The translations under genes and the position numbers were made by a program. Positions 1 to 61,771 of a stretch of 61,771 nucleotides of DNA are shown here, one piece after another. The stretch is from a virus, in the IMG/VR virus record IMGVR_UViG_3300025030_000018, positions 1-61,771 of that record; one strand, 5' to 3'. Position 1 is the first letter of the stretch. Each line of letters begins with the position of its first letter. The notes under the pieces are model-generated. The model saw nothing but the letters and a program-made list of their open reading frames with translations. It was not told the origin of the DNA and made no database searches.

Positions 1-2
1 CT

Positions 3-24
3 AAAAGCCGGTCTCTCCCGGCTT
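3..24 (-). terminator. Intrinsic terminator, leftward
   Basis: A 7-bp stem (aagccgg/ccggctt) with a 6-base loop is followed on the minus strand by TTTT. It lies between the lipoprotein gene and, across the circular join, the gene at 60957-61637. Confidence 0.65.
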
Positions 25-64
25 GTCACGCCTGTTTTACACCGGCGTCCGTGTGCCCCCCGGC

Positions 65-80
65 AGGTTATCAGTTAGTC
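65..80 (-). repeat. Cassette end element B3 (degenerate)
   Basis: AGGTTATCAGTTAGT matches the outer part of elements B1 (3127-3162) and B2 (5601-5642). Here it overlaps the stop codon of the lipoprotein gene. The hairpin seen in B1 and B2 is missing, because coding sequence occupies that place. Confidence 0.5.
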
Positions 81-322
81 TCTCTCTTTTCCTTGCCAGT
101 GTTTTCAGATATTTTTCTCGCAAGTTCAGCGTTTATCTTCTCAGTCTCAGTAACAGGGCCATCGTTGAGAACTTGCAGAAAATAGGTATCTCCAAAATTG
201 TGTTTAAAGAGAAATATCCTCCCCTTACCATCGACTGCTTGAATCTTGTCGTACTTGTCGCCAGTTGAGCACCCGCTTAAAAACAGCAGCAGAACTGTAG
301 CGCCGATCACTATTTTACCCAT
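71..322 (-). CDS. Small lipoprotein (cassette 3 gene)
   Basis: The 83-aa product begins with a lysine, a hydrophobic stretch and the lipobox L-S-G-C at about residues 15-18, so it should be lipidated and held in a membrane facing the periplasm. No catalytic motif is visible. I chose the second ATG because AAAGGAG lies 9 bases before it; the first ATG, 6 bases upstream, is too close. The gene stands alone between the PAPS-reductase-like gene and a terminator. It is preceded by element A3 and followed by element B3, the arrangement also seen around 3163-3456 and 5643-6320. It could act in superinfection exclusion or as a spanin partner; nothing in the sequence decides this. Confidence 0.75.
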   Translation of the reverse strand: MGKIVIGATVLLLFLSGCSTGDKYDKIQAVDGKGRIFLFKHNFGDTYFLQVLNDGPVTETEKINAELARKISENTGKEKRETN

Positions 323-332
323 GATCATTCAC

Positions 333-380
333 TCCTTTAATTTTTCAGGCGTTTTGCCCGATTGTACTTTCTACTCGCTC
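333..380 (-). repeat. Cassette end element A3
   Basis: On the minus strand this reads GAAAGTACAATCGGGC, a short loop, GCCTGA, then an A-rich run and the RBS. The hairpin is tcaggc/gcccga at 345-361 with one G-T pair. It matches A1 and A2 upstream of the two other cassette genes. Confidence 0.65.
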
Positions 381-454
381 CTAGTCATCATGTAACTACC
401 GTAACACATCTCCTACGGGGGTGCAACAACTTTTTGTATCGCGGGTTACTAATT

Positions 455-1348
455 TTAGTGTGCCACTCCGATGAAGTCTAAGACCATGCCCATGCCCAAG
501 TAATCAATGCAGTATTTGTGCAGCTTCGGATGTGTCTCTTTCAACTTTACGAATCTCGGCTCCCTCTCCTGCATACACCCAAACATGCAGAACACACAGC
601 CTGTGCGGTCGTAGCCCATGTCATATATTGACGAATATTTGATCCCGGCCTTCAGGCATCGCCATATATCAGCCTCGGTCCAGATTGATAGTGGGCGGGA
701 CATGAGTTTTTTCTTTTCAAAAACATTGCACCCGGACGCCGCGTAGCTCCGCAGCCTCGCCCTACTGTCCGAGGCCATAACTCCTACGAACGGGACATCC
801 TCAGAGTCTTTGAGATGCTTGGCAAGCGGCTGCTTTTTCATGCAGGTACAGCAGGCTTCGCTGATCTTGAAAGGGGCGTCTACCAAGTAATGGTACTTCT
901 GAGGAATGACTCCTACAGTCTGGATTTTCCCTGTGTTCGGATTAACCCCTCCCCACAGTCTGAGGTTTCTCTGTGCCTCTGACTTGGTGTTTCTGCACCT
1001 GGATATAGCCATAGCTACTTCCTTGCTTATCACAGGGTAGCCGTACTTTTTGATTACTTCTCCGAAGGTCATCTTTGGGCGGAGCCAAATCACGTTCTGG
1101 ATCGTGCGGACAAACGCCAGTACCTCTGGGAACTCAAGCCCTGTGTTGACGAACACCGCCGGGACTTCAGGGTAAAGCTGTCGAACCAAGTACAGTAGAA
1201 TGGTAGAGTCCTTGCCGCCGGAGAAAGAGACATAGACCTTCCCTCCCCAAGCCTCATGCCACTCCCTGATCCTCTCTCGCGCCCATTCGATCTTCCAAAG
1301 GAGGTCCATCTCTTGACGCTGCTTGATCTCACACAGAGATGCGGACAT
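455..1348 (-). CDS. PAPS reductase / DndC-like ATP pyrophosphatase family protein
   Basis: The 297-aa product has the PP-loop SGGKDST at residues 43-49, which binds ATP in the adenine-nucleotide alpha hydrolase family that includes PAPS reductase and DndC. A C-C-x-C cluster mid-protein and a second cluster (GCVFCMFGC) near the C-terminus suggest an iron-sulfur or zinc centre. Family members activate or transfer sulfur. In phages they are found as orphans and have been linked with nucleic-acid modification or host sulfur metabolism. The ATG overlaps the TGA of the upstream helicase gene (ATGA), so the two are translationally coupled. No DndD, DndE or cysteine desulfurase gene is in the genome, so the substrate is unknown. 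Confidence 0.85.
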   Translation of the reverse strand: MSASLCEIKQRQEMDLLWKIEWARERIREWHEAWGGKVYVSFSGGKDSTILLYLVRQLYPEVPAVFVNTGLEFPEVLAFVRTIQNVIWLRPKMTFGEVIKKYGYPVISKEVAMAISRCRNTKSEAQRNLRLWGGVNPNTGKIQTVGVIPQKYHYLVDAPFKISEACCTCMKKQPLAKHLKDSEDVPFVGVMASDSRARLRSYAASGCNVFEKKKLMSRPLSIWTEADIWRCLKAGIKYSSIYDMGYDRTGCVFCMFGCMQEREPRFVKLKETHPKLHKYCIDYLGMGMVLDFIGVAH

Positions 1349-2919
1349 CAATTCTCCTTTGCCAAATCAAGGATAATATCCTGAAGTCTCTTCTTCTCAC
1401 GCAACGCCGCGTACATTCGTTTTTCTTCTGCAGTGGCGTAGATGCAGGCGATGTCGATCTTGGTGTTCTGCTTGCTGCCATCGGTGCGGGCGTTGGCCTG
1501 TTGCACCTTCGCCGCCTTGACATATGGGGCGTACCAGATAGAGAGGGTAGCTGTCGTCAGGTCAAGGCCATGGGCCATGGTGTCTGGGTTGGCGAGGATA
1601 ATCCAAGGGTCGGGGAGAGTCCTGAACTCCCGGAATATTTTATTGCGCTGCGCTGGAGATGTGGCCCCTTCGACGATCGCCACTGACCACTTCTTCCTAA
1701 GCTCGGCAGCCAAGGTGTTGAGCGCCCCCGTGAACGGGACGAACACCAGCACCTTCTCGTTGTTCTCGGAGATCAACTCCTCCAGGATCTTGAGCCTCGG
1801 CCCGAAGTCGAACTTGACCATATTGCTGGAGGCGTCGTAAGCAACCCCACAGGCAATTTGTACCAATTTACTTAATAATACCGCAGCGTTAACCGCTGTG
1901 ATGGTCTGCCCGTTCAGGTCGGTCGAGGCCTGCCTGATCAACTGCTTGTAGGCTTTATCCTGCTCGGCTGAGAGTTCCGCCCGCCGGTCGATGAAACTCG
2001 GTTCCATAGTGCTGCATACCTTCCGCTCGAACCTGATGGCCGGCTTTAATACTCGCGCTACGACCTGCTCATGGCCTGGCTTAGGCAGCCACTTGAACTG
2101 CCGGAGTTGCCACATGGTCTCCTGCTTGAACGCGGTGAAGTGGCCCTTAAAGTTCTCAGGAGTAATCAATTTGCACTGGCCGAAGGCATCAGTAGGCTCG
2201 TTCGGCGTCGGGGTCCCTGTCAGCCCCCATGCGGACCTCGCAATCCCTTGGCGGTTCAGCACTTCGTTCAGTGGGGTCCACAGTACTCCGCCCTTCTTGT
2301 CTTTGGTCCTGCGGTTTTTCGCACTGCGCAGCTCGGCCAGTTCGTCCACGATGACGAGGTTGATGTCCGGCCTGGACTTCAAGGCTTCCTCGATTATGCC
2401 TACCCCATGGTGATTACAAATATAAAAATCGCAAGGCTTGGCGAGAAGGTCGAGGCGCTTTTGCCTCGGGCCGTGCAGGACAGCGAAGGTCCGGAGTGGG
2501 AAACTCTCGAAAATATTCTGCTCCCACACATCCCAGAGAGTGGAAAGCGGAGCGACGATCAGCGTCCTTTTTATCTGGCCGGCGAGGCGGAGGTAGTCCG
2601 CACCCCAGAGGGCACTCAAGGTCTTCCCAGTCCGCATCTCGGATAGGCAGTAGCAGCGGGAGTGAAGAGTAAAAAACTCCGCAGTTTCCACTTGGTACCA
2701 TCTCGGCTTATACCGCCCAGGCCACTCGTACTGCCGTCTGATCGGCGACTCAACCTTGATCCCAAGATTGTTGAGCACCCGAGCACTTTCCAGCGTGTGC
2801 GGCACAGCGACGAACCTCTCGCCTTTGATCGTCGCTTCCTTGATGTCTGGGAAGACGGCGCGGAGTTGGCTCGGGTTATTGTGCTTCAGCACAACGTGAT
2901 TGTCTAGGATGCGGATCAT
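1348..2919 (-). CDS. SNF2/SWI2-type superfamily 2 DNA helicase
   Basis: The 523-aa product has SF2 motifs in order: Walker A variant MRTGKT at about 95-100, motif Ia (IVAPLSTLWDVW), DEAD-like box VDELAEL at 191-197, motif III TGTPTPNEP, and a C-terminal RecA lobe with VFVPF and an ARTDG motif VI. The compact size and absence of extra domains match phage SNF2 helicases, which translocate on dsDNA. It lies just downstream of a 48-aa acidic gene and is coupled to the PAPS-reductase-like gene. Its place among nucleases and the polymerase suggests replication fork remodelling or recombination. Confidence 0.9.
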   Translation of the reverse strand: MIRILDNHVVLKHNNPSQLRAVFPDIKEATIKGERFVAVPHTLESARVLNNLGIKVESPIRRQYEWPGRYKPRWYQVETAEFFTLHSRCYCLSEMRTGKTLSALWGADYLRLAGQIKRTLIVAPLSTLWDVWEQNIFESFPLRTFAVLHGPRQKRLDLLAKPCDFYICNHHGVGIIEEALKSRPDINLVIVDELAELRSAKNRRTKDKKGGVLWTPLNEVLNRQGIARSAWGLTGTPTPNEPTDAFGQCKLITPENFKGHFTAFKQETMWQLRQFKWLPKPGHEQVVARVLKPAIRFERKVCSTMEPSFIDRRAELSAEQDKAYKQLIRQASTDLNGQTITAVNAAVLLSKLVQIACGVAYDASSNMVKFDFGPRLKILEELISENNEKVLVFVPFTGALNTLAAELRKKWSVAIVEGATSPAQRNKIFREFRTLPDPWIILANPDTMAHGLDLTTATLSIWYAPYVKAAKVQQANARTDGSKQNTKIDIACIYATAEEKRMYAALREKKRLQDIILDLAKEN

Positions 2920-3062
2920 TGGCAGCAGCGAACGTACTGGTCGTACATATCTTCGGCGAATCGCTCCGAATCGAAGTCAAGTTCACGGTCTGCTCCGGAC
3001 TCCGCGGCGTAAATATCCAACAACTCTTCATTTTCTTCGTACCACTCTTCGAAATCCTTCAT
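2916..3062 (-). CDS. Small acidic protein, 48 aa
   Basis: The ORF runs from an ATG preceded by GGAGGGAG to a TGA that overlaps the helicase ATG (ATGA). The product is rich in Asp and Glu, has several aromatic residues and ends R-C-C-Q. No family is recognised. The tight coupling to the helicase gene supports it as real. Confidence 0.6.
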   Translation of the reverse strand: MKDFEEWYEENEELLDIYAAESGADRELDFDSERFAEDMYDQYVRCCQ

Positions 3063-3126
3063 ACCTCTCCCTCCCTCCTCAAAAAGTCATACTTCTGAGT
3101 ATGTTTTCGGCCAGGTCTTTAAACGA

Positions 3127-3162
3127 CAGGTTTTCAGTTAGTATCAGGCATGGTGCCTGACA
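3127..3162 (-). repeat. Cassette end element B1
   Basis: Just after the stop codon of 3163-3456 the minus strand reads TCAGGCACCATGCCTGA (7-bp stem, 3-base loop) and then TACTAACTGAAAACC. There is no T-tract on the coding strand, so it is not a normal intrinsic terminator for this gene. It resembles the upstream element A1 in inverted orientation. Confidence 0.65.
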
Positions 3163-3456
3163 TTATTTTTTAAAAATATAGTCGTAATCATCACCGTATA
3201 CCTCGCGCCGTACTTCCTCTAAAACTTCCCCGAACGGCGGCTTCTTTTTAAGAAGTGCCCAATTATGCCCGTATCGCTCGATCATCCTCTTTGAGACTTC
3301 GTCGTCAATACTTTCTTCGCGGCCAGCGGCAGACTCGAACATTTCGTATTCCTGTTCAATGCGAGAGTCCATTTGGAAAAACCTTTCTTTTAGTTCTTCC
3401 ACCGACCTACTGGAGCTAAGTATGTAGCCGATGTGTTCTGTGTCTTTTTTATTCAA
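3163..3456 (-). CDS. Hypothetical protein, 97 aa (cassette 1 gene)
   Basis: The start is a TTG six bases after AAAAAGGAG; a closer ATG is out of frame and stops after two codons. The product is charged and largely helical by its spacing of Leu and Glu, with a basic C-terminus (YIFKK). No known family. The gene is more AT-rich than its neighbours and is bracketed by elements A1 and B1, which suggests acquisition as a unit. Confidence 0.65.
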   Translation of the reverse strand: MNKKDTEHIGYILSSSRSVEELKERFFQMDSRIEQEYEMFESAAGREESIDDEVSKRMIERYGHNWALLKKKPPFGEVLEEVRREVYGDDYDYIFKK

Positions 3457-3464
3457 GTCATGCT

Positions 3465-3506
3465 CCTTTTTCGAGATTGCAAAATCTCGATACTACTTTC
3501 TTATCG
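3465..3506 (-). repeat. Cassette end element A1
   Basis: On the minus strand, right after the stop of the VRR-NUC gene, there is GAAAGTAGTATCGAG, then a perfect 8-bp hairpin (tcgagatt, loop, aatctcga, 3471-3490), then AAAAAGGAG. The order and outer sequence match A2 and A3. The stem sequence itself differs while pairing is kept. Confidence 0.65.
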
Positions 3507-3842
3507 TTCAGCCTTAACCTTCTCCAGCCACTCTTGAAACGCTTTCAGCGTTGCCTCGCCGTCAACGACAAACACCGCGCCTCCCGAGGAGGCGATTGCA
3601 GAAATCTGCAAAGCCTGCAGTCCACTCGGCTTCTTGCCGAGGGCCTTTGCCTCGATAGCAAAGAACATGCCCAGATAGTGCCCGACTACGTCCGGGAGGC
3701 CTCCGATCGACATCGCCCCCTGCACCGCAGGATACCAGTACCCGTCAGCCTTCTCAAACGTGCCGGCCTTGGCCGCGGACAAAATATCATACTCGGCGAG
3801 GAGGGCGTAGATCAGCCGCTTCGTGCCCCCTTCAGGGGTCAT
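3501..3842 (-). CDS. VRR-NUC family nuclease
   Basis: At 113 aa this is a stand-alone VRR-NUC domain, a PD-(D/E)xK-type endonuclease fold. Visible signatures are GGLPDVVG, MFFAIEAKALGKKPSGLQ (the E-x-K core followed by the conserved Q), and a C-terminal GGAVFVV strand. Phage members are structure-selective or junction nucleases. Its ATG overlaps the stop of the next gene upstream (ATGA). It is part of a nuclease-rich run with the DEDD exonuclease and the Cas4-like protein. Confidence 0.85.
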   Translation of the reverse strand: MTPEGGTKRLIYALLAEYDILSAAKAGTFEKADGYWYPAVQGAMSIGGLPDVVGHYLGMFFAIEAKALGKKPSGLQALQISAIASSGGAVFVVDGEATLKAFQEWLEKVKAER

Positions 3843-4057
3843 ACGCCCTCCACCACAGCCATGCCCTTATCTCCTATCTGCAGACACAGTCTGGACATGA
3901 TCTGACCTCCATAGTAGACTAGCCACTTGTCGGTATCAGGCAGGTGATCTTCTGGGGACACCACGACTACGCCACGCTCACCGTTCGGATGGACGATGTA
4001 GTCCCCAACGTAAACGTCGTTGCCGGCGTAGTCAGTCCAAGGGGCTTTTCTTTTCAC
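3839..4057 (-). CDS. Hypothetical protein, 72 aa, SH3/KOW-like
   Basis: The start is GTG, placed after GGAGG, and overlaps the stop of the exonuclease gene (GTGA). The product has a strand-rich core (VYVGDYIVHPNGERGVVVVS) that resembles small SH3-like barrels. No enzymatic motif is visible. Overlaps at both ends show it belongs to the exonuclease-VRR-NUC operon. Confidence 0.65.
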   Translation of the reverse strand: MKRKAPWTDYAGNDVYVGDYIVHPNGERGVVVVSPEDHLPDTDKWLVYYGGQIMSRLCLQIGDKGMAVVEGV

Positions 4058-4566
4058 TTCACCACCTCCATCAAGTAAACCGCCTGAGACTTGGCATCGT
4101 CGAGTGCGTTGTGTGCCGTGCCTTGGTACGACCGGTCGATCTTAGGATACATGGCTCTCACCGTGCGGAAACACCTGTCGTTCCTGAACGACCAAGGAGC
4201 AGTCAGGCCCAGGCGGTCGTAAGCCGAGCGGAGGATAACGTTATCAAAGGCTACGCCGTTGCCCCAGACTGGCACATCCTCGCCGGCGGACTGCACCCAC
4301 GCCTTGAACAAGCGAAGTACGAAGTCAATGTCCTTCCCCGGCCTCTTAAACGCCGCCCGGGCCTCATCGCTCTGCTGCATCCACCAGAGGATAGTCGAGG
4401 CGTCAACGGTGCCGCCGGCCTTCATTGCCGAGTCGAGGTCAACGACCTCATAAAACTCCCGGCCGATGGTCTTGGTGTCGAGGGAGAACTCGACCCCTCC
4501 TATGGCTATTATGGCTGCGTCTGGGCGGTTGCCCATTGTTTCTAAATCTGTCATGATGTCGGTCAC
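4054..4566 (-). CDS. DEDD-superfamily 3'-5' exonuclease (Rv2179c-like)
   Basis: The 170-aa product has the exonuclease motifs DLETMG (Asp7, Glu9), NGVAFDN in the middle and HNALDDAKSQA near the C-terminus, giving the D-E-D-(H)D metal-binding set. The layout fits the Rv2179c-like group common in phages, which trims 3' ends of nucleic acid. I chose GTG at 4566 because GAGGAGG lies about six bases upstream; the internal ATG at 4554 is too far from it. It overlaps the downstream gene. Confidence 0.85.
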   Translation of the reverse strand: MTDIMTDLETMGNRPDAAIIAIGGVEFSLDTKTIGREFYEVVDLDSAMKAGGTVDASTILWWMQQSDEARAAFKRPGKDIDFVLRLFKAWVQSAGEDVPVWGNGVAFDNVILRSAYDRLGLTAPWSFRNDRCFRTVRAMYPKIDRSYQGTAHNALDDAKSQAVYLMEVVK

Positions 4567-4579
4567 TTACTTCCTCCTC

Positions 4580-4723
4580 TCAATAGTCGTAAAAATCGTA
4601 GTCAGGCTCCCCCGCCCAGTCGTCATCGGCGAAGTAGTCTTCGTCCTCATCGATGACCTTGTACGCCGGGTCCTCGGCGTTATCGTATTTTTCTTGAGCG
4701 CGGTCGAAGCGTTGTTGGTTCAT
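4580..4723 (-). CDS. Very acidic small protein, 47 aa
   Basis: ATG preceded by GGAGGC; ends at TGA just before the exonuclease gene. The C-terminal half is almost entirely Asp, Glu and Tyr with a few small residues. The composition resembles DNA-mimic inhibitors such as Ocr or ArdA, but no homology can be claimed. It may equally be a small acidic chaperone-like peptide. Confidence 0.55.
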   Translation of the reverse strand: MNQQRFDRAQEKYDNAEDPAYKVIDEDEDYFADDDWAGEPDYDFYDY

Positions 4724-4737
4724 TTGGGGGGCCTCCT

Positions 4738-4899
4738 TTATTCATCGTTTTGGCAGTGGCAGCGGTCGCTGATAGCCCCGCAGTAGACGCAAATGCCCTC
4801 AGTCGTTTTCTCAATGAACTCCATCCGGTCCTCATCGTTCTGGAAAGACTTCAGAAGTTCGTTGATCTGTTCGGCTTGTTTTATAATCAGTAGGTTCAT
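4738..4899 (-). CDS. Small zinc-binding protein, 53 aa
   Basis: The ATG overlaps the TGA of the Cas4-like gene (ATGA), so translation is probably coupled. The N-terminus is helical and the C-terminus has C-x2-C and C-x-C pairs (CVYCG, CHC), a likely single zinc site. Role unknown. Confidence 0.6.
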   Translation of the reverse strand: MNLLIIKQAEQINELLKSFQNDEDRMEFIEKTTEGICVYCGAISDRCHCQNDE

Positions 4900-5588
4900 C
4901 TCCTTCCCCCTTTGCCACAATGGGCACATGAAGCAACTTCGCACCAGCCTCGGCACAAGCCGCTGGGTTTCGGGTCAAATCGCTCAGTCCGCCATGCGGA
5001 CTTCATCCTCTCCACCCATCCGAGGATCTCCTCCCACATCGCTGGGATATCTTCTTTCGAGAAGACGCCGTCTTTCGGAGTCACCGCGTCGTGCTTCAGC
5101 CAGATGTACTTGGTAACGAAGGTCTCGATCTCTGGGTGCTTGAGCGCCAAGAAGCAGGCGTTGATCTTGAGCTGGAGGGAGTCCTCACGGATGCCACCAG
5201 TTTTCCAATCTAAGCATGTGATCTTGTTATCTTTTTTCAGACTAACATCAATTTTACACCTGCCGTAAGCCGTCTTGTCGAACCACTTTACGAACTTCAT
5301 GTTCTCGTCGATCGCCAGTTCCTGCTCGGCGAAGAGGGTGCCTCCGGATGACTCAAGAATCCTGCAATACTTCTCGCCGCGGGTGTAGCCTGCCGGCAGC
5401 GGGGTCTTCTTGAGAAGCCGGTCCTCGAGATGCTTGTGCTCGATTGTCCCCTGCTTCATGGCCTCGATCTCCCGGTACGGGATCGTGACATAGAACCGCT
5501 TGGCTGCATAACTTAGTGGGCACGTAATGTAGTCAGCGATAGCTGATGGAGACCAGGAGAAGTTCTTGCCTACGGCGTTTTTTAGCAT
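4896..5588 (-). CDS. Cas4/RecB-like PD-(D/E)xK nuclease
   Basis: The 230-aa product carries the RecB-nuclease core: H-x-H near residues 51-53, CKIDV (Asp114), LDWKTG (Asp127, Lys129) and Gln139. It also has Cys23 near the N-terminus and Cys212, 216, 221 and 224 at the C-terminus, the spread arrangement that holds a 4Fe-4S cluster in Cas4 and AddB-type nucleases. No CRISPR array or cas genes are present, so a replication or recombination exonuclease role is more likely than spacer acquisition. The 3' end overlaps the 53-aa zinc protein gene. Confidence 0.85.
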   Translation of the reverse strand: MLKNAVGKNFSWSPSAIADYITCPLSYAAKRFYVTIPYREIEAMKQGTIEHKHLEDRLLKKTPLPAGYTRGEKYCRILESSGGTLFAEQELAIDENMKFVKWFDKTAYGRCKIDVSLKKDNKITCLDWKTGGIREDSLQLKINACFLALKHPEIETFVTKYIWLKHDAVTPKDGVFSKEDIPAMWEEILGWVERMKSAWRTERFDPKPSGLCRGWCEVASCAHCGKGGRR

Positions 5589-5600
5589 TTGGGGTCCTTG

Positions 5601-5642
5601 GTTTGTTATCAGTTACAATCGGGCATGATGCCTGACATATTT
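5601..5642 (-). repeat. Cassette end element B2
   Basis: Follows the stop codon of 5643-6320. The minus strand shows hairpin TCAGGCATCATGCCCGA (7 bp with one G-T pair) then TTGTAACTGATAAC. It is the counterpart of B1 and, read in reverse, shares TTACAATCGGGC with the A3 sequence GTACAATCGGGC. Confidence 0.65.
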
Positions 5643-6320
5643 TTAACCGTGGTAATCGACGGTGACACAGATCCAGTCTTCTTTGGGCGTCACCTTTTCG
5701 GCATACTCTTTTCTGTAGTTTTTAAGTTTGCCCGCCCACTCTGACACCGCCGACAGAACCTTTTTGTCCCATGTGGTATCAACATGATTGACGCCATTCC
5801 ACATTGAGTCAGACAGCATAAACTTTGCCTCCATCTTCTTGTCATCGTAATCAAGCCCAGCTATGATAACCCTTGAACATGTCAGATTTTCCGGGATTTC
5901 ATCAACTCGGCAGATGTCACAAGAAAGGAGGTCGTTGCTATCGTATTGATTATTTGAATGGGCGAACAGCGGACATGCCACAATCTCACCATTTTCAGTG
6001 GGGAAGAACTCGTTCCAGATGTTGTCAACTAGGGGGATTTGACTTTTCGGCTCAAGCGACTGCTTGCCAGCCTGAATCCCTGATACCGTCACCTTGTTTT
6101 CTTGCAGCTTCACATAAAACTTCTCTAACGATTCCGCGTTATATGTGCATTTTTCCTTCGTTCCGGCCCACCTCCCACCAATAACAAACCAATCCCAAAA
6201 CGAGTGACCTGAGTGGTCTTCGCTTTCCTCGTTATTCTCACTAAACGGCAGCATGATCTCTTCAATTGACTTGCTGATATCTTTGGTTTTGGGCATGATA
6301 ATTTCGCAATGATAGTGCAT
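5643..6320 (-). CDS. Hypothetical protein, 225 aa (cassette 2 gene)
   Basis: ATG at 6320 is placed nine bases after AAAAAGGAG. The sequence is rich in Trp (FWDWFVIGGRWAG near residue 40-50, then WNEFF, WNGV, WDKK) and resembles uncharacterised phage and bacterial proteins that share a F-x-D-W-F-x-x-G-G-R-W motif. The central part has two Cys in SCDICR. No catalytic function is evident. It is AT-rich compared with the flanking nuclease and is bounded by elements A2 and B2. Confidence 0.7.
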   Translation of the reverse strand: MHYHCEIIMPKTKDISKSIEEIMLPFSENNEESEDHSGHSFWDWFVIGGRWAGTKEKCTYNAESLEKFYVKLQENKVTVSGIQAGKQSLEPKSQIPLVDNIWNEFFPTENGEIVACPLFAHSNNQYDSNDLLSCDICRVDEIPENLTCSRVIIAGLDYDDKKMEAKFMLSDSMWNGVNHVDTTWDKKVLSAVSEWAGKLKNYRKEYAEKVTPKEDWICVTVDYHG

Positions 6321-6329
6321 GTTTTTCGC

Positions 6330-6376
6330 TCCTTTTTGTTCGGGCGTCATTGCCCGATACTACTTTCCTATCGCTC
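6330..6376 (-). repeat. Cassette end element A2
   Basis: The minus strand reads GATAGGAAAGTAGTATCGGGC, a six-base loop, GCCCGA, then ACAAAAAGGAG. The hairpin stem is 6 bp (6340-6357). It begins right at the stop of the upstream 52-aa gene. Confidence 0.65.
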
Positions 6377-6533
6377 ACCCAATCCTCACAGTATTCCCAT
6401 GGTCGTTATACATCTCAACCTCGGAGACGGGTTCAAACTCAGGCTCGTCCTCGCCTTGCCAGTCCACCAAGCACTCCACCTCCATGTCCGGAGGGAATTC
6501 TTTCAGTTTGTCTATCAGGTCTTGGACTTTCAT
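6375..6533 (-). CDS. Hypothetical protein, 52 aa
   Basis: ATG overlaps the TGA of the upstream gene (ATGA) and follows GGAGGAG. The product is acidic in its second half and starts MKVQDLIDKLKEFPPDMEV, a pattern widely seen in small phage proteins of unknown role. Element A2 starts at its stop codon. Confidence 0.65.
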   Translation of the reverse strand: MKVQDLIDKLKEFPPDMEVECLVDWQGEDEPEFEPVSEVEMYNDHGNTVRIG

Positions 6534-6793
6534 TTAGGCTCCTCCAACAACTCTCCTCCAAAGATTTTCCTTTGCCCAAGGCGCACTACTTCGCCGAAGT
6601 CTTTGCCTGCGGCGGCAGCCATCAAGGACATCTTGGCCGCATTCACTTCGACCTGGATGGACTTGTTAATAGCCTCCATGCCTTCAATGACGCACGTAGC
6701 CCGGTCCGCCGGCATAGCGCCCTCTTTAACCGCCATCATCACTTCCAATATCAGTTTTCTGGAATCTCCAACAGTTTCAACTATGTCTTTCAT
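6530..6793 (-). CDS. Hypothetical helical protein, 87 aa
   Basis: Mostly predicted helix with alternating charged and Ala/Met residues. Overlaps the genes on both sides. No motif recognised. Confidence 0.6.
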   Translation of the reverse strand: MKDIVETVGDSRKLILEVMMAVKEGAMPADRATCVIEGMEAINKSIQVEVNAAKMSLMAAAAGKDFGEVVRLGQRKIFGGELLEEPK

Positions 6794-7412
6794 TGACTGT
6801 CTCCTTTAATTGTTTTAATGCTCGATGTAATAGCAGTTGTGCTTTTTTGGCTTCGTACAGTTCGGTTGGCATATTTGCGGCGGATATGCCCATCGCCTTT
6901 GCAACATATCTAGGAAGTAATTCATGTATTGCGTGTGCCTGCCACATTCTGTAGTGGTCTCGTAATCGCTCCCTATTATTTATGTTCCAGGCCTTTTTCG
7001 CCTCTTTTGTACCCTCGTAGTACCTTCTCCTATACTTCTGCAAATACTCCGTATTATTTTCGCGCCATTTTTTCCTGTACGCAATATTACGGTCTTTATT
7101 CGTAGCCTGATATTCTTTATACCGATCCTTATTCTCCGCGTAGTATCTTCGGCCGTACTCCCTCGCCTGGTCCTTATTCGCCTCCCGATACTGTTTTTTG
7201 CGGGCACTGATCTGGTCCTTGTTTGCTTCTCTCCACGCCTTACTACGATCAAGTAGCTGCTCCTTGTTCTTTAAGTAATAATCTTTTCGGTGAGCAAGTA
7301 TCTGCTCCTTGTTCTTTAAATAGGCGGCTCTTGCCTGAGCACTTAGCTTGTCCTTGTGCTTCTCCCGGTACTCTCGCCTGTACGCTGCTTTTTCTTCTGG
7401 AGTTTTTGCCAT
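6777..7412 (-). CDS. Lys/Arg/Tyr-rich repeat protein, 211 aa
   Basis: Residues 8-140 are built of a short helical repeat with a recurring N-K-(D/E)-Q core and a following R-x3-Y, about ten or more copies. The C-terminal 60 residues (LPRYVAKAMGISAANMP) are non-repetitive. Similar highly basic coiled-coil repeats occur in phage proteins of unknown function, sometimes beside HNH genes; no HNH motif is seen here. The charge suggests nucleic-acid binding. It overlaps the 87-aa gene by 17 bases. Confidence 0.7.
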   Translation of the reverse strand: MAKTPEEKAAYRREYREKHKDKLSAQARAAYLKNKEQILAHRKDYYLKNKEQLLDRSKAWREANKDQISARKKQYREANKDQAREYGRRYYAENKDRYKEYQATNKDRNIAYRKKWRENNTEYLQKYRRRYYEGTKEAKKAWNINNRERLRDHYRMWQAHAIHELLPRYVAKAMGISAANMPTELYEAKKAQLLLHRALKQLKETVNERHS

Positions 7413-7435
7413 TAGTAATATCCTCGAAAGAAATT

Positions 7436-7477
7436 CACCCTCGCTTTCAGTCCAGGAGTTAACCGTCCGCGAGGGTG
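7436..7477 (-). terminator. Hairpin in the leader of 6777-7412
   Basis: Eight-base arms caccctcg/cgagggtg separated by 26 bases, followed on the minus strand by AATTTCTTT. It could end transcripts from 7553-7789 or act in the leader of the next gene. The T-tract is weak. The rest of 7413-7552 holds nothing I can assign. Confidence 0.4.
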
Positions 7478-7552
7478 TTTGCGCACGGTCTGATAGTAAC
7501 CCGTTTGACTTAGTACTGCAACTGTTTTGTTTCTTGGGTTACAGATTTATTA

Positions 7553-7789
7553 TTAGCTGTCAACGTTCAGCCGGGCAGACAGATCCCCTTCCTCAACTTC
7601 ACAAAGGGTGTACCACTCTCTTTCAATCCCTCGTCGGCCTCCCCCCGCGAGTATGTGGGTTTTCGTCCTGTCGTCTACCTCCAAACTTTTTAGGTCCTCC
7701 AACGCGGGGCGCTTGGCGAACGCCATAACAAAATACTCTCCATACTGGTCATAGTCGTTCACTTCGTAAGTAATTACGAATAATTTCAT
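7553..7789 (-). CDS. Hypothetical protein, 78 aa
   Basis: Begins MKLFVITYEVNDYDQYGEYFV and continues with AFAKRPALEDL, a layout typical of small phage proteins with a ferredoxin-like alpha/beta fold. Preceded by GGAGG. Function unknown. Confidence 0.65.
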   Translation of the reverse strand: MKLFVITYEVNDYDQYGEYFVMAFAKRPALEDLKSLEVDDRTKTHILAGGGRRGIEREWYTLCEVEEGDLSARLNVDS

Positions 7790-7803
7790 TTACTTCCTCC
7801 TTA

Positions 7804-8016
7804 TCATTTATCAATTTCGGGTCCGAAATCTCGCAACGCCGCTCGCGCCCCGGCGTCAAACGAAGAATCTATCCCAGATACTTTGGCTTCCAGGTCTTCG
7901 GCCGAGGTTCTCGTGTGAAGCAGTTCTCCTACCGCCCAAGCGTAGCCCATCGACCACTCTTCCTCCTGTTTTCGCTTCCTACGTCTCGAGAAATAGCCTT
8001 GTATGTTCTTCCGCAT
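7804..8016 (-). CDS. Hypothetical basic/acidic protein, 70 aa
   Basis: ATG at 8016 follows AAAGGAG with six bases between, so I prefer it to the upstream TTG. The N-terminus is strongly basic (SRRRKRKQ), the rest is acidic and helical. It lies between the polymerase and 7553-7789. Confidence 0.6.
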   Translation of the reverse strand: MRKNIQGYFSRRRKRKQEEEWSMGYAWAVGELLHTRTSAEDLEAKVSGIDSSFDAGARAALRDFGPEIDK

Positions 8017-8037
8017 ACTGTTCTCCTTTAGCTTCAA

Positions 8038-10236
8038 TCATTTCTCACATTCTCCATAAGAGACAGCGTACCCTCCCGACGACTTCAGCGGGAGGTCGGG
8101 GCACCAGGAAGGTGCGGTTGCCATTTCTACCTTCATCATCTGTAAGCACTCGTCGGCGTACCTCTCAGGCACGACCGTGATTAGTTCGTCGTGGGTGCTA
8201 GACACGATCTCCGCGACCTCGCCGGGGCGCAGGGAGTACTCCCGCAGCCGGGGGATAACCTTCAACGCTTGGTCGGAGATGACCAGTCGGGACAAAGCCT
8301 GGGTGCCATTTTCCGCGCATTTACCAGCATATAGCTTAGTCCACTCTTTCTTTCTTACGTTCGCCAGATACTTATAGTCGCCACTGTCAGACTTCCGGAG
8401 CTTGCTATAGCGGATCTTCATGCCGTTTGGCAGGACGTATCCTTCCTTGTCCGTATGCACCAGCGGCCTGCCGCCCACCCCGCGCTCTTGGCCGAGGAGG
8501 ATGTCAGTAAGGGACGCCTGGCAGTCCTTCCATAATGCCGTCACTCTGTTGTTCGAGGATCGGAACGAGTCCACCAGAAACTTCGTCACGGCGCAGTGCG
8601 TCAAGTGATCGTCCAAGGCTACATTCAGCGGGCAGCAGGCTTCGGCCTCTTCGTAGGCGTAGGTGAACCCCTTCTTATAGGACTTCTGATACCTGAACGC
8701 CTCGACATCGACGCCCAGTTGCTTGACGTAGGTCTGGTCGAAGATGATACCCTCCATCCCCATGAACCCGACCCGGACGCTCTCCTGCAACTTCCAGGCC
8801 CCCATCTGATAGCCGCATCCGAGAATGATAATCTTTCCTACCTGCCCCGCCGTCTTGTGCTCGGGGTTTGTCTTCCGACTGATCGGGTAGCCGTAAACTT
8901 TCGTCGCCATGAAGTCGTAAGGGTCGCCGCCGGCACGGAACATTTCAAGCATATCCTCTTGACCGGCCCAGTAGCAGAGCATCCGCGCCTCGATCTGGCT
9001 CAGGTCGCGCACAACCACAACATGCCCCGGAGGGGCGCAGAGCGACATCCGCAAGGCCCCGGCAGTAGGGTCTCGGTCGTCTACCCGGTTCAGGTTCTGG
9101 GCGTTCTGCTTATCCCCGCCGCTCCATCTATTTGTGTGGGCACCGTAGTAGTTCAGGTACACCGGGAACTTCCCTCGCTTGCCGATCTTATAGAACCGTT
9201 TGGTCCGGGTCTCCTTGATCGTGGACTTCACCCCGAGCCTGGCCTCGACCACTGCCTGGACCTGCGGGTCCGGGTGATCCTGAAGCATTTTGAACTCCTC
9301 GTCCGACTTGCCAAAGGCATAGGCCCAAGGGTAAACTTTCCCCTCGGCTTTCAACTCGGCAGCGCGAGCCTTGTAGTCACCCTGCGTCATGCCCGCCGCC
9401 TTGGCGTCTTTCCAAGGGATCATCTTGAACGACGGCAGTATCCCGCTCGGCGGATCGCCCACGTTGTCCGGGTCCACCCTGCCGTCTTTTATTTTGGCCG
9501 GGCTTAATTTCTTATGCGGGTCTACGCCCATAGTGAGCAGCAGGGCGGCAAACTTGTCGCCGGAGGAGAGCACGGTCTTGTCGGACACGCACTGCCTGAT
9601 CAGCGCCCGTTTGCGCCTCCGCTCCTGCTTATACGCCTCGACAAGCGGGGCCTGGTCCACGACGAACACCGGCTCAGTAAACCGCCGGATAGTCCAGTCG
9701 ATCAACCGCAACTCCGACACCGGGAAGTGGCCCTTGAGCGCATCGAAGATGTCAGCGGTCAGCTCTACGTCGTTGCAGCAGTACCCACCCATGATCTCCT
9801 GCTCTGCATCTGTCAGGTGCCATTTGCCTGCGAAGTGGACAAGCTCGGTGCCTTTCTCCCCTACACCGAGGAGTTTTGCGACGTTGGCGAGGCTGGAGGA
9901 CTCGTGCGGGAAGATCGCTCTTGCCATAGACAGAGTGCATCCCCAGAACGCTGGGCGGATGCCGCAGCGCCAAGTAAGGATTGCCCCGTCAAAATGACTG
10001 TGATGTGCGATGACAAAGGAGTCGTGCCACGGATGGGTTCGTAGGAAATGCACGAGGTCGTCCGGTTTGTAGATGTAAAACGCTTTGTCGCGGTCGATCT
10101 TCACTCCCAGGCCGTGGGCTTTGAATAGCTTGTGCCTCACATATTCTTCGCTGGTCATCCGGGAGAGGGTGATATTTTCCTGTGTTATCGGGTGCTTGCC
10201 GTATGCCGACTCCCAGTCAAGTACTGTTCGGATCAT
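8038..10236 (-). CDS. Family A DNA polymerase with 3'-5' exonuclease
   Basis: The 732-aa product is the replicative polymerase. N-terminal proofreading motifs are DWE (Asp7, Glu9), HHSHFDGA and YCCNDVELT. The polymerase domain shows motif A DLSQIEARM (Asp411), motif B in KTAGQVGKIIILGCGYQMG, and motif C HDE (682-684). There is no 5'-3' exonuclease domain, as usual for phage enzymes of this class. Between motif A and motif B the palm and fingers contain a YDFMATKVYG segment typical of the family. The ATG overlaps the stop of a 52-aa gene (ATGA). Confidence 0.95.
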   Translation of the reverse strand: MIRTVLDWESAYGKHPITQENITLSRMTSEEYVRHKLFKAHGLGVKIDRDKAFYIYKPDDLVHFLRTHPWHDSFVIAHHSHFDGAILTWRCGIRPAFWGCTLSMARAIFPHESSSLANVAKLLGVGEKGTELVHFAGKWHLTDAEQEIMGGYCCNDVELTADIFDALKGHFPVSELRLIDWTIRRFTEPVFVVDQAPLVEAYKQERRRKRALIRQCVSDKTVLSSGDKFAALLLTMGVDPHKKLSPAKIKDGRVDPDNVGDPPSGILPSFKMIPWKDAKAAGMTQGDYKARAAELKAEGKVYPWAYAFGKSDEEFKMLQDHPDPQVQAVVEARLGVKSTIKETRTKRFYKIGKRGKFPVYLNYYGAHTNRWSGGDKQNAQNLNRVDDRDPTAGALRMSLCAPPGHVVVVRDLSQIEARMLCYWAGQEDMLEMFRAGGDPYDFMATKVYGYPISRKTNPEHKTAGQVGKIIILGCGYQMGAWKLQESVRVGFMGMEGIIFDQTYVKQLGVDVEAFRYQKSYKKGFTYAYEEAEACCPLNVALDDHLTHCAVTKFLVDSFRSSNNRVTALWKDCQASLTDILLGQERGVGGRPLVHTDKEGYVLPNGMKIRYSKLRKSDSGDYKYLANVRKKEWTKLYAGKCAENGTQALSRLVISDQALKVIPRLREYSLRPGEVAEIVSSTHDELITVVPERYADECLQMMKVEMATAPSWCPDLPLKSSGGYAVSYGECEK

Positions 10237-10391
10237 TTTCTCTCCAGCAGCGCCCTGCGCTCTTTGGCCTTATATGCTTTCGAGGCTTCCTTCGAGTTGC
10301 TGCCCCAAGGCGTGCAGCATGGGCAGTCAATATTTGTCCCTTTCAGTTTCCTGTTGGCGCAGGCTTTTCTCGGCTTACCATATGCTTTCAT
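10233..10391 (-). CDS. Small Cys-containing basic protein, 52 aa
   Basis: Starts with ATG overlapping the next gene's stop and ends in an ATGA overlap with the polymerase. Contains CPCC in the centre, possibly a metal site. Similar tiny basic proteins sit beside phage polymerases. Function unknown. Confidence 0.6.
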   Translation of the reverse strand: MKAYGKPRKACANRKLKGTNIDCPCCTPWGSNSKEASKAYKAKERRALLERK

Positions 10392-10573
10392 CTCTTCTTC
10401 CCCTCGTAAAATTGCGGAGCTAGTGCGACCATCATGGCAGTGTACGCCATTGCGTTGTGCACCCTCTTGCTACGCTGTCTGGGCGTTTCATCCCTCGGCT
10501 CTGCCGGATACGGGACGTTGATGAGGAGGATTGTGAGCCAGCGGTTCTTCGGGACTGAGTATCGTTTGGTCAT
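10388..10573 (-). CDS. Hypothetical protein, 61 aa
   Basis: ATG overlaps the TGA of the XRE gene (ATGA). Basic product with an Arg-rich middle and a short hydrophobic segment (MAYTAMMVALAPQF). No family recognised. Confidence 0.55.
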   Translation of the reverse strand: MTKRYSVPKNRWLTILLINVPYPAEPRDETPRQRSKRVHNAMAYTAMMVALAPQFYEGKKR

Positions 10574-10749
10574 TTGGCTTTCTCCTGCCTCTCAATATGC
10601 TCCCGTAACCGGGACAACTTCTCCTCGTATTCCCTCGGCACGGCCTCGCCGCGCTCCCACCGTGCGACCTGGGAGGTGCTGGCACCGAGGATCTGGGCGA
10701 TCTGGGCCTGGGTCTTGCCGAGTGATTTTCTTATTTGTTTGGGGGTCAT
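10570..10749 (-). CDS. XRE-family HTH protein, 59 aa
   Basis: A single helix-turn-helix of the Cro/C1 type: RKSLGKTQAQIAQILGAS (helices 1-2) then SQVARWERGE (recognition helix) and a short charged tail. It is embedded in a chain of overlapping genes just upstream of the polymerase, so it may tune that operon. It has no oligomerisation domain of its own beyond the tail. Confidence 0.8.
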   Translation of the reverse strand: MTPKQIRKSLGKTQAQIAQILGASTSQVARWERGEAVPREYEEKLSRLREHIERQEKAK

Positions 10750-10982
10750 CTTCTCCCCTTCGTCAAAAGGTTAACGTGTATTGCCTCTTTATTGAGGCGG
10801 CTCATCGGGTTACTTGGCGGCTCTCGGTCTACAGCGTTACGTAGGGAGCGCTCGACGAACCGTTTGAAATGGGTTTCACTCACCCCGACCGGCAGGTCCA
10901 CCTCGATGATGAATTTTTTCGCGTCTGTGGTCGTGGTAAGCACTTGGTCCTCCAGGGTGGAGGTGGTCAGTAGCTCTAGCAT
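10746..10982 (-). CDS. Hypothetical protein, 78 aa
   Basis: Strand-rich start with many Thr (LLTTSTLEDQVLTTTTDAKK) and a helical, basic second half. Overlaps the XRE gene by four bases. Role unknown. Confidence 0.6.
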   Translation of the reverse strand: MLELLTTSTLEDQVLTTTTDAKKFIIEVDLPVGVSETHFKRFVERSLRNAVDREPPSNPMSRLNKEAIHVNLLTKGRR

Positions 10983-10991
10983 GTACCCTCC

Positions 10992-11222
10992 TTAGTTAGG
11001 GAAAATTTTTAATGTGTCAAGTAAAAATGCTGTGCCTGCGATAATAAGTGCGATGTAAGCAGCAAGCCCTATTGCGACGAACCACCTCTTACGCGGCTTC
11101 GGCAGATACTCTTCGCCGTAGTCCTTCGGGCTTATAACTCGGAACGGCACCTGCTCCTGAAAGTCACGCCGAAAGCGCCTGCTTGCCTCTATGTACTCTC
11201 TATCGACTCTCGCTCTGCTCAT
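10992..11222 (-). CDS. Membrane protein with C-terminal TM helix, 76 aa
   Basis: ATG at 11222 follows GGAGGAGAG. The first 50 residues are charged (RRFRRDFQEQ) and the last 25 form one hydrophobic helix (WFVAIGLAAYIALIIAGTAF). A tail-anchored topology with the charged part in the cytoplasm is likely. Overlaps the 3' end of the upstream gene by 23 bases. Confidence 0.6.
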   Translation of the reverse strand: MSRARVDREYIEASRRFRRDFQEQVPFRVISPKDYGEEYLPKPRKRWFVAIGLAAYIALIIAGTAFLLDTLKIFPN

Positions 11223-11640
11223 CTCCTCTCCTCCCACGCTCCGCATGGTCTGATTTTTTAAGGTTGTGTGTCCGTACTTTGTCTCCAAGCGCCTGCCAGG
11301 CGGCGTTACCCATCCCACCAAAGGAGAAGGCTTCGCCGGTTATTTTCCTGCCTTTCCTGGCCTTGGGTGCCAAGATCGCCGGGTAGTCCCACCCGTAGTT
11401 GTGTATCCGCTGACCGAGGCCGTGGGCCTTGATCCCAACGATGGCCGCGAGGTCTTTCAAACTGTAGGTCTTGCCGTCGTCGCAGTCGAGCATCGTGACC
11501 ATGTTCGGCCCTTTGCCTGTGACCTTGACGAGGTACGGCGGGCGGACTATGCGGTTCGGCTTAGGAAGGTCGGCCAAGACCTGTTTGATGAGATCTTGCA
11601 GGGCCTGGGGCTGGGTTGTTTCGGCTTGTCGAAGGTGCAT
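11200..11640 (-). CDS. Hypothetical protein, 146 aa, possible DNA-binding
   Basis: The middle contains LKDLAAIVGIKAHGLGQRIHNYGW, which has the spacing of a helix-turn-helix, followed by WDYPAILAPK, a form seen in phage proteins with a small HTH module. The C-terminus is basic. No enzymatic motif. Confidence 0.6.
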   Translation of the reverse strand: MHLRQAETTQPQALQDLIKQVLADLPKPNRIVRPPYLVKVTGKGPNMVTMLDCDDGKTYSLKDLAAIVGIKAHGLGQRIHNYGWDYPAILAPKARKGRKITGEAFSFGGMGNAAWQALGDKVRTHNLKKSDHAERGRRGDEQSESR

Positions 11641-12168
11641 TTATTCCTCCTCCAAATTTTTCTCAACCCAGTCAGTGTACCCCAGGCGGGTCTCTCCTGC
11701 CGCTACGGCGGCTTGCCAGTCGGCGAAGGGGAAGTCTTCCGCGATAGCGGTCAGGTCGATCCTCTTGGGTTCTTCGCCCTCAGTCATGACGACGAACAGT
11801 CCAGGCCCTCCAATCGGATCTCTCAGGATGTCAAGGGCGTTCATCGCGGCGGATATGGGCGAGTCGGCTTTAGTGTCCAGTTGCCATTCTACTACGTAGT
11901 GTTTGAGTTTCATTACTTGCTCCTCTTTCATCCATAGTTTTGCTTTCTTGAAGGCTTCCGCCACCACATCGTCCCGGCTTGCCATGCCTCGCTGGATATA
12001 CTCTTTCCATGCCGGAGCATTAGGGCCGTAGCCAAGAGCGTTCTGGTCTCCCTGCTTGCCCTTGACCACCTTCACGCTGAAGGTGTTGTGCTGGCAGAAC
12101 CGGGTATAGACAAAGACTGGGTAATCACCTATCCAGTTCCAGCTCATGCGGGTCTTAGCGGATGTCAT
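11641..12168 (-). CDS. Apparent fusion of two small phage proteins, 175 aa
   Basis: Residues 1-85 (WIGDYPVFVYTRFCQ onward) and residues 86-175 (MKLKHYVVEWQL, DSPISAAMNAL, IDLTAIAEDFPF) look like two independent small proteins; the second has the form of a common phage family that begins M-x-x-Y-V-V-E-W. At the junction there is an ATG at 11913 preceded by GAGGAG at six bases, in frame. Either the stop between two genes was lost, or a shorter second product is also made from the internal start. Confidence 0.6.
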   Translation of the reverse strand: MTSAKTRMSWNWIGDYPVFVYTRFCQHNTFSVKVVKGKQGDQNALGYGPNAPAWKEYIQRGMASRDDVVAEAFKKAKLWMKEEQVMKLKHYVVEWQLDTKADSPISAAMNALDILRDPIGGPGLFVVMTEGEEPKRIDLTAIAEDFPFADWQAAVAAGETRLGYTDWVEKNLEEE

Positions 12169-12413
12169 AAGTCCGCTCCGTAAAGAATTGGTGAGTGGTG
12201 CCCCTCGAACATTACCGAGAGGGCGTAGTCGTCGTAGGGGGCTTGGTGACTGTCCGCTGAAGCGGCGTCTTTCTGCCCGAACTTGAACGCTTGGGCCTCA
12301 TCTTCAGCCTCGACGTGGGCCACGTAAACGTCCTGGCCGTGTGGAGAGTTCTCGCACAGGTAGTCCGGACGGAGTAAAACGACGGTGTATTTTTTCCTTA
12401 AGTTATTACTCAT
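12165..12413 (-). CDS. Hypothetical protein, 82 aa
   Basis: Starts with a strand YTVVLLRPDYL and continues VYVAHVEAEDEAQAF, the arrangement of a small phage-encoded alpha/beta protein family with no known function. ATGA overlaps on both sides tie it to the Cys-repeat gene and the fused gene. Confidence 0.6.
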   Translation of the reverse strand: MSNNLRKKYTVVLLRPDYLCENSPHGQDVYVAHVEAEDEAQAFKFGQKDAASADSHQAPYDDYALSVMFEGHHSPILYGADL

Positions 12414-12961
12414 GCGGTTTCTTCAGCCTCCATTCTCATAATGGTTTTAATGGTCTCGATATACTGTCGGTACTGTTTGCCGTGGTCGGTGCCGTTGTGA
12501 TTTTTCTCAACTGCCGCCTCGAACGCTGCGAGGTCGCCTTTAAAGCAGCCACAAACGACTTGGACAGTTTCCCCCAGCCAGTAGGTCGTAGTCTGGGCGT
12601 TGCGCGATCCGATCTTTTTGCCGGTGTACCTGTTCGGGTTCTCCTTGAAGTCGGAGCAGTCGGAGCAGTCGGAGCAGTCGGAGCAGTCGGAGCAGCTGGA
12701 GCAGTCGGAGCAGTCGGAGCAGCCGGAGCAGTCGGAGCAGTAGCGGCAGTCGGAGCAGTCGGAGCAGCCGGAGCAGCCGGAGCAGCCGGAGCAGTAGCGG
12801 CAGTAGCGGCAGCCGGAGCAGTCGGAGCAGTAGCGGCAGCCGGAGCAGTCGGAGCAGTTGGTTAAGGTCTTTGAAAAGTTCTCGGCCTGGGCCTCGGTGT
12901 AAATGTCAGCGTCCCAGCGATTATTATTGTCGTCGTAGTACCCTCCGTTTTTTAAGATCAT
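12410..12961 (-). CDS. Cys-triplet repeat protein, 183 aa
   Basis: After a 34-residue N-terminal part, 23 consecutive triplets start with Cys (Cys-Ser-Asp, Cys-Ser-Gly, Cys-Arg-Tyr, one Cys-Ser-Ser). The C-terminal 80 residues are a separate conserved-looking domain (KIGSRNAQTTTYW, VVCGCFKGDLAAFE, HGKQYRQYIETI) that I know from other phage proteins with similar Cys repeats. A three-residue period with Cys at each turn would suit a narrow beta-helix with stacked Cys, able to bind metals. The cytoplasm is reducing, so stacked disulfides are unlikely. Function is unknown. Confidence 0.75.
   Translation of the reverse strand: MILKNGGYYDDNNNRWDADIYTEAQAENFSKTLTNCSDCSGCRYCSDCSGCRYCRYCSGCSGCSGCSDCSDCRYCSDCSGCSDCSDCSSCSDCSDCSDCSDCSDFKENPNRYTGKKIGSRNAQTTTYWLGETVQVVCGCFKGDLAAFEAAVEKNHNGTDHGKQYRQYIETIKTIMRMEAEETA
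12652..12858 (-). repeat. 9-bp tandem repeat array encoding Cys triplets
   Basis: Tandem 9-bp units (plus-strand form cggagcagt with variants at two positions) run for about 207 bp. The variation falls mostly on the two non-Cys codons, so the Cys codon is held constant. Slippage and unequal exchange would change copy number in steps of three residues without breaking the frame. Confidence 0.85.
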
Positions 12962-13137
12962 TTCTCCTCCTCAAAGTGAATCTCCGCCATGCGGAGGATA
13001 GCCTGCGGGTCCAGTCCCTCTTGATGGGCGAGGTGGAGCAGGTTGGTTACTAGGTCGATGATATTTTCCTCAGTAGGCCCTTGGTGCATGAGGGCGAGAG
13101 GTTCTTCGCCTCTTGCTGCTCTTTCTTCGTTTGTCAT
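12958..13137 (-). CDS. Hypothetical acidic protein, 59 aa
   Basis: ATG after GGAGAG; the stop overlaps the start of the Cys-repeat gene (ATGA). Helical acidic sequence with LVTNLLHLAHQEGLDPQAILRMAEIHF. No family recognised. Confidence 0.6.
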   Translation of the reverse strand: MTNEERAARGEEPLALMHQGPTEENIIDLVTNLLHLAHQEGLDPQAILRMAEIHFEEEK

Positions 13138-13165
13138 TTGGTCTCTCCTTTCCTTAATTATCTTT

Positions 13166-13193
13166 AAAAACGCCCCAGGATGATCCCAGGGCG
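13166..13193 (-). terminator. Intrinsic terminator or attenuator, leftward
   Basis: On the minus strand CGCCC-TGGGA pairs with TCCTG-GGGCG around a three-base loop (two G-T pairs) and is followed by TTTTTAAAG. It lies between the genes at 13377-13556 and 12958-13137, so partial readthrough would set the level of the downstream genes. A very short ORF, MTPLE with a good RBS (AGGAGG), ends 38 bases upstream at 13231-13248. Confidence 0.65.
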
Positions 13194-13376
13194 CTGGTGG
13201 CTATCGCCTGTGGTTTTGTGGTGCTGGCCTTTACTCCAGCGGTGTCATGGTGGGCCTCCTGTGGGTTTTAAATGGGAACTGGGTTAGTCTGCCGGGCAGT
13301 CCGGCCCTATGTACTGCCTCAACCCCGCTCTCTTGCGAGATTACGGGGCGGGCTTGAAGGGTTTTTGGGGATTGGG

Positions 13377-13556
13377 TCAGGTTTCGTTCTCCAGGACGAA
13401 GGTCCGTCCGCTCCACCGAGTCAGGAAATAGTTGATCTGCGTTTCCCGGCCTGCGTTGTTTATCACAGCGGCCTCGTCCGCCTTGGCCTCGTAGACGGCC
13501 TCGTCGAGGTCTTCTTGGGACATGGCTTCGAGTTCTGCTATTTGGTCTTGGTTCAT
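13377..13556 (-). CDS. Hypothetical protein, 59 aa
   Basis: ATGA overlap with the upstream gene. Acidic helical N-terminus followed by a short strand region (FLTRWSGRTFVLE). No family recognised. Confidence 0.55.
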   Translation of the reverse strand: MNQDQIAELEAMSQEDLDEAVYEAKADEAAVINNAGRETQINYFLTRWSGRTFVLENET

Positions 13557-13804
13557 ATTTTGTCTCCGTTTGGAAAGAATTTACCGCCTCGCAACTCCCC
13601 AAGAAATACTTTCGGAGTGTGCCCATTGCTGCCGCCAGTCTGATACACCCGAAAGTAGTCTTCTTCCGTAGCCTGGTCGTACCAAGCCTCTACAGATATA
13701 CCAGCGTCCCAGCCGTTTATCTTGGCAGAGATCCCGCTGTCTTTACTGCCGAGTCTGGACGCCTCGCCTCTATTCCCTTGGATTGTTGCCATAAATTGTG
13801 CCAT
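13553..13804 (-). CDS. Hypothetical protein, 83 aa
   Basis: Begins MAQFMATIQGNRGEASRLGSK and continues GWDAGISVEAWYD, a pattern seen in a small phage and plasmid protein family of unknown function. Preceded by AGGAG. It shares its stop with the start of the next gene (ATGA). Confidence 0.65.
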   Translation of the reverse strand: MAQFMATIQGNRGEASRLGSKDSGISAKINGWDAGISVEAWYDQATEEDYFRVYQTGGSNGHTPKVFLGELRGGKFFPNGDKI

Positions 13805-13818
13805 GTTCTTTCTCCTTT

Positions 13819-14472
13819 TTAGTCTTCATCTTGATTAAACCTACGCTCTTTGAGCGTGGCGGCTACGCCGCGTAGGGTGATCAGCATATGTCGGGGTATG
13901 ACGTACTCTCCTGACTCGTACCTGTTCACGGTGGCTCGGCTGACTCCGAGGAGTACTGCGAGCTGGGCCTGGTTGAGTCCGAAGGTTTTTCTTAAGAGTT
14001 TGAGGTGCTCGGGTTTGGCTCTGGGCGCTTCGGCCTCAGATGGCCGGGAAGGGTGCTCAGAGGCCCGTGGGTCGTCCGTTTGAGGGAAGGGTATATGTCC
14101 GGTAGGGTCAGCGTGCAAATGGGCCAGAGAGAGGAATTTCAGCAGTGCTTCAGGGGCGTGCTGGCTGCGCTCCAGGGCTTCCCACTCGTCAGGGAGCAGG
14201 TAGAACTTTTCAGCGGCGTCGGAGATGGTCCAGCCGAGTTTGGTCCGGAGGGTTGCGATATCCTGGCCGGACTTGTCGGGCGCACGGTCGGATGTCAGGA
14301 GCAGCTTATTGATCTCGTGGTCCTGCTTAGGGTGGACCTTAAGCTGTCCGGACTCTTTTCGGCGCAGGGTGCGACCGTCCATGAGGAGGTACTCGGCCAA
14401 GGCTGCCTGTGACATGTTGAGGGCCTGACGCTTCAGGCGGATCAGGTGGTGTATTGGTTGGGTGGTGTACAT
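13819..14472 (-). CDS. Transcription regulator with two HTH domains, 217 aa
   Basis: An N-terminal HTH (about residues 8-45, LKRQALNMSQAALAEYL, LRRKESGQ) and a C-terminal XRE HTH (about residues 155-205, LRKTFGLNQAQLAVLLGVS, VNRYESGE) flank a middle region that also looks HTH-like (TLRTKLGWTISDAAEKF, WEALERSQ). The C-terminal domain resembles MqsA/antitoxin-type and Cro domains. It is three bases downstream of another double-HTH gene and under the same strong promoter. Together they are the obvious readers of the repeated motifs upstream. Confidence 0.8.
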   Translation of the reverse strand: MYTTQPIHHLIRLKRQALNMSQAALAEYLLMDGRTLRRKESGQLKVHPKQDHEINKLLLTSDRAPDKSGQDIATLRTKLGWTISDAAEKFYLLPDEWEALERSQHAPEALLKFLSLAHLHADPTGHIPFPQTDDPRASEHPSRPSEAEAPRAKPEHLKLLRKTFGLNQAQLAVLLGVSRATVNRYESGEYVIPRHMLITLRGVAATLKERRFNQDED

Positions 14473-14475
14473 ACT

Positions 14476-14820
14476 CTATTCCTCTATAGATGCGAAGAGT
14501 TCGCGAAGGGATTCAGTGAATGCCGCAGGTATTCTCCGCTTACCGCTTTCATATCGCTGCCAAGTGCGGTAGCCGATACCGGCCAGGTCTGCCGCTTCCT
14601 TCTGAGTGAGCCTGAGGGAGTTGCGGAAAAGGATCAAGTCTTTTTTATCGCCCTCTGGTCGTAGGAGGTGCGCAAGTTTTGCCTCAGATTTCTTGGTCAC
14701 TATTCTTTCCCCGGTCTCCAAGAGGTTGAGGTGCCAGATAGGGATCTTAGTTGCGGTCGCCACCTCTGAGAGGGTAAGACCTTTTGCAAGGCGCAGGGTT
14801 TGCAATTCTTGTGATGTCAT
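14476..14820 (-). CDS. Transcription regulator with two HTH domains, 114 aa
   Basis: First HTH at about residues 5-35 (LRLAKGLTLSEVATATKI, LNLLETGER), second at about 63-100 (FRNSLRLTQKEAADLAGIG, WQRYESGKR). It is the first gene after the consensus promoter at 14856-14884. No peptidase or ligand domain is present, so it is not a LexA- or C1-type cleavable repressor. It probably binds its own promoter, since a repeat motif lies in the promoter spacer. Confidence 0.8.
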   Translation of the reverse strand: MTSQELQTLRLAKGLTLSEVATATKIPIWHLNLLETGERIVTKKSEAKLAHLLRPEGDKKDLILFRNSLRLTQKEAADLAGIGYRTWQRYESGKRRIPAAFTESLRELFASIEE

Positions 14821-14855
14821 CGGTTCTCTCCTTGATGTTTTGTTCTCTTGTCTCC

Positions 14856-14884
14856 TTTATACAGCCACGCCCAAAAAGTGTCAA
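14856..14884 (-). promoter_or_regulatory. Sigma-70 promoter of the regulator pair, with operator in the spacer
   Basis: On the minus strand TTGACA (14884-14879), 17 bases, TATAAA (14861-14856). The spacer contains TTTTTGGGCGT, a copy of the motif repeated across the adjacent region. The first downstream gene is the 114-aa regulator at 14476-14820. Binding of a regulator here would block RNA polymerase. Confidence 0.8.
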
Positions 14885-14984
14885 GGAAAATGTCTGTGCT
14901 TGTGACATTCTAGTTAACAATTTTATTTTTGCTGTGATTCCAATAGGATGCATTTTTCGGGCGTGTTTTGTCAGAGGGGGCGTG

Positions 14985-14998
14985 TCCGAGATAGGGCG
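14985..14998 (+). repeat. TCCGAGATAGGGCG site, left-most copy
   Basis: Same 14-bp sequence as at 15897-15910. Related copies (CGACTTAGGGCG core) lie at 15131-15142 (reverse), 15204-15215, 15493-15505 (reverse), 15525-15535 (reverse, one change), 15723-15734, 15757-15770 and 15823-15834. The core TAGGGC is near constant and the two bases before TA vary in step (CT or GA). Confidence 0.7.
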
Positions 14999-15124
14999 GT
15001 TTTTCGGCGTTTACGCCCAAAAAATGCTCCGATCAAAAAAATCGTGCACCAAAATGTGCTTGAAATTATTAGGAAAGTGGATTTTTTTGTTAAAAAAATA
15101 AAAAGAAGAAAGAGAGATTTTAAT

Positions 15125-15221
15125 ATTTTACGCCCTAAGTCGTTACACCTGGAGAGTAGGTGTGTTGTTAGGCAGAGGGGTGGGAGGCCAAAAAGAGGTG
15201 TAACGACTTAGGGCGTAAAAT
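15125..15221. repeat. Perfect 26-bp inverted repeat with 45-base spacer
   Basis: The arms are 15125-15150 and 15196-15221. Each arm contains one CGACTTAGGGCG site and a GTAAC next to it. The spacer is G-rich on the plus strand. The structure could extrude as a cruciform or fold as a long RNA hairpin. No transposase gene lies nearby. Confidence 0.85.
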
Positions 15222-15536
15222 TTCAAAAATGATGATGTTTTTTTTTTTTTTTTAACAAACCAAAAAAATTATTATTACTTACTTACTTATAAAATATATA
15301 ATAATAATAAGGCTTTTGCGCTGGACACCAGCAAAAAACTTTGTGAAAAAAATTTTGGGCATTTGTAACTTTCATACACCAAAAACGCCGTTTTTCGCCC
15401 CAACTCGTTACAAAAAAATGTAGCAAATGTCCGCGTCCTATAACAAATTGTTACGCAAATGTCCGCCCTGTTACGCCCAAAAAATGCGAAATGCCCTATC
15501 TCGGAACAAAAAAAGCTGAAAATGTCCTATCTCGAC

Positions 15537-15610
15537 ACGCCCAAAACTCGCGCTAACGCCCAAAACCTGCCCGAAGCACGCCCAAAAACTACCCAAAACA
15601 CGCCCAAAAA
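15537..15610 (+). repeat. Iteron-like ACGCCCAAAA array
   Basis: Four copies start at 15537, 15556, 15578 and 15600 (spacings 19, 22 and 22). Single copies lie at 14867, 15013 and 15473, and a partial one at 15657. All have the same orientation. Confidence 0.75.
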
Positions 15611-15896
15611 GTGCGCAAAACTAGAGCGGTTTGCCCGACAGTTTTCAAGGGCAGCACACGCCCATTTTCGGCTTTTTTGGCCTGTTTGTGAAAAACTTTT
15701 TAACAAAGACATTTTTGGTGCTCGACTTAGGGCGGTTTTTACCTCCCATTTCAGTGTCCGACTTAGGGCGCTTTGTTAACTCAGATGTAACAAATGTTAC
15801 TCTCGGTTAACGTTTTTACGCTCGACTTAGGGCATTTTCCCGCCCTCTAAGCGTAACGCCTTGTTACGCCAAGTTAACAAAAAGCCCCATCCCGTG

Positions 15897-15910
15897 TCCG
15901 AGATAGGGCG
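15897..15910 (+). repeat. TCCGAGATAGGGCG site, right-most copy
   Basis: Exact match to the site at 14985-14998, so the same sequence bounds the repeat-rich region at both ends in the same orientation. Confidence 0.7.
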
Positions 15911-15936
15911 GTTTTCGTGTAACAAATCGGACGGTT

Positions 15937-16116
15937 TTACGTCCAGAACGACCTTCCGCAACTCGTACATTGGTGCTCGTGTAAGTAGGTGGGCTTGTCG
16001 TCTGGATCGTCTTCTGACTCCGCTTTCCATAATACGAGGTGCAGGCGGATCTCTGTATTTTTGCAAAACGGGCAGCCTGTGATGTCTTTGATTGTGTGCT
16101 TGAAGTTTTTTGGCAT
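15937..16116 (-). CDS. Zinc-ribbon protein, 59 aa
   Basis: Cys15-x2-Cys18 and Cys50-x2-Cys53 form a complete zinc-ribbon, with an acidic linker between. It is the last gene of the block that reads leftward into the repeat-rich region. Such small ribbons often bind nucleic acid or other proteins. Confidence 0.65.
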   Translation of the reverse strand: MPKNFKHTIKDITGCPFCKNTEIRLHLVLWKAESEDDPDDKPTYLHEHQCTSCGRSFWT

Positions 16117-16148
16117 TTTTATCCCCTCAATTTTTAAGTTTTCCCTAA

Positions 16149-16165
16149 CTCCCCATTGTGGGGAG
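16149..16165 (-). terminator. Hairpin after 16175-16588
   Basis: Six-base arms ctcccc/ggggag with a five-base loop. On the minus strand it is followed by TTAGGGAAAAC, so the T-tract is poor and it may be only a weak terminator. Confidence 0.4.
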
Positions 16166-16174
16166 GTTCGGAGT

Positions 16175-16588
16175 TTAATTCCTTACGACCAGCATCTTAC
16201 GGAATCCACAAGCTGCGGCAACGGCTTTCAATGCCTCTTCAGTTTCTCCGGTGCCGTTAATGGATCTTGACAATTTGACGCCAGCAGAGCGCAACGCCTC
16301 GTCGAGTGCCGCAGATTCTTTATGGTAGCCATACCCGCCTGCGTTGCCGGTGCCGGATGTATAACATTTTTCGTGGTGGACCCATACCGAGCAGTAGACG
16401 ACACTGGCAGACCTGGACCGCCCCATGTAAAACCGGCAAGTAATCAAATCTTTCATCGGCATGGTTTTATCTTTCTTGTTGAGGACGACAATATTATAGG
16501 TGCTGATCGTTTCTTTGCCGTTGCCGTAGTTCTTGGCATTGGAACTTTCTTTTTCCGGCAGCTTTGCAGTGAGTTTAGGGTATGACAT
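16175..16588 (-). CDS. Conserved hypothetical protein, 137 aa
   Basis: The C-terminal half (GYGYHKESAALDEALRSAGV, AAACGFRKMLVV) matches a protein type that I know from plasmids and phages, with no known activity. The N-terminus is polar and basic. Its position in a block of small plasmid-like genes suggests transfer. Confidence 0.7.
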   Translation of the reverse strand: MSYPKLTAKLPEKESSNAKNYGNGKETISTYNIVVLNKKDKTMPMKDLITCRFYMGRSRSASVVYCSVWVHHEKCYTSGTGNAGGYGYHKESAALDEALRSAGVKLSRSINGTGETEEALKAVAAACGFRKMLVVRN

Positions 16589-16590
16589 TT

Positions 16591-16806
16591 TTATTCTCCC
16601 ATATTCCAGAATTTTACCGGCAACAATATTGATCTAAATTCCCATCCGGCACCGTAGGCCAGGCGGTATTCGCCGATTAAATACCGTTTCTCTTCATTAT
16701 CTTTAGCGTAGTCGCAATGCTCCCAGGCTCGCGAGTATTGACTATTCCGGCAAAGTATTTGATACCTGTATCCCTGTTGCGGATCATAAGCGGCTGGCAT
16801 TGTCAT
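16591..16806 (-). CDS. Hypothetical protein, 71 aa
   Basis: ATG at 16806 follows GGGAGGT. Aromatic-rich sequence (YRYQILCRNSQYSRAWEHCDY). No family recognised. Confidence 0.6.
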   Translation of the reverse strand: MTMPAAYDPQQGYRYQILCRNSQYSRAWEHCDYAKDNEEKRYLIGEYRLAYGAGWEFRSILLPVKFWNMGE

Positions 16807-16810
16807 TTTT

Positions 16811-16930
16811 CTACCTCCCAAAATTAAAGATATACTGCATTACCATTTGCCGCCTGACGGAGACAGACAGCGAAAAATAATTGTCGGACATCAGCGCTTT
16901 TATTGCTTGACGGATCAATAGGGATTTCAT
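16811..16930 (-). CDS. Hypothetical peptide, 39 aa
   Basis: ATG overlaps the TGA of the upstream gene (ATGA), and its stop lies inside the RBS region of the next gene. That coupling is the main support. The sequence is a short amphipathic helix followed by basic residues. Confidence 0.45.
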   Translation of the reverse strand: MKSLLIRQAIKALMSDNYFSLSVSVRRQMVMQYIFNFGR

Positions 16931-17295
16931 TTGGTTTTTCCTTTGTTGAGTTTTAACCTACAAAACATCCCTTCGCCTGGACCGCGCCCTGACAGTTTTG
17001 TACCATCCTGCATTACAGCGTTAAAGGACCATTGATTGCGGCAGAAGCCAAAATTAACTATGTGGTGCCCGGTTATCGTGGCAATATGTTCCCCACTCCA
17101 AGTAGTAATGTTTTTCCCGTCGCTAGAAATATATGCTGATAGATTTCCATGTTCTCTGAGATAGGTAATATCTCTTGCCAGGCAACAATCGTAGCAATAA
17201 GTTTTCCCGGTTTCAGGATCGGTGCCGAAGCCTCTTGTAAATTCAGAGTGTTTGGATTCCATGTGCCCGCAGTCGCATAAGGTTATTTCTTTCAT
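16927..17295 (-). CDS. Hypothetical Cys/His-rich protein, 122 aa
   Basis: N-terminal C-x-C-x4-H and a C-x2-C-C group (TYCYDCCLARDI) suggest a zinc site. The second half is strand-rich (LSAYISSDGKNITTWSGEHI) and belongs to a small plasmid- and phage-borne protein type. Function unknown. Confidence 0.65.
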   Translation of the reverse strand: MKEITLCDCGHMESKHSEFTRGFGTDPETGKTYCYDCCLARDITYLREHGNLSAYISSDGKNITTWSGEHIATITGHHIVNFGFCRNQWSFNAVMQDGTKLSGRGPGEGMFCRLKLNKGKTK

Positions 17296-17450
17296 TTCAA
17301 CACCTCCAAAGCTCGATTAATCATTTCCAGATGATAGGTAATCTCAGGCATCGCGAAGCGATAAAAGCCGATTGCCAGGATTGCCAGAAACGCCAGGTCG
17401 AACAGGATAAAGTTCGGTTTTCGGTAAGTGATAGTTTTGTATTTTTTCAT
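17292..17450 (-). CDS. Small membrane protein, 52 aa
   Basis: A basic N-terminus is followed by one TM helix (FILFDLAFLAILAIGFY) and a short C-terminal tail. The TGA overlaps the next gene's ATG (ATGA). Confidence 0.6.
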   Translation of the reverse strand: MKKYKTITYRKPNFILFDLAFLAILAIGFYRFAMPEITYHLEMINRALEVLK

Positions 17451-17452
17451 TT

Positions 17453-17788
17453 TTAAATTTCCTCATTATCAAATAAGTCATCTGCAAGCGGTTTCCCGCA
17501 GCACCTACAAACTAACTCGCCCTTTTCCTCATAGTCGTAATCAACAATGTGACTGCATTCCGGGCAGGTATCGGCGTCCCATTCCTCCATTTTTTTAGTA
17601 TAAGTATCGCATATTCTAACGTGCTCATTCCAGGTATCAAGTGTTAATTCCCATTGTGTGGAGCAGAAATAACAGGCTACATACTGGCGGTCCTCGGTAT
17701 GAAGTTTTGTCGCAGCCATATAATGCCGATTACACTCCGGGCATGTGTTATTATGCAACGCAGTGATTATTTCTTTTTGGCTTATCAT
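17453..17788 (-). CDS. Double zinc-ribbon protein, 111 aa
   Basis: Four C-x2-C pairs: CPEC, CYFC, CPEC and CRCC. They pair as two zinc ribbons joined by a Trp-rich segment. No catalytic residues. It may bind nucleic acid or bridge proteins. Confidence 0.7.
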   Translation of the reverse strand: MISQKEIITALHNNTCPECNRHYMAATKLHTEDRQYVACYFCSTQWELTLDTWNEHVRICDTYTKKMEEWDADTCPECSHIVDYDYEEKGELVCRCCGKPLADDLFDNEEI

Positions 17789-17848
17789 TTCTCAATCCTC
17801 CATGTAAAATTATTCTGTTTTTAACCATTCCCGGAAACGAGCTCGGTT

Positions 17849-17865
17849 AAAAGCTCGCTTCGAGC
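17849..17865 (-). terminator. Intrinsic terminator, leftward
   Basis: Minus strand GCTCG-AAG-CGAGC followed by TTTT, 13 bases downstream of the stop of 17878-18249. Confidence 0.55.
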
Positions 17866-17877
17866 AATGGTCAACGT

Positions 17878-18249
17878 TTACTTCCTGACCAATTCTTTTC
17901 TCCACTTATCAATGGCCGGGTTGTTCGGGTAATCGTTATCCTTGTATATCTTTGAGTACTGCTCTAAGTACATTGTCAGGTTGTCTTCCGTGGCGCCTAT
18001 GCAGTATGCGAATATCCCAGGGTAGACTTCCATGTATATTGCATACGAATGATTCCAGCTGCAATTATCGCAGGCCATAAACTGTGACCGGATCTTATCT
18101 TTCTTTGTGTCTAGATAATAATTCCTTTCCGTTACTGCGAACGTCACCTTGTTAGCTTCAATGAATTTAAAGCTTGTCGCCGGTACGGTATGAATCCATG
18201 GTCCAGTATGTATATTCATTCCTTGAATGTCGATATGTTGTCTCTTCAT
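17878..18249 (-). CDS. Hypothetical protein, 123 aa
   Basis: Mixed alpha/beta sequence with a C-x2-C (CDNC) and many Tyr residues. No family recognised. Preceded by AGGAGACGAGG. Confidence 0.55.
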   Translation of the reverse strand: MKRQHIDIQGMNIHTGPWIHTVPATSFKFIEANKVTFAVTERNYYLDTKKDKIRSQFMACDNCSWNHSYAIYMEVYPGIFAYCIGATEDNLTMYLEQYSKIYKDNDYPNNPAIDKWRKELVRK

Positions 18250-18281
18250 TTCCTCGTCTCCTTATGGTTAGGTGGGTTATG

Positions 18282-18461
18282 TTATTTAGCAGGCAGTGAC
18301 ATATACTTGCCGTCTACTGGATTGCGCAGGACAACCGTCTCACCTTTCGGCCAGTAGATAGCCTTGTGACCATGGAAGTCGATTTCCAGGGTAATATGGT
18401 TATTACGTTTAACTTGATGGATTGATCCCGCCACCTTGACTACATGTTCCATGTTTGCCAT
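18282..18461 (-). CDS. Hypothetical protein, 59 aa
   Basis: Strand-rich (HITLEIDFHGHKAIYWPKGE, TVVLRNP) and basic. ATG after a weak AGGACG. No family recognised. Confidence 0.5.
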   Translation of the reverse strand: MANMEHVVKVAGSIHQVKRNNHITLEIDFHGHKAIYWPKGETVVLRNPVDGKYMSLPAK

Positions 18462-18538
18462 CGTCCTTACCTCATTAGTTAGTGTTAATCATTAATCAAT
18501 CTATGGTGGTTAAAATGTAACATTGTGTAACTTGATTG

Positions 18539-18712
18539 TCATATCTCAATCGGAGCATATAGCGCCCCACGGTCGGATTGTTTCAGATATTCGACATATA
18601 GTTCTAGGTCATCTCGATCCATTGCTACCACGTCCTGTCGCTCGTAATCGGCCAGGCAATAGAGTTGTTCCAAGGATATAGCCAGGCGGATAAGGTGTAG
18701 TCGTTTTGTCAT
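18539..18712 (-). CDS. Hypothetical protein, 57 aa, first gene of the leftward arm
   Basis: Helical leucine-rich N-terminus and acidic C-terminus. I prefer ATG at 18712 because GAGGT lies eight bases upstream; ATG at 18727 would add five residues. It is the gene nearest the divergence point, so its transcript must start in 18713-18830. Confidence 0.5.
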   Translation of the reverse strand: MTKRLHLIRLAISLEQLYCLADYERQDVVAMDRDDLELYVEYLKQSDRGALYAPIEI

Positions 18713-18787
18713 GGCAGGGTACCTCATTACAGGTAAAGGTTAATAATTTAAAATGTAGATCACTACTTGTAACATCCTGATACGCAA

Positions 18788-18808
18788 GATACAAGATTTA
18801 TTTGTATC
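18788..18808. promoter_or_regulatory. Operator-like dyad
   Basis: Seven-base arms GATACAA and TTGTATC with a seven-base centre, located where a leftward promoter for 18539-18712 would be. Confidence 0.4.
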
Positions 18809-19032
18809 TCGATTAACATTTATTTGTTTTTTGTTTCAGGGTAGGCGTGCTTGTGTGCGGGATCTTGCTTCGCAGCTCGGGCTTGTCCAGGCGGAGTCGG
18901 GAGGTGGTACGCAGGCAGGTGGGAGGGTGTACGGGGTCGAGCGATTCTGGGGATGCCGGCCTGGGGGGAGACGCCGGGTGCCCGGCACCCTTATATCATA
19001 CATGCGCTCATAGCTCCTTAAAATTTAAGACT

Positions 19033-19166
19033 ATTTTCCGTAACTCCTGCACCCCCTCCCATTCAGCGCCTCGCGCCAAAATTCCAAAACCCCTCCCCAC
19101 CTCAATTTCTGTAACCTGAGTTCCAAAATTTCCAAAAAAACCACGCCCCCCATTTTCCGTAACTCC
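19033..19166 (+). repeat. Pair of 15-bp direct repeats
   Basis: ATTTTCCGTAACTCC occurs exactly at 19033-19047 and 19152-19166, with a weaker copy near 19105. The second copy ends 14 bases before the promoter -35 box. Confidence 0.7.
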
Positions 19167-19179
19167 CCTAACTTTCCGC

Positions 19180-19209
19180 TTGACAACTCTAAGCCATCCG
19201 TGTTACCTT
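19180..19209 (+). promoter_or_regulatory. Rightward promoter with extended -10
   Basis: TTGACA (19180-19185), 18 bases ending in TGT, then TACCTT (19204-19209). The first rightward gene starts at 19237 with GAGGAGG six bases before its ATG. It shares TTGACAACT and the TGN-TACNNT form with the promoter at 32029. Confidence 0.65.
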
Positions 19210-19236
19210 GAGCTAAACTTAAAGAGGAGGAAACCA

Positions 19237-19455
19237 ATGCCAACGCCAACATTAGATATAACTCCAGCCTTACACGAAGGCATCCCGGTCTGTAGCAAGG
19301 ATAAATGCAGTTGCTTCTCCTCTCGTGTGGAAAGCGGCTGGGGAATATACCAAACCTGCTACCGCTGGACCGAAGAGAAGTTTGGCAAGAAACCGCACTG
19401 CTGGGATAAGGCGCTGTGCAAGCCCTTCGTGGCCGCTGCCGGCGTAAAACTTTAA
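19237..19455 (+). CDS. Cys-rich small protein, 72 aa, first rightward gene
   Basis: ATG at 19237 is six bases after GAGGAGG. Six Cys residues (CSKDKCSC, CYRW, CWDKALC) and several Trp. No family recognised. It is the first gene after the rightward promoter, so it is likely expressed strongly and possibly early in that arm. Confidence 0.7.
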   Translation: MPTPTLDITPALHEGIPVCSKDKCSCFSSRVESGWGIYQTCYRWTEEKFGKKPHCWDKALCKPFVAAAGVKL

Positions 19456-19489
19456 CCCGCCTCCCCGAGGCGCACCAGGAGGTGGAGAG

Positions 19490-19828
19490 ATGAGATTTGT
19501 CTGCGACAAATGCGGTCCAGTGCAGCCGTCAATAGTCTTCTACAGTTGCCCGGCCCAGGCCGACTGCCCAATCTGTGGACAGCACCTGACTGAGGTGGAT
19601 GGGATACCAGTTATGGTGGCTGTTCCTCCAAAGAACGAAATAGCAGAGGCCTTCGCCGACCTGTACTGGGAGAAGCGACAGACCATCGACAAGGCCAAAA
19701 CCGCAGTAAAGACCTGCAGAGAGCAAATCCTCCCAGAGAACGCCCACTCCTACTATGGCTTCGCCAAGGAGAACAAAGCCCTCCGTACCCTCCTCTCCGA
19801 CCTCGAGAGGATCTTGGAGGAGAAGTGA
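19490..19828 (+). CDS. Protein with N-terminal zinc ribbon and coiled coil, 112 aa
   Basis: N-terminal C-x2-C (CDKC) and C-x2-C (CPIC) form a ribbon within the first 30 residues. The last 50 residues are helical (LRTLLSDLERILEEK). GGAGG lies before the ATG. It overlaps the next start. Confidence 0.65.
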   Translation: MRFVCDKCGPVQPSIVFYSCPAQADCPICGQHLTEVDGIPVMVAVPPKNEIAEAFADLYWEKRQTIDKAKTAVKTCREQILPENAHSYYGFAKENKALRTLLSDLERILEEK

Positions 19829-20025
19829 TGGCAGATACTTTGGAATTTTACGACGGCGATAAACTGATAGCCCACATCAAGTCCAGCATGGTTCCGCCCG
19901 AAGGCAGTTTCATCAGCATCAGAAAGGAGACCTGGAAAGTAGTCCAGGTAACCTTCGCCCTGGATCACGCCGACGAGCCGGCCTTTAAATCAATGCGATG
20001 CAATGTTGATCTCGAAAAGCCCTAA
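19828..20025 (+). CDS. Hypothetical protein, 65 aa
   Basis: ATG at 19828 overlaps the upstream stop (TGATG). Strand-rich (FYDGDKLIAHIKSS, ISIRKETWKVVQVTF). A family with this layout is common in phages but has no known function. Confidence 0.65.
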   Translation: MADTLEFYDGDKLIAHIKSSMVPPEGSFISIRKETWKVVQVTFALDHADEPAFKSMRCNVDLEKP

Positions 20026-20059
20026 CCCACCAAAAAAGTAACAAACCCTCACTTTCCTC

Positions 20060-20088
20060 TTGAACTTTTGTCCTAATCAGGGTAATAC
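20060..20088 (+). promoter_or_regulatory. Possible promoter before the TerS-like gene
   Basis: TTGAAC, 17 bases, TAATAC. The expected start of transcription is within a base or two of the ATG at 20096, and there is no good Shine-Dalgarno, so the mRNA may be leaderless. The -10 is only a partial match. Confidence 0.4.
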
Positions 20089-20095
20089 CTGATAT

Positions 20096-20647
20096 ATGGA
20101 CAAGTCTATTGCAAATAGTGAGTTTGACTTAGCTCTCCTCGACGACGCCAGCTTCGGGATGGACGACATCCTTGCCAGCGACCTGGGGATCGACCTCGAT
20201 AGTCTGCCCGCCCCGAAAAAGTCCAAAAAATCCAGACTCCCCACACCGCTCATCCCTTCGCCAGTCCCACCCACCTGTCAGTGGGACCCGAGACTTGTTC
20301 TCGATCTGGCGATCGCCGTCGACGACCTGTCCGTTATCCTCGCCCGCTACGACCTCACCGAGGCCGAGTTCAACCTCTTATCAGACACTCCCGTCTTCAG
20401 GCGCGAGCTGGCCCTTGCCATGCGCGATGCCCGGGAGAACGGCGTGGGGTTCCAAGTCAAGGCAAAAATTCAGGCAGAGAGCTACCTGTCGGTCTTAGAC
20501 GCTTTGGTCTACGACAACAACACCCCGGCCTCCGTTCGCTTGGAGTGCATCAGGTCGGCTGTCCAGTGGGGCGCGCTTCTTCCGAAGGAGGCGAAAGCAG
20601 ACAGTACCCAGAACGCTACGCAAATTAATGTAAATATTTCCTTCTAA
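20096..20647 (+). CDS. Putative terminase small subunit
   Basis: The 183-aa product has an acidic, disordered N-terminus with a Pro-rich basic linker (KKSKKSRLPTPLIPSP), then a helical domain (RYDLTEAEFNLLSDTPVFRREL, AKIQAESYLSVLDALVYDN, ASVRLECIRSAVQWGAL). The helical part fits phage small-terminase proteins that recognise DNA and form a ring. It lies in the same arm as TerL but 7 kb upstream. Assignment is by form and place, not by a diagnostic motif. Confidence 0.6.
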   Translation: MDKSIANSEFDLALLDDASFGMDDILASDLGIDLDSLPAPKKSKKSRLPTPLIPSPVPPTCQWDPRLVLDLAIAVDDLSVILARYDLTEAEFNLLSDTPVFRRELALAMRDARENGVGFQVKAKIQAESYLSVLDALVYDNNTPASVRLECIRSAVQWGALLPKEAKADSTQNATQINVNISF

Positions 20648-20671
20648 TATCAAGTACATAGGAGCCTCACC

Positions 20672-21052
20672 ATGGCCGGAGCCTCAAGCACTTTCAGTCA
20701 GGAGTACAACAACAATAGTAACGATCTGCCGGGAGTGACCAAGGGGTTTGCCTACTCCTTCGTGGCTGACAATGCGACCGGGGCCTTCACCGCACTCACC
20801 ACCACCGGGGTCAGCTTCGACGGCGCCCTGGCCGGTATAGGCGTGAAGTTCGGCACGACCCCGCCCGACAGCTTGATTGTGACCGTCTCCGATGTCCTCG
20901 GGATCCCGGTCGTCGTTGGCGCCGCACTCACCGCCTCAGGGTATGTCCAGCTAGACCGCCCGATGTTCTTCACTCCCGGGCCGCTGACGATCACTCTCAC
21001 TGGCAACACGACGAACAGTGCGGCTGTGACCGTCTCCCTGGTTTTCGCGTAA
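20672..21052 (+). CDS. Small strand-rich virion protein, 126 aa
   Basis: Composed of Gly, Thr, Ala and Val in alternating strands, with GVKFGTTPPDSLIVTVSD and a C-terminal VTVSLVFA strand. It resembles small fibre or decoration proteins. AGGAG before the ATG. It directly precedes a fibre gene. Confidence 0.65.
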   Translation: MAGASSTFSQEYNNNSNDLPGVTKGFAYSFVADNATGAFTALTTTGVSFDGALAGIGVKFGTTPPDSLIVTVSDVLGIPVVVGAALTASGYVQLDRPMFFTPGPLTITLTGNTTNSAAVTVSLVFA

Positions 21053-21063
21053 AGGAGCCAGCC

Positions 21064-23007
21064 GTGAGACCTCGTCGACCTCGCACTGAGACTTACCACA
21101 AAGGCTACTCCTCCAGAGCCGCCCTCGGAGCCACCAACTACCTGACTACTGTGACCGGCGGAGGCCTCGTCCTTCCGTCCTCCGGGCTGGTCTTCAAAGC
21201 ACTGGCCAGTAACGGCCTGGTTGATACTATCGGCAAATCAATCGCCGAGGTATACCCGCTGACCGACCCTGCCCTGCGGTCGATTATCTCTGCTGATGGT
21301 GGGGCTACCAAACGGGATGATGCTGAGATTGTTACCCTAGCCCTTGCCTCTCCCCTGCTCAATGGTTCAACAATGTGTGGATCGGCGGAGGAGGGGATTG
21401 TCTTTTACAATTACCTGACGATTCCCGTAGCGGCACCGGCAACCGTACTGACAAAAGCGTGTAGATGTCTAGGTGCAACATACACCCCGCCAACCGGACC
21501 TGATCAATTTACCATCACTGACCAGACAGGCGTGGAATTATCCACACTCACTACATCCGCCCCAGTTACGGTTGAGGGATTGCTGGTTAGCGCAGCAATC
21601 TCGGTAACAGGTGGAGCATACCGGCTCAACGGTGCAGGGGATTTTGTTGCTACTCCTGGAATATGGAGTCCCGGCGATACGTTCGAGGCGCAGCGTCTGG
21701 CCGACGACGATTACGAGACCACTGTCAATGCAGTTGTGTCTATCAATGGCGTGAGTGATACGTTTGCCGTTACGACCAAGCAGGAGGCTACTCCTAAATT
21801 AATTTTCGACACTAAAAACAATACTCTCAACGACTCGCTGGGGGTTGGGTTGGCATATTCCACCGCAGCAGGTCAGGTGCCTAACCTTACTGGTGGCGTG
21901 CAATCATCATCCACGCCACCAGTTGATGTAAGTGGTTTTTACGCAGGTGGTGCATTTACCAATCTCTCATCAACACCCGATGCGGCGGCAGGAGGGTCGA
22001 TAAACACTAACCAGACAGATGCTTTTGGTGGCTCGACAGCAATCGCTCTGGTGAACAGTGAGGCGTCTGAGTCTCATTTTATTTATAGCGGCACAACAAA
22101 CTATGTATCAGGCACAACCTATACATTTTCGGCACTAGTAAAAGCTGGAACTCAACGGTATATCCAACTCACCGCCCCTGGCGCTCAATTCGTCAGTAAA
22201 TATGCTAACTTTGATCTACAGGATGGGGTGGTCGGCTCCCTCTCGGCGGGGTCTACATCAAGCATCACATCGTATGGCAATGGGTGGTTTCTGGTGTCGT
22301 GGACCGTGGCTGCTGCGGCTAACGGTGTCGGATATAGCAATATGTTTGTCAGTGTACCTGCTGCGACATCTGTTCGCTTGTCAGTATACTCAGCGGGAGC
22401 AGCAGCCACTATGTTTTCTGCATCTAATTTTATGTGCGTGGCGAGCGCATATCAATATCCTTGTGTACCACGTAGCCAATCAATAGTCTCCACAATCGGC
22501 ACCTCTACGGGGAATGGAGTGTCTGTGCCACTAAGTGGTAGCGACAAGGCCACGGCTCTCGGAGCAGCATTCAGCGGTGGCGCAATCTCGGCAGTAGTGC
22601 CAATTAAATTCGGAGCGTCCTCGGCCCAAATCACAGCGGATACCAATCTCGTCGCGGTAAAAAATGCCGTAGTTGATTTCCTCTATGTGGCTGATGGAGG
22701 AGTTTTTAAATCAACCGATAGTGCTGGGAACACGGCGAGCGTTACGGTTGCGTCGGGGTGGTCACGATACGAAAAACTAACTGCATACATCAAAGGATCA
22801 GGGGCGACGTTCAAAATCGGCTACCGAAAATACGGGGAATCATCCATAACCTGGGGCACTCCTGCAACATTTTCCGGATCATTTAGCCCTGACACTCTAC
22901 GGCTCGCCTACACCTCGGCTGTCCCGAATACGTTCAAAGGGGTACTCATCTACAGCTCCGATATAGCCGATGCGACCTTATTGGCAGACGAGGTGACGTA
23001 TGTTTAG
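21064..23007 (+). CDS. Tail fibre / receptor-binding protein with CBM-like domain
   Basis: GTG start after AAAGGAG; 647 aa. The middle (about residues 335-460) matches the beta-sandwich carbohydrate-binding-like domain of phage fibres: TYTFSALVKAG, ANFDLQDGVVGSL, SITSYGNGWFLVSWTV. The C-terminal 170 residues form a second lectin-like sandwich. The N-terminus is unique and may attach to the virion. It probably binds surface glycans. The next gene overlaps its end by eight bases and may be a fibre chaperone. Confidence 0.75.
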   Translation: MRPRRPRTETYHKGYSSRAALGATNYLTTVTGGGLVLPSSGLVFKALASNGLVDTIGKSIAEVYPLTDPALRSIISADGGATKRDDAEIVTLALASPLLNGSTMCGSAEEGIVFYNYLTIPVAAPATVLTKACRCLGATYTPPTGPDQFTITDQTGVELSTLTTSAPVTVEGLLVSAAISVTGGAYRLNGAGDFVATPGIWSPGDTFEAQRLADDDYETTVNAVVSINGVSDTFAVTTKQEATPKLIFDTKNNTLNDSLGVGLAYSTAAGQVPNLTGGVQSSSTPPVDVSGFYAGGAFTNLSSTPDAAAGGSINTNQTDAFGGSTAIALVNSEASESHFIYSGTTNYVSGTTYTFSALVKAGTQRYIQLTAPGAQFVSKYANFDLQDGVVGSLSAGSTSSITSYGNGWFLVSWTVAAAANGVGYSNMFVSVPAATSVRLSVYSAGAAATMFSASNFMCVASAYQYPCVPRSQSIVSTIGTSTGNGVSVPLSGSDKATALGAAFSGGAISAVVPIKFGASSAQITADTNLVAVKNAVVDFLYVADGGVFKSTDSAGNTASVTVASGWSRYEKLTAYIKGSGATFKIGYRKYGESSITWGTPATFSGSFSPDTLRLAYTSAVPNTFKGVLIYSSDIADATLLADEVTYV

Positions 23008-23530
23008 GACGATTGATAGAGGGGACTACTACCACGGATATTTCCTGGCTGATCCCGCAACTCCCGGCGTTATTCACGGACTAAAACCGCTAAACCCCTG
23101 GTACTGCGGATCGTGCATGAAAGATGGCAAGCAGTACGATATCTATTTCATTCACTGGTACAAGGATTATCCAACAGGATCAGAGCAAAGCCAGGATTTT
23201 GCAGAGGTAAAGGACTTTAGCCTAGACGCCTTCGACCAATGGCTACAGGTGCCACTTGTCCAGGCGGTCATTATGGATCTACCTCTTTCCGGATTAACTG
23301 TTCTGCCAACCGTTACGGCGTTACTCGATGCCGACAGAGCACTTGGCATTCCAGGAGAGCACATAGCATATCGCCGGGCTGATATTATCCATCCTGCATT
23401 TCTCGGGTTTACATTTGATTCTGTGCTGGCTGAAAATCCATGGATTGTGCAGCCAGTTGTCGATCCTGAGACAGGGGTGGAAACTCCTAATATATGGAAA
23501 TGTAATCTCGGGACAACGGTGGAATCATGA
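23000..23530 (+). CDS. Hypothetical protein, 176 aa, possible fibre chaperone
   Basis: Aromatic-rich N-terminus (DYYHGYFLADP, YDIYFIHWYKDYP) and no catalytic motif. Overlap with the fibre gene and its size suggest an assembly or capping role. No tail-fibre-assembly family motif is clear. Confidence 0.55.
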   Translation: MFRTIDRGDYYHGYFLADPATPGVIHGLKPLNPWYCGSCMKDGKQYDIYFIHWYKDYPTGSEQSQDFAEVKDFSLDAFDQWLQVPLVQAVIMDLPLSGLTVLPTVTALLDADRALGIPGEHIAYRRADIIHPAFLGFTFDSVLAENPWIVQPVVDPETGVETPNIWKCNLGTTVES

Positions 23531-23610
23531 GGGCTACCATAATTATTTTTATGCTAATCGTGGCTGTAATTAGCACTGGGATTTGGTGCAAACTTTTAAA
23601 ACGACCGTGA
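23527..23610 (+). CDS. Tiny membrane peptide, 27 aa
   Basis: ATG overlaps the upstream TGA (ATGA). One TM helix (IIIFMLIVAVISTGIWC) with a basic tail (KLLKRP). It may be a small holin-associated or lysis peptide. Confidence 0.5.
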   Translation: MRATIIIFMLIVAVISTGIWCKLLKRP

Positions 23611-23659
23611 AAGATAGTTAACTAAACTCAACCACTAGACTTCAAGGAGGGGGGAAATT

Positions 23660-24256
23660 ATGAGGGTTTTTTTACCTGTCACACTCTGTAGGTACTTCAA
23701 AGTGGTACTAATTTGCAGTGCGGCCTTGACCCTTTCCGGGTGCGCCACACCATACGACGCGAAGATCGCTCAGTCGAACAACGACACCGTGCAGAACCAC
23801 GATAAGCAGCAAGGCGAAGTCGCGAAGAAGAAGGCGGAGTCCATCACCGGCATTTTCGACAAACTTGCGGCGAAGTGCGAGAACACTGACTCGTTCGCCT
23901 GTGGGGCGCTGCTCGGCATGTCCGGGGCCATGGCTTCTCGTGATATCGCCGGCATTAAGACCGAAGAGTACAAAGGCCCGATGCAGAAGACCGGGGTAGA
24001 CGCCCAGATCAAGGTCGTGGAGAAAGCCGAGGCGATCGTCAACCCGATGGTCACTATGGTAGTTGCGACCAAAGCGATCGACAAGGACAAAGGCGTGGTC
24101 AACAACAACGCCTCCGAGAACTCGACAGTCAATAACTCCTACGACGAAGACCACGCCACGGCCATTAACACTGATGAGGGCAGTTCGACTGCGAACAACT
24201 CGCCAAGTGGCAACCACGAGGAAGTTGTTGCGCCGGAACCCGTAGTCGAGGAGTAA
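23660..24256 (+). CDS. Lipoprotein, 198 aa, lysis-cluster side
   Basis: Signal peptide with lipobox L-S-G-C (residues 26-29), then a long helical, charged part, and a C-terminal tail rich in Asn, Ser and acidic residues. AGGAGGGGGG precedes the ATG. A periplasmic lipoprotein next to lysis genes could be an outer-membrane spanin, but it is longer than usual. A virion or exclusion role is possible. Confidence 0.65.
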   Translation: MRVFLPVTLCRYFKVVLICSAALTLSGCATPYDAKIAQSNNDTVQNHDKQQGEVAKKKAESITGIFDKLAAKCENTDSFACGALLGMSGAMASRDIAGIKTEEYKGPMQKTGVDAQIKVVEKAEAIVNPMVTMVVATKAIDKDKGVVNNNASENSTVNNSYDEDHATAINTDEGSSTANNSPSGNHEEVVAPEPVVEE

Positions 24257-24277
24257 AACTTTTCGAGGGAGGGCACT

Positions 24278-24457
24278 ATGATCGACATCGTAACCCATCC
24301 GCACACCGACGAGCGCAACAACCGGCAATGGAAGACTGAAGGGTGTCACAGGGCCTGCATCCAGGGCAACAAGGAGAGCATGGTGCCGGACATCTGCCCG
24401 CACTATGAAAAGCGGCTCGCGGTAGAGCGGTGCCATAAGGACGAGGAGCAGGGATGA
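24278..24457 (+). CDS. Small His/Cys protein, 59 aa
   Basis: ATG after GGAGGG. Three Cys and five His (THPHTDERNN, GCHRACIQG, ICPHYE, RCHKDE) point to metal binding. The stop overlaps the next start (ATGA). Confidence 0.55.
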   Translation: MIDIVTHPHTDERNNRQWKTEGCHRACIQGNKESMVPDICPHYEKRLAVERCHKDEEQG

Positions 24458-24564
24458 ACGACGACTACGGCCCGGCTCCGAAGAAGGAAGTGGCGATCGC
24501 CATGGTCTCGATCCCGCTCGAGAAGCTGATCAAGTTAATTAAGAAGTTATGGAGGTGGAAATGA
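24454..24564 (+). CDS. Small amphipathic peptide, 36 aa
   Basis: ATGA overlaps on both sides. The last 18 residues form a basic amphipathic helix (LEKLIKLIKKLWRWK). It may associate with the membrane. Confidence 0.45.
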   Translation: MNDDYGPAPKKEVAIAMVSIPLEKLIKLIKKLWRWK

Positions 24565-24836
24565 TAGACAAAGTACTTGTCAAGTTCGGCCTGAAGTACC
24601 TTGCCGGCAAACTGGATGGGAAAAAGACCTATTTTGGTGCTGCTGTCCTCATGTTTCTCGGTACAGGTAAAATTATTGCCGGTCTTCTCGGGGTTATTGG
24701 CAATATGTACCCTGACGTAGGCGCCCCAGCAGTTGACCTTGATGGCTGCTATAATCTGCTGGAAGTGGGAGCAGCTACCTTCGGTGCCGGCCTCGCCATG
24801 ATCGGCATCGGCCACAAAGTGGAGAAAAAGTCATGA
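24561..24836 (+). CDS. Putative holin, two TM helices, 91 aa
   Basis: ATG at 24561 follows GGAGG. After a charged 25-residue N-terminus come two hydrophobic segments (TYFGAAVLMFLGTGKIIAGL and LLEVGAATFGAGLAMIGIGH) and a short basic tail. Two-TM topology, size and place before the LLH-like gene and the endolysin fit a class II holin. Confidence 0.65.
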   Translation: MIDKVLVKFGLKYLAGKLDGKKTYFGAAVLMFLGTGKIIAGLLGVIGNMYPDVGAPAVDLDGCYNLLEVGAATFGAGLAMIGIGHKVEKKS

Positions 24837-25108
24837 CCCAAAAACTGAAATTCATCCTGTCCGAGGCCTGGGCTTTCCTTCTGCCATTTATCAAGATTCT
24901 CCTCGCCCAAGGCGGCAGGCTTCTGATGGAGGCAGCTCTTGAGGCTGTCCAGGCTGCCAGTACCATGAATGGTGCATCTGGGTCGGAGAAACGGGCAGCA
25001 GCCTTTGAGATTGTGAAAGCCAAACTCGCCAGTGCGGGAGTGCAGATGGCAGCCTCAGTTATCAACTCGGCAATCGAGGCCGCAGTGCTGAAGATACGTG
25101 AAAATTGA
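24833..25108 (+). CDS. LLH-type holin-like protein, 91 aa
   Basis: One N-terminal TM helix (AWAFLLPFIKILLAQGG) and then an Ala-rich helical domain with EKRAAAFEIVKAKLASAG, the shape of the LL-H phage holin family. Coupled to the preceding holin candidate (ATGA overlap). Confidence 0.6.
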   Translation: MTQKLKFILSEAWAFLLPFIKILLAQGGRLLMEAALEAVQAASTMNGASGSEKRAAAFEIVKAKLASAGVQMAASVINSAIEAAVLKIREN

Positions 25109-25313
25109 TTACTGCACTCTCGCCCCTGACCGGATCAAGTCCTACGACCTCTCCGGCTGCTGCCTACTGCACGATGAGGGGTACGCAGCCAAGACGGCCG
25201 CGAGGGCACAGGTTGACCAGGAGTTCAGGGAGTGAGTGCCGAGAATCGCCGGTAGGCTGATCGGCGGTGTGTACTACCTGGCAGTGAGACTGTTCGGGTG
25301 GATAGTTTGGTAG
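25098..25313 (+). pseudogene. Phospholipase-A2-like lysis-cluster gene, split by in-frame TGA
   Basis: GTG at 25098 opens a 45-codon ORF containing SGCCLLHDEGYAAK and VDQEF, then TGA at 25233-25235. The same frame continues GVYYLAVRLFGWIVW to TAG at 25313. In the related phage family I know, the CC-x2-HD segment and the YY-x-A-V-R-x-F-G segment belong to one chain. So this is a broken gene, a readthrough gene, a sequencing error, or two peptides: GTG follows the TGA at once and could restart translation. The rest of this genome uses TGA as a stop. Confidence 0.55.
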
Positions 25314-25336
25314 GGCCTCAAGGGAGGGACGATCTG

Positions 25337-25621
25337 ATGCCAATGCCGGACCCAAGCAATGAAACAAACGCCCTAGTGCTTCTAGGGGCAAAAATCCTAG
25401 GGTACGCGGGATCATTCGTGGCCGGTATAGTCGCTGCCACATGGGCGGTAGCTACCAAGCTGAAGGGCTACGACGACCGTCTTAAATCCGTCGAGGAAGC
25501 CCAGAGCAAGTGCCAGGGCGTGACCTTGGTAAAGCTGGACGAGAAGCTGGATTACATCATTCAAGAAGGGTTCCCGGATGTGCATAAGCGAATAGATGCG
25601 GTTCTTCTCAAGGAGAAATGA
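25337..25621 (+). CDS. Membrane protein with coiled coil, 94 aa (i-spanin-like)
   Basis: ATG at 25337 follows GGGAGG at nine bases. One TM helix (YAGSFVAGIVAATWAVATKL) near residues 22-42 and then a charged coiled coil (YDDRLKSVEEAQSK, LDEKLDYIIQEGF). The topology fits an inner-membrane spanin or an XhlA-like protein. It overlaps the endolysin start. Confidence 0.6.
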   Translation: MPMPDPSNETNALVLLGAKILGYAGSFVAGIVAATWAVATKLKGYDDRLKSVEEAQSKCQGVTLVKLDEKLDYIIQEGFPDVHKRIDAVLLKEK

Positions 25622-26091
25622 TGGTGAACAAAAATCTTGAAGCCTTCCTCTGTATGATTGCCTGGGCTGAGATCGGCCCTGAGATGCTCGCTGCATCTGA
25701 CCAGGGCTACAACATCCTCGTCGGCTCCCTGCCGGGTAGGATGAAACTCTTCACCGACTACTCCGACCATCCCCGCAAAATGATGAGGCTCACGCCGACG
25801 CTGCGCTCTACCGCGGCCGGCCGGTATCAGATCCTCATGCGGACGTTCGATCATTACCGCGTTCTCCTAAATCTACCTGACTTTTCGCCCTCTTCACAGG
25901 ATGTCATAGCCGTCCAACTTATCAAAGAGCGGCGGGCATTGCAAGACATTTACGACGGGAAAATTATTTCCGCCATTCACAAGGTAAAAAACATTTGGGC
26001 CAGCCTGCCCGGTGCCGGATATAGCCAAAGAGAGCACCGGATCAAACCGCTGATCATCACCTATCGCGCAGCCGGAGGTACTCTCGCATGA
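25618..26091 (+). CDS. Endolysin, lambda R-type lytic transglycosylase (GH104-like)
   Basis: The 157-aa product aligns by eye along its whole length with lambda gpR: LEAFLCMIAWAE, LFTDYSDHPRKM, STAAGRYQIL, DFSPSSQDVIAVQLIKERRAL, NIWASLPGAGYSQ. The catalytic Glu is at residue 18 (WAE). It cleaves the MurNAc-GlcNAc bond in peptidoglycan, with release as 1,6-anhydroMurNAc in this family. No signal peptide is present, so a holin must give access. It is followed by the metallophosphoesterase gene with four bases of overlap. Confidence 0.93.
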   Translation: MMVNKNLEAFLCMIAWAEIGPEMLAASDQGYNILVGSLPGRMKLFTDYSDHPRKMMRLTPTLRSTAAGRYQILMRTFDHYRVLLNLPDFSPSSQDVIAVQLIKERRALQDIYDGKIISAIHKVKNIWASLPGAGYSQREHRIKPLIITYRAAGGTLA

Positions 26092-27311
26092 ACCTAGCCG
26101 ACTTGTGGCGGAAGGTTTTACGACTTGAATCTGAGGTTCAGCAGGACGGCAGACGGCTCACCCGCCGTGATCTAAGGGAGCGGTTTAAACTCGGTGAGCG
26201 CGACGCCCGGTTCCTCTACGAGTGCTTAAAGAACCGACAGATTATCGGTGGCAAGGACGCCTCTGCGACCGCCAGGACTGCGGACAACCTCAAGAACACC
26301 AAAGCCGATCTGGCAGCTTCACAGCGAGAAATCGTCCGCCTGCAGCGGAAGGTCGAGCTGCTTTCAGACCTGCGAGAGCAGCACCTCGATATCCCTAGGA
26401 TGCTGTTGCCAGGCGCCGGCAAGAAGGGCGAGGTCATCGCTACCGCCGTCATGTCCGACGCCCACTTCGACGAGCATGTGGTGCCGGCCGAGATCGACTT
26501 CGTCAACGGCTATGACCGAGAGGTCGCTGGCGCAAGACTTGAGAAATACTACCGCTCAATCGTCAGGCTTGGGAGGGATTACTGCGGAGGCGTCACCATT
26601 GCAGGCCTTGTCCACCCATTGGCAGGAGACCTCGTCTCGGGGATCATCCACGACGAACTGAAAGCCTCGAACTGTTTCCCGATGTCGGAGACCCTCCTGC
26701 ACTATTCGACCAAGATCGCCTCCGGGATGCTGATGCTCCTCGACTTTTACAAGGAGATTTTCGTGCCGTGCGTCGTCGGCAACCATGGCCGATTCACACC
26801 GCACATGGTGCATAAGGGCGCGGTCCAGGACAACTACGACTACCTGCTCTACAACATGATTGCCCGGGAGCTGCAGGGGGAGAAGCACATCAAGTTCTTC
26901 ATCCCGCTTGCACCTGATGCCATTTATCCAGTCTACGGCACCAAGTACTGTTTGACCCACGGCAACCAGTTCAGAGGCGGCTCAGGCTGGATGGGGCCGC
27001 TCGGCCCAGTCATGCGCGGGGATGTCAAGAAGAAAGGACGGCAAGCCGCGGTCGGCAAGCCCTACGACATCATGGTCTGCGGCCACTTCCACAGCCAGCA
27101 CACCCTCGGCGGCTGCATCATGAGCGGCTCGATGGTTGGCTACAACGAGTATGCGTCGAACGGGAACTTCCCTTACGAGCAGCCGCAACAACCGTTCTGG
27201 CTGACCGATCCGGAGCATGGAGTGACCCTGTCGGCGCCGATTCACTGCAAATGCGACGACGAACCTTGGGAAAAAGTGCTTAATACGTGCGAATTAGGAA
27301 ACAATGGTTGA
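26088..27311 (+). CDS. Calcineurin-like metallophosphoesterase, 407 aa
   Basis: Residues 1-95 are a helical, partly coiled-coil N-terminus with a HTH-like start (RLTRRDLRERFKLGERDARFLY). The phosphoesterase core follows: SDAHFDEH, GDLVSG, GNHGR, THGNQFRG and CGHFHSQH, giving the two-metal ligand set. Proteins of this type are often next to the terminase in podoviruses and may trim or process DNA ends. It overlaps the endolysin gene and the next small gene. Confidence 0.9.
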   Translation: MNLADLWRKVLRLESEVQQDGRRLTRRDLRERFKLGERDARFLYECLKNRQIIGGKDASATARTADNLKNTKADLAASQREIVRLQRKVELLSDLREQHLDIPRMLLPGAGKKGEVIATAVMSDAHFDEHVVPAEIDFVNGYDREVAGARLEKYYRSIVRLGRDYCGGVTIAGLVHPLAGDLVSGIIHDELKASNCFPMSETLLHYSTKIASGMLMLLDFYKEIFVPCVVGNHGRFTPHMVHKGAVQDNYDYLLYNMIARELQGEKHIKFFIPLAPDAIYPVYGTKYCLTHGNQFRGGSGWMGPLGPVMRGDVKKKGRQAAVGKPYDIMVCGHFHSQHTLGGCIMSGSMVGYNEYASNGNFPYEQPQQPFWLTDPEHGVTLSAPIHCKCDDEPWEKVLNTCELGNNG

Positions 27312-27489
27312 CAAGAACAAATTAACTAGACATTGTTGTCGATGTAACAAAGTGGCACTCGCCGACGGCACCTGGCTGCCGGCTGTAATCGTTCGGATAC
27401 AAGGTATCAAGGAGTCACATGGGTTTTGTCCTGAGTGTTTGGAGTGGCAGATGCGGCTGATTGATGAGCGGAGGAGAGAAAAAGCATGA
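27304..27489 (+). CDS. Small zinc-finger protein, 61 aa
   Basis: C-C-x2-C (CCRC) and C-x2-C (CPEC) with a basic C-terminus. It overlaps the metallophosphoesterase and TerL genes, so it is part of the packaging operon. Confidence 0.65.
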   Translation: MVDKNKLTRHCCRCNKVALADGTWLPAVIVRIQGIKESHGFCPECLEWQMRLIDERRREKA

Positions 27490-28922
27490 TAGATTTCAAC
27501 TACAAGGCCACTCCTACTATATCCAAATTCATGCGCTCGAATGCGTTCCATCGAGCTATCATGGGTCCGATCGGCTCGGCCAAGTCAACCGGGTGCTGCG
27601 TTGAAATCCTTCGCCGCAACCTTGAGATGCCTGCTTGGAACGATGGCAAAAGGTCATCTAAGTGGGCGATAATACGTAACACCAATAAACAATTGCGCGA
27701 TACGACTCTCGCCACTTGGATGCACTGGATGCGAAAGCTCGGCACCTGGCACGAGTCGAAGATGACTTTCAGGCTGAAGTTCGGCGAGGTTGACTCTGAG
27801 ATACTGTTCCTCCCACTTGATACACCTGATGATGTAGGAAGGGTTCTCAGTTTGGAGCTAAGCGGAGCATTCATCAATGAATTCAGGGAGTTGCCTGTAT
27901 CTCTGTTTGCAGACATAAAAGGGCGACTTCGGCGCTACCCAAATCCGTCAGAGGTGCCAGAGGCATGGTATGGCCTTATAATGGACACCAACCCTCCAGA
28001 AATTGACAGCGCGGCCTACAAACTGATGGAGCACTTGCCACAAGAAGACGGCAACCCGAATAGCATAATTGATTGTGAGACCTTCAAGCAGCCATCAGGG
28101 CTTTCCCCTGAAGCCGAGAACTTGGATCATCTACATCCAGACTATTACAAAGACCTTGCAAAAGGGCAGACAAAGGCGTGGGTCGACACATACATCAATG
28201 GACTATACTCTCCCAGCCAGTCTGGAAAGCCGGTTTACGCAGGAGTCTTCCGGCCGGATAGGCATGTTTCCCCTGTAGCGTTGAAGGCTGACCCTGTCCT
28301 GCCGGTGATCATCAGCTTCGACTGCGGATTAACACCAGCGGCAACGTTCAAGCAGATGAGCCTTGACGGCAGAGTGAAAGTCCTGCGCGAAGCCGTAGCC
28401 TTCGACATGGGCATGAAGCGTTTTAGCCGGACGATGCTGCGGCCGATCATTAAAAACTTCTTCCCGAATAACCCTCTGATTTTCATCGGCGACCCGGCCG
28501 GCAAGCGCAGAGCGGACTCCGATGAGTCATCTGCTTTCAAGGTTCTGAAAAAGGACTACGATGAGGATGGGGCAATCGTCAAGGCGGCGTCCACAAATGA
28601 TCCAAAGGTTCGTATCCAGGCGACGGAGCAGATGCTGTCTCAGTACCCAGATGGCGAGCCGCTCATGATTATAGACCCCTCGTGTAAGTATTACATCGAG
28701 GCGCTTCGGAGCAAATACCGCTACCCCAAAATGAAAATTTCAGGAGCGTATTCCGACAGCCCTGAGAAAGGGGACCACTCGCATATCGCAGAAGCCGGAC
28801 AATATGGCGACTTATATCTCCTGTCAGGCAAATACGACCCATCCGACCACGTCCGAGTCAGCACCTATGGCCCCTTAGACCAAATATCAACCTACCGTCC
28901 GGCCCAGAGGGAGGGCTATTAA
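27486..28922 (+). CDS. Terminase large subunit
   Basis: The 478-aa product has the packaging ATPase Walker A variant GPIGSAKST at residues 28-36, a Walker B-like strand (LSGAFINEF) and a C-terminal RNase H-like nuclease with SFDCGLTPA, FIGDPAGKRRADSDE and a late Asp in ISGAYSDSPEKGDHS. The size suits podovirus TerL. It powers DNA entry through the portal encoded two bases downstream and cuts the concatemer. Confidence 0.93.
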   Translation: MIDFNYKATPTISKFMRSNAFHRAIMGPIGSAKSTGCCVEILRRNLEMPAWNDGKRSSKWAIIRNTNKQLRDTTLATWMHWMRKLGTWHESKMTFRLKFGEVDSEILFLPLDTPDDVGRVLSLELSGAFINEFRELPVSLFADIKGRLRRYPNPSEVPEAWYGLIMDTNPPEIDSAAYKLMEHLPQEDGNPNSIIDCETFKQPSGLSPEAENLDHLHPDYYKDLAKGQTKAWVDTYINGLYSPSQSGKPVYAGVFRPDRHVSPVALKADPVLPVIISFDCGLTPAATFKQMSLDGRVKVLREAVAFDMGMKRFSRTMLRPIIKNFFPNNPLIFIGDPAGKRRADSDESSAFKVLKKDYDEDGAIVKAASTNDPKVRIQATEQMLSQYPDGEPLMIIDPSCKYYIEALRSKYRYPKMKISGAYSDSPEKGDHSHIAEAGQYGDLYLLSGKYDPSDHVRVSTYGPLDQISTYRPAQREGY

Positions 28923-28923
28923 A

Positions 28924-31008
28924 ATGAACGTCAACACCCAGGAACTCGTAAAACTCGGCGCCACCTTGAAAGGGCAACTCGACCAGTTCATCCGCGATCG
29001 CAACTTCTGCGAGCAGCAGTGGCTGAAGAACCTGCGCCAGTACATGGGCAAGTACGACCCGGAGATCGAGCGGGCCATCCCGGCCGAACGCTCCAAGGTC
29101 TACCCGCGGGACACCCGGGTAAAGGTCAAGGGCGGCGTCGCCAAGATGATGGAGATGATGTTCCCGAGCCAGGAGAAGAACTGGGAATTGTCAGTCTCGC
29201 CTAACCCGTCGATCCCCAAAGAGGCCCTGCAGGAGATCCTGAACGTCCTGCAAGAGAACGAGGTTATGCTCGCTGACCAGGAGCAGCGGGCGCCTCGGCC
29301 TATCACCAGTGACGCGATCGAGCGCGAAGTCCGGGCCTTTGCCAATAAGCGCAAGGATAAGATGGAGTCGGAGATCGCCGACCAGCTTGCCGACCCCGGC
29401 ATCGACTATCCGCAGTTGTGCAAGAAGGCGGTACGCTCCGGGTTCATCTACGGCGCAGGCATCGTCCGAAGCCCCATGGTCAGGACTCAGACTGAGCGAG
29501 TGTGGGAGATGGACGAGTTCCTCGGCACCTACGTCGCCAAGGAGAAATCTCTTCGACGACCCTATCCGGAAAGTTTGCGGTTATGGGACTGCTACCCCGA
29601 TCTCTCGGCCAAGTATTGGGAGGATCAGGAAGGCTTCTTTGAGCGCATGGTTCTGGCCCGATACGACTTTCGACAACTCGGTAAGCGGGAAGACTTCATT
29701 AAGGAGAACATCACCGATTATCTAAAGAACTTTCAGACCGGCAACTACAAGGAGAAATCCTATGAGGCAGAACTCCACCAGCTTGACAAGACCTCGAACC
29801 TCGCCGAGCGAACGGCTAGAAGGTACGAAGTCTACAGGTTCCTCGGCTTCGTCTCAGCCCATACCCTGCAGGCCTGCGGCGTGCCGGTGAAGGACTCCGA
29901 ACTCGATCAGGACATCCTGGCCGATGTGTGGTTCATCGACGATGTGATCATCAAGGCCGAGAAAGCCGCCTTCGGCGACCGCCCCTCCGACCAGTACCAC
30001 GCCTTTATTTACACCGAGGATGAGGACAGCGGCTTGACCGGCGTCGGCCTGCCCGAGGAGATTAGGGACTCACAGATGTCGCTCTGCGCCTCTACCAGGG
30101 CGCTCATGGACAACATGGCGGCGACCGCCGGCCCGATCCTTGAGGTTAACACATCACTCTTGCCGAAGGGCAGGAAACACGTCGGAGCCGTTCATGCCTT
30201 CATGGTCATTGAGCGCGAAGGCGACGGCCCGGAAGCCCAGTACCCAGCAGTCAGAGACATCAAGACCGACTCGCACGTTATAGAGGTTCTGAACATCATC
30301 GAGATGCAGCGCCAGCAACTCGACATCGAGAGCAACCTGCCGGCCTTCACCATGGGCGGGATGCAACAGCCGCTCGGCGAAGCGTTCCGGACCTCCAACA
30401 ACATGTCCATGATGATGGGCGGAGCCAACATGGTGACGAAAGACACCGTCCGCGCCTTTGACAGGTTTACGACTTCCCTCCTAAACAGTCTGCTTCGGTG
30501 GAACATGGAGTTCAACCCCAACGAGGCCTTGAAGGGCGACTATCAGGTCGTTGCCAAGGGCAACCTGTCGCTCGTAGCGAAAGAGGTCCGGGGCGCGGCC
30601 CTTGACCAGTTTGTCATGACCCTCTCGCCGGAGGAGCGGGCGATTCTCGATACCTACGGCCTGCTCATCGACCGACTGAAATCCCGCGACCTGCCGGTGG
30701 ACCGGGTCCTGCCGAAAGAGGAAGCGGAAGCCGCCTTGAAGTCGATGCGTGAAGCGGCCTCGCAGGCCTCGCAGATCGAGCAGGGCCTGACCCAGGCCAA
30801 GACCCAGGACACCGCGGCCGCCGCTCAGAAGAAGCAGCTTGAGGCCCAGGCCATGTCGGCCACGACCGAGGCAACGATCCAGGAGATTTTGTCCCGGGTT
30901 GAGAGCAACCTCGCCAATGCCAAGAGCGCCGAGGACAAGAACCAGTTGGAGAACCTGAAAATGCTGCTGTCGACGGCAACTGAGAAGAAGGAGAAAGCTG
31001 ATGCATGA
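28924..31008 (+). CDS. Portal (head-tail connector) protein
   Basis: 694 aa, placed between TerL and the scaffold. Shows the podovirus portal pattern: long helical N-terminus (RDRNFCEQQWLKNLRQYMG), a central alpha/beta core (SLRLWDCYPDLSAKYWED, GVGLPEEIRDSQMSLCASTRAL), a crown region, and a C-terminal Gln/Ala/Lys-rich coiled coil (from about residue 600). The portal ring is the DNA gate and the base for the tail. Confidence 0.9.
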   Translation: MNVNTQELVKLGATLKGQLDQFIRDRNFCEQQWLKNLRQYMGKYDPEIERAIPAERSKVYPRDTRVKVKGGVAKMMEMMFPSQEKNWELSVSPNPSIPKEALQEILNVLQENEVMLADQEQRAPRPITSDAIEREVRAFANKRKDKMESEIADQLADPGIDYPQLCKKAVRSGFIYGAGIVRSPMVRTQTERVWEMDEFLGTYVAKEKSLRRPYPESLRLWDCYPDLSAKYWEDQEGFFERMVLARYDFRQLGKREDFIKENITDYLKNFQTGNYKEKSYEAELHQLDKTSNLAERTARRYEVYRFLGFVSAHTLQACGVPVKDSELDQDILADVWFIDDVIIKAEKAAFGDRPSDQYHAFIYTEDEDSGLTGVGLPEEIRDSQMSLCASTRALMDNMAATAGPILEVNTSLLPKGRKHVGAVHAFMVIEREGDGPEAQYPAVRDIKTDSHVIEVLNIIEMQRQQLDIESNLPAFTMGGMQQPLGEAFRTSNNMSMMMGGANMVTKDTVRAFDRFTTSLLNSLLRWNMEFNPNEALKGDYQVVAKGNLSLVAKEVRGAALDQFVMTLSPEERAILDTYGLLIDRLKSRDLPVDRVLPKEEAEAALKSMREAASQASQIEQGLTQAKTQDTAAAAQKKQLEAQAMSATTEATIQEILSRVESNLANAKSAEDKNQLENLKMLLSTATEKKEKADA

Positions 31009-31495
31009 AAGTAAATTCAAGACCATGAGGCACATAGAGACGGTTCGCAACTTCCTGAACGCAGCCGTCCGAGATCTGTTGCATCGCGGCGAGTGGCACG
31101 ACCAGAGCAAACTGCAGGCCCCTGAAGTAGAGGTATTCGCCGAGTACACGGCCAAACTTAGGAACTGCACCTACGGGTCGGAAGAGTATAAAGGCTTCCT
31201 CCAAGGGATGCAGGTTGCGCTCGACCACCACTACGCCTCCAATGCCCACCATCCCGAGTACTTCAAAGGTCCATGTGTGCAGTCACCGCTCGAGCAGATG
31301 ACCCTTATCGACCTGCTTGAAATGCTCTGCGACTGGAAAGCCGCAACTCTCCGCCATGCCGACGGTGACATCTTCAAGAGCATCCAAATAAATCAGGAGC
31401 GGTTCGGATATTCGGACGAGGTCAGGATGATTTTGTCAAACACGGCGAAGTGGCTGAATACTCGTAACGTGGAAAACTTCGCGGATGAATCGTGA
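31001..31495 (+). CDS. DUF5662-like protein, 164 aa
   Basis: Pattern H-x-E-T-V-R-x-F-L near the start, then EWHDQSKL, EYKGFLQGMQVALDHHYASNAHHPE and LIDLLEMLCDWKAATLRH. This His/Asp arrangement matches DUF5662 and recalls HD-domain proteins, but no activity is known. Overlaps the portal stop by eight bases. Confidence 0.75.
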   Translation: MHESKFKTMRHIETVRNFLNAAVRDLLHRGEWHDQSKLQAPEVEVFAEYTAKLRNCTYGSEEYKGFLQGMQVALDHHYASNAHHPEYFKGPCVQSPLEQMTLIDLLEMLCDWKAATLRHADGDIFKSIQINQERFGYSDEVRMILSNTAKWLNTRNVENFADES

Positions 31496-31842
31496 AAATC
31501 CCAGAGTTCCACCCAGTTGACACCCAAGTCGCACAGGTCGGTAGGCACGAGTGGTCAGTAGCCCGGCTTATCCAGTTGGGGAAAGACCTGCCAGTGATGG
31601 AAATCCCCCTCGACCATCTTTACGTGTGGCACAAGTACACCAACCTCACGCTGCGCCAGATGGTCATGCACATGAAGACGGTGCAGGCTGCTGATCTGTC
31701 CTGTCCGATCATCCTTGACGAGGACGGCGAGATTATGGACGGCAGACACCGGATAATGAAGGCCATCCTGCAAGGCGAGAAAACAATCAAAGCGGTGCGG
31801 TTCGACGAGAATCCGGAGCCGTGCCGAATATTGGAGGACTAA
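31492..31842 (+). CDS. ParB/Srx-like domain protein, 116 aa
   Basis: GTG start overlapping the upstream stop (GTGA). The C-terminal part has DEDGEIMDGRHRIMKAILQG, the core of ParB/sulfiredoxin-like nuclease folds, after a strand PIILD. Small phage proteins of this type are common; some bind nucleotides. Its place between portal and scaffold suggests DNA or head work. Confidence 0.75.
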   Translation: MKIPEFHPVDTQVAQVGRHEWSVARLIQLGKDLPVMEIPLDHLYVWHKYTNLTLRQMVMHMKTVQAADLSCPIILDEDGEIMDGRHRIMKAILQGEKTIKAVRFDENPEPCRILED

Positions 31843-31843
31843 T

Positions 31844-32032
31844 ATGCAAGACCGAGAAACCGAAATCCTAGAGGCCTTGCCCTCCGTCGCCCACGAGCGC
31901 GGGGTAAAATTGCTCTTGGAACTCTTCGCCCTCCGAAGAGAAAAACACCGGGACAAGCTCGAGCATAACGAGGACCCAACCATCCGAGGGAGGGCAAAAG
32001 AATGTAAGGACCTCCTCAATCTTTTCGGTTGA
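31844..32032 (+). CDS. Hypothetical helical protein, 62 aa
   Basis: Helical, charged sequence (RGVKLLLELFALRREKHRDKLE). Ends just where the scaffold promoter begins. No family recognised. Confidence 0.6.
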   Translation: MQDRETEILEALPSVAHERGVKLLLELFALRREKHRDKLEHNEDPTIRGRAKECKDLLNLFG

Positions 32033-32058
32033 CAACTATTGTAACAATCTGATACAGT
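32029..32058 (+). promoter_or_regulatory. Promoter of the scaffold-capsid operon
   Basis: TTGACA (32029-32034), 18 bases, TACAGT (32053-32058) with TGA just before it (extended -10). AGGAGG at 32078-32083 and ATG at 32093 follow. It would allow extra expression of scaffold and capsid. Confidence 0.75.
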
Positions 32059-32092
32059 AATACATACGTACTAATCTAGGAGGATTAGCTTA

Positions 32093-33067
32093 ATGGATAA
32101 TGAGACCACCGAGGACGTAGGACTCACTGATTTCGATCTGGCCTTTGAGGCCGCTGCCGGGTTAGGCGATGGTGCCGAGGGCACCGCCAAGGGCGAAGGC
32201 ACAGCCGACTCAGGAGCCAGTGAAGGCGAAGGTACTGCTGCCGCAGAAGGTACTGCTGACGACGCAGCCACCAAAGAGGCTGCTGACAAAGCTGCTCAGG
32301 AAGCCGTCGACACCGCCGCAAAGGAGGAGGCCGACAAGGCCTCAGCCGACGCTGAAGCCCAGCGTGTTGCCGATGAGGCTGCTGCTAAGGCTCCTAAAAC
32401 TCCCGTCGTAGACGAGGCCGCTGTTGCCGCGAGAGCAGAAGCCGATCGCGCAGCCAAGGAAGCCGCCGACAAGGCCGTTGCCGAGGCTGCTGCCAAAGAG
32501 CAGTTCACTGACGCGGACCAGGAGGTCCTAGCGCGAACCGCCGAGGATTTCCCGGACGTTGCCAAGGCTTTTGAGATCAGAGAGCGGGTGCTCCTCGCCA
32601 AGATCGAGAACCTGTTGTCCGGAAAACTCGGACAACTGACCTCTCAGTTCGACCAACGCCTCGCCCCGGCTCTCTCGGTCGCACAGACCGTCGCCCGTAA
32701 TGCTCACGAGGCAGAGATTCTCGGCAAGCACCCGGACGCCTTCACCGTGCTCCCGCAGGTCGAGGCATGGGTCTCAGCACAACCGAAGATCGTCCAAAAC
32801 GTCTATAACGCAGTTCTCGATAAAGGCTCCGCTGCCGAGATCGTTGAACTCTACGATGTTTTTAAAAAGGCCACTGTTGTTGAGGGCGCACACTCCGGCA
32901 ACACGGCCAAGTTAGAAGCGGACAATGCTGCGAAAGCCGCGGCGGAGGCCGACCGTGAGAAAAAGCTGAAAGCTCAGGAAGGTGTCCGTAGCCGGCAGAC
33001 AGCACAAAAGAGCAGCATTGACGAGAACGACTTCGAAGGAGCGTTCGCACTGGCTGCAAACTCGTAA
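32093..33067 (+). CDS. Scaffolding protein
   Basis: 324 aa, acidic, with an Ala/Glu/Lys/Asp-rich low-complexity first half and a helical second half (QLTSQFDQRLAPALSVAQTV). The C-terminus is basic (REKKLKAQEGVRSRQTAQKSS). Length, composition and place just before the capsid gene are those of podovirus scaffolds, which guide procapsid assembly and then leave. Confidence 0.85.
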   Translation: MDNETTEDVGLTDFDLAFEAAAGLGDGAEGTAKGEGTADSGASEGEGTAAAEGTADDAATKEAADKAAQEAVDTAAKEEADKASADAEAQRVADEAAAKAPKTPVVDEAAVAARAEADRAAKEAADKAVAEAAAKEQFTDADQEVLARTAEDFPDVAKAFEIRERVLLAKIENLLSGKLGQLTSQFDQRLAPALSVAQTVARNAHEAEILGKHPDAFTVLPQVEAWVSAQPKIVQNVYNAVLDKGSAAEIVELYDVFKKATVVEGAHSGNTAKLEADNAAKAAAEADREKKLKAQEGVRSRQTAQKSSIDENDFEGAFALAANS

Positions 33068-33087
33068 CCTACAGGAGGAATTAGAAC

Positions 33088-34089
33088 ATGGCTACTCAGA
33101 CAGTAAGTGACATTGGCCTTAGAACTGCAGGCATGGTTGCAGCCGATCTGCTCAAACGTGCCGCTCCCGCGCTCGTTATGCAGCCGTTTCTGCAGACCAA
33201 GCCCATCCCGAAGAACTCTTCGGACACCATCAAGTTCAGACGCTACGAGGCCCTTGCCGCTGCGACGACCGACCTGACCGAGGGCGTAACCCCCCCGGGA
33301 AGCTCCATCACCAGCACCGACTATCAGGCGACTCTCGCTCAGATCGGCGACTGGGTTGGCATTACCGATAAGGTTGCCGACACTCATGAAGACCCCGTTA
33401 TCAAGGAATACAGCGACGTGCTGGCCGAGCAGGCCGCGCTCACCGTCGAGACCAAGCTGTTCTACGTAATGCGCGCCGGCACCAACGTCTACTACGCCAA
33501 CGGTTCGGCGCGAACCGATGTTAACACCCCGCTGACCAAGACCCTACAGCAGAAGATTACTCGCGGGTTCAAGCGGCAGAACGCCAAGGTCATCACCAAA
33601 AAACTGTCCAGTTCCGCCAACATGGACACGGTGAACGTCAAGCCCAGTTTCATCGCTTTCGTTCATCCTGATCTCGAGCCGACGATCCAGGCGATGTCCG
33701 GCTTCAAAGACGTGGTTGACTACGGCAGTATGCAGGCCTACCCGACCGAGATCGGCTCCGTCGGTGACGTTCGTTATCTTACGTCGACCGTGTTCGAGCC
33801 TTGGGATGATGGCGGTGGATTGAAAGCCGGCTCCGGCACTACGATGATCTCCACCTCTGCCACCAATGCGGACGTGTATCCGGTTATCTACATTGCTGCC
33901 GACTGCGCTGCAGTCACGCCGCTGAAAGGCGCCACCGCTCTCACCCCGTTCGTCAAGAACCCGGGCGAGTCCCGCGAGGGCGATCAGCTCGGCCAGCGTG
34001 GCTGGATTGGCTGGAAATCTTACTTCGCCGCCCTGATTTTGAACCAAGTCTTCTGCGCTCGAGCGGAAGTAGCGGCTGCGGAACTGTAA
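33088..34089 (+). CDS. Major capsid protein, N4-gp56 family
   Basis: 333 aa. The N-terminal arm and E-loop region (FLQTKPIPKNSSDTIKFRRYEAL, LTEGVTPPGSS) and the following AQIGDWVGITDKVADTHEDP segment match the N4-gp56 capsid family with the HK97 fold. GGAGG precedes the ATG. It forms the shell of the head. A moderate terminator follows. Confidence 0.93.
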   Translation: MATQTVSDIGLRTAGMVAADLLKRAAPALVMQPFLQTKPIPKNSSDTIKFRRYEALAAATTDLTEGVTPPGSSITSTDYQATLAQIGDWVGITDKVADTHEDPVIKEYSDVLAEQAALTVETKLFYVMRAGTNVYYANGSARTDVNTPLTKTLQQKITRGFKRQNAKVITKKLSSSANMDTVNVKPSFIAFVHPDLEPTIQAMSGFKDVVDYGSMQAYPTEIGSVGDVRYLTSTVFEPWDDGGGLKAGSGTTMISTSATNADVYPVIYIAADCAAVTPLKGATALTPFVKNPGESREGDQLGQRGWIGWKSYFAALILNQVFCARAEVAAAEL

Positions 34090-34095
34090 TCAATC

Positions 34096-34116
34096 GAGGG
34101 GCGTAAGCCCCTCTTT
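34096..34116 (+). terminator. Intrinsic terminator after the capsid gene
   Basis: GAGGGGC-GTAA-GCCCCTC followed by TTTC. The short T-tract suggests partial readthrough, which would lower expression of the genes downstream of the capsid. Confidence 0.65.
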
Positions 34117-34142
34117 CTAAGTCCTTGAAGGAGGAAAACACC

Positions 34143-34688
34143 ATGTCTCTCGCTTTCGCCGATAATGTTCAAAAAGTTGGGACTATCACGGTCTCCAACC
34201 CGGCAGTCGCTGTCAACGTAATCCTCGGCTGGCAGCCCCGATACGTCCGCGCCTATAACGTCAATAACCTCGTAGCTTACGAGTATTTCGCCGGCATGGC
34301 CGCCGGCAAGAGCCTTGACAACGCCAACGACTCCGACACCCAGAACTCGTTGAACGCCGCTGGTTCGATCACGCTCTACGCAGGTCGGGCCGCAGGTGCA
34401 GCCGTTTCCGGCACCGTGTCCGTCACCGCAGCTTCCTCGGTTGTAACTGGGTCCAGTACCAACTTTGTGGGCGAACTGGCTGTGGGCGACAAGGTAGTCG
34501 TCAACGGCGAGACTCGCTCGGTCGTGTCCATCACCAGTTCCACCAGCATGGTTGTCGATAAGGCTTACGCTGCTTCCGCCGCCACCGTCGCCTTGTTCGA
34601 CGTTGCTGGTAAAGGCCCTGGGGTAACCCTCGGCACTGACATCTGTGACACCGCCGCCGACGTAGTTTACTGGCTGGCGATCCGCTAA
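34143..34688 (+). CDS. Head decoration-like protein, 181 aa
   Basis: ATG at 34143 after GGAGG. N-terminal region (VGTITVSNPAVAVNVILGWQPRYVRAYNVNN) and a central Ig-like/strand domain (VSGTVSVTAASSVVTG, VGDKVVVNGETRSVVSI). It is right after the capsid gene, which suggests a decoration or fibre-base role. Confidence 0.65.
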   Translation: MSLAFADNVQKVGTITVSNPAVAVNVILGWQPRYVRAYNVNNLVAYEYFAGMAAGKSLDNANDSDTQNSLNAAGSITLYAGRAAGAAVSGTVSVTAASSVVTGSSTNFVGELAVGDKVVVNGETRSVVSITSSTSMVVDKAYAASAATVALFDVAGKGPGVTLGTDICDTAADVVYWLAIR

Positions 34689-34699
34689 GGAGGTAAGCA

Positions 34700-36106
34700 A
34701 TGGCGAAAAAGAATATTTACGGTGACTTAACGGTATCTGGCAGAGTGATCTGCGATACCGTGGTCAACCACGCAGGAGTGGCAGTTACGACGGCCACCGA
34801 CTCTGCGCTTTCCGGCAACTTGACCGTTGACGGGACTACAACGCTGACCGGAGGCCTGACAGCCAACGGCGGGATCTCTGCTGACGGCGGAGTGTTCTCG
34901 GTGGCGAACACCACCGGCAACGTCGTCACTACCGGCACTCTGGCAGTTACCGGAGCCTCCACCCTGACCGGCAACGTAGCCGCAGGCGGAACCCTCGGTG
35001 TGGTGGGCGACGTTGCGGTCAATACCAACAAGTTTACTGTTGCTGCTGCATCTGGCAACACGGTCGTCGCAGGCACTTTGGCTGTAGCGGGAGCGCTCGC
35101 TGCCAACGCTGGGATCACTGTTGATACCAACGCCTTCACAGTCGCTGACACCTCTGGCAACACAGCCATCGCTGGCACTCTGACCGTCACAGGCGCAACG
35201 GCGCTGAACGGCGGGCTGACCATGGACACCAACAAGTTCACGGTCGCGGATACCTCTGGCAACGTCCTGACCGCCGGTACGCTCACCGTAGCAGGCGACG
35301 TCGCGGTAAACACCAACAAGTTCACGGTCACCGCTTCGTCTGGAAATACTCTGGTCGCTGGCACCCTGGCAGTTACCGGGGCGTCCACTCTTACCGGAGC
35401 ACTTACCGCTAACGGCGGTATTGACGCCGGGGCTTCCGGCACTGCCGGATCGGTCGATGTTTTCCCGGCAACAGGAAGTAGGGGCAAGTTGGCAATTACC
35501 TGCACCGATCAGACTGGAGATACTACAGTGTCCCTCGTCGCCGGAGCGATGGGCGCGGCCAGAACGATTACCCTGCGCGACCCTGGGGCCGCAGCGAGTT
35601 TCTTGACGACCACCGACGCGACTGCTGCCGCGACTGCCGCGACTGCCGCTGAGATCACCCGGGCTTGTGACATCAGCGCGATGGCTGCAGTTTCCCTTAC
35701 CGGAACTGCTGCTATTACTGCCGCTGATCATGCAGGGAAAATATGCTACATCACCGGCTCCGGCGCAGCGTATACCTACACCCTTCCGGAAGCAACCGGC
35801 ACAGGGCACGTTTATACGTTCATTATGGGCCAGGTGAATACCAGCAACACGGTTTTCACCACCGCCGACGCCACCAACGCGGACTATCGCGGGGTCGCCA
35901 TTCTTGGCGACGCAGACGACAACTCCATGAAGATGTTCGCCGCCGCGGCAACCGATGAGCTTATCACTCTCAACGGCACCACAACGGGCGGCGCGATCGG
36001 TGACAAGGTAGTTCTTACCGATGTCGCTACTGATATTTGGCAAGTAAATATCATCGGGTGGGTCCCTGCCGGGTCCAACCCCGCTACACCGTTCTCAGGC
36101 GCGTAA
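34700..36106 (+). CDS. Repetitive virion fibre protein, 468 aa
   Basis: Residues about 35-240 are beta-repeats with a recurring block (V-N-T-N-K-F-T-V-x-x-x-S-G-N-T-x-V-A-G-T-L-x-V-x-G-A). Such repeats form trimeric beta-prisms or helices in phage fibres. The C-terminal 150 residues form a separate globular domain (AGKICYITGSGAAYTYTLPEA). The place after the capsid suggests a head fibre; a tail fibre is also possible. Confidence 0.7.
   Translation: MAKKNIYGDLTVSGRVICDTVVNHAGVAVTTATDSALSGNLTVDGTTTLTGGLTANGGISADGGVFSVANTTGNVVTTGTLAVTGASTLTGNVAAGGTLGVVGDVAVNTNKFTVAAASGNTVVAGTLAVAGALAANAGITVDTNAFTVADTSGNTAIAGTLTVTGATALNGGLTMDTNKFTVADTSGNVLTAGTLTVAGDVAVNTNKFTVTASSGNTLVAGTLAVTGASTLTGALTANGGIDAGASGTAGSVDVFPATGSRGKLAITCTDQTGDTTVSLVAGAMGAARTITLRDPGAAASFLTTTDATAAATAATAAEITRACDISAMAAVSLTGTAAITAADHAGKICYITGSGAAYTYTLPEATGTGHVYTFIMGQVNTSNTVFTTADATNADYRGVAILGDADDNSMKMFAAAATDELITLNGTTTGGAIGDKVVLTDVATDIWQVNIIGWVPAGSNPATPFSGA
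34800..35420 (+). repeat. Degenerate repeats within the fibre gene
   Basis: Blocks of 75-110 bp with aacaccaacaagttcacggt-like and tctggcaacac-like segments recur about five times. This makes the gene prone to recombination within itself. Confidence 0.6.
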
Positions 36107-36118
36107 GCTTCAACCGAG

Positions 36119-36143
36119 GGGAGGGTGCAGAGTCCCTCCCTTT
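36119..36143 (+). terminator. Intrinsic terminator after the fibre gene
   Basis: GGGAGGG with an 8-base loop and CCCTCCC followed by TTTC. Confidence 0.6.
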
Positions 36144-36184
36144 CATTGAGCCTTGCAATCACCTCTTAAAGGGAGACTTGAAAA

Positions 36185-36454
36185 ATGTACATGAAACGGA
36201 TGCTGGAGATTGGACAGGCAAGTAATGGCTACGTCATTGAGTGCCGGGTGCCGATCAAGCCGAAGGAAAAGAAAAGCAGCCAAGGGCTGTGTGAGTGCTA
36301 CCCAGGCTCCAGCGAGAAACAGTACATCGCCAAGGACGCTAAAGAGGTCGTAGCAATCATTGAAAAACTGATGCCGATGCTGGACGACAAGTTTACCTCA
36401 GAAGAGGAATTTGACGCCGCATTCACCGAAGCTGCAAAACCCAAGGAGAAATAA
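36185..36454 (+). CDS. Hypothetical protein, 89 aa
   Basis: N-terminal strands (QASNGYVIECRVPIK) and an acidic helical C-terminus (EEFDAAFTEAAKPKEK). AAAGGGAGA before the ATG. A similar layout is common in phage genes near connectors. Confidence 0.6.
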   Translation: MYMKRMLEIGQASNGYVIECRVPIKPKEKKSSQGLCECYPGSSEKQYIAKDAKEVVAIIEKLMPMLDDKFTSEEEFDAAFTEAAKPKEK

Positions 36455-36859
36455 ATGTCCGTGAACGACGAGTTCGACCTGGCAAAAGACCTTGATATGG
36501 AAGAGATGGTTGCCCCTCCGGCGATGAAAAAACCCGCCGCCAAGCTGGCAAAGAAGATCGAAGCCCAGCCCGATCCAGTGGCTGACGAGAAGGTAACCGA
36601 GGAACCCGCTCCGAAGAAAAAGAACCGCGTCCGTATCATGATCGACGAGGTTGCCGGCATGAATAACTTCGAGGTTGTTGGGGTCAACGGTGTCATTTAC
36701 CAGATCAAGCGAGGAGTTCCGGTTGAAGTCCCGCCCGAGGTCGTCCATGTCCTTGAGAACGCTCAGATGACCCATGTGGAGCGTAAGCGAAACCTCCTGA
36801 CCGGCGAAGTCGAAGAGACCCGCAAGGTTTTCTCGGCGATCCCCTGGCGGAGAGTGTAG
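36455..36859 (+). CDS. Hypothetical protein, 134 aa
   Basis: A disordered Lys/Pro/Ala-rich N-terminal half and a structured C-terminal half (RVRIMIDEVAGMNNFEVVGVNGVIYQIKRGVPVEVPPEVVHVL). The C-terminal half resembles a small conserved phage virion protein. Overlap with the upstream stop region. Confidence 0.65.
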   Translation: MSVNDEFDLAKDLDMEEMVAPPAMKKPAAKLAKKIEAQPDPVADEKVTEEPAPKKKNRVRIMIDEVAGMNNFEVVGVNGVIYQIKRGVPVEVPPEVVHVLENAQMTHVERKRNLLTGEVEETRKVFSAIPWRRV

Positions 36860-36862
36860 GCC

Positions 36863-37810
36863 ATGACCCGGGCTGAGATGCTGGCAGAACTTCGTGAGGT
36901 TATCCATGACACGACGCTCTCAGTAGGCTGGGGGGATGCTGTTTTGGTCGGGTATCTTGCTGAAGGGCAGGATAAGTTCTGCGAGGAGACCGGCTATTTT
37001 CGTGATGCTACCAACTACACGGTGACGTTGCAGACGGACACCGCGAGATACGACATCAGCGACCGGATTATTCAGGTCCTGCATGTATGGGACGGGATGC
37101 GGCGCCTCGGAAAGATTCACGACGACCGAGTAGTCAGCAATGACGACTGGCCCGCAACGATCAGCGTTACGGCCGGCCTACCCACCCACTGGCGCACTGA
37201 CAAAGAGACCGGAGCTATCGAGTTCTACCCGACGCCGACTTCCGATTACGATGAGCGCGTTATGACGCTTCAGGTGTGGCGGTACAGTCGGTACCCGCTC
37301 GATCGAATGAGTAGTACTATAACCTTAACAGGCTCTTTGCATGCTGGCGACGTTATTACCGCTACGGTGAATGGAGCGGTTTACTCATATGCGGTTCTCG
37401 GAAGTGAAGGATCGTTGTCCGCTGTTGCTGCCGCACTGGCCGCTGTTATTGACGCCTCTACCGATCTGGTAGCTACTGCATCCGGCCAGGTGGTGGCTGT
37501 ATCCGCGCTTCTACCAGAAGTGTCTACATCTACGACTACTGTCGTTAGCGGCGAGGGCGCTACGGTGACGGCTACAGCGGCAGATGTGTACTCTGCATCT
37601 CCTGAGATTGTTAACCGCCTTCAACGCGCCTGCGTCGAGTGGGCAGCCTACAAGGCGCTCATGCATCACGACTCAGAGACACAAGATCCGATCAAGGCGT
37701 CAGAGCATTTGGCTGCGTTCAATGCGTATGTGCTTGATGGGATTCGGCAGTTCCGCAGGAAGCACAATCAGGAGACCTGGGTCGGTACTGATCCGGCGTA
37801 CCGGACATGA
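36863..37810 (+). CDS. Head-tail adaptor protein with an inserted domain, 315 aa
   Basis: The start (MTRAEMLAELREVIHD, LVGYLAEGQDKFCEETGYF) and end (PEIVNRLQRACVEWAAYKALMHHDSE) have the form of podovirus adaptor or collar proteins that bind the portal. Between about residues 150 and 245 there is an extra strand-rich block (TITLTGSLHAGDVITATVNGAVYSY onward) not expected in the core. It is probably a surface domain. Confidence 0.7.
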   Translation: MTRAEMLAELREVIHDTTLSVGWGDAVLVGYLAEGQDKFCEETGYFRDATNYTVTLQTDTARYDISDRIIQVLHVWDGMRRLGKIHDDRVVSNDDWPATISVTAGLPTHWRTDKETGAIEFYPTPTSDYDERVMTLQVWRYSRYPLDRMSSTITLTGSLHAGDVITATVNGAVYSYAVLGSEGSLSAVAAALAAVIDASTDLVATASGQVVAVSALLPEVSTSTTTVVSGEGATVTATAADVYSASPEIVNRLQRACVEWAAYKALMHHDSETQDPIKASEHLAAFNAYVLDGIRQFRRKHNQETWVGTDPAYRT

Positions 37811-38751
37811 CAGTAACCATCGTCGACAAGTGTGAAGGCCTCAACACTATTCTCGACCCAATGCACCCTGTCAAGGATACTGACCAGTACGGCAGACCTA
37901 TTCCCAGCCCGCATCTGGCGAAAGCCGTCAACATCAGGATCACCGATTCAAACAAGATCGAGTTGGGGCCAGGCTTTACAAAACTCGAAGACCTGACCGC
38001 AGGCCATTCCCTGTTTTGCGACAACGGTCCATGCCTGGTCCATGACGGCGGCAGTATGTACGAAGTTGCGGCGGATCTGTCGCTATCGGCTGCAAAGCGC
38101 ACCGGCATGAGCGGCGATCCAATGGATCATGTGCAGTACGGACAGGCAATCTACTTCGGCAACCGGCAGGAGAAAGGCGTCTACTACGGAGGCGCAAGCC
38201 TGGCGTGGGATGTGGACACTTACAACGGCCCGCCGACTGATCGACAGTTTGAAACATCAGTCCCGCTGTTCAACCATCTCGCAGGATTCAATGGCTACAT
38301 TCTCGGTTCGATTGATAACGCCCTGTTCGCTTGTGAGATTGGCAAGCCTGGCTTGTGGGAGATGAAACCGATCTGGATGAGCGACACCGATATTATCATG
38401 ATCAAGGCGGTTGCCTCGGATGGAGCGCAGCCTTTCGGTGGCATCTTCGTCAGCGACACGAAGCGGCAGTTTTTTCTCTCTGGACTCGATCCGCGAAATC
38501 TCGCAGAAGGCAAAATAGCAGACTATCCGGCCATCGAATGGGCCGTTGCTCACGGTTATGCAGATGCCTCTGAGTTTTCCGAAAACTCCGGGCGGCGAGT
38601 TGGGGCATGGTTCAGCCGCAAAGGGCTTTGCCTTGGCACCGCGCAAGGAGGATTCACTAATGTCATGCACACCAAGATCGCAATCCCATCAACCGGGACT
38701 GCTGGGGCATGTTTGATTAAAGGGCATAATATCATTTCAATTTTGAGGTAA
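37807..38751 (+). CDS. Tail protein, beta-propeller-like, 314 aa
   Basis: Contains repeated blade-like segments (SMYEVAADLSLSAAK, MDHVQYGQAIYFGNRQEKGVYY, GYILGSIDNALFACEI, GRRVGAWFSRKGLCLGTAQGGF). Proteins of this type follow the adaptor in podoviruses with N4-gp56 capsids and are part of the nozzle. ATGA overlap with the adaptor gene. Confidence 0.65.
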   Translation: MTVTIVDKCEGLNTILDPMHPVKDTDQYGRPIPSPHLAKAVNIRITDSNKIELGPGFTKLEDLTAGHSLFCDNGPCLVHDGGSMYEVAADLSLSAAKRTGMSGDPMDHVQYGQAIYFGNRQEKGVYYGGASLAWDVDTYNGPPTDRQFETSVPLFNHLAGFNGYILGSIDNALFACEIGKPGLWEMKPIWMSDTDIIMIKAVASDGAQPFGGIFVSDTKRQFFLSGLDPRNLAEGKIADYPAIEWAVAHGYADASEFSENSGRRVGAWFSRKGLCLGTAQGGFTNVMHTKIAIPSTGTAGACLIKGHNIISILR

Positions 38752-38755
38752 GCAC

Positions 38756-39181
38756 ATGGCAGGAACAATTTCACTCAACGTCCCAACCAAGAATGCAATA
38801 TGGGATGATATCGCCGCAGAGTTTGCGAATGGCATTATCCATTGCTTCGGCGGAACGGCTGTTGCAGTAACGACTACTGCTCCGGGAACCGATATTCTCG
38901 TCAAATTCACAAAAGATGGTGGTGCATTCACCCCCGGTATTGCGGCCAATGGTATTAACCTTGGCACCGCATCAGCCGGTGAGATCGAGAAAGATGCCTA
39001 TGACTATGAAGGACTCGGCCTTGTCGCTGGGACTATGACTTGGTTTCGCCACTACAATAACGACCTGACCAAGTGGATTCAGGGTGCAGTTAATACGTCC
39101 GGAGCAGCTATGACGGTTACGACAACAGCGGTTGTGGTTGATAGTCCTGTGGCAATCACCAGTCTTAAGTACAGATTTTAA
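38756..39181 (+). CDS. Small virion protein, 141 aa
   Basis: Strand-rich and Ala/Thr-rich with GTISLNVPTKNAIWDDIAAEFANGIIHCFGG. It is of the same length as the next gene but I see no clear homology between them. Likely structural by place. Confidence 0.6.
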   Translation: MAGTISLNVPTKNAIWDDIAAEFANGIIHCFGGTAVAVTTTAPGTDILVKFTKDGGAFTPGIAANGINLGTASAGEIEKDAYDYEGLGLVAGTMTWFRHYNNDLTKWIQGAVNTSGAAMTVTTTAVVVDSPVAITSLKYRF

Positions 39182-39190
39182 GGAGATATC

Positions 39191-39616
39191 ATGGCACTTG
39201 TTCTTACAGACGTTGGGGCAGACGAGTTTTTAAAGGTTTACTTCAACAACGATAGACCGGCAGGAGGAAATGACCTTACGCTCAGGTTGTTCGTTAATGA
39301 CGTTACTCCTGGACAAGCAGGAATTTCCTATACCGAAGCAGCAGGTGGCGGGTATGCGGCGATCACGCTTACTAATGGATCGTGGACAGTCAACACGGCA
39401 AATGATCCGAGTGACGCAGTGTACGCGCAACAGACATTCACGCTGACCGGGGCGCTTACTACGAACGATACAATTTACGGATATTATGTGACTGACGCCG
39501 ACGCTACGGTTGTTTATGCGGAACGCCTTGCAGCCTCATTCACCCCATTGAACAACGGCGACAATATCAAGGTTACTCCCAAATTCCAGATGAGTTCTGG
39601 TACTCCGGGCAACTAA
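39191..39616 (+). CDS. Small virion protein, 141 aa
   Basis: Begins MALVLTDVGADEFLKVYF, then NDLTLRLFVNDVTP and ATVVYAERLAASFTP. This is a recognised phage structural type found near tail genes, function unknown. Confidence 0.65.
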   Translation: MALVLTDVGADEFLKVYFNNDRPAGGNDLTLRLFVNDVTPGQAGISYTEAAGGGYAAITLTNGSWTVNTANDPSDAVYAQQTFTLTGALTTNDTIYGYYVTDADATVVYAERLAASFTPLNNGDNIKVTPKFQMSSGTPGN

Positions 39617-39626
39617 GAGGCTTTAA

Positions 39627-40844
39627 GTGCCGAATTACTTTAATCCCAGTGATGCATATAGTGGCGCGTTCACATTCTCGAACAATGACAAGACGGCCAC
39701 TTATGCCGCGTCTTCCGTTTGGCGCTCTGCTAGGTGTTATCCGCCAATAGATACAGCAAATGATTCGGCATATTTTGAATTTGTTTTTGCCACGAATGCT
39801 GGAAGTTCAATCTTTGGTGTTGGCACAGCCTCAGCTGACTTAGCCAGCTATGTTGGGGCTTCAACAACTGGATGGAGCTACCATCAAGATGGTAGAAAGT
39901 TTTATAATGGCTCTCCTGAGTTATTTGGAGCCACTCTTACAACCGGAGACATAATAGGCGTTGCCATCAAGAATGGCAAGATATGGTTCTCGAAGAACGG
40001 AACTTGGCAAGCAAGCGGAAATCCTGAAACTGAGGCGAATCCAGCATATTCAAATTTAACCGGAACTGTTTATCCAGCTATCTCAGGGTACTCGCAAAAC
40101 TCAGTTGCCACAGTTAGAACTATGGCCGGGGAGTTTTCGTATTCTCCTCCTTCGGGTTTCTCAGCTATTGCATCCGGTGATTCGGTCTCAATCACAGGAT
40201 CAGGCGGCGCGGAAGCTGGTGGCGCAGCAGATTTTATCCTTGCCGCAAGCGTTATAGCGACAGGGGGCGGCGTTGGTGGCGGCGAAGCAACTATTGAGAC
40301 ATACGACCTCGCTGAATCTGTTTCGATAACCGGATCAGGCGGAGCGGTCGCAGGCGGTGCGTCTGAATATATCCGCGAGGCCAGCCATATTGCGGCAGGC
40401 GGTGCAGTTGCGGGGGGTGCGGCAACTATCAAGACGCCTGCTCCTGTTTGGGTTGAAGGCGTAATGCCAGACATGTACGGCGAGGTTGATCTTTTCGTCA
40501 CCCCTGCCGCAGTGATTGAAGGCGTCATGCCCCTGATGTATGGCGATATTCAGACCGGCTGGAGCATTGAGGGCGTCATGCCCATGATGTACGGCGAGAT
40601 ATCCGCTGTTACAAAGATTCATGCCGATATGGAAGGGGTAATGCCTTCGATGTACGGGGAGATTGATGCAAGAGGGATTTTCTGCAACCTGGAAGGCGTA
40701 ATGCCGCCAATGTATGGCGACATCGACGCAACCGGCAGTATTACTTTCAGCACCCTGGCCTTTCCTGCGAGAGTCCATGTTGCTGACGATGGAATCACCA
40801 ACGCGCCATACTCCGACACCATTCTCCAATTCGTGCGTCAATGA
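39627..40844 (+). CDS. Tail protein with SPRY domain and repeat region, 405 aa
   Basis: GTG start after AGAGG. Residues about 1-165 form a SPRY-like beta-sandwich (FGVGTASADLASYVG, GWSYHQDGRKFYNG, GDIIGVAIKNGKIWFSKNGTW). Next come two Gly/Ala-rich blocks (SITGSGGAEAGGAADFI, SITGSGGAVAGGASEYI). Then five copies of E-G-V-M-P-x-M-Y-G-(D/E)-(I/V) lead to a short C-terminus. SPRY domains bind proteins, so this may contact a host surface protein or another tail part. Confidence 0.7.
   Translation: MPNYFNPSDAYSGAFTFSNNDKTATYAASSVWRSARCYPPIDTANDSAYFEFVFATNAGSSIFGVGTASADLASYVGASTTGWSYHQDGRKFYNGSPELFGATLTTGDIIGVAIKNGKIWFSKNGTWQASGNPETEANPAYSNLTGTVYPAISGYSQNSVATVRTMAGEFSYSPPSGFSAIASGDSVSITGSGGAEAGGAADFILAASVIATGGGVGGGEATIETYDLAESVSITGSGGAVAGGASEYIREASHIAAGGAVAGGAATIKTPAPVWVEGVMPDMYGEVDLFVTPAAVIEGVMPLMYGDIQTGWSIEGVMPMMYGEISAVTKIHADMEGVMPSMYGEIDARGIFCNLEGVMPPMYGDIDATGSITFSTLAFPARVHVADDGITNAPYSDTILQFVRQ
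40455..40728 (+). repeat. Five EGVMPxMYG repeats
   Basis: The repeat starts near 40455, 40519, 40570, 40630 and 40692, with the unit core encoded by gaaggcgtaatgcc-like and atgtatggcga-like segments and spacers of different length. Confidence 0.8.
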
Positions 40845-41527
40845 AGATCCCGACCAAGATCATCTTTCACGGCCCATACGAGCGGTGTCAGGCTGTTCTT
40901 GGGATTGCGAGAAGTAGGTTGGCTCTCCTAGAAGATCGCTTGAGAAGAAGTAATGGGACTGTTCAGCAGGGATGGCAGCGACCTATCCGGCTTGATACCG
41001 GGGAAGTGATCAGGTGCGGAGTGTCTTTCAATACCAGCGTGGTGGAAATATATGCAGGCGGAGAACCGGAACCGCTGAGAGAGATCAGTCGCGAGTGTTT
41101 CTGTAGCTGCAATCTTGCTCTCGGAGTTGTCGTTAAAGTTCATGAAGAGGAACTTGAGTCAGACGTTACGCTTTATGATGTAAGAGTTTGCAATAAGAAA
41201 GACCGATACCTCAAGTATGAAAACATCATTGCCAGCGATTTTACTCCATACGTCAAGAATCAAAAGGTTCTGGTGATGGCTTATAACGATTTTCAATATG
41301 TGTGCTGTTCTCAAAAGCCTGTTGTTACAGCCTGTGTGCCGAAGAAATCAGCAAACGTGGTCAGCTCTGACGCATGGCGAACTACCTACCGAATAATCCC
41401 ATTCTGCGCTCGGAAGGTGCCGAAGTGGCTGAACATGAAAGAATCTGATGTTGATCCTGTAACGGGCGGAGATCCAGATAAAACGAAAGTTGCCACAGGC
41501 ACACATGGCACGATAGGAACGAACTGA
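40841..41527 (+). CDS. Hypothetical virion protein, 228 aa
   Basis: Contains two Cys groups (ECFCSC, VCCSQ) and strand-rich segments. Overlaps genes on both sides by four and one bases. No family recognised; structural by place. Confidence 0.6.
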   Translation: MKIPTKIIFHGPYERCQAVLGIARSRLALLEDRLRRSNGTVQQGWQRPIRLDTGEVIRCGVSFNTSVVEIYAGGEPEPLREISRECFCSCNLALGVVVKVHEEELESDVTLYDVRVCNKKDRYLKYENIIASDFTPYVKNQKVLVMAYNDFQYVCCSQKPVVTACVPKKSANVVSSDAWRTTYRIIPFCARKVPKWLNMKESDVDPVTGGDPDKTKVATGTHGTIGTN

Positions 41528-43359
41528 TGGCAGCCTGCGGCGATTCTGCATATGAGATGGTTTCCGTCTTCGGCATTGGGGACATCAAGAAGAATGTCGT
41601 GGCCGAGGCACAGATTTCCAGCATTAACCGAGCAAACAATACGGCTGATCTGGTTTACGTCTCGACTTGTAATCCAGCACTACCGAGTACTGATGTTGAG
41701 TTTTTCTATCATTGCGAAACTTCAACCGGGACTATTGAAGATTTGGCAAATGGTCATAGTGCATTTGTTGATGGTGATACTGTCTATGTGGTACATCTAC
41801 CAGCCATCGGAGGGCAAGCAGCCAGGACGTACATAGTTGGGCATGTTGATATCAGATCGACCAAGAAATGTAAGCAATGGATGGCCATAAGACTCAACGC
41901 CAGAGGGCGTGGTTACACAGATGCTTTTGTGGCTATAATAGACATTACTTCTGGAGAGCTTTACGATAAATGGGATGATGTGAGTTTCCCGGTTAGGTGG
42001 AACGATACAGCATTTCTGGCTAGAGCCTCTTTGGTTACACCGGTAACACCCGATGTCATAGATGAGGCTATTGCAGGGGAAAATCGGGATTATTGGTACA
42101 ACGGTAACTTTGATCAGTTTAAAGCAGGGTTGCCATGGACAAATGGAAGGATAACGACAACTACCCAAGGTAGTATAACCACTATTGACAATACGTCAGA
42201 AACAAATCAGCCTGGTATATTTGAACGAATTAATCCTGATTCATCTCAATGCTATCTTCATCATTCTTCGTGGACAATTGATAGCACTGAAACAAATGTT
42301 ACTTTGCCTAGTATAGAGTATGAGCTTGAGGTGGGGCCGTTACCTTATGATTATGAAGGCGATTTGACATCTTTGGGCAGCGTAGGAGGGTATAACAAAA
42401 ATACTCGAAATACCTTATCAAGCGAAAAAGACGGTGAGATGTATGTATGGAACCTGGCAAATGGGCATACTTACTTTCTAAACCCGAACACAGAAAATAA
42501 TGTAACTTCTGATTCATCGTATATTAATCCGTACTACGCCCAATCAGTTACTACTGGCGGAGCGAACTGGCCAAGTGTATCATTTGCATGTTACGTACTG
42601 AAGGATAATACAAGTCAAATATATGAGTTTTCGGTATCTGTAGACGCCTCTTATCACTATGAAGGAACGCTTACTGGAAATGGCGACTATGAGTATTCTT
42701 TTTGTGAGGGATCAGCAGAAACTCTATCTGGCCATAGGTCAGGGACGCGCACATTTAATTACTCCATGAAAGCACCTTGGGGAGCTAGTGCATTTTCGGC
42801 AGCAACAATAACAGCTACTCAAGAGACAGATGTCACTACTATTTCCGGTTGGAACTTTTCAAATATTTCAGCTATAGGCAATCCAGCGTTGCTTTCGTAC
42901 GTAGATGATTATAACCAGAATCCATTATTCTATACATCTAGGCTAGATGGCCCGATAGACGTTCCTGTTATTCCACAGAACCCACTGAAAATAGCAACCT
43001 CTTGTATGGCAAATAGTAGCTTCGGTGTATTTGGTATTTCTGTGGTAGCCCGCTACGAAAATGATGCATACGCGATAACGGCCAATACAATGGCCGATTA
43101 TACTGGTGCTAACACTGAGATTGACTTATCTAAAATAGTTGTGGATGTAGCACTTGGGTTTGCTAATCATTCACCAAGTTTAAGCCTTGGAAGTATTAAT
43201 TCTATTACTGTTCCAAGTGGGTTAATGAATACAATTAAAACCATGATTCAAATGCATGATCAAAGCGCGTCAGAACAGTTAACTCCAGAAGGAGTAGCAT
43301 CAGTTATGGGTGAGAGCTTACTTTTTGATATGCTGCCAGTTATTATCAGTGAAGAATAA
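41527..43359 (+). CDS. Large tail/virion protein, 610 aa, AT-rich
   Basis: Many Thr, Ser, Asn and Tyr residues in a mostly strand-forming chain (YELEVGPLPYDYEG, YHYEGTLTGNGDYEYSF). No known family. From about 41,950 to the end the DNA is clearly more AT-rich than the genes on both sides. The C-terminus (EQLTPEGVASVMGESLLFDML) is helical. It may be a host-range protein that is replaced by exchange. Confidence 0.65.
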   Translation: MAACGDSAYEMVSVFGIGDIKKNVVAEAQISSINRANNTADLVYVSTCNPALPSTDVEFFYHCETSTGTIEDLANGHSAFVDGDTVYVVHLPAIGGQAARTYIVGHVDIRSTKKCKQWMAIRLNARGRGYTDAFVAIIDITSGELYDKWDDVSFPVRWNDTAFLARASLVTPVTPDVIDEAIAGENRDYWYNGNFDQFKAGLPWTNGRITTTTQGSITTIDNTSETNQPGIFERINPDSSQCYLHHSSWTIDSTETNVTLPSIEYELEVGPLPYDYEGDLTSLGSVGGYNKNTRNTLSSEKDGEMYVWNLANGHTYFLNPNTENNVTSDSSYINPYYAQSVTTGGANWPSVSFACYVLKDNTSQIYEFSVSVDASYHYEGTLTGNGDYEYSFCEGSAETLSGHRSGTRTFNYSMKAPWGASAFSAATITATQETDVTTISGWNFSNISAIGNPALLSYVDDYNQNPLFYTSRLDGPIDVPVIPQNPLKIATSCMANSSFGVFGISVVARYENDAYAITANTMADYTGANTEIDLSKIVVDVALGFANHSPSLSLGSINSITVPSGLMNTIKTMIQMHDQSASEQLTPEGVASVMGESLLFDMLPVIISEE

Positions 43360-43393
43360 TGGATAGTAAAATAAACGTATATAAGAGGTAATT

Positions 43394-44362
43394 ATGGGTG
43401 GTTATCCAGTAACAGTCTCAGAAGACAAAGTACCTATTCCGTCAGCAGGATATGTAGGCGGCGAGAACATTATCCTTCAGCAGTTCAATTCAACGAATCT
43501 GCTCGTTGACGAAATGAAGGCTTTGGTTCTCGGCTACATGTCAGACCTGAGTGCAATGCTGGCCAGTATCGAGATGCCAGATGGTTGGGCTGATGCTCTG
43601 GCTGACGTGACGATTGCGCCGGTTCCGGCAATTGATATGTCGTCGGTTCCTACTCCTTCGCCGCCAATGGATGTTTCCGCGCTCTGGTTGGCGATCCTGA
43701 CGAAGATTCAGACCGACTTAGCCGGAGGATCAGGACTTGGTGCGGCGGTTGAAGCAGCTCTCTATCAGCGTGACGCCGACCGGAAACAGGCAGCGAACGA
43801 AAAGGCGTATGCGGCAGGAGTCAGCGAGATCGCATCAAAAGCCTTATCATTTCCGCAGTACGCCATGCAAAATCTCAGTAACCAGATGGCAGCAGAAATA
43901 TTGCGACAGGAACACGCTTCGAGCAACGAGATCGTTATTTCCCAGGCCGAGCTTGCCCAGAAAAATACTCAGTTCGCCGTTGAAACTGGCGGCACTATTC
44001 TGACTGGACTCACCAAGGCTGAAGCCGATATCTACGAATCCATGGTCCGGGCGCAGACGGCTTGGTACAACGCACTCTCAGCCAACAACGAGGCTCAGTT
44101 GAAATTTGCTGAGTTGGAGTTGCGGAAAGTCACCGAGCAACTGAAGGCAACCCTGGATGGTACAGTTTCGATCAACAGCGTCAGGGAGAGGATCACCAAC
44201 GGCTTGCTCGGGGCTACCGCTCAGACCATGGCATCCGCTCTCAATGCGGTCAACACCTCTGTTGGACATACCACCAGCCGCAGCGCAGGCGTCCAGGAGT
44301 CTTGGGGCCATAGCGAAAGCGTCAGCGATATTCACCAAACCGAACACGATCCGGAGGCATAA
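43394..44362 (+). CDS. Internal virion protein-like, 322 aa
   Basis: A Pro/Met-rich N-terminal part (PVPAIDMSSVPTPSPPMDVSAL) and then long Ala/Gln/Glu helices (NEAQLKFAELELRKVTEQLKATL). This is the form of podovirus ejection or internal core proteins. The stop overlaps the next ATG. Confidence 0.6.
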   Translation: MGGYPVTVSEDKVPIPSAGYVGGENIILQQFNSTNLLVDEMKALVLGYMSDLSAMLASIEMPDGWADALADVTIAPVPAIDMSSVPTPSPPMDVSALWLAILTKIQTDLAGGSGLGAAVEAALYQRDADRKQAANEKAYAAGVSEIASKALSFPQYAMQNLSNQMAAEILRQEHASSNEIVISQAELAQKNTQFAVETGGTILTGLTKAEADIYESMVRAQTAWYNALSANNEAQLKFAELELRKVTEQLKATLDGTVSINSVRERITNGLLGATAQTMASALNAVNTSVGHTTSRSAGVQESWGHSESVSDIHQTEHDPEA

Positions 44363-44811
44363 TGCTTACCCTGCATACCAACCTCAAAAACAACGCCACC
44401 ACCCAGCTTGCCGGATTTGATTTCAATTCGTTCTGCAAGTTTGGGGAGCATTATCTTGCCTGTTCAACTACGAAACTCTGTGAGATTGGCGGTGAAACGT
44501 ATGATGGAGTTGACATTGCCAGCGTGCTCGAAACGTTCGTCACAAAGCTCGGGTACGCCGGCAACAAGCGCCTGCAGTACATCTATCTCGGGGTCGAGAC
44601 CGAAGGCACGGTTATTGTCACCCCTACGGTTGACGGCGCCGATCAACCTGCGGTAACGTTCGCTCCTACCGCACCTGGCCGGCAGTATATATACAAGCCC
44701 GTCGGCCGCGGCTCTACCGGCGCTTACTGGAGCTTTAAAGTCGAGAACGTCGATGGGTGCTGGTTCGCCATAGATCACATGAGCGCAAGTGTTGTGAAGC
44801 TCAGGCGGTGA
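44362..44811 (+). CDS. Hypothetical virion protein, 149 aa
   Basis: Strand-rich (YIYLGVETEGTVIVTPTVDGADQPAVTF, GRGSTGAYWSFKVENVDG). The GR-G-x-x-G-x-Y-W-x-F-x-V motif is known from phage tail-associated proteins of unknown role. The 106-bp gap after it holds a possible -10 (TATACT at 44886-44891) and AGAGGAGG for the next gene. Confidence 0.65.
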   Translation: MLTLHTNLKNNATTQLAGFDFNSFCKFGEHYLACSTTKLCEIGGETYDGVDIASVLETFVTKLGYAGNKRLQYIYLGVETEGTVIVTPTVDGADQPAVTFAPTAPGRQYIYKPVGRGSTGAYWSFKVENVDGCWFAIDHMSASVVKLRR

Positions 44812-44917
44812 AATTGCCAGGCGTTTTCTGAAGCAGAGAGCGCCATGTCAAGAATAAAAGTGCATTTTCTGTAATAATATGTTACTATACTCCTAAAATT
44901 TTAGAGGAGGTACGCCG

Positions 44918-46393
44918 ATGGCTGATCTTGCGAGATATAAGCGCCCTGACGAAGTTTACAGCATTTACGCCCCTGGCACCCCGACTGTGGCGGCGCAGGA
45001 CAAGATGACTACCGCTGTTGTTGCGCCTATAAGGCGGGCAGTAGATGACGCTGTCACTATGACAGGGGGTAAACTTGTGCAGCGAGGGATAAACGCTTTG
45101 GCTGCTACCTCGGCTGCTAACGATGCGGCGGTAAATAGGTACAACCTCCAGTCTGGTATTGTCGACCGACGTAACGAACTTATGCGGGAATCGACTCTTC
45201 CGGGAGGGGTGCTTCCGCCTCAACCAGTGGTGGCAGCCGATCCTCCTGTTCCGGCGGGTCTGCAGCGTGACGGCATCCAGAGTGCTGGATGGCAGCCTGC
45301 CGCATCGCCTGTCGCTTCACAGAACGACCTCGCAATAAAAGACAGCATCGCCAAGATCGACGCAGCCATCGCTGGGGGGATGCGGCCGTCGGCCGAGCAG
45401 GCCCAGCGCATCGCTGCCATTAAGCAGCAGGCAGGCTTCTTACGCGGCAGTCCGTCAGGGCCTACCGGGACGCGGTCGGTGCCGCTGCAGGCCCGGACAG
45501 GAGGCATCCGCCGAGTAGGTAACATGGACGTTCAGTTCGCCCCGGGCACCGACGCCGCAGCGCAATCTAGGTTCCTTGAAAATCCAGTTCGACCAACTGC
45601 GCAGATCAATCGGTTCAACGCCAGTCGAGGGCTTGACGCCGGCCAAGGTATCCGCGCCGCGCAGAATGCAGACAGGATACTTGATCGCCCCCCGCAGGGA
45701 GGCCCAGGCCCTACGCTCCTTACCAGAGAAAACTCTCCCGGGATGGGGTGGAAGCAACGCAGCAAGCTCAACGAGCAGCTTCTCGCTAACGAGCAGTCCG
45801 GGCAGAACGCCAGATTGCAGTCAGAAACTTCGTTTGGCACCGCCGGTATCCAGGCCGACACTTCGCGACTCGGGTTCCGTAACCAGCGGGAGATCGCCGG
45901 TATCCAGGCCGACACTTCGCGACTCGGGTTCCGTAACCAGCGGGAGATCGCCGCAGCCGGCGACGCAGTACAGATGGACAGGAACAAGATTCTCGCCTCC
46001 GAGGCTGAGTCGCAGAATGCCTATCGCGGGGTGCAGGCTGCAGAACTCCCCAAGGAGAACGCCTCGCAGCAGGCAGAACGATCAGCGCGAGCGGAGCAAG
46101 CGGCAGCGACCACGGCCGGGATTCGACAGGCTACGGAGCAAGGGAAACTGATGAAGTTCTCCAGAGAAGTTCCGAACTCAGTCGATCCGAAGTTTGGGGT
46201 GCCAATGAAGCAAGAAGGGTTCTACAACCCGTTGACGGAGAAAACGATTATTCCCGGAGAACTTGGGATGCGGAGCGCAGCACCTGCAGTACCACAAGAC
46301 GCCTCGCAGCTAGTGGTAGGTCAGACGTACACTGCCGCAAACGGCAGTCAGGTTATATGGGACGGTAAAGGCTTTAAGAGGATATCCAACTAA
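44918..46393 (+). CDS. Internal virion protein, 491 aa
   Basis: Helical, rich in Ala, Gln and Arg, with disordered Pro/Gly stretches. Two identical 18-residue blocks (AGIQADTSRLGFRNQREI) follow each other at about residues 309-344. The C-terminal 60 residues form a small domain (LVVGQTYTAANGSQVIWDGKGFKRI). It is directly upstream of the giant virion protein, and similar Gln/Ala-rich proteins are ejected with the DNA in podoviruses. Confidence 0.65.
   Translation: MADLARYKRPDEVYSIYAPGTPTVAAQDKMTTAVVAPIRRAVDDAVTMTGGKLVQRGINALAATSAANDAAVNRYNLQSGIVDRRNELMRESTLPGGVLPPQPVVAADPPVPAGLQRDGIQSAGWQPAASPVASQNDLAIKDSIAKIDAAIAGGMRPSAEQAQRIAAIKQQAGFLRGSPSGPTGTRSVPLQARTGGIRRVGNMDVQFAPGTDAAAQSRFLENPVRPTAQINRFNASRGLDAGQGIRAAQNADRILDRPPQGGPGPTLLTRENSPGMGWKQRSKLNEQLLANEQSGQNARLQSETSFGTAGIQADTSRLGFRNQREIAGIQADTSRLGFRNQREIAAAGDAVQMDRNKILASEAESQNAYRGVQAAELPKENASQQAERSARAEQAAATTAGIRQATEQGKLMKFSREVPNSVDPKFGVPMKQEGFYNPLTEKTIIPGELGMRSAAPAVPQDASQLVVGQTYTAANGSQVIWDGKGFKRISN
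45842..45949 (+). repeat. Perfect 54-bp tandem duplication
   Basis: 45842-45895 is repeated exactly at 45896-45949, adding 18 residues in frame. Perfect identity means the duplication is recent or still exchanging. Confidence 0.9.
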
Positions 46394-46405
46394 GCAGGGG
46401 CGCAA

Positions 46406-49400
46406 ATGGCTGAGTACTTGTCAGACGATGAGGTTTTCGGGGCAACCGATGGATACCTTCCAGAGGATCAAGTTTTTGGTAGTTCGCCCCCTGCCGAAGG
46501 AGGCCTCGCGGCTTCTTTCAAGTCCGCCGTAGGGCAGACGATCAAGGGTGTCGGCCAGGCCGCTGCGGACTTTATTCCCGGTGTCTCTCAGGCCAACCCG
46601 GTCAGCACCTACGGGCAGAGCGTCATCGACGCCAACCCGACGGCGATCAACAAACTGAGCGATGTCGTCGACAAGCCAGTCACCGCGGTCAAGGAAGCGG
46701 TAGGTAACGTCGCCCCGTCCGTCGCCGGCGCTCTCGGCATCCGCGCTCTTGGGCAGGGGATCACTGCGGCTGCGCCGTATGCCACTGCGATTAACCCACT
46801 TCTTGGCGGACTTACTGCTATAGCAGGTCAAGCTATCTCTTGGGGCGGTCCGATCGCCATGGCAGCCCTCCCCTCTTACGGTGGGATCAGAGGCGAGCAG
46901 ATTGAGAAGGACCCAACCGCCACAACCTCCGGAGCCGACAAGGCCGTAGCCGCTCTCGGTGCGGCGACAGTCGGTGCGATCGAGCAGAAGTTCGGCCCGC
47001 AGGATTGGGCAACAAAACTCGTCACGAAAGAAGGCCGCGACCAGCTTGCCAAGATGATGGCGAGCACCACCCTGAAAGGCGCAGTCGTGAAAGGTGCCGG
47101 CAAGGGCGCACTCATCGAAGGCGCGGAGGAACTCGTCCAGAACCCGGTTGAGCAGATCGCTGCCTACGACAACCCCCTGACCAAAGAGAGTCTCGAAGAG
47201 ACCGCACTCGGCGGCGTGATGGGTGCTTTAGGCGGAGGTGTTGCCGGCGGAGCGTTCGGTGGTGGGGCACGACGTAGTCCGGCTGCGGTCGACAAGGTAC
47301 AGGAGCAGCTACTTAATAATTTATTAAAAGACACCAACGTCTCCGTCACCGACGGCAAGGCGTCGTTCATGGTCGGAGACCAGCAGGTCACAGTCGACCC
47401 GATCGAGTTGGGTAACCGGCTTGCTGCCGGCGAGACTCTTGCCACCATGCCCCAGGACTTTTTGTTTGGGGAGAGAGGCCTTGCCAGGCCCGCCGCTCCT
47501 GCAGTTGCCGGCACTGACCTCGACAGAGCTACCTCCGACATTGACTGGGAGCAGCAGGCTCAGGCTGCACAAGCGCGGAACCAAGCGGCCAACAACCAGG
47601 ACTACGACGCCCAGATCGCCCGGGCCGAGGCTCTTGGGATGCGCGACCCGCGCAGCATCGCCATTGATCAGGACATCAAGAGCTATAGCCCGGACGTGCC
47701 GCTCGGGATGAGGCGCCTGGCCCAGCCGGCCCCGGCCGCAGTCGCCGAGACGAACCTTGAGCAGGCGACTTCCGACATCGAGTGGGAGCAACAGCAGAGC
47801 GAGGCCCTCGCCCGTAACCAATCGGCGAACACAGTTGAGACCAAACGTAATTTCTTAGGCACGGCTGCACCCGAACTCGGCAACGCTGACGAGGTAGCCC
47901 TGCGGGAGTACACTCCCGAGCCGCCTCCTGCCGACAAGTCGATCATCGCCAACCTCTCAGGCCGGCCGATCGCAACCGAACGCGCGACGCTTGGAGCCAT
48001 CAAGCGGGAGGGCGAGGACCCGGCAAACTACGATGTCGTGCCTGTCAAGGACGGGTTTATTGCCGTAAGGAAACCAGATGCTCCCCAAGCCTCTACCGTT
48101 GAGCCGGCATCCGGAACCGGCGTCGCGGCAAGCTCACCCCGGGGAGCCGCTTCTTTAGACAACCGTTCCATAACTGACCTTTCCCCTCAAGTGATGGAGG
48201 CAGCGAGTGCAGAAGCCCAAGGACGAACCCAAACCCCCGCCCAAGGAGCCGGAAATCCGGCTGCCGAGCTGGGGAGTGTCAATCCCGCGCAAGCGGCTCA
48301 GGTGGTAACCAACCCGGAGGTCTCGACCCCGGGCGCGGGGGCGGCAACGCCCCCTGCTTCAAAAATCTCCTTCGTCAACCAGCAGGCTTACGACAACTAC
48401 CTCGCCACGAACAACCTCAAGCCCGAGGGAGTGAGCACCTCCGTTTCGCCGGAGGGCGTGATCACCGTCGACCCGGCCGCGCCGGTGTTTACTGCTCAGA
48501 CCAAAGGTGCGGCTCTGGGGTATATCAGCAGGAACAAACTGCAGGCGACGCACGAGGTCGTGACCCGGGCTGACGGCGGAGCAGACGTGGTGCTGAAGGC
48601 GCCTGAGACTTACGAATCCCTCCAAGCCAAAACTGCTAAAGGCGAGGTTCAGGAGATCACTGCCACGCAGCTTTTCTCCTCAATAGCCAAGGCGCCGAGC
48701 GAGGTGACGAGAAACTTAGGCACCCTTCTCCATCAGTTCACGCCGCAGTCAAAACTCGCAAATATCAAGGTCGTCATCGACCCGAATGCAAAATCTGCAT
48801 CTTACCGGCCGTCGACCAGGACGGTCACGGTCAAGGACCTGAACCAGTTCGAGACCTCGCTGCATGAGATAGTGCATTCTGTCACCGTTGCCGAACTCGC
48901 GGCGAACCCGGGTATGCAGAAGCGCCTTAAGCAGGTCATGCTGCAGGCCCGTAGGGAAGCGATCAAGCAGGGGCTGATCTCTGAGCAACAGATGAAAGAG
49001 ATCGAAGCGGCAGGGGGCAGCAAGGCCTTCAAAAACAAGTTCCCGGCGGGCACCTTATCCGGGGTTGAGAATATCGCCTACGCTTTCACCAATGAGAAAG
49101 AGTTCCTCGCTCAAGCGTTCTCCTCGCCGCAGGTCCAGCAGTTCCTCGAGTCGGTGCAGATCAATAACGGCGGCAAGCTCCGCTCGGCCTGGGACGCGCT
49201 CGTTGAGAAGGTCATGCAGGTCCTGGGGATTGATGTCAAGCACAAGACGGCGTTCAGCGAGGCGATCAAGATCACGGCGCAGTTGGCAGGGCAGGAGGCG
49301 TCTTCCACAAGCACCACCTCGCAGCAGGTGAGCGCCGAGCAGAAAAGCTACGACCCAGATACTGCCGAGGCTACGTTCGTCCAGAAAGGTATTGAAGGCA

Positions 49401-52400
49401 AGACAACTACCGAGGCTATTCAATTCTTGGTGGACAACGCGCCGAGTGCCAGCTACATGCTGATCGCCAAGAAGGTAAAAGACGCCATCAACAAACTGAA
49501 GGGCGCCGGAGTCAAGTTCGACTTTAAGGTAGTGCATGTCGGAGATCAGGTGCCCAGGTCCCTGCTCGGGTCTAGAGGCATATCCTCTACAGATTTCAAG
49601 GGCGGAATCTCTAACACCATCTGGCTGAACGGGGCGGACGTTACCGGCAAAGTTGGGATGTCTTACGAGACAGTCCTGCATGAATTGGTTCACGCCGCTT
49701 CGCAGGCTGCAATCTTTCTCGGCAACCGCAAGGCAAGCGCAGGCAGTTCGATCGCAAAGTCTACGGCCGACCTGTTCGTCGTGACGAATCAGATCGTTAA
49801 GCACTTCAACAATAGAGTTAGAGAGTCACAAGCCGGAGGCCCTGCGCTCACAGAATTTGAGCAAAGGATTTACTCAGGCGCGACCAACTCAGTACAGTCC
49901 GTTGACGAGATTCTCGCTTGGACTTTGACCAACAAGGAGATGCAGGCCTACCTGGAGACGATAAAAATATCCAAGACCGAGACCCTTTGGAGCAAGTTCG
50001 TCTCCGCAGTCCGCACCCTTCTTGGCTTGCCGGCCTCGGCCGACACCGCTCTCAGTGAGGTTCTCCGCATCGGCGAGGACATTTTCAACGCCCCGATCAA
50101 TGAGATTGCGGAAGCGAACACTGTTTTTAATGGGGGACTCGCTACGGCCAAGCAGGCTACTGCGTTTCAAGTGACGAGCGAACAAGTCTTCGAATCCCTC
50201 GACACCGCCCTCAAGGCCGGCCACGACCGGGTACTGCAGGCTGCTCAGGCTCTGGCGAATCCGAAAAATAAACTGCACGAGTTCTACCTGCAGCACGCGG
50301 ACAAGTGGCTGAGTGTCCTGCCCAAATCCTTCCTCGGGGCGACACTGGGGAAGACGGTCAAGCAACTGCAGTGGTCGGTTGATCACTTGAACGAGATGCT
50401 GTCGACCAAGACCAGGATCTCCGACGACTCTTACAAGATTTATCAGCAGGCGAAAAAAGTCGCCGAGAAGGGCGCAGGCGTCGACGCCTTCAACGATGCA
50501 CTCCTGAAAGGCACCTATTATCAGATGCTCCCGTGGGCGGACCAGTACAGCCAAGATTGGGGCCGGAAAGGGGCCAACAAGCAGGAGTATATAAAGAGCG
50601 CCCAGATCGAGTGGGAGAACTCCGGTATGGCGAAGTCCACCGGCAAGCATTATCTGCAGGCGTGGAAAGAAGCGCACGCCGCTTGGGCAAAGATGGACAA
50701 GGCCTCAAAAGAACAAGCCCTACGTGTGATCGACGATCTCAAGGCCATGCGCCAGAGGGAGCGGGACAACCTCCTCGCAGCCATCGAAGAGAGTACTAAG
50801 AACGACCCGGCCACAAGAGCAAAGTTGATGGAGAGGTTCAACCTCGTGTTCTCCAACATCAAGGGTATCTACGTACCACTCTCCCGGTACGGCAACCTGT
50901 ATCTCGAGTACACGGCAAAGGACGGCACCAGAGAAGTTCTTCACTTCGACTCCATCGCCGAGCGTGATCAGGCGAAACTCACCGCCAAAGCAAACGGGGC
51001 GAAGCAGGACTCTTTCGTCGAAGGCGTAATCGAGGAGCACACCGCTACTCACGGCGCGGTGCCGTCGGAACTCATCAACCAAGTCCTCACCAGTGTCAGA
51101 GCCAACTACCTGACGGGAGTAGACCCGACCGACGGCGACGCTGTAGCCGACGCCGAGAGCCGGGCACAGGCCCTGGTATCAGGGATCAACCAGACTTTTC
51201 TGCGCTGGCTGCCGGACACCGCAGCACTCAAGAACTCGATCCACAGGAAGAGCACCAAGGGCGCCAGCACCGACATGCTGCGCAGCTACATCGACTACAT
51301 GCTCAGGCACGCCTCATCCGCCGCGTGGATGGAAGTAGGCAAGAAACTCGAAGCTGACATCCAGAGCCTGGCCGAAGAAAACCGAGAACTCCGCAAGAAG
51401 GGAGACATCGACCTGACACTGCGCGGGCACATCTTGAACAATGAGCGCCGGTGGCTGCAGGCTATCCGGACCCGGTCGACCAACGTAGTCAGTTCGACGA
51501 TCAGCGCCCTCGGCACCGGCTACTACATGACCTCGCCGTCCACCTTCCTCGTGCAGTTGACTCAGTTGCCGGCAATCACGCTGCCTAATCTCTCAGCGCG
51601 GTTCGGATGGGGCAAGTCCTCCGCGGCTCTTGGCAAAGGGTTCAAACAGGCGTTCTCCAAGGACTTCACCGAAGAGGCCATGCTCGCTGATACCGAGGTC
51701 GACAAGGTCTACCAAGCACTGCACCGTAGGGTAAGCGAGGCCGAGCGCACCCCCAACCGTCCGGTAGGCTCCGAGTGGTACACTCAGGCCGAGAAAGACG
51801 CGATGATCGCCAAGTTGAACTACAAGCAGAAGCAGTTGCTCATGCTCCGAGAAGCCATTGCTATGAACCTCCTTGATATCTCAGCAGTGCATGAGGCCCA
51901 GGCAGAGGCGTTCGGCAAGAAGACCTCGGTGCTCGGCAAAGCGTTCAGCTACGCTATGCTCCCTATGCAGCATGGAGAGTTAGGCAGCCGGAAAGCTGCG
52001 GCGCTCGCCACGTTCGATCTCGCTACTCAGGATAAGAAAGACTTCTTCACCGCCATGCAGGAGATCAAGAAGACCATCTCCGAAACTCTCTACTCCTACG
52101 CTAAAGAGGACAAAGGATATGTCCTGCAAGGCTCGGTGCCTACCGCACTCCTGCAGTTCCAGACCTACCGGATAAACACCGCCCTGCGCCTCGGGCTGCT
52201 TATGTGGCAGTCAGTGAAGGGGGAAACACCGGAGGTGAAAAAGGCCGCGTGGAAAGAGTTCAAGGGCATTGCCGGCATGTCGGCCCTTCTCGGCGGAGCC
52301 AACGGTCTCGTCTTCGGTTCTCTCTTGTTCGGAGTGGCGAACCTCTTCGGTGGCGATGACGACGAGCCGTGGGATGCCAAACTCGCCATGACCAACTGGC

Positions 52401-53110
52401 TGAAAGAGACCTTCGGCGAGACTGCCGGCGACGCTGCGATGTTCGGCCTGCCCTCCCTCTTGGGCGTCAACGTCTCCAACCGGATCGGCATGGCGAACAT
52501 CTTCGGCACCCAGACCGACCCGCCCTCTGGCCTCCATGGGGCAGGACTCGCCGCCTGGTACGCAGGCAACCTGCTCGGCCCAGGCTTCTCGGTCGCCCAG
52601 TCGTGGGTTAAGGGCTACGACCAGATGATGAACAAAGGGAACTACATGCGAGGGCTCGAGGAGGCCACACCCAAACCGATCAGGGACGCTCTGAAGGCGT
52701 ACCGTGTCGGCGCGGAAGGGTTGAAGGACGGACAAGGCAAGAGGTTGCTGGACGACGCTGCGATCGGGCCGGACGAGATCCTGATGGTAGGCCTTGGGTT
52801 TACTCCCTCTGAGATCGCCGCCGCTCAGACCGCAAACTTCACCCTGAACAAGATGAAGACCGAGGTCAGCGAACGCCGCGGCCGGCTGGTGCGTGATGCG
52901 GCTAACGCCATTATCGAGGGCGGAGACACGACGGAAGTTCTCGAAGCTATTCGGAAGTACAACGAGAGGATGCCGGGGAGAGCCATCTCCGGCCGAGACC
53001 TCCGGCCAGTTATAAGAAGACTGGTACTCGGAGACCTCGGGGAGACGGACAGCACTGATCTAATGATGGCCGATCAGTTTGGGATTCCTACTTATACTGC
53101 GGGGCAGTAA
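46406..53110 (+). CDS. Giant internal virion polyprotein (large polyvalent protein), 2234 aa
   Basis: The N-terminus has short acidic DDEVFG repeats, then an Ala/Gly hydrophobic helical region (about residues 80-290) that may enter membranes, and two related blocks with ATSDI-x-WEQQ. Two zincin-like domains follow: HEIVH (820-824) with Glu899 and HELVH (1092-1096) with Glu1168. A long helical part comes next, then a C-terminal region with PLxRFG-like features (ALLGGANGLVFGSLLFGVANLFGGDDDEP). Such proteins are packed in the head and ejected; the zincins may cut cell-wall or host proteins. No RNA polymerase motif was found. Confidence 0.8.
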   Translation: MAEYLSDDEVFGATDGYLPEDQVFGSSPPAEGGLAASFKSAVGQTIKGVGQAAADFIPGVSQANPVSTYGQSVIDANPTAINKLSDVVDKPVTAVKEAVGNVAPSVAGALGIRALGQGITAAAPYATAINPLLGGLTAIAGQAISWGGPIAMAALPSYGGIRGEQIEKDPTATTSGADKAVAALGAATVGAIEQKFGPQDWATKLVTKEGRDQLAKMMASTTLKGAVVKGAGKGALIEGAEELVQNPVEQIAAYDNPLTKESLEETALGGVMGALGGGVAGGAFGGGARRSPAAVDKVQEQLLNNLLKDTNVSVTDGKASFMVGDQQVTVDPIELGNRLAAGETLATMPQDFLFGERGLARPAAPAVAGTDLDRATSDIDWEQQAQAAQARNQAANNQDYDAQIARAEALGMRDPRSIAIDQDIKSYSPDVPLGMRRLAQPAPAAVAETNLEQATSDIEWEQQQSEALARNQSANTVETKRNFLGTAAPELGNADEVALREYTPEPPPADKSIIANLSGRPIATERATLGAIKREGEDPANYDVVPVKDGFIAVRKPDAPQASTVEPASGTGVAASSPRGAASLDNRSITDLSPQVMEAASAEAQGRTQTPAQGAGNPAAELGSVNPAQAAQVVTNPEVSTPGAGAATPPASKISFVNQQAYDNYLATNNLKPEGVSTSVSPEGVITVDPAAPVFTAQTKGAALGYISRNKLQATHEVVTRADGGADVVLKAPETYESLQAKTAKGEVQEITATQLFSSIAKAPSEVTRNLGTLLHQFTPQSKLANIKVVIDPNAKSASYRPSTRTVTVKDLNQFETSLHEIVHSVTVAELAANPGMQKRLKQVMLQARREAIKQGLISEQQMKEIEAAGGSKAFKNKFPAGTLSGVENIAYAFTNEKEFLAQAFSSPQVQQFLESVQINNGGKLRSAWDALVEKVMQVLGIDVKHKTAFSEAIKITAQLAGQEASSTSTTSQQVSAEQKSYDPDTAEATFVQKGIEGKTTTEAIQFLVDNAPSASYMLIAKKVKDAINKLKGAGVKFDFKVVHVGDQVPRSLLGSRGISSTDFKGGISNTIWLNGADVTGKVGMSYETVLHELVHAASQAAIFLGNRKASAGSSIAKSTADLFVVTNQIVKHFNNRVRESQAGGPALTEFEQRIYSGATNSVQSVDEILAWTLTNKEMQAYLETIKISKTETLWSKFVSAVRTLLGLPASADTALSEVLRIGEDIFNAPINEIAEANTVFNGGLATAKQATAFQVTSEQVFESLDTALKAGHDRVLQAAQALANPKNKLHEFYLQHADKWLSVLPKSFLGATLGKTVKQLQWSVDHLNEMLSTKTRISDDSYKIYQQAKKVAEKGAGVDAFNDALLKGTYYQMLPWADQYSQDWGRKGANKQEYIKSAQIEWENSGMAKSTGKHYLQAWKEAHAAWAKMDKASKEQALRVIDDLKAMRQRERDNLLAAIEESTKNDPATRAKLMERFNLVFSNIKGIYVPLSRYGNLYLEYTAKDGTREVLHFDSIAERDQAKLTAKANGAKQDSFVEGVIEEHTATHGAVPSELINQVLTSVRANYLTGVDPTDGDAVADAESRAQALVSGINQTFLRWLPDTAALKNSIHRKSTKGASTDMLRSYIDYMLRHASSAAWMEVGKKLEADIQSLAEENRELRKKGDIDLTLRGHILNNERRWLQAIRTRSTNVVSSTISALGTGYYMTSPSTFLVQLTQLPAITLPNLSARFGWGKSSAALGKGFKQAFSKDFTEEAMLADTEVDKVYQALHRRVSEAERTPNRPVGSEWYTQAEKDAMIAKLNYKQKQLLMLREAIAMNLLDISAVHEAQAEAFGKKTSVLGKAFSYAMLPMQHGELGSRKAAALATFDLATQDKKDFFTAMQEIKKTISETLYSYAKEDKGYVLQGSVPTALLQFQTYRINTALRLGLLMWQSVKGETPEVKKAAWKEFKGIAGMSALLGGANGLVFGSLLFGVANLFGGDDDEPWDAKLAMTNWLKETFGETAGDAAMFGLPSLLGVNVSNRIGMANIFGTQTDPPSGLHGAGLAAWYAGNLLGPGFSVAQSWVKGYDQMMNKGNYMRGLEEATPKPIRDALKAYRVGAEGLKDGQGKRLLDDAAIGPDEILMVGLGFTPSEIAAAQTANFTLNKMKTEVSERRGRLVRDAANAIIEGGDTTEVLEAIRKYNERMPGRAISGRDLRPVIRRLVLGDLGETDSTDLMMADQFGIPTYTAGQ

Positions 53111-53151
53111 AAAAGAAAACGCCTCGACCGCTGGGAACGGTCAAAGGCGTT
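53111..53151. terminator. Bidirectional terminator between the arms
   Basis: Stem aacgcct/aggcgtt outside and gaccg/cggtc inside, seven-base loop. On the minus strand the stem is followed by TTTTCTTTTTT, ideal for the gene at 53165-53446. On the plus strand the stem is followed by AAAGATG, so it is weaker for the giant gene, whose stop is one base upstream. Confidence 0.8.
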
Positions 53152-53164
53152 AAAGATGTGTTGA

Positions 53165-53446
53165 CTAATTTGGAGAGTAGCCTATCTGCGCAGAATGTGC
53201 AACAGGTTTCTTTACCGCCCACCCATTCTTTTTCGAGTACGTGAGTACTCCGGCCTTTCTCAAGGCGAACAATCGGCGGTTAAGAACGTTGTACGGGGTT
53301 TTGTAGGTGCTGCTCCCCAGGCCGATAACTTCTTCGAACACTTTCCCGTCCATCACTATGTCATACATCTGGCATTTACCCTCGAGATTGGCTACTCTTT
53401 CCAGGATTAAGCCATCTATGGCAGCGACTTTTTCTTGAATGCTCAC
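53165..53446 (-). CDS. Winged-helix-like small protein, 93 aa
   Basis: GTG start six bases after AAGGAG. The second half (TPYNVLNRRLFALRKAGVLTYSKKNGWAVK) has the helix-turn-helix-wing spacing of a winged-helix DNA-binding domain. It lies between the giant gene and the C-terminal relic, so it entered at that boundary. Confidence 0.65.
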   Translation of the reverse strand: MSIQEKVAAIDGLILERVANLEGKCQMYDIVMDGKVFEEVIGLGSSTYKTPYNVLNRRLFALRKAGVLTYSKKNGWAVKKPVAHSAQIGYSPN

Positions 53447-53463
53447 AGTATTCTCCTTTTTGT

Positions 53464-53562
53464 TCGCAACTCGTTACCGGAGGTAACGGCACCACCGGCC
53501 GGCGAGACCTCGGCGTGGCCGAGGAGTTTGGGATTCCTACTTACTACCAGACAGCCAATTGA
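53464..53562 (+). pseudogene. Relic of a second giant-protein C-terminus
   Basis: A plus-strand frame ends (Q)LVTGGNGTT, RRDLGVAEEFGIPTY, YQTAN, stop. Aligned without gaps to the end of the 2234-aa protein (RRLVLGDLGET, DSTDLMMADQFGIPTY, TAGQ), about half of 27 residues match, with FGIPTY exact. No start codon or upstream coding is left. It overlaps the 3' end of the minus gene at 53537. Confidence 0.7.
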
Positions 53563-53863
53563 GTACCTCAAGCTCCATGCGCTTTCCGAAGTTTCTTAAA
53601 TCTCTGAGTCGCTCGCCGGAGGCTAAGAATTTTTGTAAGTCGTCCTTTGAAGTAATACCATTGTTGTGTAAAATATTCCGGACTCGTGTAGAAAGCGCGT
53701 TCTCCATGGTTTGAGAATCTCCGTTTTTCGCCCTGGACTCCTCGCGCTTAAGGATTTGACGGGCGCGTTCTGTAGATACTCCCACTGCCTCTCCTATGAT
53801 TCTGTACGGATACCCCTCAGAGCGCCATTTTTTCATAAGTTCTATCCATCGTGCGCATACCAT
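53537..53863 (-). CDS. Sigma region 4-like HTH fused to alpha-CTD-like domain, 108 aa
   Basis: Residues about 10-45 (WRSEGYPYRIIGEAVGVSTERARQIL split around the turn) have the sigma-70 region 4 pattern: short helix, I-G-E-x-x-G-V-S/T-x-E-R-A/V-R-Q-I. Residues about 57-105 (LSTRVRNILHNNGI, TSKDDLQKFL, LRDLRNFGKR, LEVLNWL) match the helix-hairpin-helix of the RNA polymerase alpha C-terminal domain, including the N-F-G-K core. In host cells these two domains touch each other and promoter DNA. A phage protein with both could redirect host polymerase. Confidence 0.75.
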   Translation of the reverse strand: MVCARWIELMKKWRSEGYPYRIIGEAVGVSTERARQILKREESRAKNGDSQTMENALSTRVRNILHNNGITSKDDLQKFLASGERLRDLRNFGKRMELEVLNWLSGSK

Positions 53864-53888
53864 CCCTCCACCTCCTTATTTTAGTTTT

Positions 53889-53916
53889 CCCGCCTCAAGT
53901 TAAAATAAGAGGCGGG
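53889..53916. other. Hairpin between 53537-53863 and 53923-54432
   Basis: Eight-base arms cccgcctc/gaggcggg with a 12-base AT loop. A T-run follows on the plus strand only, so for the leftward genes it is not a standard terminator. Confidence 0.45.
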
Positions 53917-53922
53917 GTTGTT

Positions 53923-54432
53923 TTAGTTTCCGAGACGATCAGCCGCAATAGCGGCGTAGCCACAAATATCCACATATGAATCCCGGCTTGGCTTCTGGCC
54001 TTGGATACGGGCCATCTTGAACAGGACCATCATGTGGGCGATGTCCTTGGCGGAGAGCGGGTCACTGCATACTTTATACTCTTGCAAGTACACCTCCCAG
54101 TATTGAGCAATCACCGCGAACGAATCCTCCGGACTCCCGTAAACGTCCTGCCGCTCGCCACAGATTGTGGCCTTGGCCTCGTCGAGGCAGTCTCCCAATT
54201 TCACTTCCATCTTCGCTTTCTCCTCATAAAATTCATCTACCATCCGTTGTGAATCGGCAACGGCCCACGCCTGCCATTCCTTATTACACTCCTCGCATAA
54301 TATTTTGCCGTGATTCGGCTTGCCGCATTTGATGCACTCGTTCGGCGCCTTCTCCGTCGGCCGGTAGCACCCGCAATGATACGACTGGTGAACGCTGCAG
54401 TAGCCTGATTCGTCGATCCAAGATGGTCTCAT
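53923..54432 (-). CDS. DUF6378-like protein with zinc finger, 169 aa
   Basis: Residues 35-55 hold C-x2-C and C-x2-C (CIKCGKPNH, CEECNK). The C-terminal 80 residues follow the DUF6378 pattern (RQDVYGSPEDSFAVIAQYWEVYL, DPLSAKDIAHMMVLFKMAR, DSYVDICGYAAIAADRL), an all-helical fold related to MazG-like proteins. Nucleotide pyrophosphohydrolase activity is possible but not shown. Confidence 0.75.
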   Translation of the reverse strand: MRPSWIDESGYCSVHQSYHCGCYRPTEKAPNECIKCGKPNHGKILCEECNKEWQAWAVADSQRMVDEFYEEKAKMEVKLGDCLDEAKATICGERQDVYGSPEDSFAVIAQYWEVYLQEYKVCSDPLSAKDIAHMMVLFKMARIQGQKPSRDSYVDICGYAAIAADRLGN

Positions 54433-54433
54433 A

Positions 54434-54955
54434 TCAGCCCCTCCCTTCCGGAAAAATCAAAACGTCAAAGTGCGGAAGCCCTTCGACGAAGTCACAGAAT
54501 ATCTGCCAGTCAGGATGTCGGTGCTTTCGCCTCGCCCGATACATTGCCCGCAGGGCCTGGTAGGACACCATGATAATCCTGGTGTAGACTTTCTCCGGCA
54601 GGTCGGCCTGCTTCTGTTCAGCAAGAGCCTCGCCAGTCAGTTCTTTCAGTTCGCCGTGCATGGCCGACGAGGTGGACAGGCACTCTACGCCGTGCCTGTA
54701 AGTCTCGAACTCCATCATGAAGCCGACCTGCAGGTTCATGCGGAGATAAGCTACAACCCCCCTCATAGCCTTGGCGTGATCGCTGCCAGCGCGGATAAGC
54801 CTTCCAGCAAGGTTAGCGTCTTCCGAGCCTATGTCGACGGTGTCTGCGGCATACGCGATCGAATCAGACTTGGTTCCTTTCGGCAACCGCATGGCAAGCA
54901 TAGACTCCCACACTCCATGTACTGAGAGTAGTTCAATTTCCAGTGGTTTATACAT
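54434..54955 (-). CDS. Possible ThyX-superfamily protein, 173 aa
   Basis: ATG at 54955 after GGGAGAG. Contains MEFETYRHGVECLSTSSAMHGE, which recalls the ThyX R-H-R-x7-S motif but is not exact, and a C-terminal YRARRKHRHPDWQIFCDFVEGLP as in a phage family related to ThyX. FAD-binding and thymidylate synthesis are not certain because the RHR signature is altered. Confidence 0.5.
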   Translation of the reverse strand: MYKPLEIELLSVHGVWESMLAMRLPKGTKSDSIAYAADTVDIGSEDANLAGRLIRAGSDHAKAMRGVVAYLRMNLQVGFMMEFETYRHGVECLSTSSAMHGELKELTGEALAEQKQADLPEKVYTRIIMVSYQALRAMYRARRKHRHPDWQIFCDFVEGLPHFDVLIFPEGRG

Positions 54956-55175
54956 CTCTCCCTCCTTCCATAAACCCAACCCATCGCCACTCGTTCGCCC
55001 CAAGGCGCAGCCGGGACATCTCGGCCGCTACCGCTCTCGCCTCCTCGCCGTGCAAGAGCCTCGCACCTTCACCCATGGAGGCGAGGATCAGGGTCGCCCC
55101 GAAGGGCGACTCCACTTTAGCGGCTTGGAAATCTGTCGGACTTTTCTTTTTGGCGGATACTCGGCATCTTAACAT
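54948..55175 (-). CDS. Hypothetical protein, 75 aa
   Basis: ATG at 55175 follows GGGGGAT with some distance. Basic N-terminus and helical C-terminus (ARAVAAEMSRLRLGANEW). Overlaps both neighbours. Confidence 0.55.
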   Translation of the reverse strand: MLRCRVSAKKKSPTDFQAAKVESPFGATLILASMGEGARLLHGEEARAVAAEMSRLRLGANEWRWVGFMEGGRDV

Positions 55176-55354
55176 AAGCTCATCCCCCCATCCTCCTGAT
55201 ACTCCCACTCATAATACTCATCGCCGACGGCCCAGACCCGTCCGTTATCGGCCGCAGTTAAAGCCTGCGCCTCGTCCTCGGTCTCGACGACTCTTGGCGG
55301 AGTGGTCTCCGACGCCATTGCCAGCTTGATTATTTCTGCAAGAGTTATTTTCAT
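55169..55354 (-). CDS. Hypothetical acidic protein, 61 aa
   Basis: ATG at 55354 overlaps the upstream TGA (ATGA). Acidic and aromatic C-terminus (VGDEYYEWEYQEDGG). No family recognised. Confidence 0.55.
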   Translation of the reverse strand: MKITLAEIIKLAMASETTPPRVVETEDEAQALTAADNGRVWAVGDEYYEWEYQEDGGMSLC

Positions 55355-55599
55355 TTGTGGTCTCCAAGTATGGTTTCGAGGTCCTTTTTGAGAGTCTGCA
55401 GAGAGGTGAAATGTTTCCCTGAGGCGTATGCGTCTTGACACTTTTCGTATACGGCGCGAATGGCTGCTAACTGCGCCTCCAAATTACGAAGTTTGTCTGC
55501 AGCATACATGATTGCCCTATCGTCAGAAAAGTCGTTAAAATCCTCAATCGCACCTCTTGATTCGTTAACCATTTCGCTCCACTTCTTCTCGTCGCTCAT
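55351..55599 (-). CDS. Hypothetical helical protein, 82 aa
   Basis: ATG at 55599 overlaps the upstream TGA. Helical and charged, with a leucine-rich segment (AADKLRNLEAQLAAIRAVYEKC). Possible coiled coil. Confidence 0.6.
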   Translation of the reverse strand: MSDEKKWSEMVNESRGAIEDFNDFSDDRAIMYAADKLRNLEAQLAAIRAVYEKCQDAYASGKHFTSLQTLKKDLETILGDHK

Positions 55600-55793
55600 C
55601 TCCACTCCCCCACCATGCGCATTATCTCCTCCGCTACGGCGGTCGCGCTCCGCCAAGGGATAACATCACCTTTTATCATCAGCCCCTCGTCCCGGGCGAT
55701 CAGGCACACGTCGCCGTCGGCTATCGTCGTCATGGCGGTTTTGCCGGGGAGGCAGTCTTGGACGGCGACGATCTCGTCGAGATTGTCTTTCAT
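55596..55793 (-). CDS. Hypothetical protein, 65 aa
   Basis: ATG at 55793 follows GGGAGGT. Strand-rich N-terminus (DGDVCLIARDEGLMIKGDVIPW) and helical C-terminus. Overlaps its neighbours by four bases each. Confidence 0.6.
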   Translation of the reverse strand: MKDNLDEIVAVQDCLPGKTAMTTIADGDVCLIARDEGLMIKGDVIPWRSATAVAEEIMRMVGEWR

Positions 55794-55924
55794 AAGCAAC
55801 CTCCCACCAAATAACCCACACCAGTCCAAAACGACAGCAGGCCGGCCAGCACTACGGCCAGGATAAGTTTATCAACAGCGGTCATCTCTTCACGGCACTC
55901 CTCGTACTCCTCCAAGTTCGTCAT
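55790..55924 (-). CDS. Small membrane protein, 44 aa
   Basis: ATGA overlaps at both ends. An acidic N-terminus of 18 residues is followed by one TM helix (LILAVVLAGLLSFWTGVGYLVGG). Confidence 0.6.
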   Translation of the reverse strand: MTNLEEYEECREEMTAVDKLILAVVLAGLLSFWTGVGYLVGGCL

Positions 55925-56124
55925 ACCCCCGCCTCCTTGCCTAGTAAATATGAACTGTTCCGGGTCTTAACCACCCCGCCTTCCCGCAGCCGACAGGCTG
56001 CGACCTTCACAAATTTCACTGCATGGCCATCCGGCCACCGGCCTTTCTTATCGTCATAAATTTGTCCACAGAGCGCCTTACCGAAGAACGCCCAGTTCTC
56101 TAACCTGCCTGTCACTTCGTCCAT
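55921..56124 (-). CDS. Conserved hypothetical phage protein, 67 aa
   Basis: Follows a pattern common in phages (LENWAFFGKALCGQIYDDKKGRWPDGHAV, T-S/N-x-x-Y-L-L-G at the end). Function unknown. Shares its stop with the next start. Confidence 0.65.
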   Translation of the reverse strand: MDEVTGRLENWAFFGKALCGQIYDDKKGRWPDGHAVKFVKVAACRLREGGVVKTRNSSYLLGKEAGV

Positions 56125-56190
56125 GGTTGACTCCTCTTAAAGTAGTTTCTTCTAAATCTCCCTCGCAACCCCCGGTTGCGTTCAGTCACT

Positions 56191-56409
56191 TCACGATGCA
56201 CACGGAACTTCTGGCTCCGTGCTGCTCCCAGTTTTGACTATCGTCCGCGGTGCTGGTCGTATCGGTGCGGGCGGAATAAGTTTCCTCCCTTCAAGAACAG
56301 CGTTCAATCTTTTGACCATTCCGGCCAACCAGGCTCCATGTGACCTGAATCGTTTATCGGCACACTCATCAATAGCGGTTTGGAGATCGAGTTCAGTCAG
56401 TTTTTTCAT
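56191..56409 (-). CDS. Hypothetical protein, 72 aa
   Basis: ATG at 56409 is six bases after GGAGGG. Helical N-terminus and a Pro/Arg-rich C-terminus (PPAPIRPAPRTIVK). It lies 17 bases after the primase-helicase gene. Confidence 0.6.
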   Translation of the reverse strand: MKKLTELDLQTAIDECADKRFRSHGAWLAGMVKRLNAVLEGRKLIPPAPIRPAPRTIVKTGSSTEPEVPCAS

Positions 56410-56426
56410 TTGTGTCCCTCCAGTGG

Positions 56427-59300
56427 TCATACCTCAAACTCCCCCTTCTCCCGAGCCATCTCCTCAGCTACCATCCGGAACTCCTCGGCGGTGCGCCCCA
56501 ACGCTGCGCAGGACATGTCGATCTCCCACACCGGCGTCAGTGCCCCGCCCCAGGTTGTCCCTGCCCCGAGCACCTTCCGTTTGTTGGGATTTACTAAAGC
56601 CTTCATACTAAGCAGGTCATTCTTGGTGCGAGAATACGAGGCGTGCTTCTTGCCAAGCCAGGCCTGCAGGGCGGTGCGGGACAAATACAGCAGGCGGTCC
56701 TCGATCTCGTAGCGGACAACGAGCGGGCCGCGTGGGGCCTCGATCACGGTGCAGATGCCGCGGGGGTTGACCAGTGAGCCTTTCACCAGCAGGCGGTTGT
56801 TCGCATGGTCGTCCAGGAACTGTCCGAGAACATCGACGGCGGTCGAGGTTAAATCAACCTTGTCCTCACGCATCTCAAAGATTTTCCCACAGACCCAGTT
56901 CAGCACCGGCATAACCTCGAACTGGATTAAGCCGAGCGATTTAGCCACCAGCCCGCCAAAAATAGCTGCCGATACGACCGCGCCCCAGAACCTCTCCTCG
57001 CCCTTCAACTGGGCCATCTGCTCGACCCTCGCCCGGATGTTGTCGATCCCAGGCTTGATCTTCTTCTCGTTTTTAACCAGCCACTTGACGTACTCCTCGC
57101 CGGCGTGACCGTAGTTCTCAGTGATCGTCCAGTAGAGGGCGGTGGTCACATCCTCCTGGAAGCTGTCCACACGGTGTACCTGATACTCAAACACCCGGTT
57201 GATCTCGGCACTGGCGTCGGCCTTGACCCCGCTGAGTTTGTCGATGAGCGACGAGTTCGAGGTGGTGATAGCGATGGTGTTCCACTCATTGATCCCGGTC
57301 CGCTCCGTGCCGTTCTTGGTGCTCGCCACCTTGACCCGGCCTTGGGTTACCTGATAGGCAAAATCTGAAACCGACAGCCCCTCGCTGTTGGTGACCTCAT
57401 CCACCGTCAATGGGAAATTCCCGTACACCCCGAGACGGTTCAGAGTGCCAAGCGCGGTGTCTCCCCGGAGCATCATGAGTTTCCGATGCTCCCCATAGAT
57501 CGACTGAATCATTGTCGTAATGAGCGACTTGCCGGTGCCGGACTCGCCGTGCAGGGAGACGATGGCGCCGTTGTAGCCGGTGAAGCGCATGAGCGGGGCA
57601 CCAAAGCCGGTGAGCAGCGCGAAAGCGAACTGCTCCATGCCCGGAGCACCGAGGAGCCTGGTGGCGTCGCTCCATTTGTACAGGTGCCCCTCTGAGTGAT
57701 AGGCCTCGGCCGCGGCCGGGACGTTCCGGGCAAGACTAGCTTCATCGACTGAGCCGTCGGCGTTGTAGACCTTTCTTCCTAACACTATCATCGGCAAGCC
57801 GTTGCGGGCCGTCTTCCAGCCCATCTGGCAGAGCAGCTCCTGCATCTTCCGTTCCCGTTGGAGCTTGGCCTGGTAACTTTCCAAATATGCAACCATTATC
57901 TTTTTCTCCTTGTTCCCAACGACTTTTATATGATTGTCAGCAAGCGTGGTCAGCAGCATCTTCGGGTCGTTGACGAGCGACGACCGGACAGTACACTCGA
58001 GATCCCCCTCAAACGGCAGGTAGTGCCGGATGGTCATGACCTCGTAGCCTAACGAATGGTCGTAGGCAAGACGTTCTAAGTACAGGTCTAGGTCATAAAA
58101 TTTTACCCAGTGGCCGTCCTCTGACCAGAACAGGCCGTCTTCCGCCCGCCTGAAGTTCGGCGGGGCTGAGGTGTCTTTCTTCTCTTCCGGGGCGGGCCGG
58201 CCGAGGACGATCGGACTCTTGATCTTGCCGTTGGCCTTGCAGCCAATGCACATCTCCGGGTTGTCCGCGCCGAACTTCACGCAGGTGGTAGGGCCGACGC
58301 CTGCTGTCCGCCACTGGTCCATCTTGGCACTGGTCTTGCCGTAATCATAGTCAGGGTGCCCGGCCGACCAGGCTTGGGCTGCTTCGTCTCCGTTCTCGCA
58401 GTAGGCTAGGAGTCCCAGGCAGGCGTACCAGTGGGGTTCGGCGATGTTGCCGCCGCTGTCCTTCATCTCCCGCAACTGGGCGCAGAGGTCGGCAACCTGA
58501 TATGCGTCACTAGGAGGCCCAGAAGGCTCCAGGCTGTCGTAGAACTCGGAGTTGATGTCAGTGCTCGGCTTGGGGGCCGCGAGCGTGTGGTGGGCAACCT
58601 GAGCCTTTCTTGCGGCCTTATTGAGCACCTCAACAAAATCGAGGAACCGGATCGGCTCCATGTCTTTTAAGATTACGACCTGCTTACTAGGACGGTTAGG
58701 CTTACGATTAGTAGTGCCCGGGGCACGCAGGACTGAGGCGCTGTCAGAGGTGCGCGACGAGTCGCCGCCGAGTTTCGGGGCCAGCTTGGCTACGACCTGC
58801 TTTAAGATAAAAGCGACGGAGCGCCACTTCTCGGCGTCGATCGGTTCGTCCAGTAACCACTGGGCGTACAGACCATTTCCAGAGTTGATCACGGCAGGGA
58901 AGGGCAGACCTGAGTCGGCGATGAACTGCTTGAGCGCGGCAGCGCCCTCTTTCTGATCTTTAAGCGGCCACTTCTCACCGCAGTCGATGTCGAGGAAAAA
59001 GTTTTTGATGAGCAGGGCGTTGGCCTGGCTACGCTCTTTCATCTTGAGCGCTTTGTCGTGGCCGTAGGGCAGGGCCTTGTTGTGGGCCTGGGCCGCGGTT
59101 ATCTTGGCCGGGTCGTAGGTAGCCTGGGCGATATAGCAGGTAACCCCTGACTGGTCGAGGATGCCAAGTTGGGCTTGGGCGTCGACTAATGCCGGGTAGA
59201 AGAAATGCTTAAACCCTCCGCCAGGCAGCAACTGCGCGACGCAGTACAGCCCTTCGGACGGGAGGAGCTTGGAAAGGAAACCGCCGTCATCAGGAAACAT
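56427..59300 (-). CDS. Primase-helicase: AEP PrimPol-like domain plus DUF927-like helicase
   Basis: 957 aa. The N-terminal 250 residues have archaeo-eukaryotic primase features: FLDIDCG (Asp104, Asp106), NSGNGLYAQW and SDSASVLRAPGTTNRK. A Cys segment near residue 345 (CVKFG, CIGCKANG) is a likely zinc site. The C-terminal half is a DUF927-like SF3 or RecA-type ATPase with Walker A GESGTGKS (about 585-592), Walker B PLTVDEVTNSEG, and TSNSSL sensor. It would prime and unwind at the fork for the family A polymerase. No separate DnaB- or T7 gp4-like gene is present. Confidence 0.85.
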   Translation of the reverse strand: MFPDDGGFLSKLLPSEGLYCVAQLLPGGGFKHFFYPALVDAQAQLGILDQSGVTCYIAQATYDPAKITAAQAHNKALPYGHDKALKMKERSQANALLIKNFFLDIDCGEKWPLKDQKEGAAALKQFIADSGLPFPAVINSGNGLYAQWLLDEPIDAEKWRSVAFILKQVVAKLAPKLGGDSSRTSDSASVLRAPGTTNRKPNRPSKQVVILKDMEPIRFLDFVEVLNKAARKAQVAHHTLAAPKPSTDINSEFYDSLEPSGPPSDAYQVADLCAQLREMKDSGGNIAEPHWYACLGLLAYCENGDEAAQAWSAGHPDYDYGKTSAKMDQWRTAGVGPTTCVKFGADNPEMCIGCKANGKIKSPIVLGRPAPEEKKDTSAPPNFRRAEDGLFWSEDGHWVKFYDLDLYLERLAYDHSLGYEVMTIRHYLPFEGDLECTVRSSLVNDPKMLLTTLADNHIKVVGNKEKKIMVAYLESYQAKLQRERKMQELLCQMGWKTARNGLPMIVLGRKVYNADGSVDEASLARNVPAAAEAYHSEGHLYKWSDATRLLGAPGMEQFAFALLTGFGAPLMRFTGYNGAIVSLHGESGTGKSLITTMIQSIYGEHRKLMMLRGDTALGTLNRLGVYGNFPLTVDEVTNSEGLSVSDFAYQVTQGRVKVASTKNGTERTGINEWNTIAITTSNSSLIDKLSGVKADASAEINRVFEYQVHRVDSFQEDVTTALYWTITENYGHAGEEYVKWLVKNEKKIKPGIDNIRARVEQMAQLKGEERFWGAVVSAAIFGGLVAKSLGLIQFEVMPVLNWVCGKIFEMREDKVDLTSTAVDVLGQFLDDHANNRLLVKGSLVNPRGICTVIEAPRGPLVVRYEIEDRLLYLSRTALQAWLGKKHASYSRTKNDLLSMKALVNPNKRKVLGAGTTWGGALTPVWEIDMSCAALGRTAEEFRMVAEEMAREKGEFEV

Positions 59301-59332
59301 CGGACCTCCAAAGTAGTAAAGTGAGAAACTAC

Positions 59333-59611
59333 TTATTTTGCCGACATTTCTCTAATAATGCTACCGAGAACTTGTACCCTCTGGTCTTTTTTCAGGCGAT
59401 CGGTGAGCGGCAGGCGCTGGTGCTGGACGGCTTTATTCAACCGCATCGCTGTGTTATACGCCAAATTGAGGCGCAGCTCGTCCTTCACTTCCCCGCCGTT
59501 TCGCCACCTGTAGATCGTAACCCTGCTGATACTTGTCAGGGTAGAGAAGTCGGTGACTGAGACTTCCGAGGTATTGAGAGCGTCCAGGATGTATTTTACT
59601 TTTGTGTTCAT
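59333..59611 (-). CDS. HTH regulator, 92 aa
   Basis: ATG at 59611 after CGGAG. HTH at about residues 12-38 (ALNTSEVSVTDFSTLTSISRVTIYRWRNGG). The rest is helical and basic. It precedes the primase-helicase gene and may control it. The gap before that gene holds a small imperfect dyad (aagtag/ctactt). Confidence 0.7.
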   Translation of the reverse strand: MNTKVKYILDALNTSEVSVTDFSTLTSISRVTIYRWRNGGEVKDELRLNLAYNTAMRLNKAVQHQRLPLTDRLKKDQRVQVLGSIIREMSAK

Positions 59612-59623
59612 GGTTTCTCCGAG

Positions 59624-59650
59624 AGAAAAGCCCCTCCGTTGGAGGGGCTT
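59624..59650 (-). terminator. Intrinsic terminator, leftward
   Basis: Ten-base stem aagcccctcc/ggaggggctt with a three-base loop followed on the minus strand by TTTTCTCTC. It lies between the histone-like gene and the HTH gene and should strongly lower readthrough into the replication operon. Confidence 0.8.
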
Positions 59651-59670
59651 GAGGTTCACCTAACTGCTAC

Positions 59671-59838
59671 TTACGCTTTGACTGACTTCGCCCGCCACTC
59701 CTTGAGGAGTGCTGTCAGTTCGAGACTGGCTTTGCGGGACCGGGTGCCTGCGGCCTTGTTGCCCTTCTCGCAGAACTTCGCGGCCTCTTGCTTGAACTCT
59801 TCAAACTTCGACTCGATTGTAACCAGGTCAGCTATCAT
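59671..59838 (-). CDS. Histone H1-like (Hc1-type) protein, 55 aa
   Basis: ATG after GGAGG. The sequence FEEFKQEAAKFCEKGNKAAGT, then RSRKASLELTALLKEWRAKSVKA, matches the N-terminal domain of the bacterial Hc1 histone-like family (K-G-N-K-A-A-x-x-R-x-R-x-x-S). It lacks the Lys/Ala-rich tail of the chlamydial protein. It could coat phage DNA or act with the neighbouring ssDNA-binding-like protein. Confidence 0.75.
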   Translation of the reverse strand: MIADLVTIESKFEEFKQEAAKFCEKGNKAAGTRSRKASLELTALLKEWRAKSVKA

Positions 59839-59850
59839 CAGATCACCTCC

Positions 59851-60900
59851 TTAAATAAGACCAAGCTCGGCGCGGAGCAGGTCGTCGGAAACATCCCCGC
59901 TTGATGCCGGAGCACTCGCTGCCGCAGCAGCGGCCTTCTCAGCAGCTTCTTTCGCGGCCTTGGCCTCGGCGTCAGCTCTTGCCTTGGCGGCTTTCTTCGC
60001 GGCTGCAGCGTCGGCTTTCGTCTTGGCATCGGCAGCAGCTTTCGCCTCTGCTTCGGCCTTGGCAGCTAACTCCTCGGGAGAGGGGCCGGCAGGAGCCTCG
60101 ATGGCCTTCTTCTCAGCAGGAGTCGGCAGGGCCAGGGGCGCGCCGTTGTTGCCAATGATTGCCTCGGCTTCAGTCGACATGGCCTTCTGGGCCAGCAACT
60201 CGACGATCTTTTGCTGTTGCTCAGGCTTGTCCGCGCCGACGAAGCCGCCGAACCGGAAGACCAGGACGGAGAAGTCAGACTGGGCATCGAAGCCGATCAG
60301 GGTCTTGATGGCGTAGAGCGGTACGTCCGGTAGGTTGACCCGGACTTGGTCCAGGTACAGCCGGTAGTTCTTCAAGGATGCCGGCGGGATCTTCAGTTGG
60401 TAGACGGCACCTGCAGCGTAGACCGCTAGGATCTTGTTGTCGGTACAGGCCTTGCCCTTGGAGGCGGTGCCGTTCTGGTCCTTACCACTGCCGAAGGCGT
60501 TCATCGGGCAGGCGGCGCAGGTCTCGCACTGGGGCGAGGAGGACGACGGATCTGGGCGCAGGGCGTCAAGGCTGAAACAGTCCGGGGCCTTCACTTCCTC
60601 GTTGTTCGGGTTGTAGGCCTCCAGATACCAGACTTTGGAGAAGGCGCGTTTGGCCCGGAGGATGATGGCCGGCATGTAGAAGCCGTCATCAGAGGCAAAC
60701 ATCTGGCTCGGTGGGAAGGCAGTCTCCTCACCGTTGCTGTCCACCAGCTTGAACTGCTTGGCACTCAGCTTGATTCTCGGGGGCATCCCGGCGCCGATGC
60801 CGGCAGCCGCCTCGTCCATGAAGTTCGCTGCAAGCTGCTTGTTCAGCAAGAAAGCAGGGATTGAGTTTTTGTCGGGGATCATCAGGTTATTGTCGCTCAT
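59851..60900 (-). CDS. Single-strand DNA-binding-like protein, 349 aa
   Basis: The N-terminal 230 residues are strand-rich with a Cys cluster (CETCAACPMNAFGSGK, GKACTDNK) that is typical of a phage family annotated as ssDNA-binding-like. Then comes a long Ala/Lys/Glu-rich linker (about residues 265-330) and an acidic tip (SGDVSDDLLRAELGL), as in SSB proteins that recruit partners. It is close to primase and histone-like genes. The assignment is by pattern. Confidence 0.65.
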   Translation of the reverse strand: MSDNNLMIPDKNSIPAFLLNKQLAANFMDEAAAGIGAGMPPRIKLSAKQFKLVDSNGEETAFPPSQMFASDDGFYMPAIILRAKRAFSKVWYLEAYNPNNEEVKAPDCFSLDALRPDPSSSSPQCETCAACPMNAFGSGKDQNGTASKGKACTDNKILAVYAAGAVYQLKIPPASLKNYRLYLDQVRVNLPDVPLYAIKTLIGFDAQSDFSVLVFRFGGFVGADKPEQQQKIVELLAQKAMSTEAEAIIGNNGAPLALPTPAEKKAIEAPAGPSPEELAAKAEAEAKAAADAKTKADAAAAKKAAKARADAEAKAAKEAAEKAAAAAASAPASSGDVSDDLLRAELGLI

Positions 60901-60956
60901 GTGTTGTTGCTCCTTGTTGGTTGGTGTTGCGCCTCTAGGGGAGGCTGGTCAATTTA

Positions 60957-61637
60957 TTATGCTCGTCGCACTTTTACATCTTTGATTTTCGTGTAGTTCA
61001 CTCCAGGAGGAGGAGTCTCTTTCTCATCCTCAATGCGGGCCTTGACCGCGGTCTTGCTGACCCGGTTCTCCAGGAAGTGTTTCCTGTCCTCCCATTTTTC
61101 GTGGACCCAGGCCATGAAGGCGGGCCCGTCGGCAACAGTGGCCGAGTCTTTCCAGTCAACGAAGAACGTACCAGCGTCGCACTTCATGCTCTTTGCCTGC
61201 TGCCGGTCGAGGGTGCCGAGGAGCCATCCCCCACGCTTTGCCTGAATAGCTTCGAGCGCAGCCTTCTCTTCTTCGTATTTTTTGGTAAGTGCAGAGATGG
61301 CATCCCTAGTGGCGATGTACGCCGCTACGACCATCTCTGGGGTAATTGTCGTTGTTTTCGGAGCGCCCTCTCTTCGGTTACTTCCCATGTCTTCTACCTC
61401 CTTGATCTCTTCGGTGGACACGAGGATATTCCTCGGCACCCCTTCGATTTCTTTAATCTTTATGTAAGCGATCATGATGTCGCCCCGACCCTCGTTGACC
61501 CACCAGCACCAGCCGTTGTCAGCCTCACGGACAATCTCTGCCGGGCGCAGGGTTTTGAAAGTGTCGTCGTACCACTTGATCTTGACGCCCGGGGCGAGTT
61601 CGTCTACGCCGTCGTTGAATTTTCTATATGTTGTCAT
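60957..61637 (-). CDS. Hypothetical protein, 226 aa
   Basis: ATG at 61637 follows AGGAG; the longer frame has no RBS. Strand-rich first third (GVKIKWYDDTFKTLRP, IMIAYIKIKEIEG), a coiled-coil middle (TKKYEEEKAALEAIQAKRG), and a C-terminal part with W-V-H-E-K-W and a basic end. The coiled coil and C-terminal part (DAGTFFVDWKDSATVADGPAFMAWV) match a phage protein type seen next to SSB-like genes. Function unknown. Confidence 0.65.
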   Translation of the reverse strand: MTTYRKFNDGVDELAPGVKIKWYDDTFKTLRPAEIVREADNGWCWWVNEGRGDIMIAYIKIKEIEGVPRNILVSTEEIKEVEDMGSNRREGAPKTTTITPEMVVAAYIATRDAISALTKKYEEEKAALEAIQAKRGGWLLGTLDRQQAKSMKCDAGTFFVDWKDSATVADGPAFMAWVHEKWEDRKHFLENRVSKTAVKARIEDEKETPPPGVNYTKIKDVKVRRA

Positions 61638-61644
61638 TTTTCTC

Positions 61645-61771
61645 CTAAAAGCCGGTCTCTCCCGGCTTGTCACGCCTGTTTTACACCGGCGTCCGTGTGC
61701 CCCCCGGCAGGTTATCAGTTAGTCTCTCTCTTTTCCTTGCCAGTGTTTTCAGATATTTTTCTCGCAAGTTC
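61645..61771. repeat. 127-bp terminal direct repeat (circular join), copy 2
   Basis: Exact copy of bases 1-127. It contains the 3' part of the lipoprotein gene that is complete at 71-322, without that gene's start. Confidence 0.9.

Follow-up and report, generated by a model that had tools for sequence, protein, structure and literature searches.

What do the related hairpin elements that frame three small genes of this phage do? Gain and loss of single accessory genes by phages are usually ascribed to illegitimate or chance homologous recombination. For the present genes, a preliminary description had proposed either a mobile, exchangeable gene-cassette format or a shared RNA control unit. 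The window analysed here is the whole stretch of DNA, 61,771 bases long, which has a direct terminal repeat of 127 nt (1-127 = 61645-61771). It looks like a complete phage record, circularly closed or permuted, as judged by the terminal repeat. The cassette genes and their elements belong to the non-structural arm of the phage and are all read from the minus strand; the terminal repeat takes in the right end of cassette 1.

Each of the three genes is preceded by an element, called hereafter A, all pieces of which were confirmed at their places: GAAAGTA and two free bases lead to ATC, where a hairpin begins, and an A-run and the RBS come after it. A1 (330..377, core 365-371) reads CGAGTA-GAAAGTA-CA-ATC, followed by the hairpin TCGGGC-AAAAC-GCCTGA (345-361), an A-rich stretch and the RBS of gene 1 (71..328, 85 aa). 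A2 (3462..3506, core 3494-3500) reads CGATAA-GAAAGTA-GT-ATC, followed by the hairpin TCGAGATTTTGCAATCTCGA (3471-3490) and the RBS of gene 2 (3163..3456, 97 aa, TTG start). A3 (6327..6373, core 6361-6367) reads CGATAG-GAAAGTA-GT-ATC, followed by the hairpin TCGGGC-AATGAC-GCCCGA (6340-6357) and the RBS of gene 3 (5643..6320, 225 aa). A left extension, GARCGATAR, is found in A2 and A3. The sequence GAAAGTAnnATC has three exact matches in the window (360-371, 3489-3500 and 6356-6367), where dinucleotide shuffles give an expectation of 0.08, and three matches were reached in none of 100 such shuffles. It had been said that the elements start at the stop codons of neighbouring genes. This is true of the A2 core, since the TAA just before it is the stop of ORF 3501-3842; the A3 core lies 7 bases past a stop, and A1 abuts none.

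Hairpins of A were stable in all three copies (RNA z -2.3 to -3.0), better than most shuffles. Stem sequence varies while pairing is kept, as first described: among six elements from the window and from two other contigs presented below (G001 and L122), hand-aligned and picked for their hairpin-like look, 97% of the cells are paired, with changes on both sides in 3 of the 6 pairs. The pairing pattern was lost when the partner column was slid by 1-3 positions. This covariation gives support, short of proof, to a hairpin structure that seems to be kept for some reason, as DNA or as RNA. Because the hairpin stands before the RBS, its stem covaries and RNA-like tetraloops (TTCG, GCAA) occur in places, A may be both an exchange border and an RNA control unit. 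By analogy with extended start-associated sequences (PMC3203893), it may act in translation too.

More specific roles for A were considered and put aside. The motif TAnnAT resembles the -10 box of a sigma-70 promoter, but there is no consistent -35 upstream, and a transcript would presumably begin within the stem. One promoter-like match (ATGACT-16-TACAAT, 9/12) overlaps A1; A2 and A3 are covered by none. A hammerhead or other described RNA was left without an Rfam match: Rfam 15 returned nothing above gathering score in the window or in contig L155, and L122 gave its tRNA only.

Behind the genes lies a second element, B, in which two or three free bases separate the hairpin TCAGGC...GCCYGA from TAACTGA. 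A full B is found behind two genes, and the outer part alone behind the third (71-328), in agreement with the earlier account. B2 (3129..3160) has the hairpin TCAGGC-ACCAT-GCCTGA (3144-3160), TAC, then TAACTGAAAACC, with the core TAACTGA at 3134-3140. B3 (5604..5635) has the hairpin TCAGGC-ATCAT-GCCCGA (5619-5635), then TAACTGATAACA, with the core TAACTGA at 5609-5615. The remnant B1 (66..77) is TAACTGATAACC, the TGA of which serves gene 1 as stop codon. The pattern TCAGGCAnCATGCCYGATnnTAACTGA matches twice (3134-3160 and 5609-5635), and had no match in shuffles even when 3 mismatches were allowed. TAACTGA alone is too short to serve as evidence, 4-8 copies being expected per phage, and it was counted only at gene ends in line with A or another B. 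The B2 hairpin is stable as RNA (z -4.0) and that of B3 weakly so (z -1.2); both are terminator-like on the opposite strand only. The proposed likeness between A and reversed B was also recovered, positions 339-366 (A1) and 5614-5641 (B3) forming a 28-nt inverted pair (82%).

All three enclosed genes are AT-rich, where at least two had been thought to be, with 42.2, 43.2 and 45.4% G+C for genes 1 to 3, versus 51-59% in seven other genes of the phage. No annotated family was matched by any of them. Gene 1, whose N-terminus resembles a lipoprotein signal by eye, had no family match, and gene 2 had one weak match, to an uncharacterised PHROG (E 0.008). Across cassettes, the cargo includes small unknown proteins, PP-loop/SspD-like proteins and a Lar-like anti-restriction protein. 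The genes are not always framed: homologues of gene 3 in L161 (74%) and L162 (58%) have neither A nor B, which is literally what the preliminary description had named as speaking against its proposal. Such frameless homologues show that gene and format are not bound to each other; they do not make the format itself unreal.

If the framed genes are exchangeable units, related phages may lack them at the same places. Contig 3300024999_000243 (L122) is 86% identical in nucleotides to the window phage, with a helicase 96% identical in amino acids, and the comparison bore out the expectation. The three cassettes are missing from L122, although their neighbours are all conserved there. At the first place, a tRNA-His is found between promoter-like and terminator-like sequences that are, by eye, common to both phages; at the second, other genes; at the third, another gene, preceded by a diverged A (GAAACTAGTATAGGGC-TTTT-GCCCG). 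Contents have been exchanged at the same loci. Homology between the two phages stops close to where A begins or a few bases inside it; at places 1 and 3 it is regained just behind B. An exactly empty site was seen in none of the phages compared. The PP-loop gene at 455-1351 was considered as a fourth cassette, as it is missing in L122, but its borders are without A or B, and the candidate was rejected; between the window phage and L122 this gene was gained or lost without these elements.

Other phages with the same format were found by pattern scans and by a search with the recombinase of G001 described below. They have little or no DNA in common with the window phage. The format recurs in G001/G002 (3300030429_000047 and 3300027283_000017, identical over 11.3 kb), G008 (3300024999_000312), G009 (IMGVR_UViG_3300024999_000091), G010/G011 (3300025009_000152 and 3300025010_000323) and G012, and forms tandem arrays in G001, G008 and G009. 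Judged by contig names, L122, G008 and G009 have a common metagenome number. Two arrays are present in G001/G002, with A before six genes and TAACTGA behind about seven; TAACTGACGCACAGTCGAAAGTA occurs there three times, and the tandem junction, GATACTAACTGACGCACAGTCGAAAGTAGTATC, is an imperfect inverted repeat. Tandem cassettes have one orientation and the same 9-nt spacer, CGCACAGTC, found three times. Some A elements of G008, G009, G010/G011 and G012 have a much shorter hairpin, with CGATGGAGC as RBS, and one B of G009 (CATGCCCGATAGTAACTGA) is nearly identical to the B of window cassette 3.

Broader scans delimited this distribution. A scan of viral contigs for GAAAGTAnnATC...AAAGGAG gave matches that were nearly all due to chance, and L031, L070 and L087 alone were accepted, on hairpin, RBS and flank together. 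Some 85,000 bacterial and archaeal genomes yielded three matches in a hairpin-specific scan, attributed to chance by eye, and no array, while a scan for the B hairpin returned a single chance sequence, in two contigs. No DNA similarity to the cassette locus was found among sequenced phages, and the tandem junction gave no meaningful DNA match.

A rearrangement at the core itself is present in G009. An 8.4-kb segment occurs in both orientations, the copies being identical for 8,399 bases, and an A element adjoins it at either end. Of the four possible junctions, the contig has flank1|X, flank2|X and flank2|Y but lacks flank1|Y. These alternative junctions lie inside GAAAGTA: flank1 and flank2 have 0 bases in common to the left of it, and X and Y agree in exactly the seven bases of GAAAGTA, the eighth being different. 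Counting from the first G of the core, precisely 127 nt of X are present before the contig stops, as would be expected for a k = 127 assembly graph that branches at the core. The remaining 51 kb of G009 contain no copy of GAAAGTAnnATC. The simplest reading is that of a population in which the segment inverts by crossover inside GAAAGTA; a chimeric assembly is possible instead, the inversion being seen at contig level in a single metagenome assembly. Cassette X is also found in G008 behind a different flank, and homology again begins at the core. Site-specific recombination at the A core appears likely from these sequences. G010 and G011 are identical over 15,654 bases and diverge exactly at TAACTGA. 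This breakpoint is weak evidence of exchange, because five bases only are visible on the G010 side and a similar contig-end mismatch also occurs away from any element.

The exchangeable gene-cassette format is therefore supported by its recurrence in other phages, by the different contents of L122 at the same places and by the G009 switch exactly at the A core. On balance, we favour the view that A forms the left and B the right border of single-gene cassettes exchanged by recombination at the cores, probably in a site-specific way. The left border would comprise the 7-bp core GAAAGTA, nnATC and a hairpin that stands immediately ahead of the RBS, within the 5' leader, and the right border a hairpin, GATnn and the core TAACTGA, which, reversed, looks like the partner of A. 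Cassettes would be gained, lost, stacked in tandem or swapped via recombination at the cores, with TAACTGA as the presumed second crossover point. An incoming gene could be read from the resident transcript, because it has its own RBS and lands between genes.

Crossovers would be made by a recombinase. Tyrosine and serine recombinases (PF00589, PF00239) were undetected in the window phage, the L122 contig and G009, and the enzyme would therefore act in trans in the window phage and, presumably, in others of its type. A 284-aa-type tyrosine recombinase with its catalytic residues present was found in G001, G008, G012 and G013. It is closest to archaeal XerA, the best family for the G001 protein being NF040815 XerA (120 bits versus a cut-off of 220). 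In G001 and G008, an A core lies some 10-30 nt after the recombinase stop codon, and an array starts there. This proximity, together with the catalytic residues, is suggestive of a link with the cassettes, and we infer that the XerA-like enzyme beside the G001 and G008 arrays belongs to the responsible family. In G009 and the window phage, the enzyme could just as well come from the host. Longer integrases are encoded as well in G001 and G013, and in G013 the 284-aa recombinase is present while cassettes are absent.

Several observations count against the reading of A and B as cassette borders. To the left of GAAAGTA the bases are unconserved between lineages, which is unusual for a two-armed tyrosine-recombinase site. 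The lack of a detectable recombinase of the two families in the window phage, L122 and G009, the reliance on one assembly, the lack of an empty site, the situation in G013 and the PP-loop gene at 455-1351 weigh in the same direction. As to the RNA half of the initial proposal, the A hairpin evidence is compatible with it. A could be a 5'-leader hairpin with its RBS and B a message-bounding 3' hairpin, both serving as passive short homologies for ordinary recombination, in the manner of T4-type promoter/stem-loop cassettes (PeSLs) or of the start-associated sequences of cluster K mycobacteriophages. The position of A directly before the RBS, its covarying stem, its folding better than shuffles and the TTCG and GCAA tetraloops of some loops would fit this scheme, and inverted-repeat start-associated elements are known in phages (PMC3203893). 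It leaves the likeness of reversed B to A unexplained, however, the exactly seven shared bases of the G009 switch are very short for homologous recombination, and the A hairpin is almost lacking in some cassettes; we regard RNA control with passive exchange as unlikely.

Transposition is more doubtful still. A and B would then be imperfect terminal inverted repeats with subterminal hairpins, delimiting non-autonomous transposons moved in trans by a host DDE or Y1 (IS200/IS605) transposase. Inverted termini with subterminal hairpins are indeed present, no transposase lies inside, so that movement would necessarily be in trans, and a target duplication is not obvious by eye. Yet one-orientation tandem cassettes with a repeated 9-nt spacer fit conservative site-specific recombination better, and so does an 8-kb inversion between two A cores; the Y1 HUH transposase (PF01797) was found neither in the window phage (G000) nor in five other phages (G001, G003, G008, G009 and G010), and no transposon with these ends turned up in searches in which the ends alone were never the query. 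Ordinary integron cassettes on phage genomes, in the form of CALINs (attC sites that lack an integrase), are largely refuted by the site test, and we hold them to be very improbable. Integrons are known in phages (Qi et al. 2023, PMC9892861), and tandem single genes in one orientation, AT-rich cargo and an adjoining tyrosine recombinase would suit them. But the attC pattern RYYYAAC...GTTRRRY was found at 1 of 20 cassette ends in the sense and 1 of 20 in the antisense direction (0.08 in shuffles), and several B elements show the order GTTAG...TAAC, opposite to that of attC. The G001 recombinase scored 51.9 bits with the integron integrase TIGR02249 (cut-off 265), and the G009 switch lies within GAAAGTA, not at the integron crossover G|TTRRRY.

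The cassettes with A and B borders nevertheless resemble several known systems. Like integron cassettes (PMC9892861), they are single, promoterless-looking genes with recombination-like sites, in tandem and in one orientation, and a tyrosine recombinase gene is directly beside the array in two of these phages. Unlike them, they have the cores GAAAGTA and TAACTGA without an attC consensus, two borders instead of one attC, and a XerA-like recombinase instead of IntI, the array lying behind the recombinase in the same orientation. The dif (pdif) modules of Acinetobacter plasmids (PMC6449649) likewise place adaptive genes between short inverted sites, in a row and with an enzyme in trans, and the A1/B3 pair (28 nt, 82%) corresponds to such inverted bordering sites in layout only. 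In contrast to these modules, the cassettes hold single genes, have a hairpin and RBS inside one border and are located in phages. The best matches to 28-bp XerC/XerD dif and pdif sites were 11-15/28, against 12.9 in random sequence.

PeSLs of T4-type phages, described by Arbiol et al. in 2010, reportedly combine a strong promoter with a terminator and recombine by homology. The likeness lies in small, repeated regulatory stem-loops of phages that act as sites of accessory-gene shuffling; unlike PeSLs, A appears to have no consistent promoter, and seven bases are shared at the switch. Start-associated elements of cluster K mycobacteriophages (SAS/ESAS), part of which have inverted repeats, also lie as repeated elements just before the start of some non-structural genes (PMC3203893). 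They differ by their sequence, have no partner behind the gene, are tied to particular gene families and do not mark gene exchange; the SAS 13-mer GGGATAGGAGCCC was matched at 7-8/13 positions, against 7.6 in random sequence. By analogy, A and B would work most like dif modules (inverted borders, trans enzyme) and integron cassettes (tandem single genes). From their sequences, they delimit what are probably mobile gene cassettes, set apart by the tests run from attC, IntI, dif/pdif, SAS and Rfam families.

A more tentative proposal, which we put forward with reserve, is that phages of this community have a cassette system of their own, independent of integrons and Xer/dif. A short XerA-like tyrosine recombinase, made by some of these phages and serving the others in trans, would recombine a new type of site, with a hairpin and the 7-bp core GAAAGTA, and gather single accessory genes into ready-to-translate arrays. 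In practice, A and B together offer a sequence handle for finding accessory genes. If the exchange reading is true, a portable cassette format common to unrelated phages would be a mechanism of accessory-gene exchange that is testable at one sequence, and phages would own an integron-like gene-swapping system with different sites.

The protein of cassette 3 (window 5643-6320, minus strand; 225 aa) has homologues in two other phage contigs, L161 (100-780, 74%) and L162 (4998-5663, 58%). Elements A and B, the hairpin-bearing borders of the candidate single-gene cassettes, are absent from both contigs. These proteins form a conserved family with no known function.

Small genes were seen in G009 (contig 3300024999_000091), where the unit lying on one side of the GAAAGTA switch (unit Y, L217 8392-8863, equivalent to G009 59392-59863, minus strand) carries them together with a structured, tRNA-like stretch ahead of TAACTGA; no tRNA was detected by ARAGORN in this stretch. 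Another cassette-bearing phage contig, G010 (L220), has in its final 300 bases an array of approximately 27-nt repeats (GATTACAGCAAACTCGCAGCTTCAGGC-like, with few variants) that reaches the contig end.

Repeats were also found outside the cassettes in the window. The block at 14860-15940 looks non-coding; it combines a 69-nt inverted repeat with several short ones (ACGCCCAAAA..., TAGGGCGGTTTT) and may be an origin of replication or a region used in packaging. More than 20 copies of a nine-base tandem repeat occupy 12595-12897, within an ORF (12410-12961) whose product belongs to PHROG families of unknown kind, and a perfect tandem duplication of 54 bases lies at 45841-45948, within ORF 44918-46393.

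Exactly at the position of cassette 1 (window 71-328, minus strand), the close relative L122 (contig 3300024999_000243, 86% nucleotide identity) has a tRNA-His gene (L122 9885-9959, anticodon GTG). Near this cassette, a gene of PP-loop/PAPS-reductase-like type (window 455-1351, minus strand), matching BrxP and SspD in PADLOC, is found in the window phage and missing from L122. Its borders have neither A nor B, and it represents a second route of gene gain, at a neighbouring spot.
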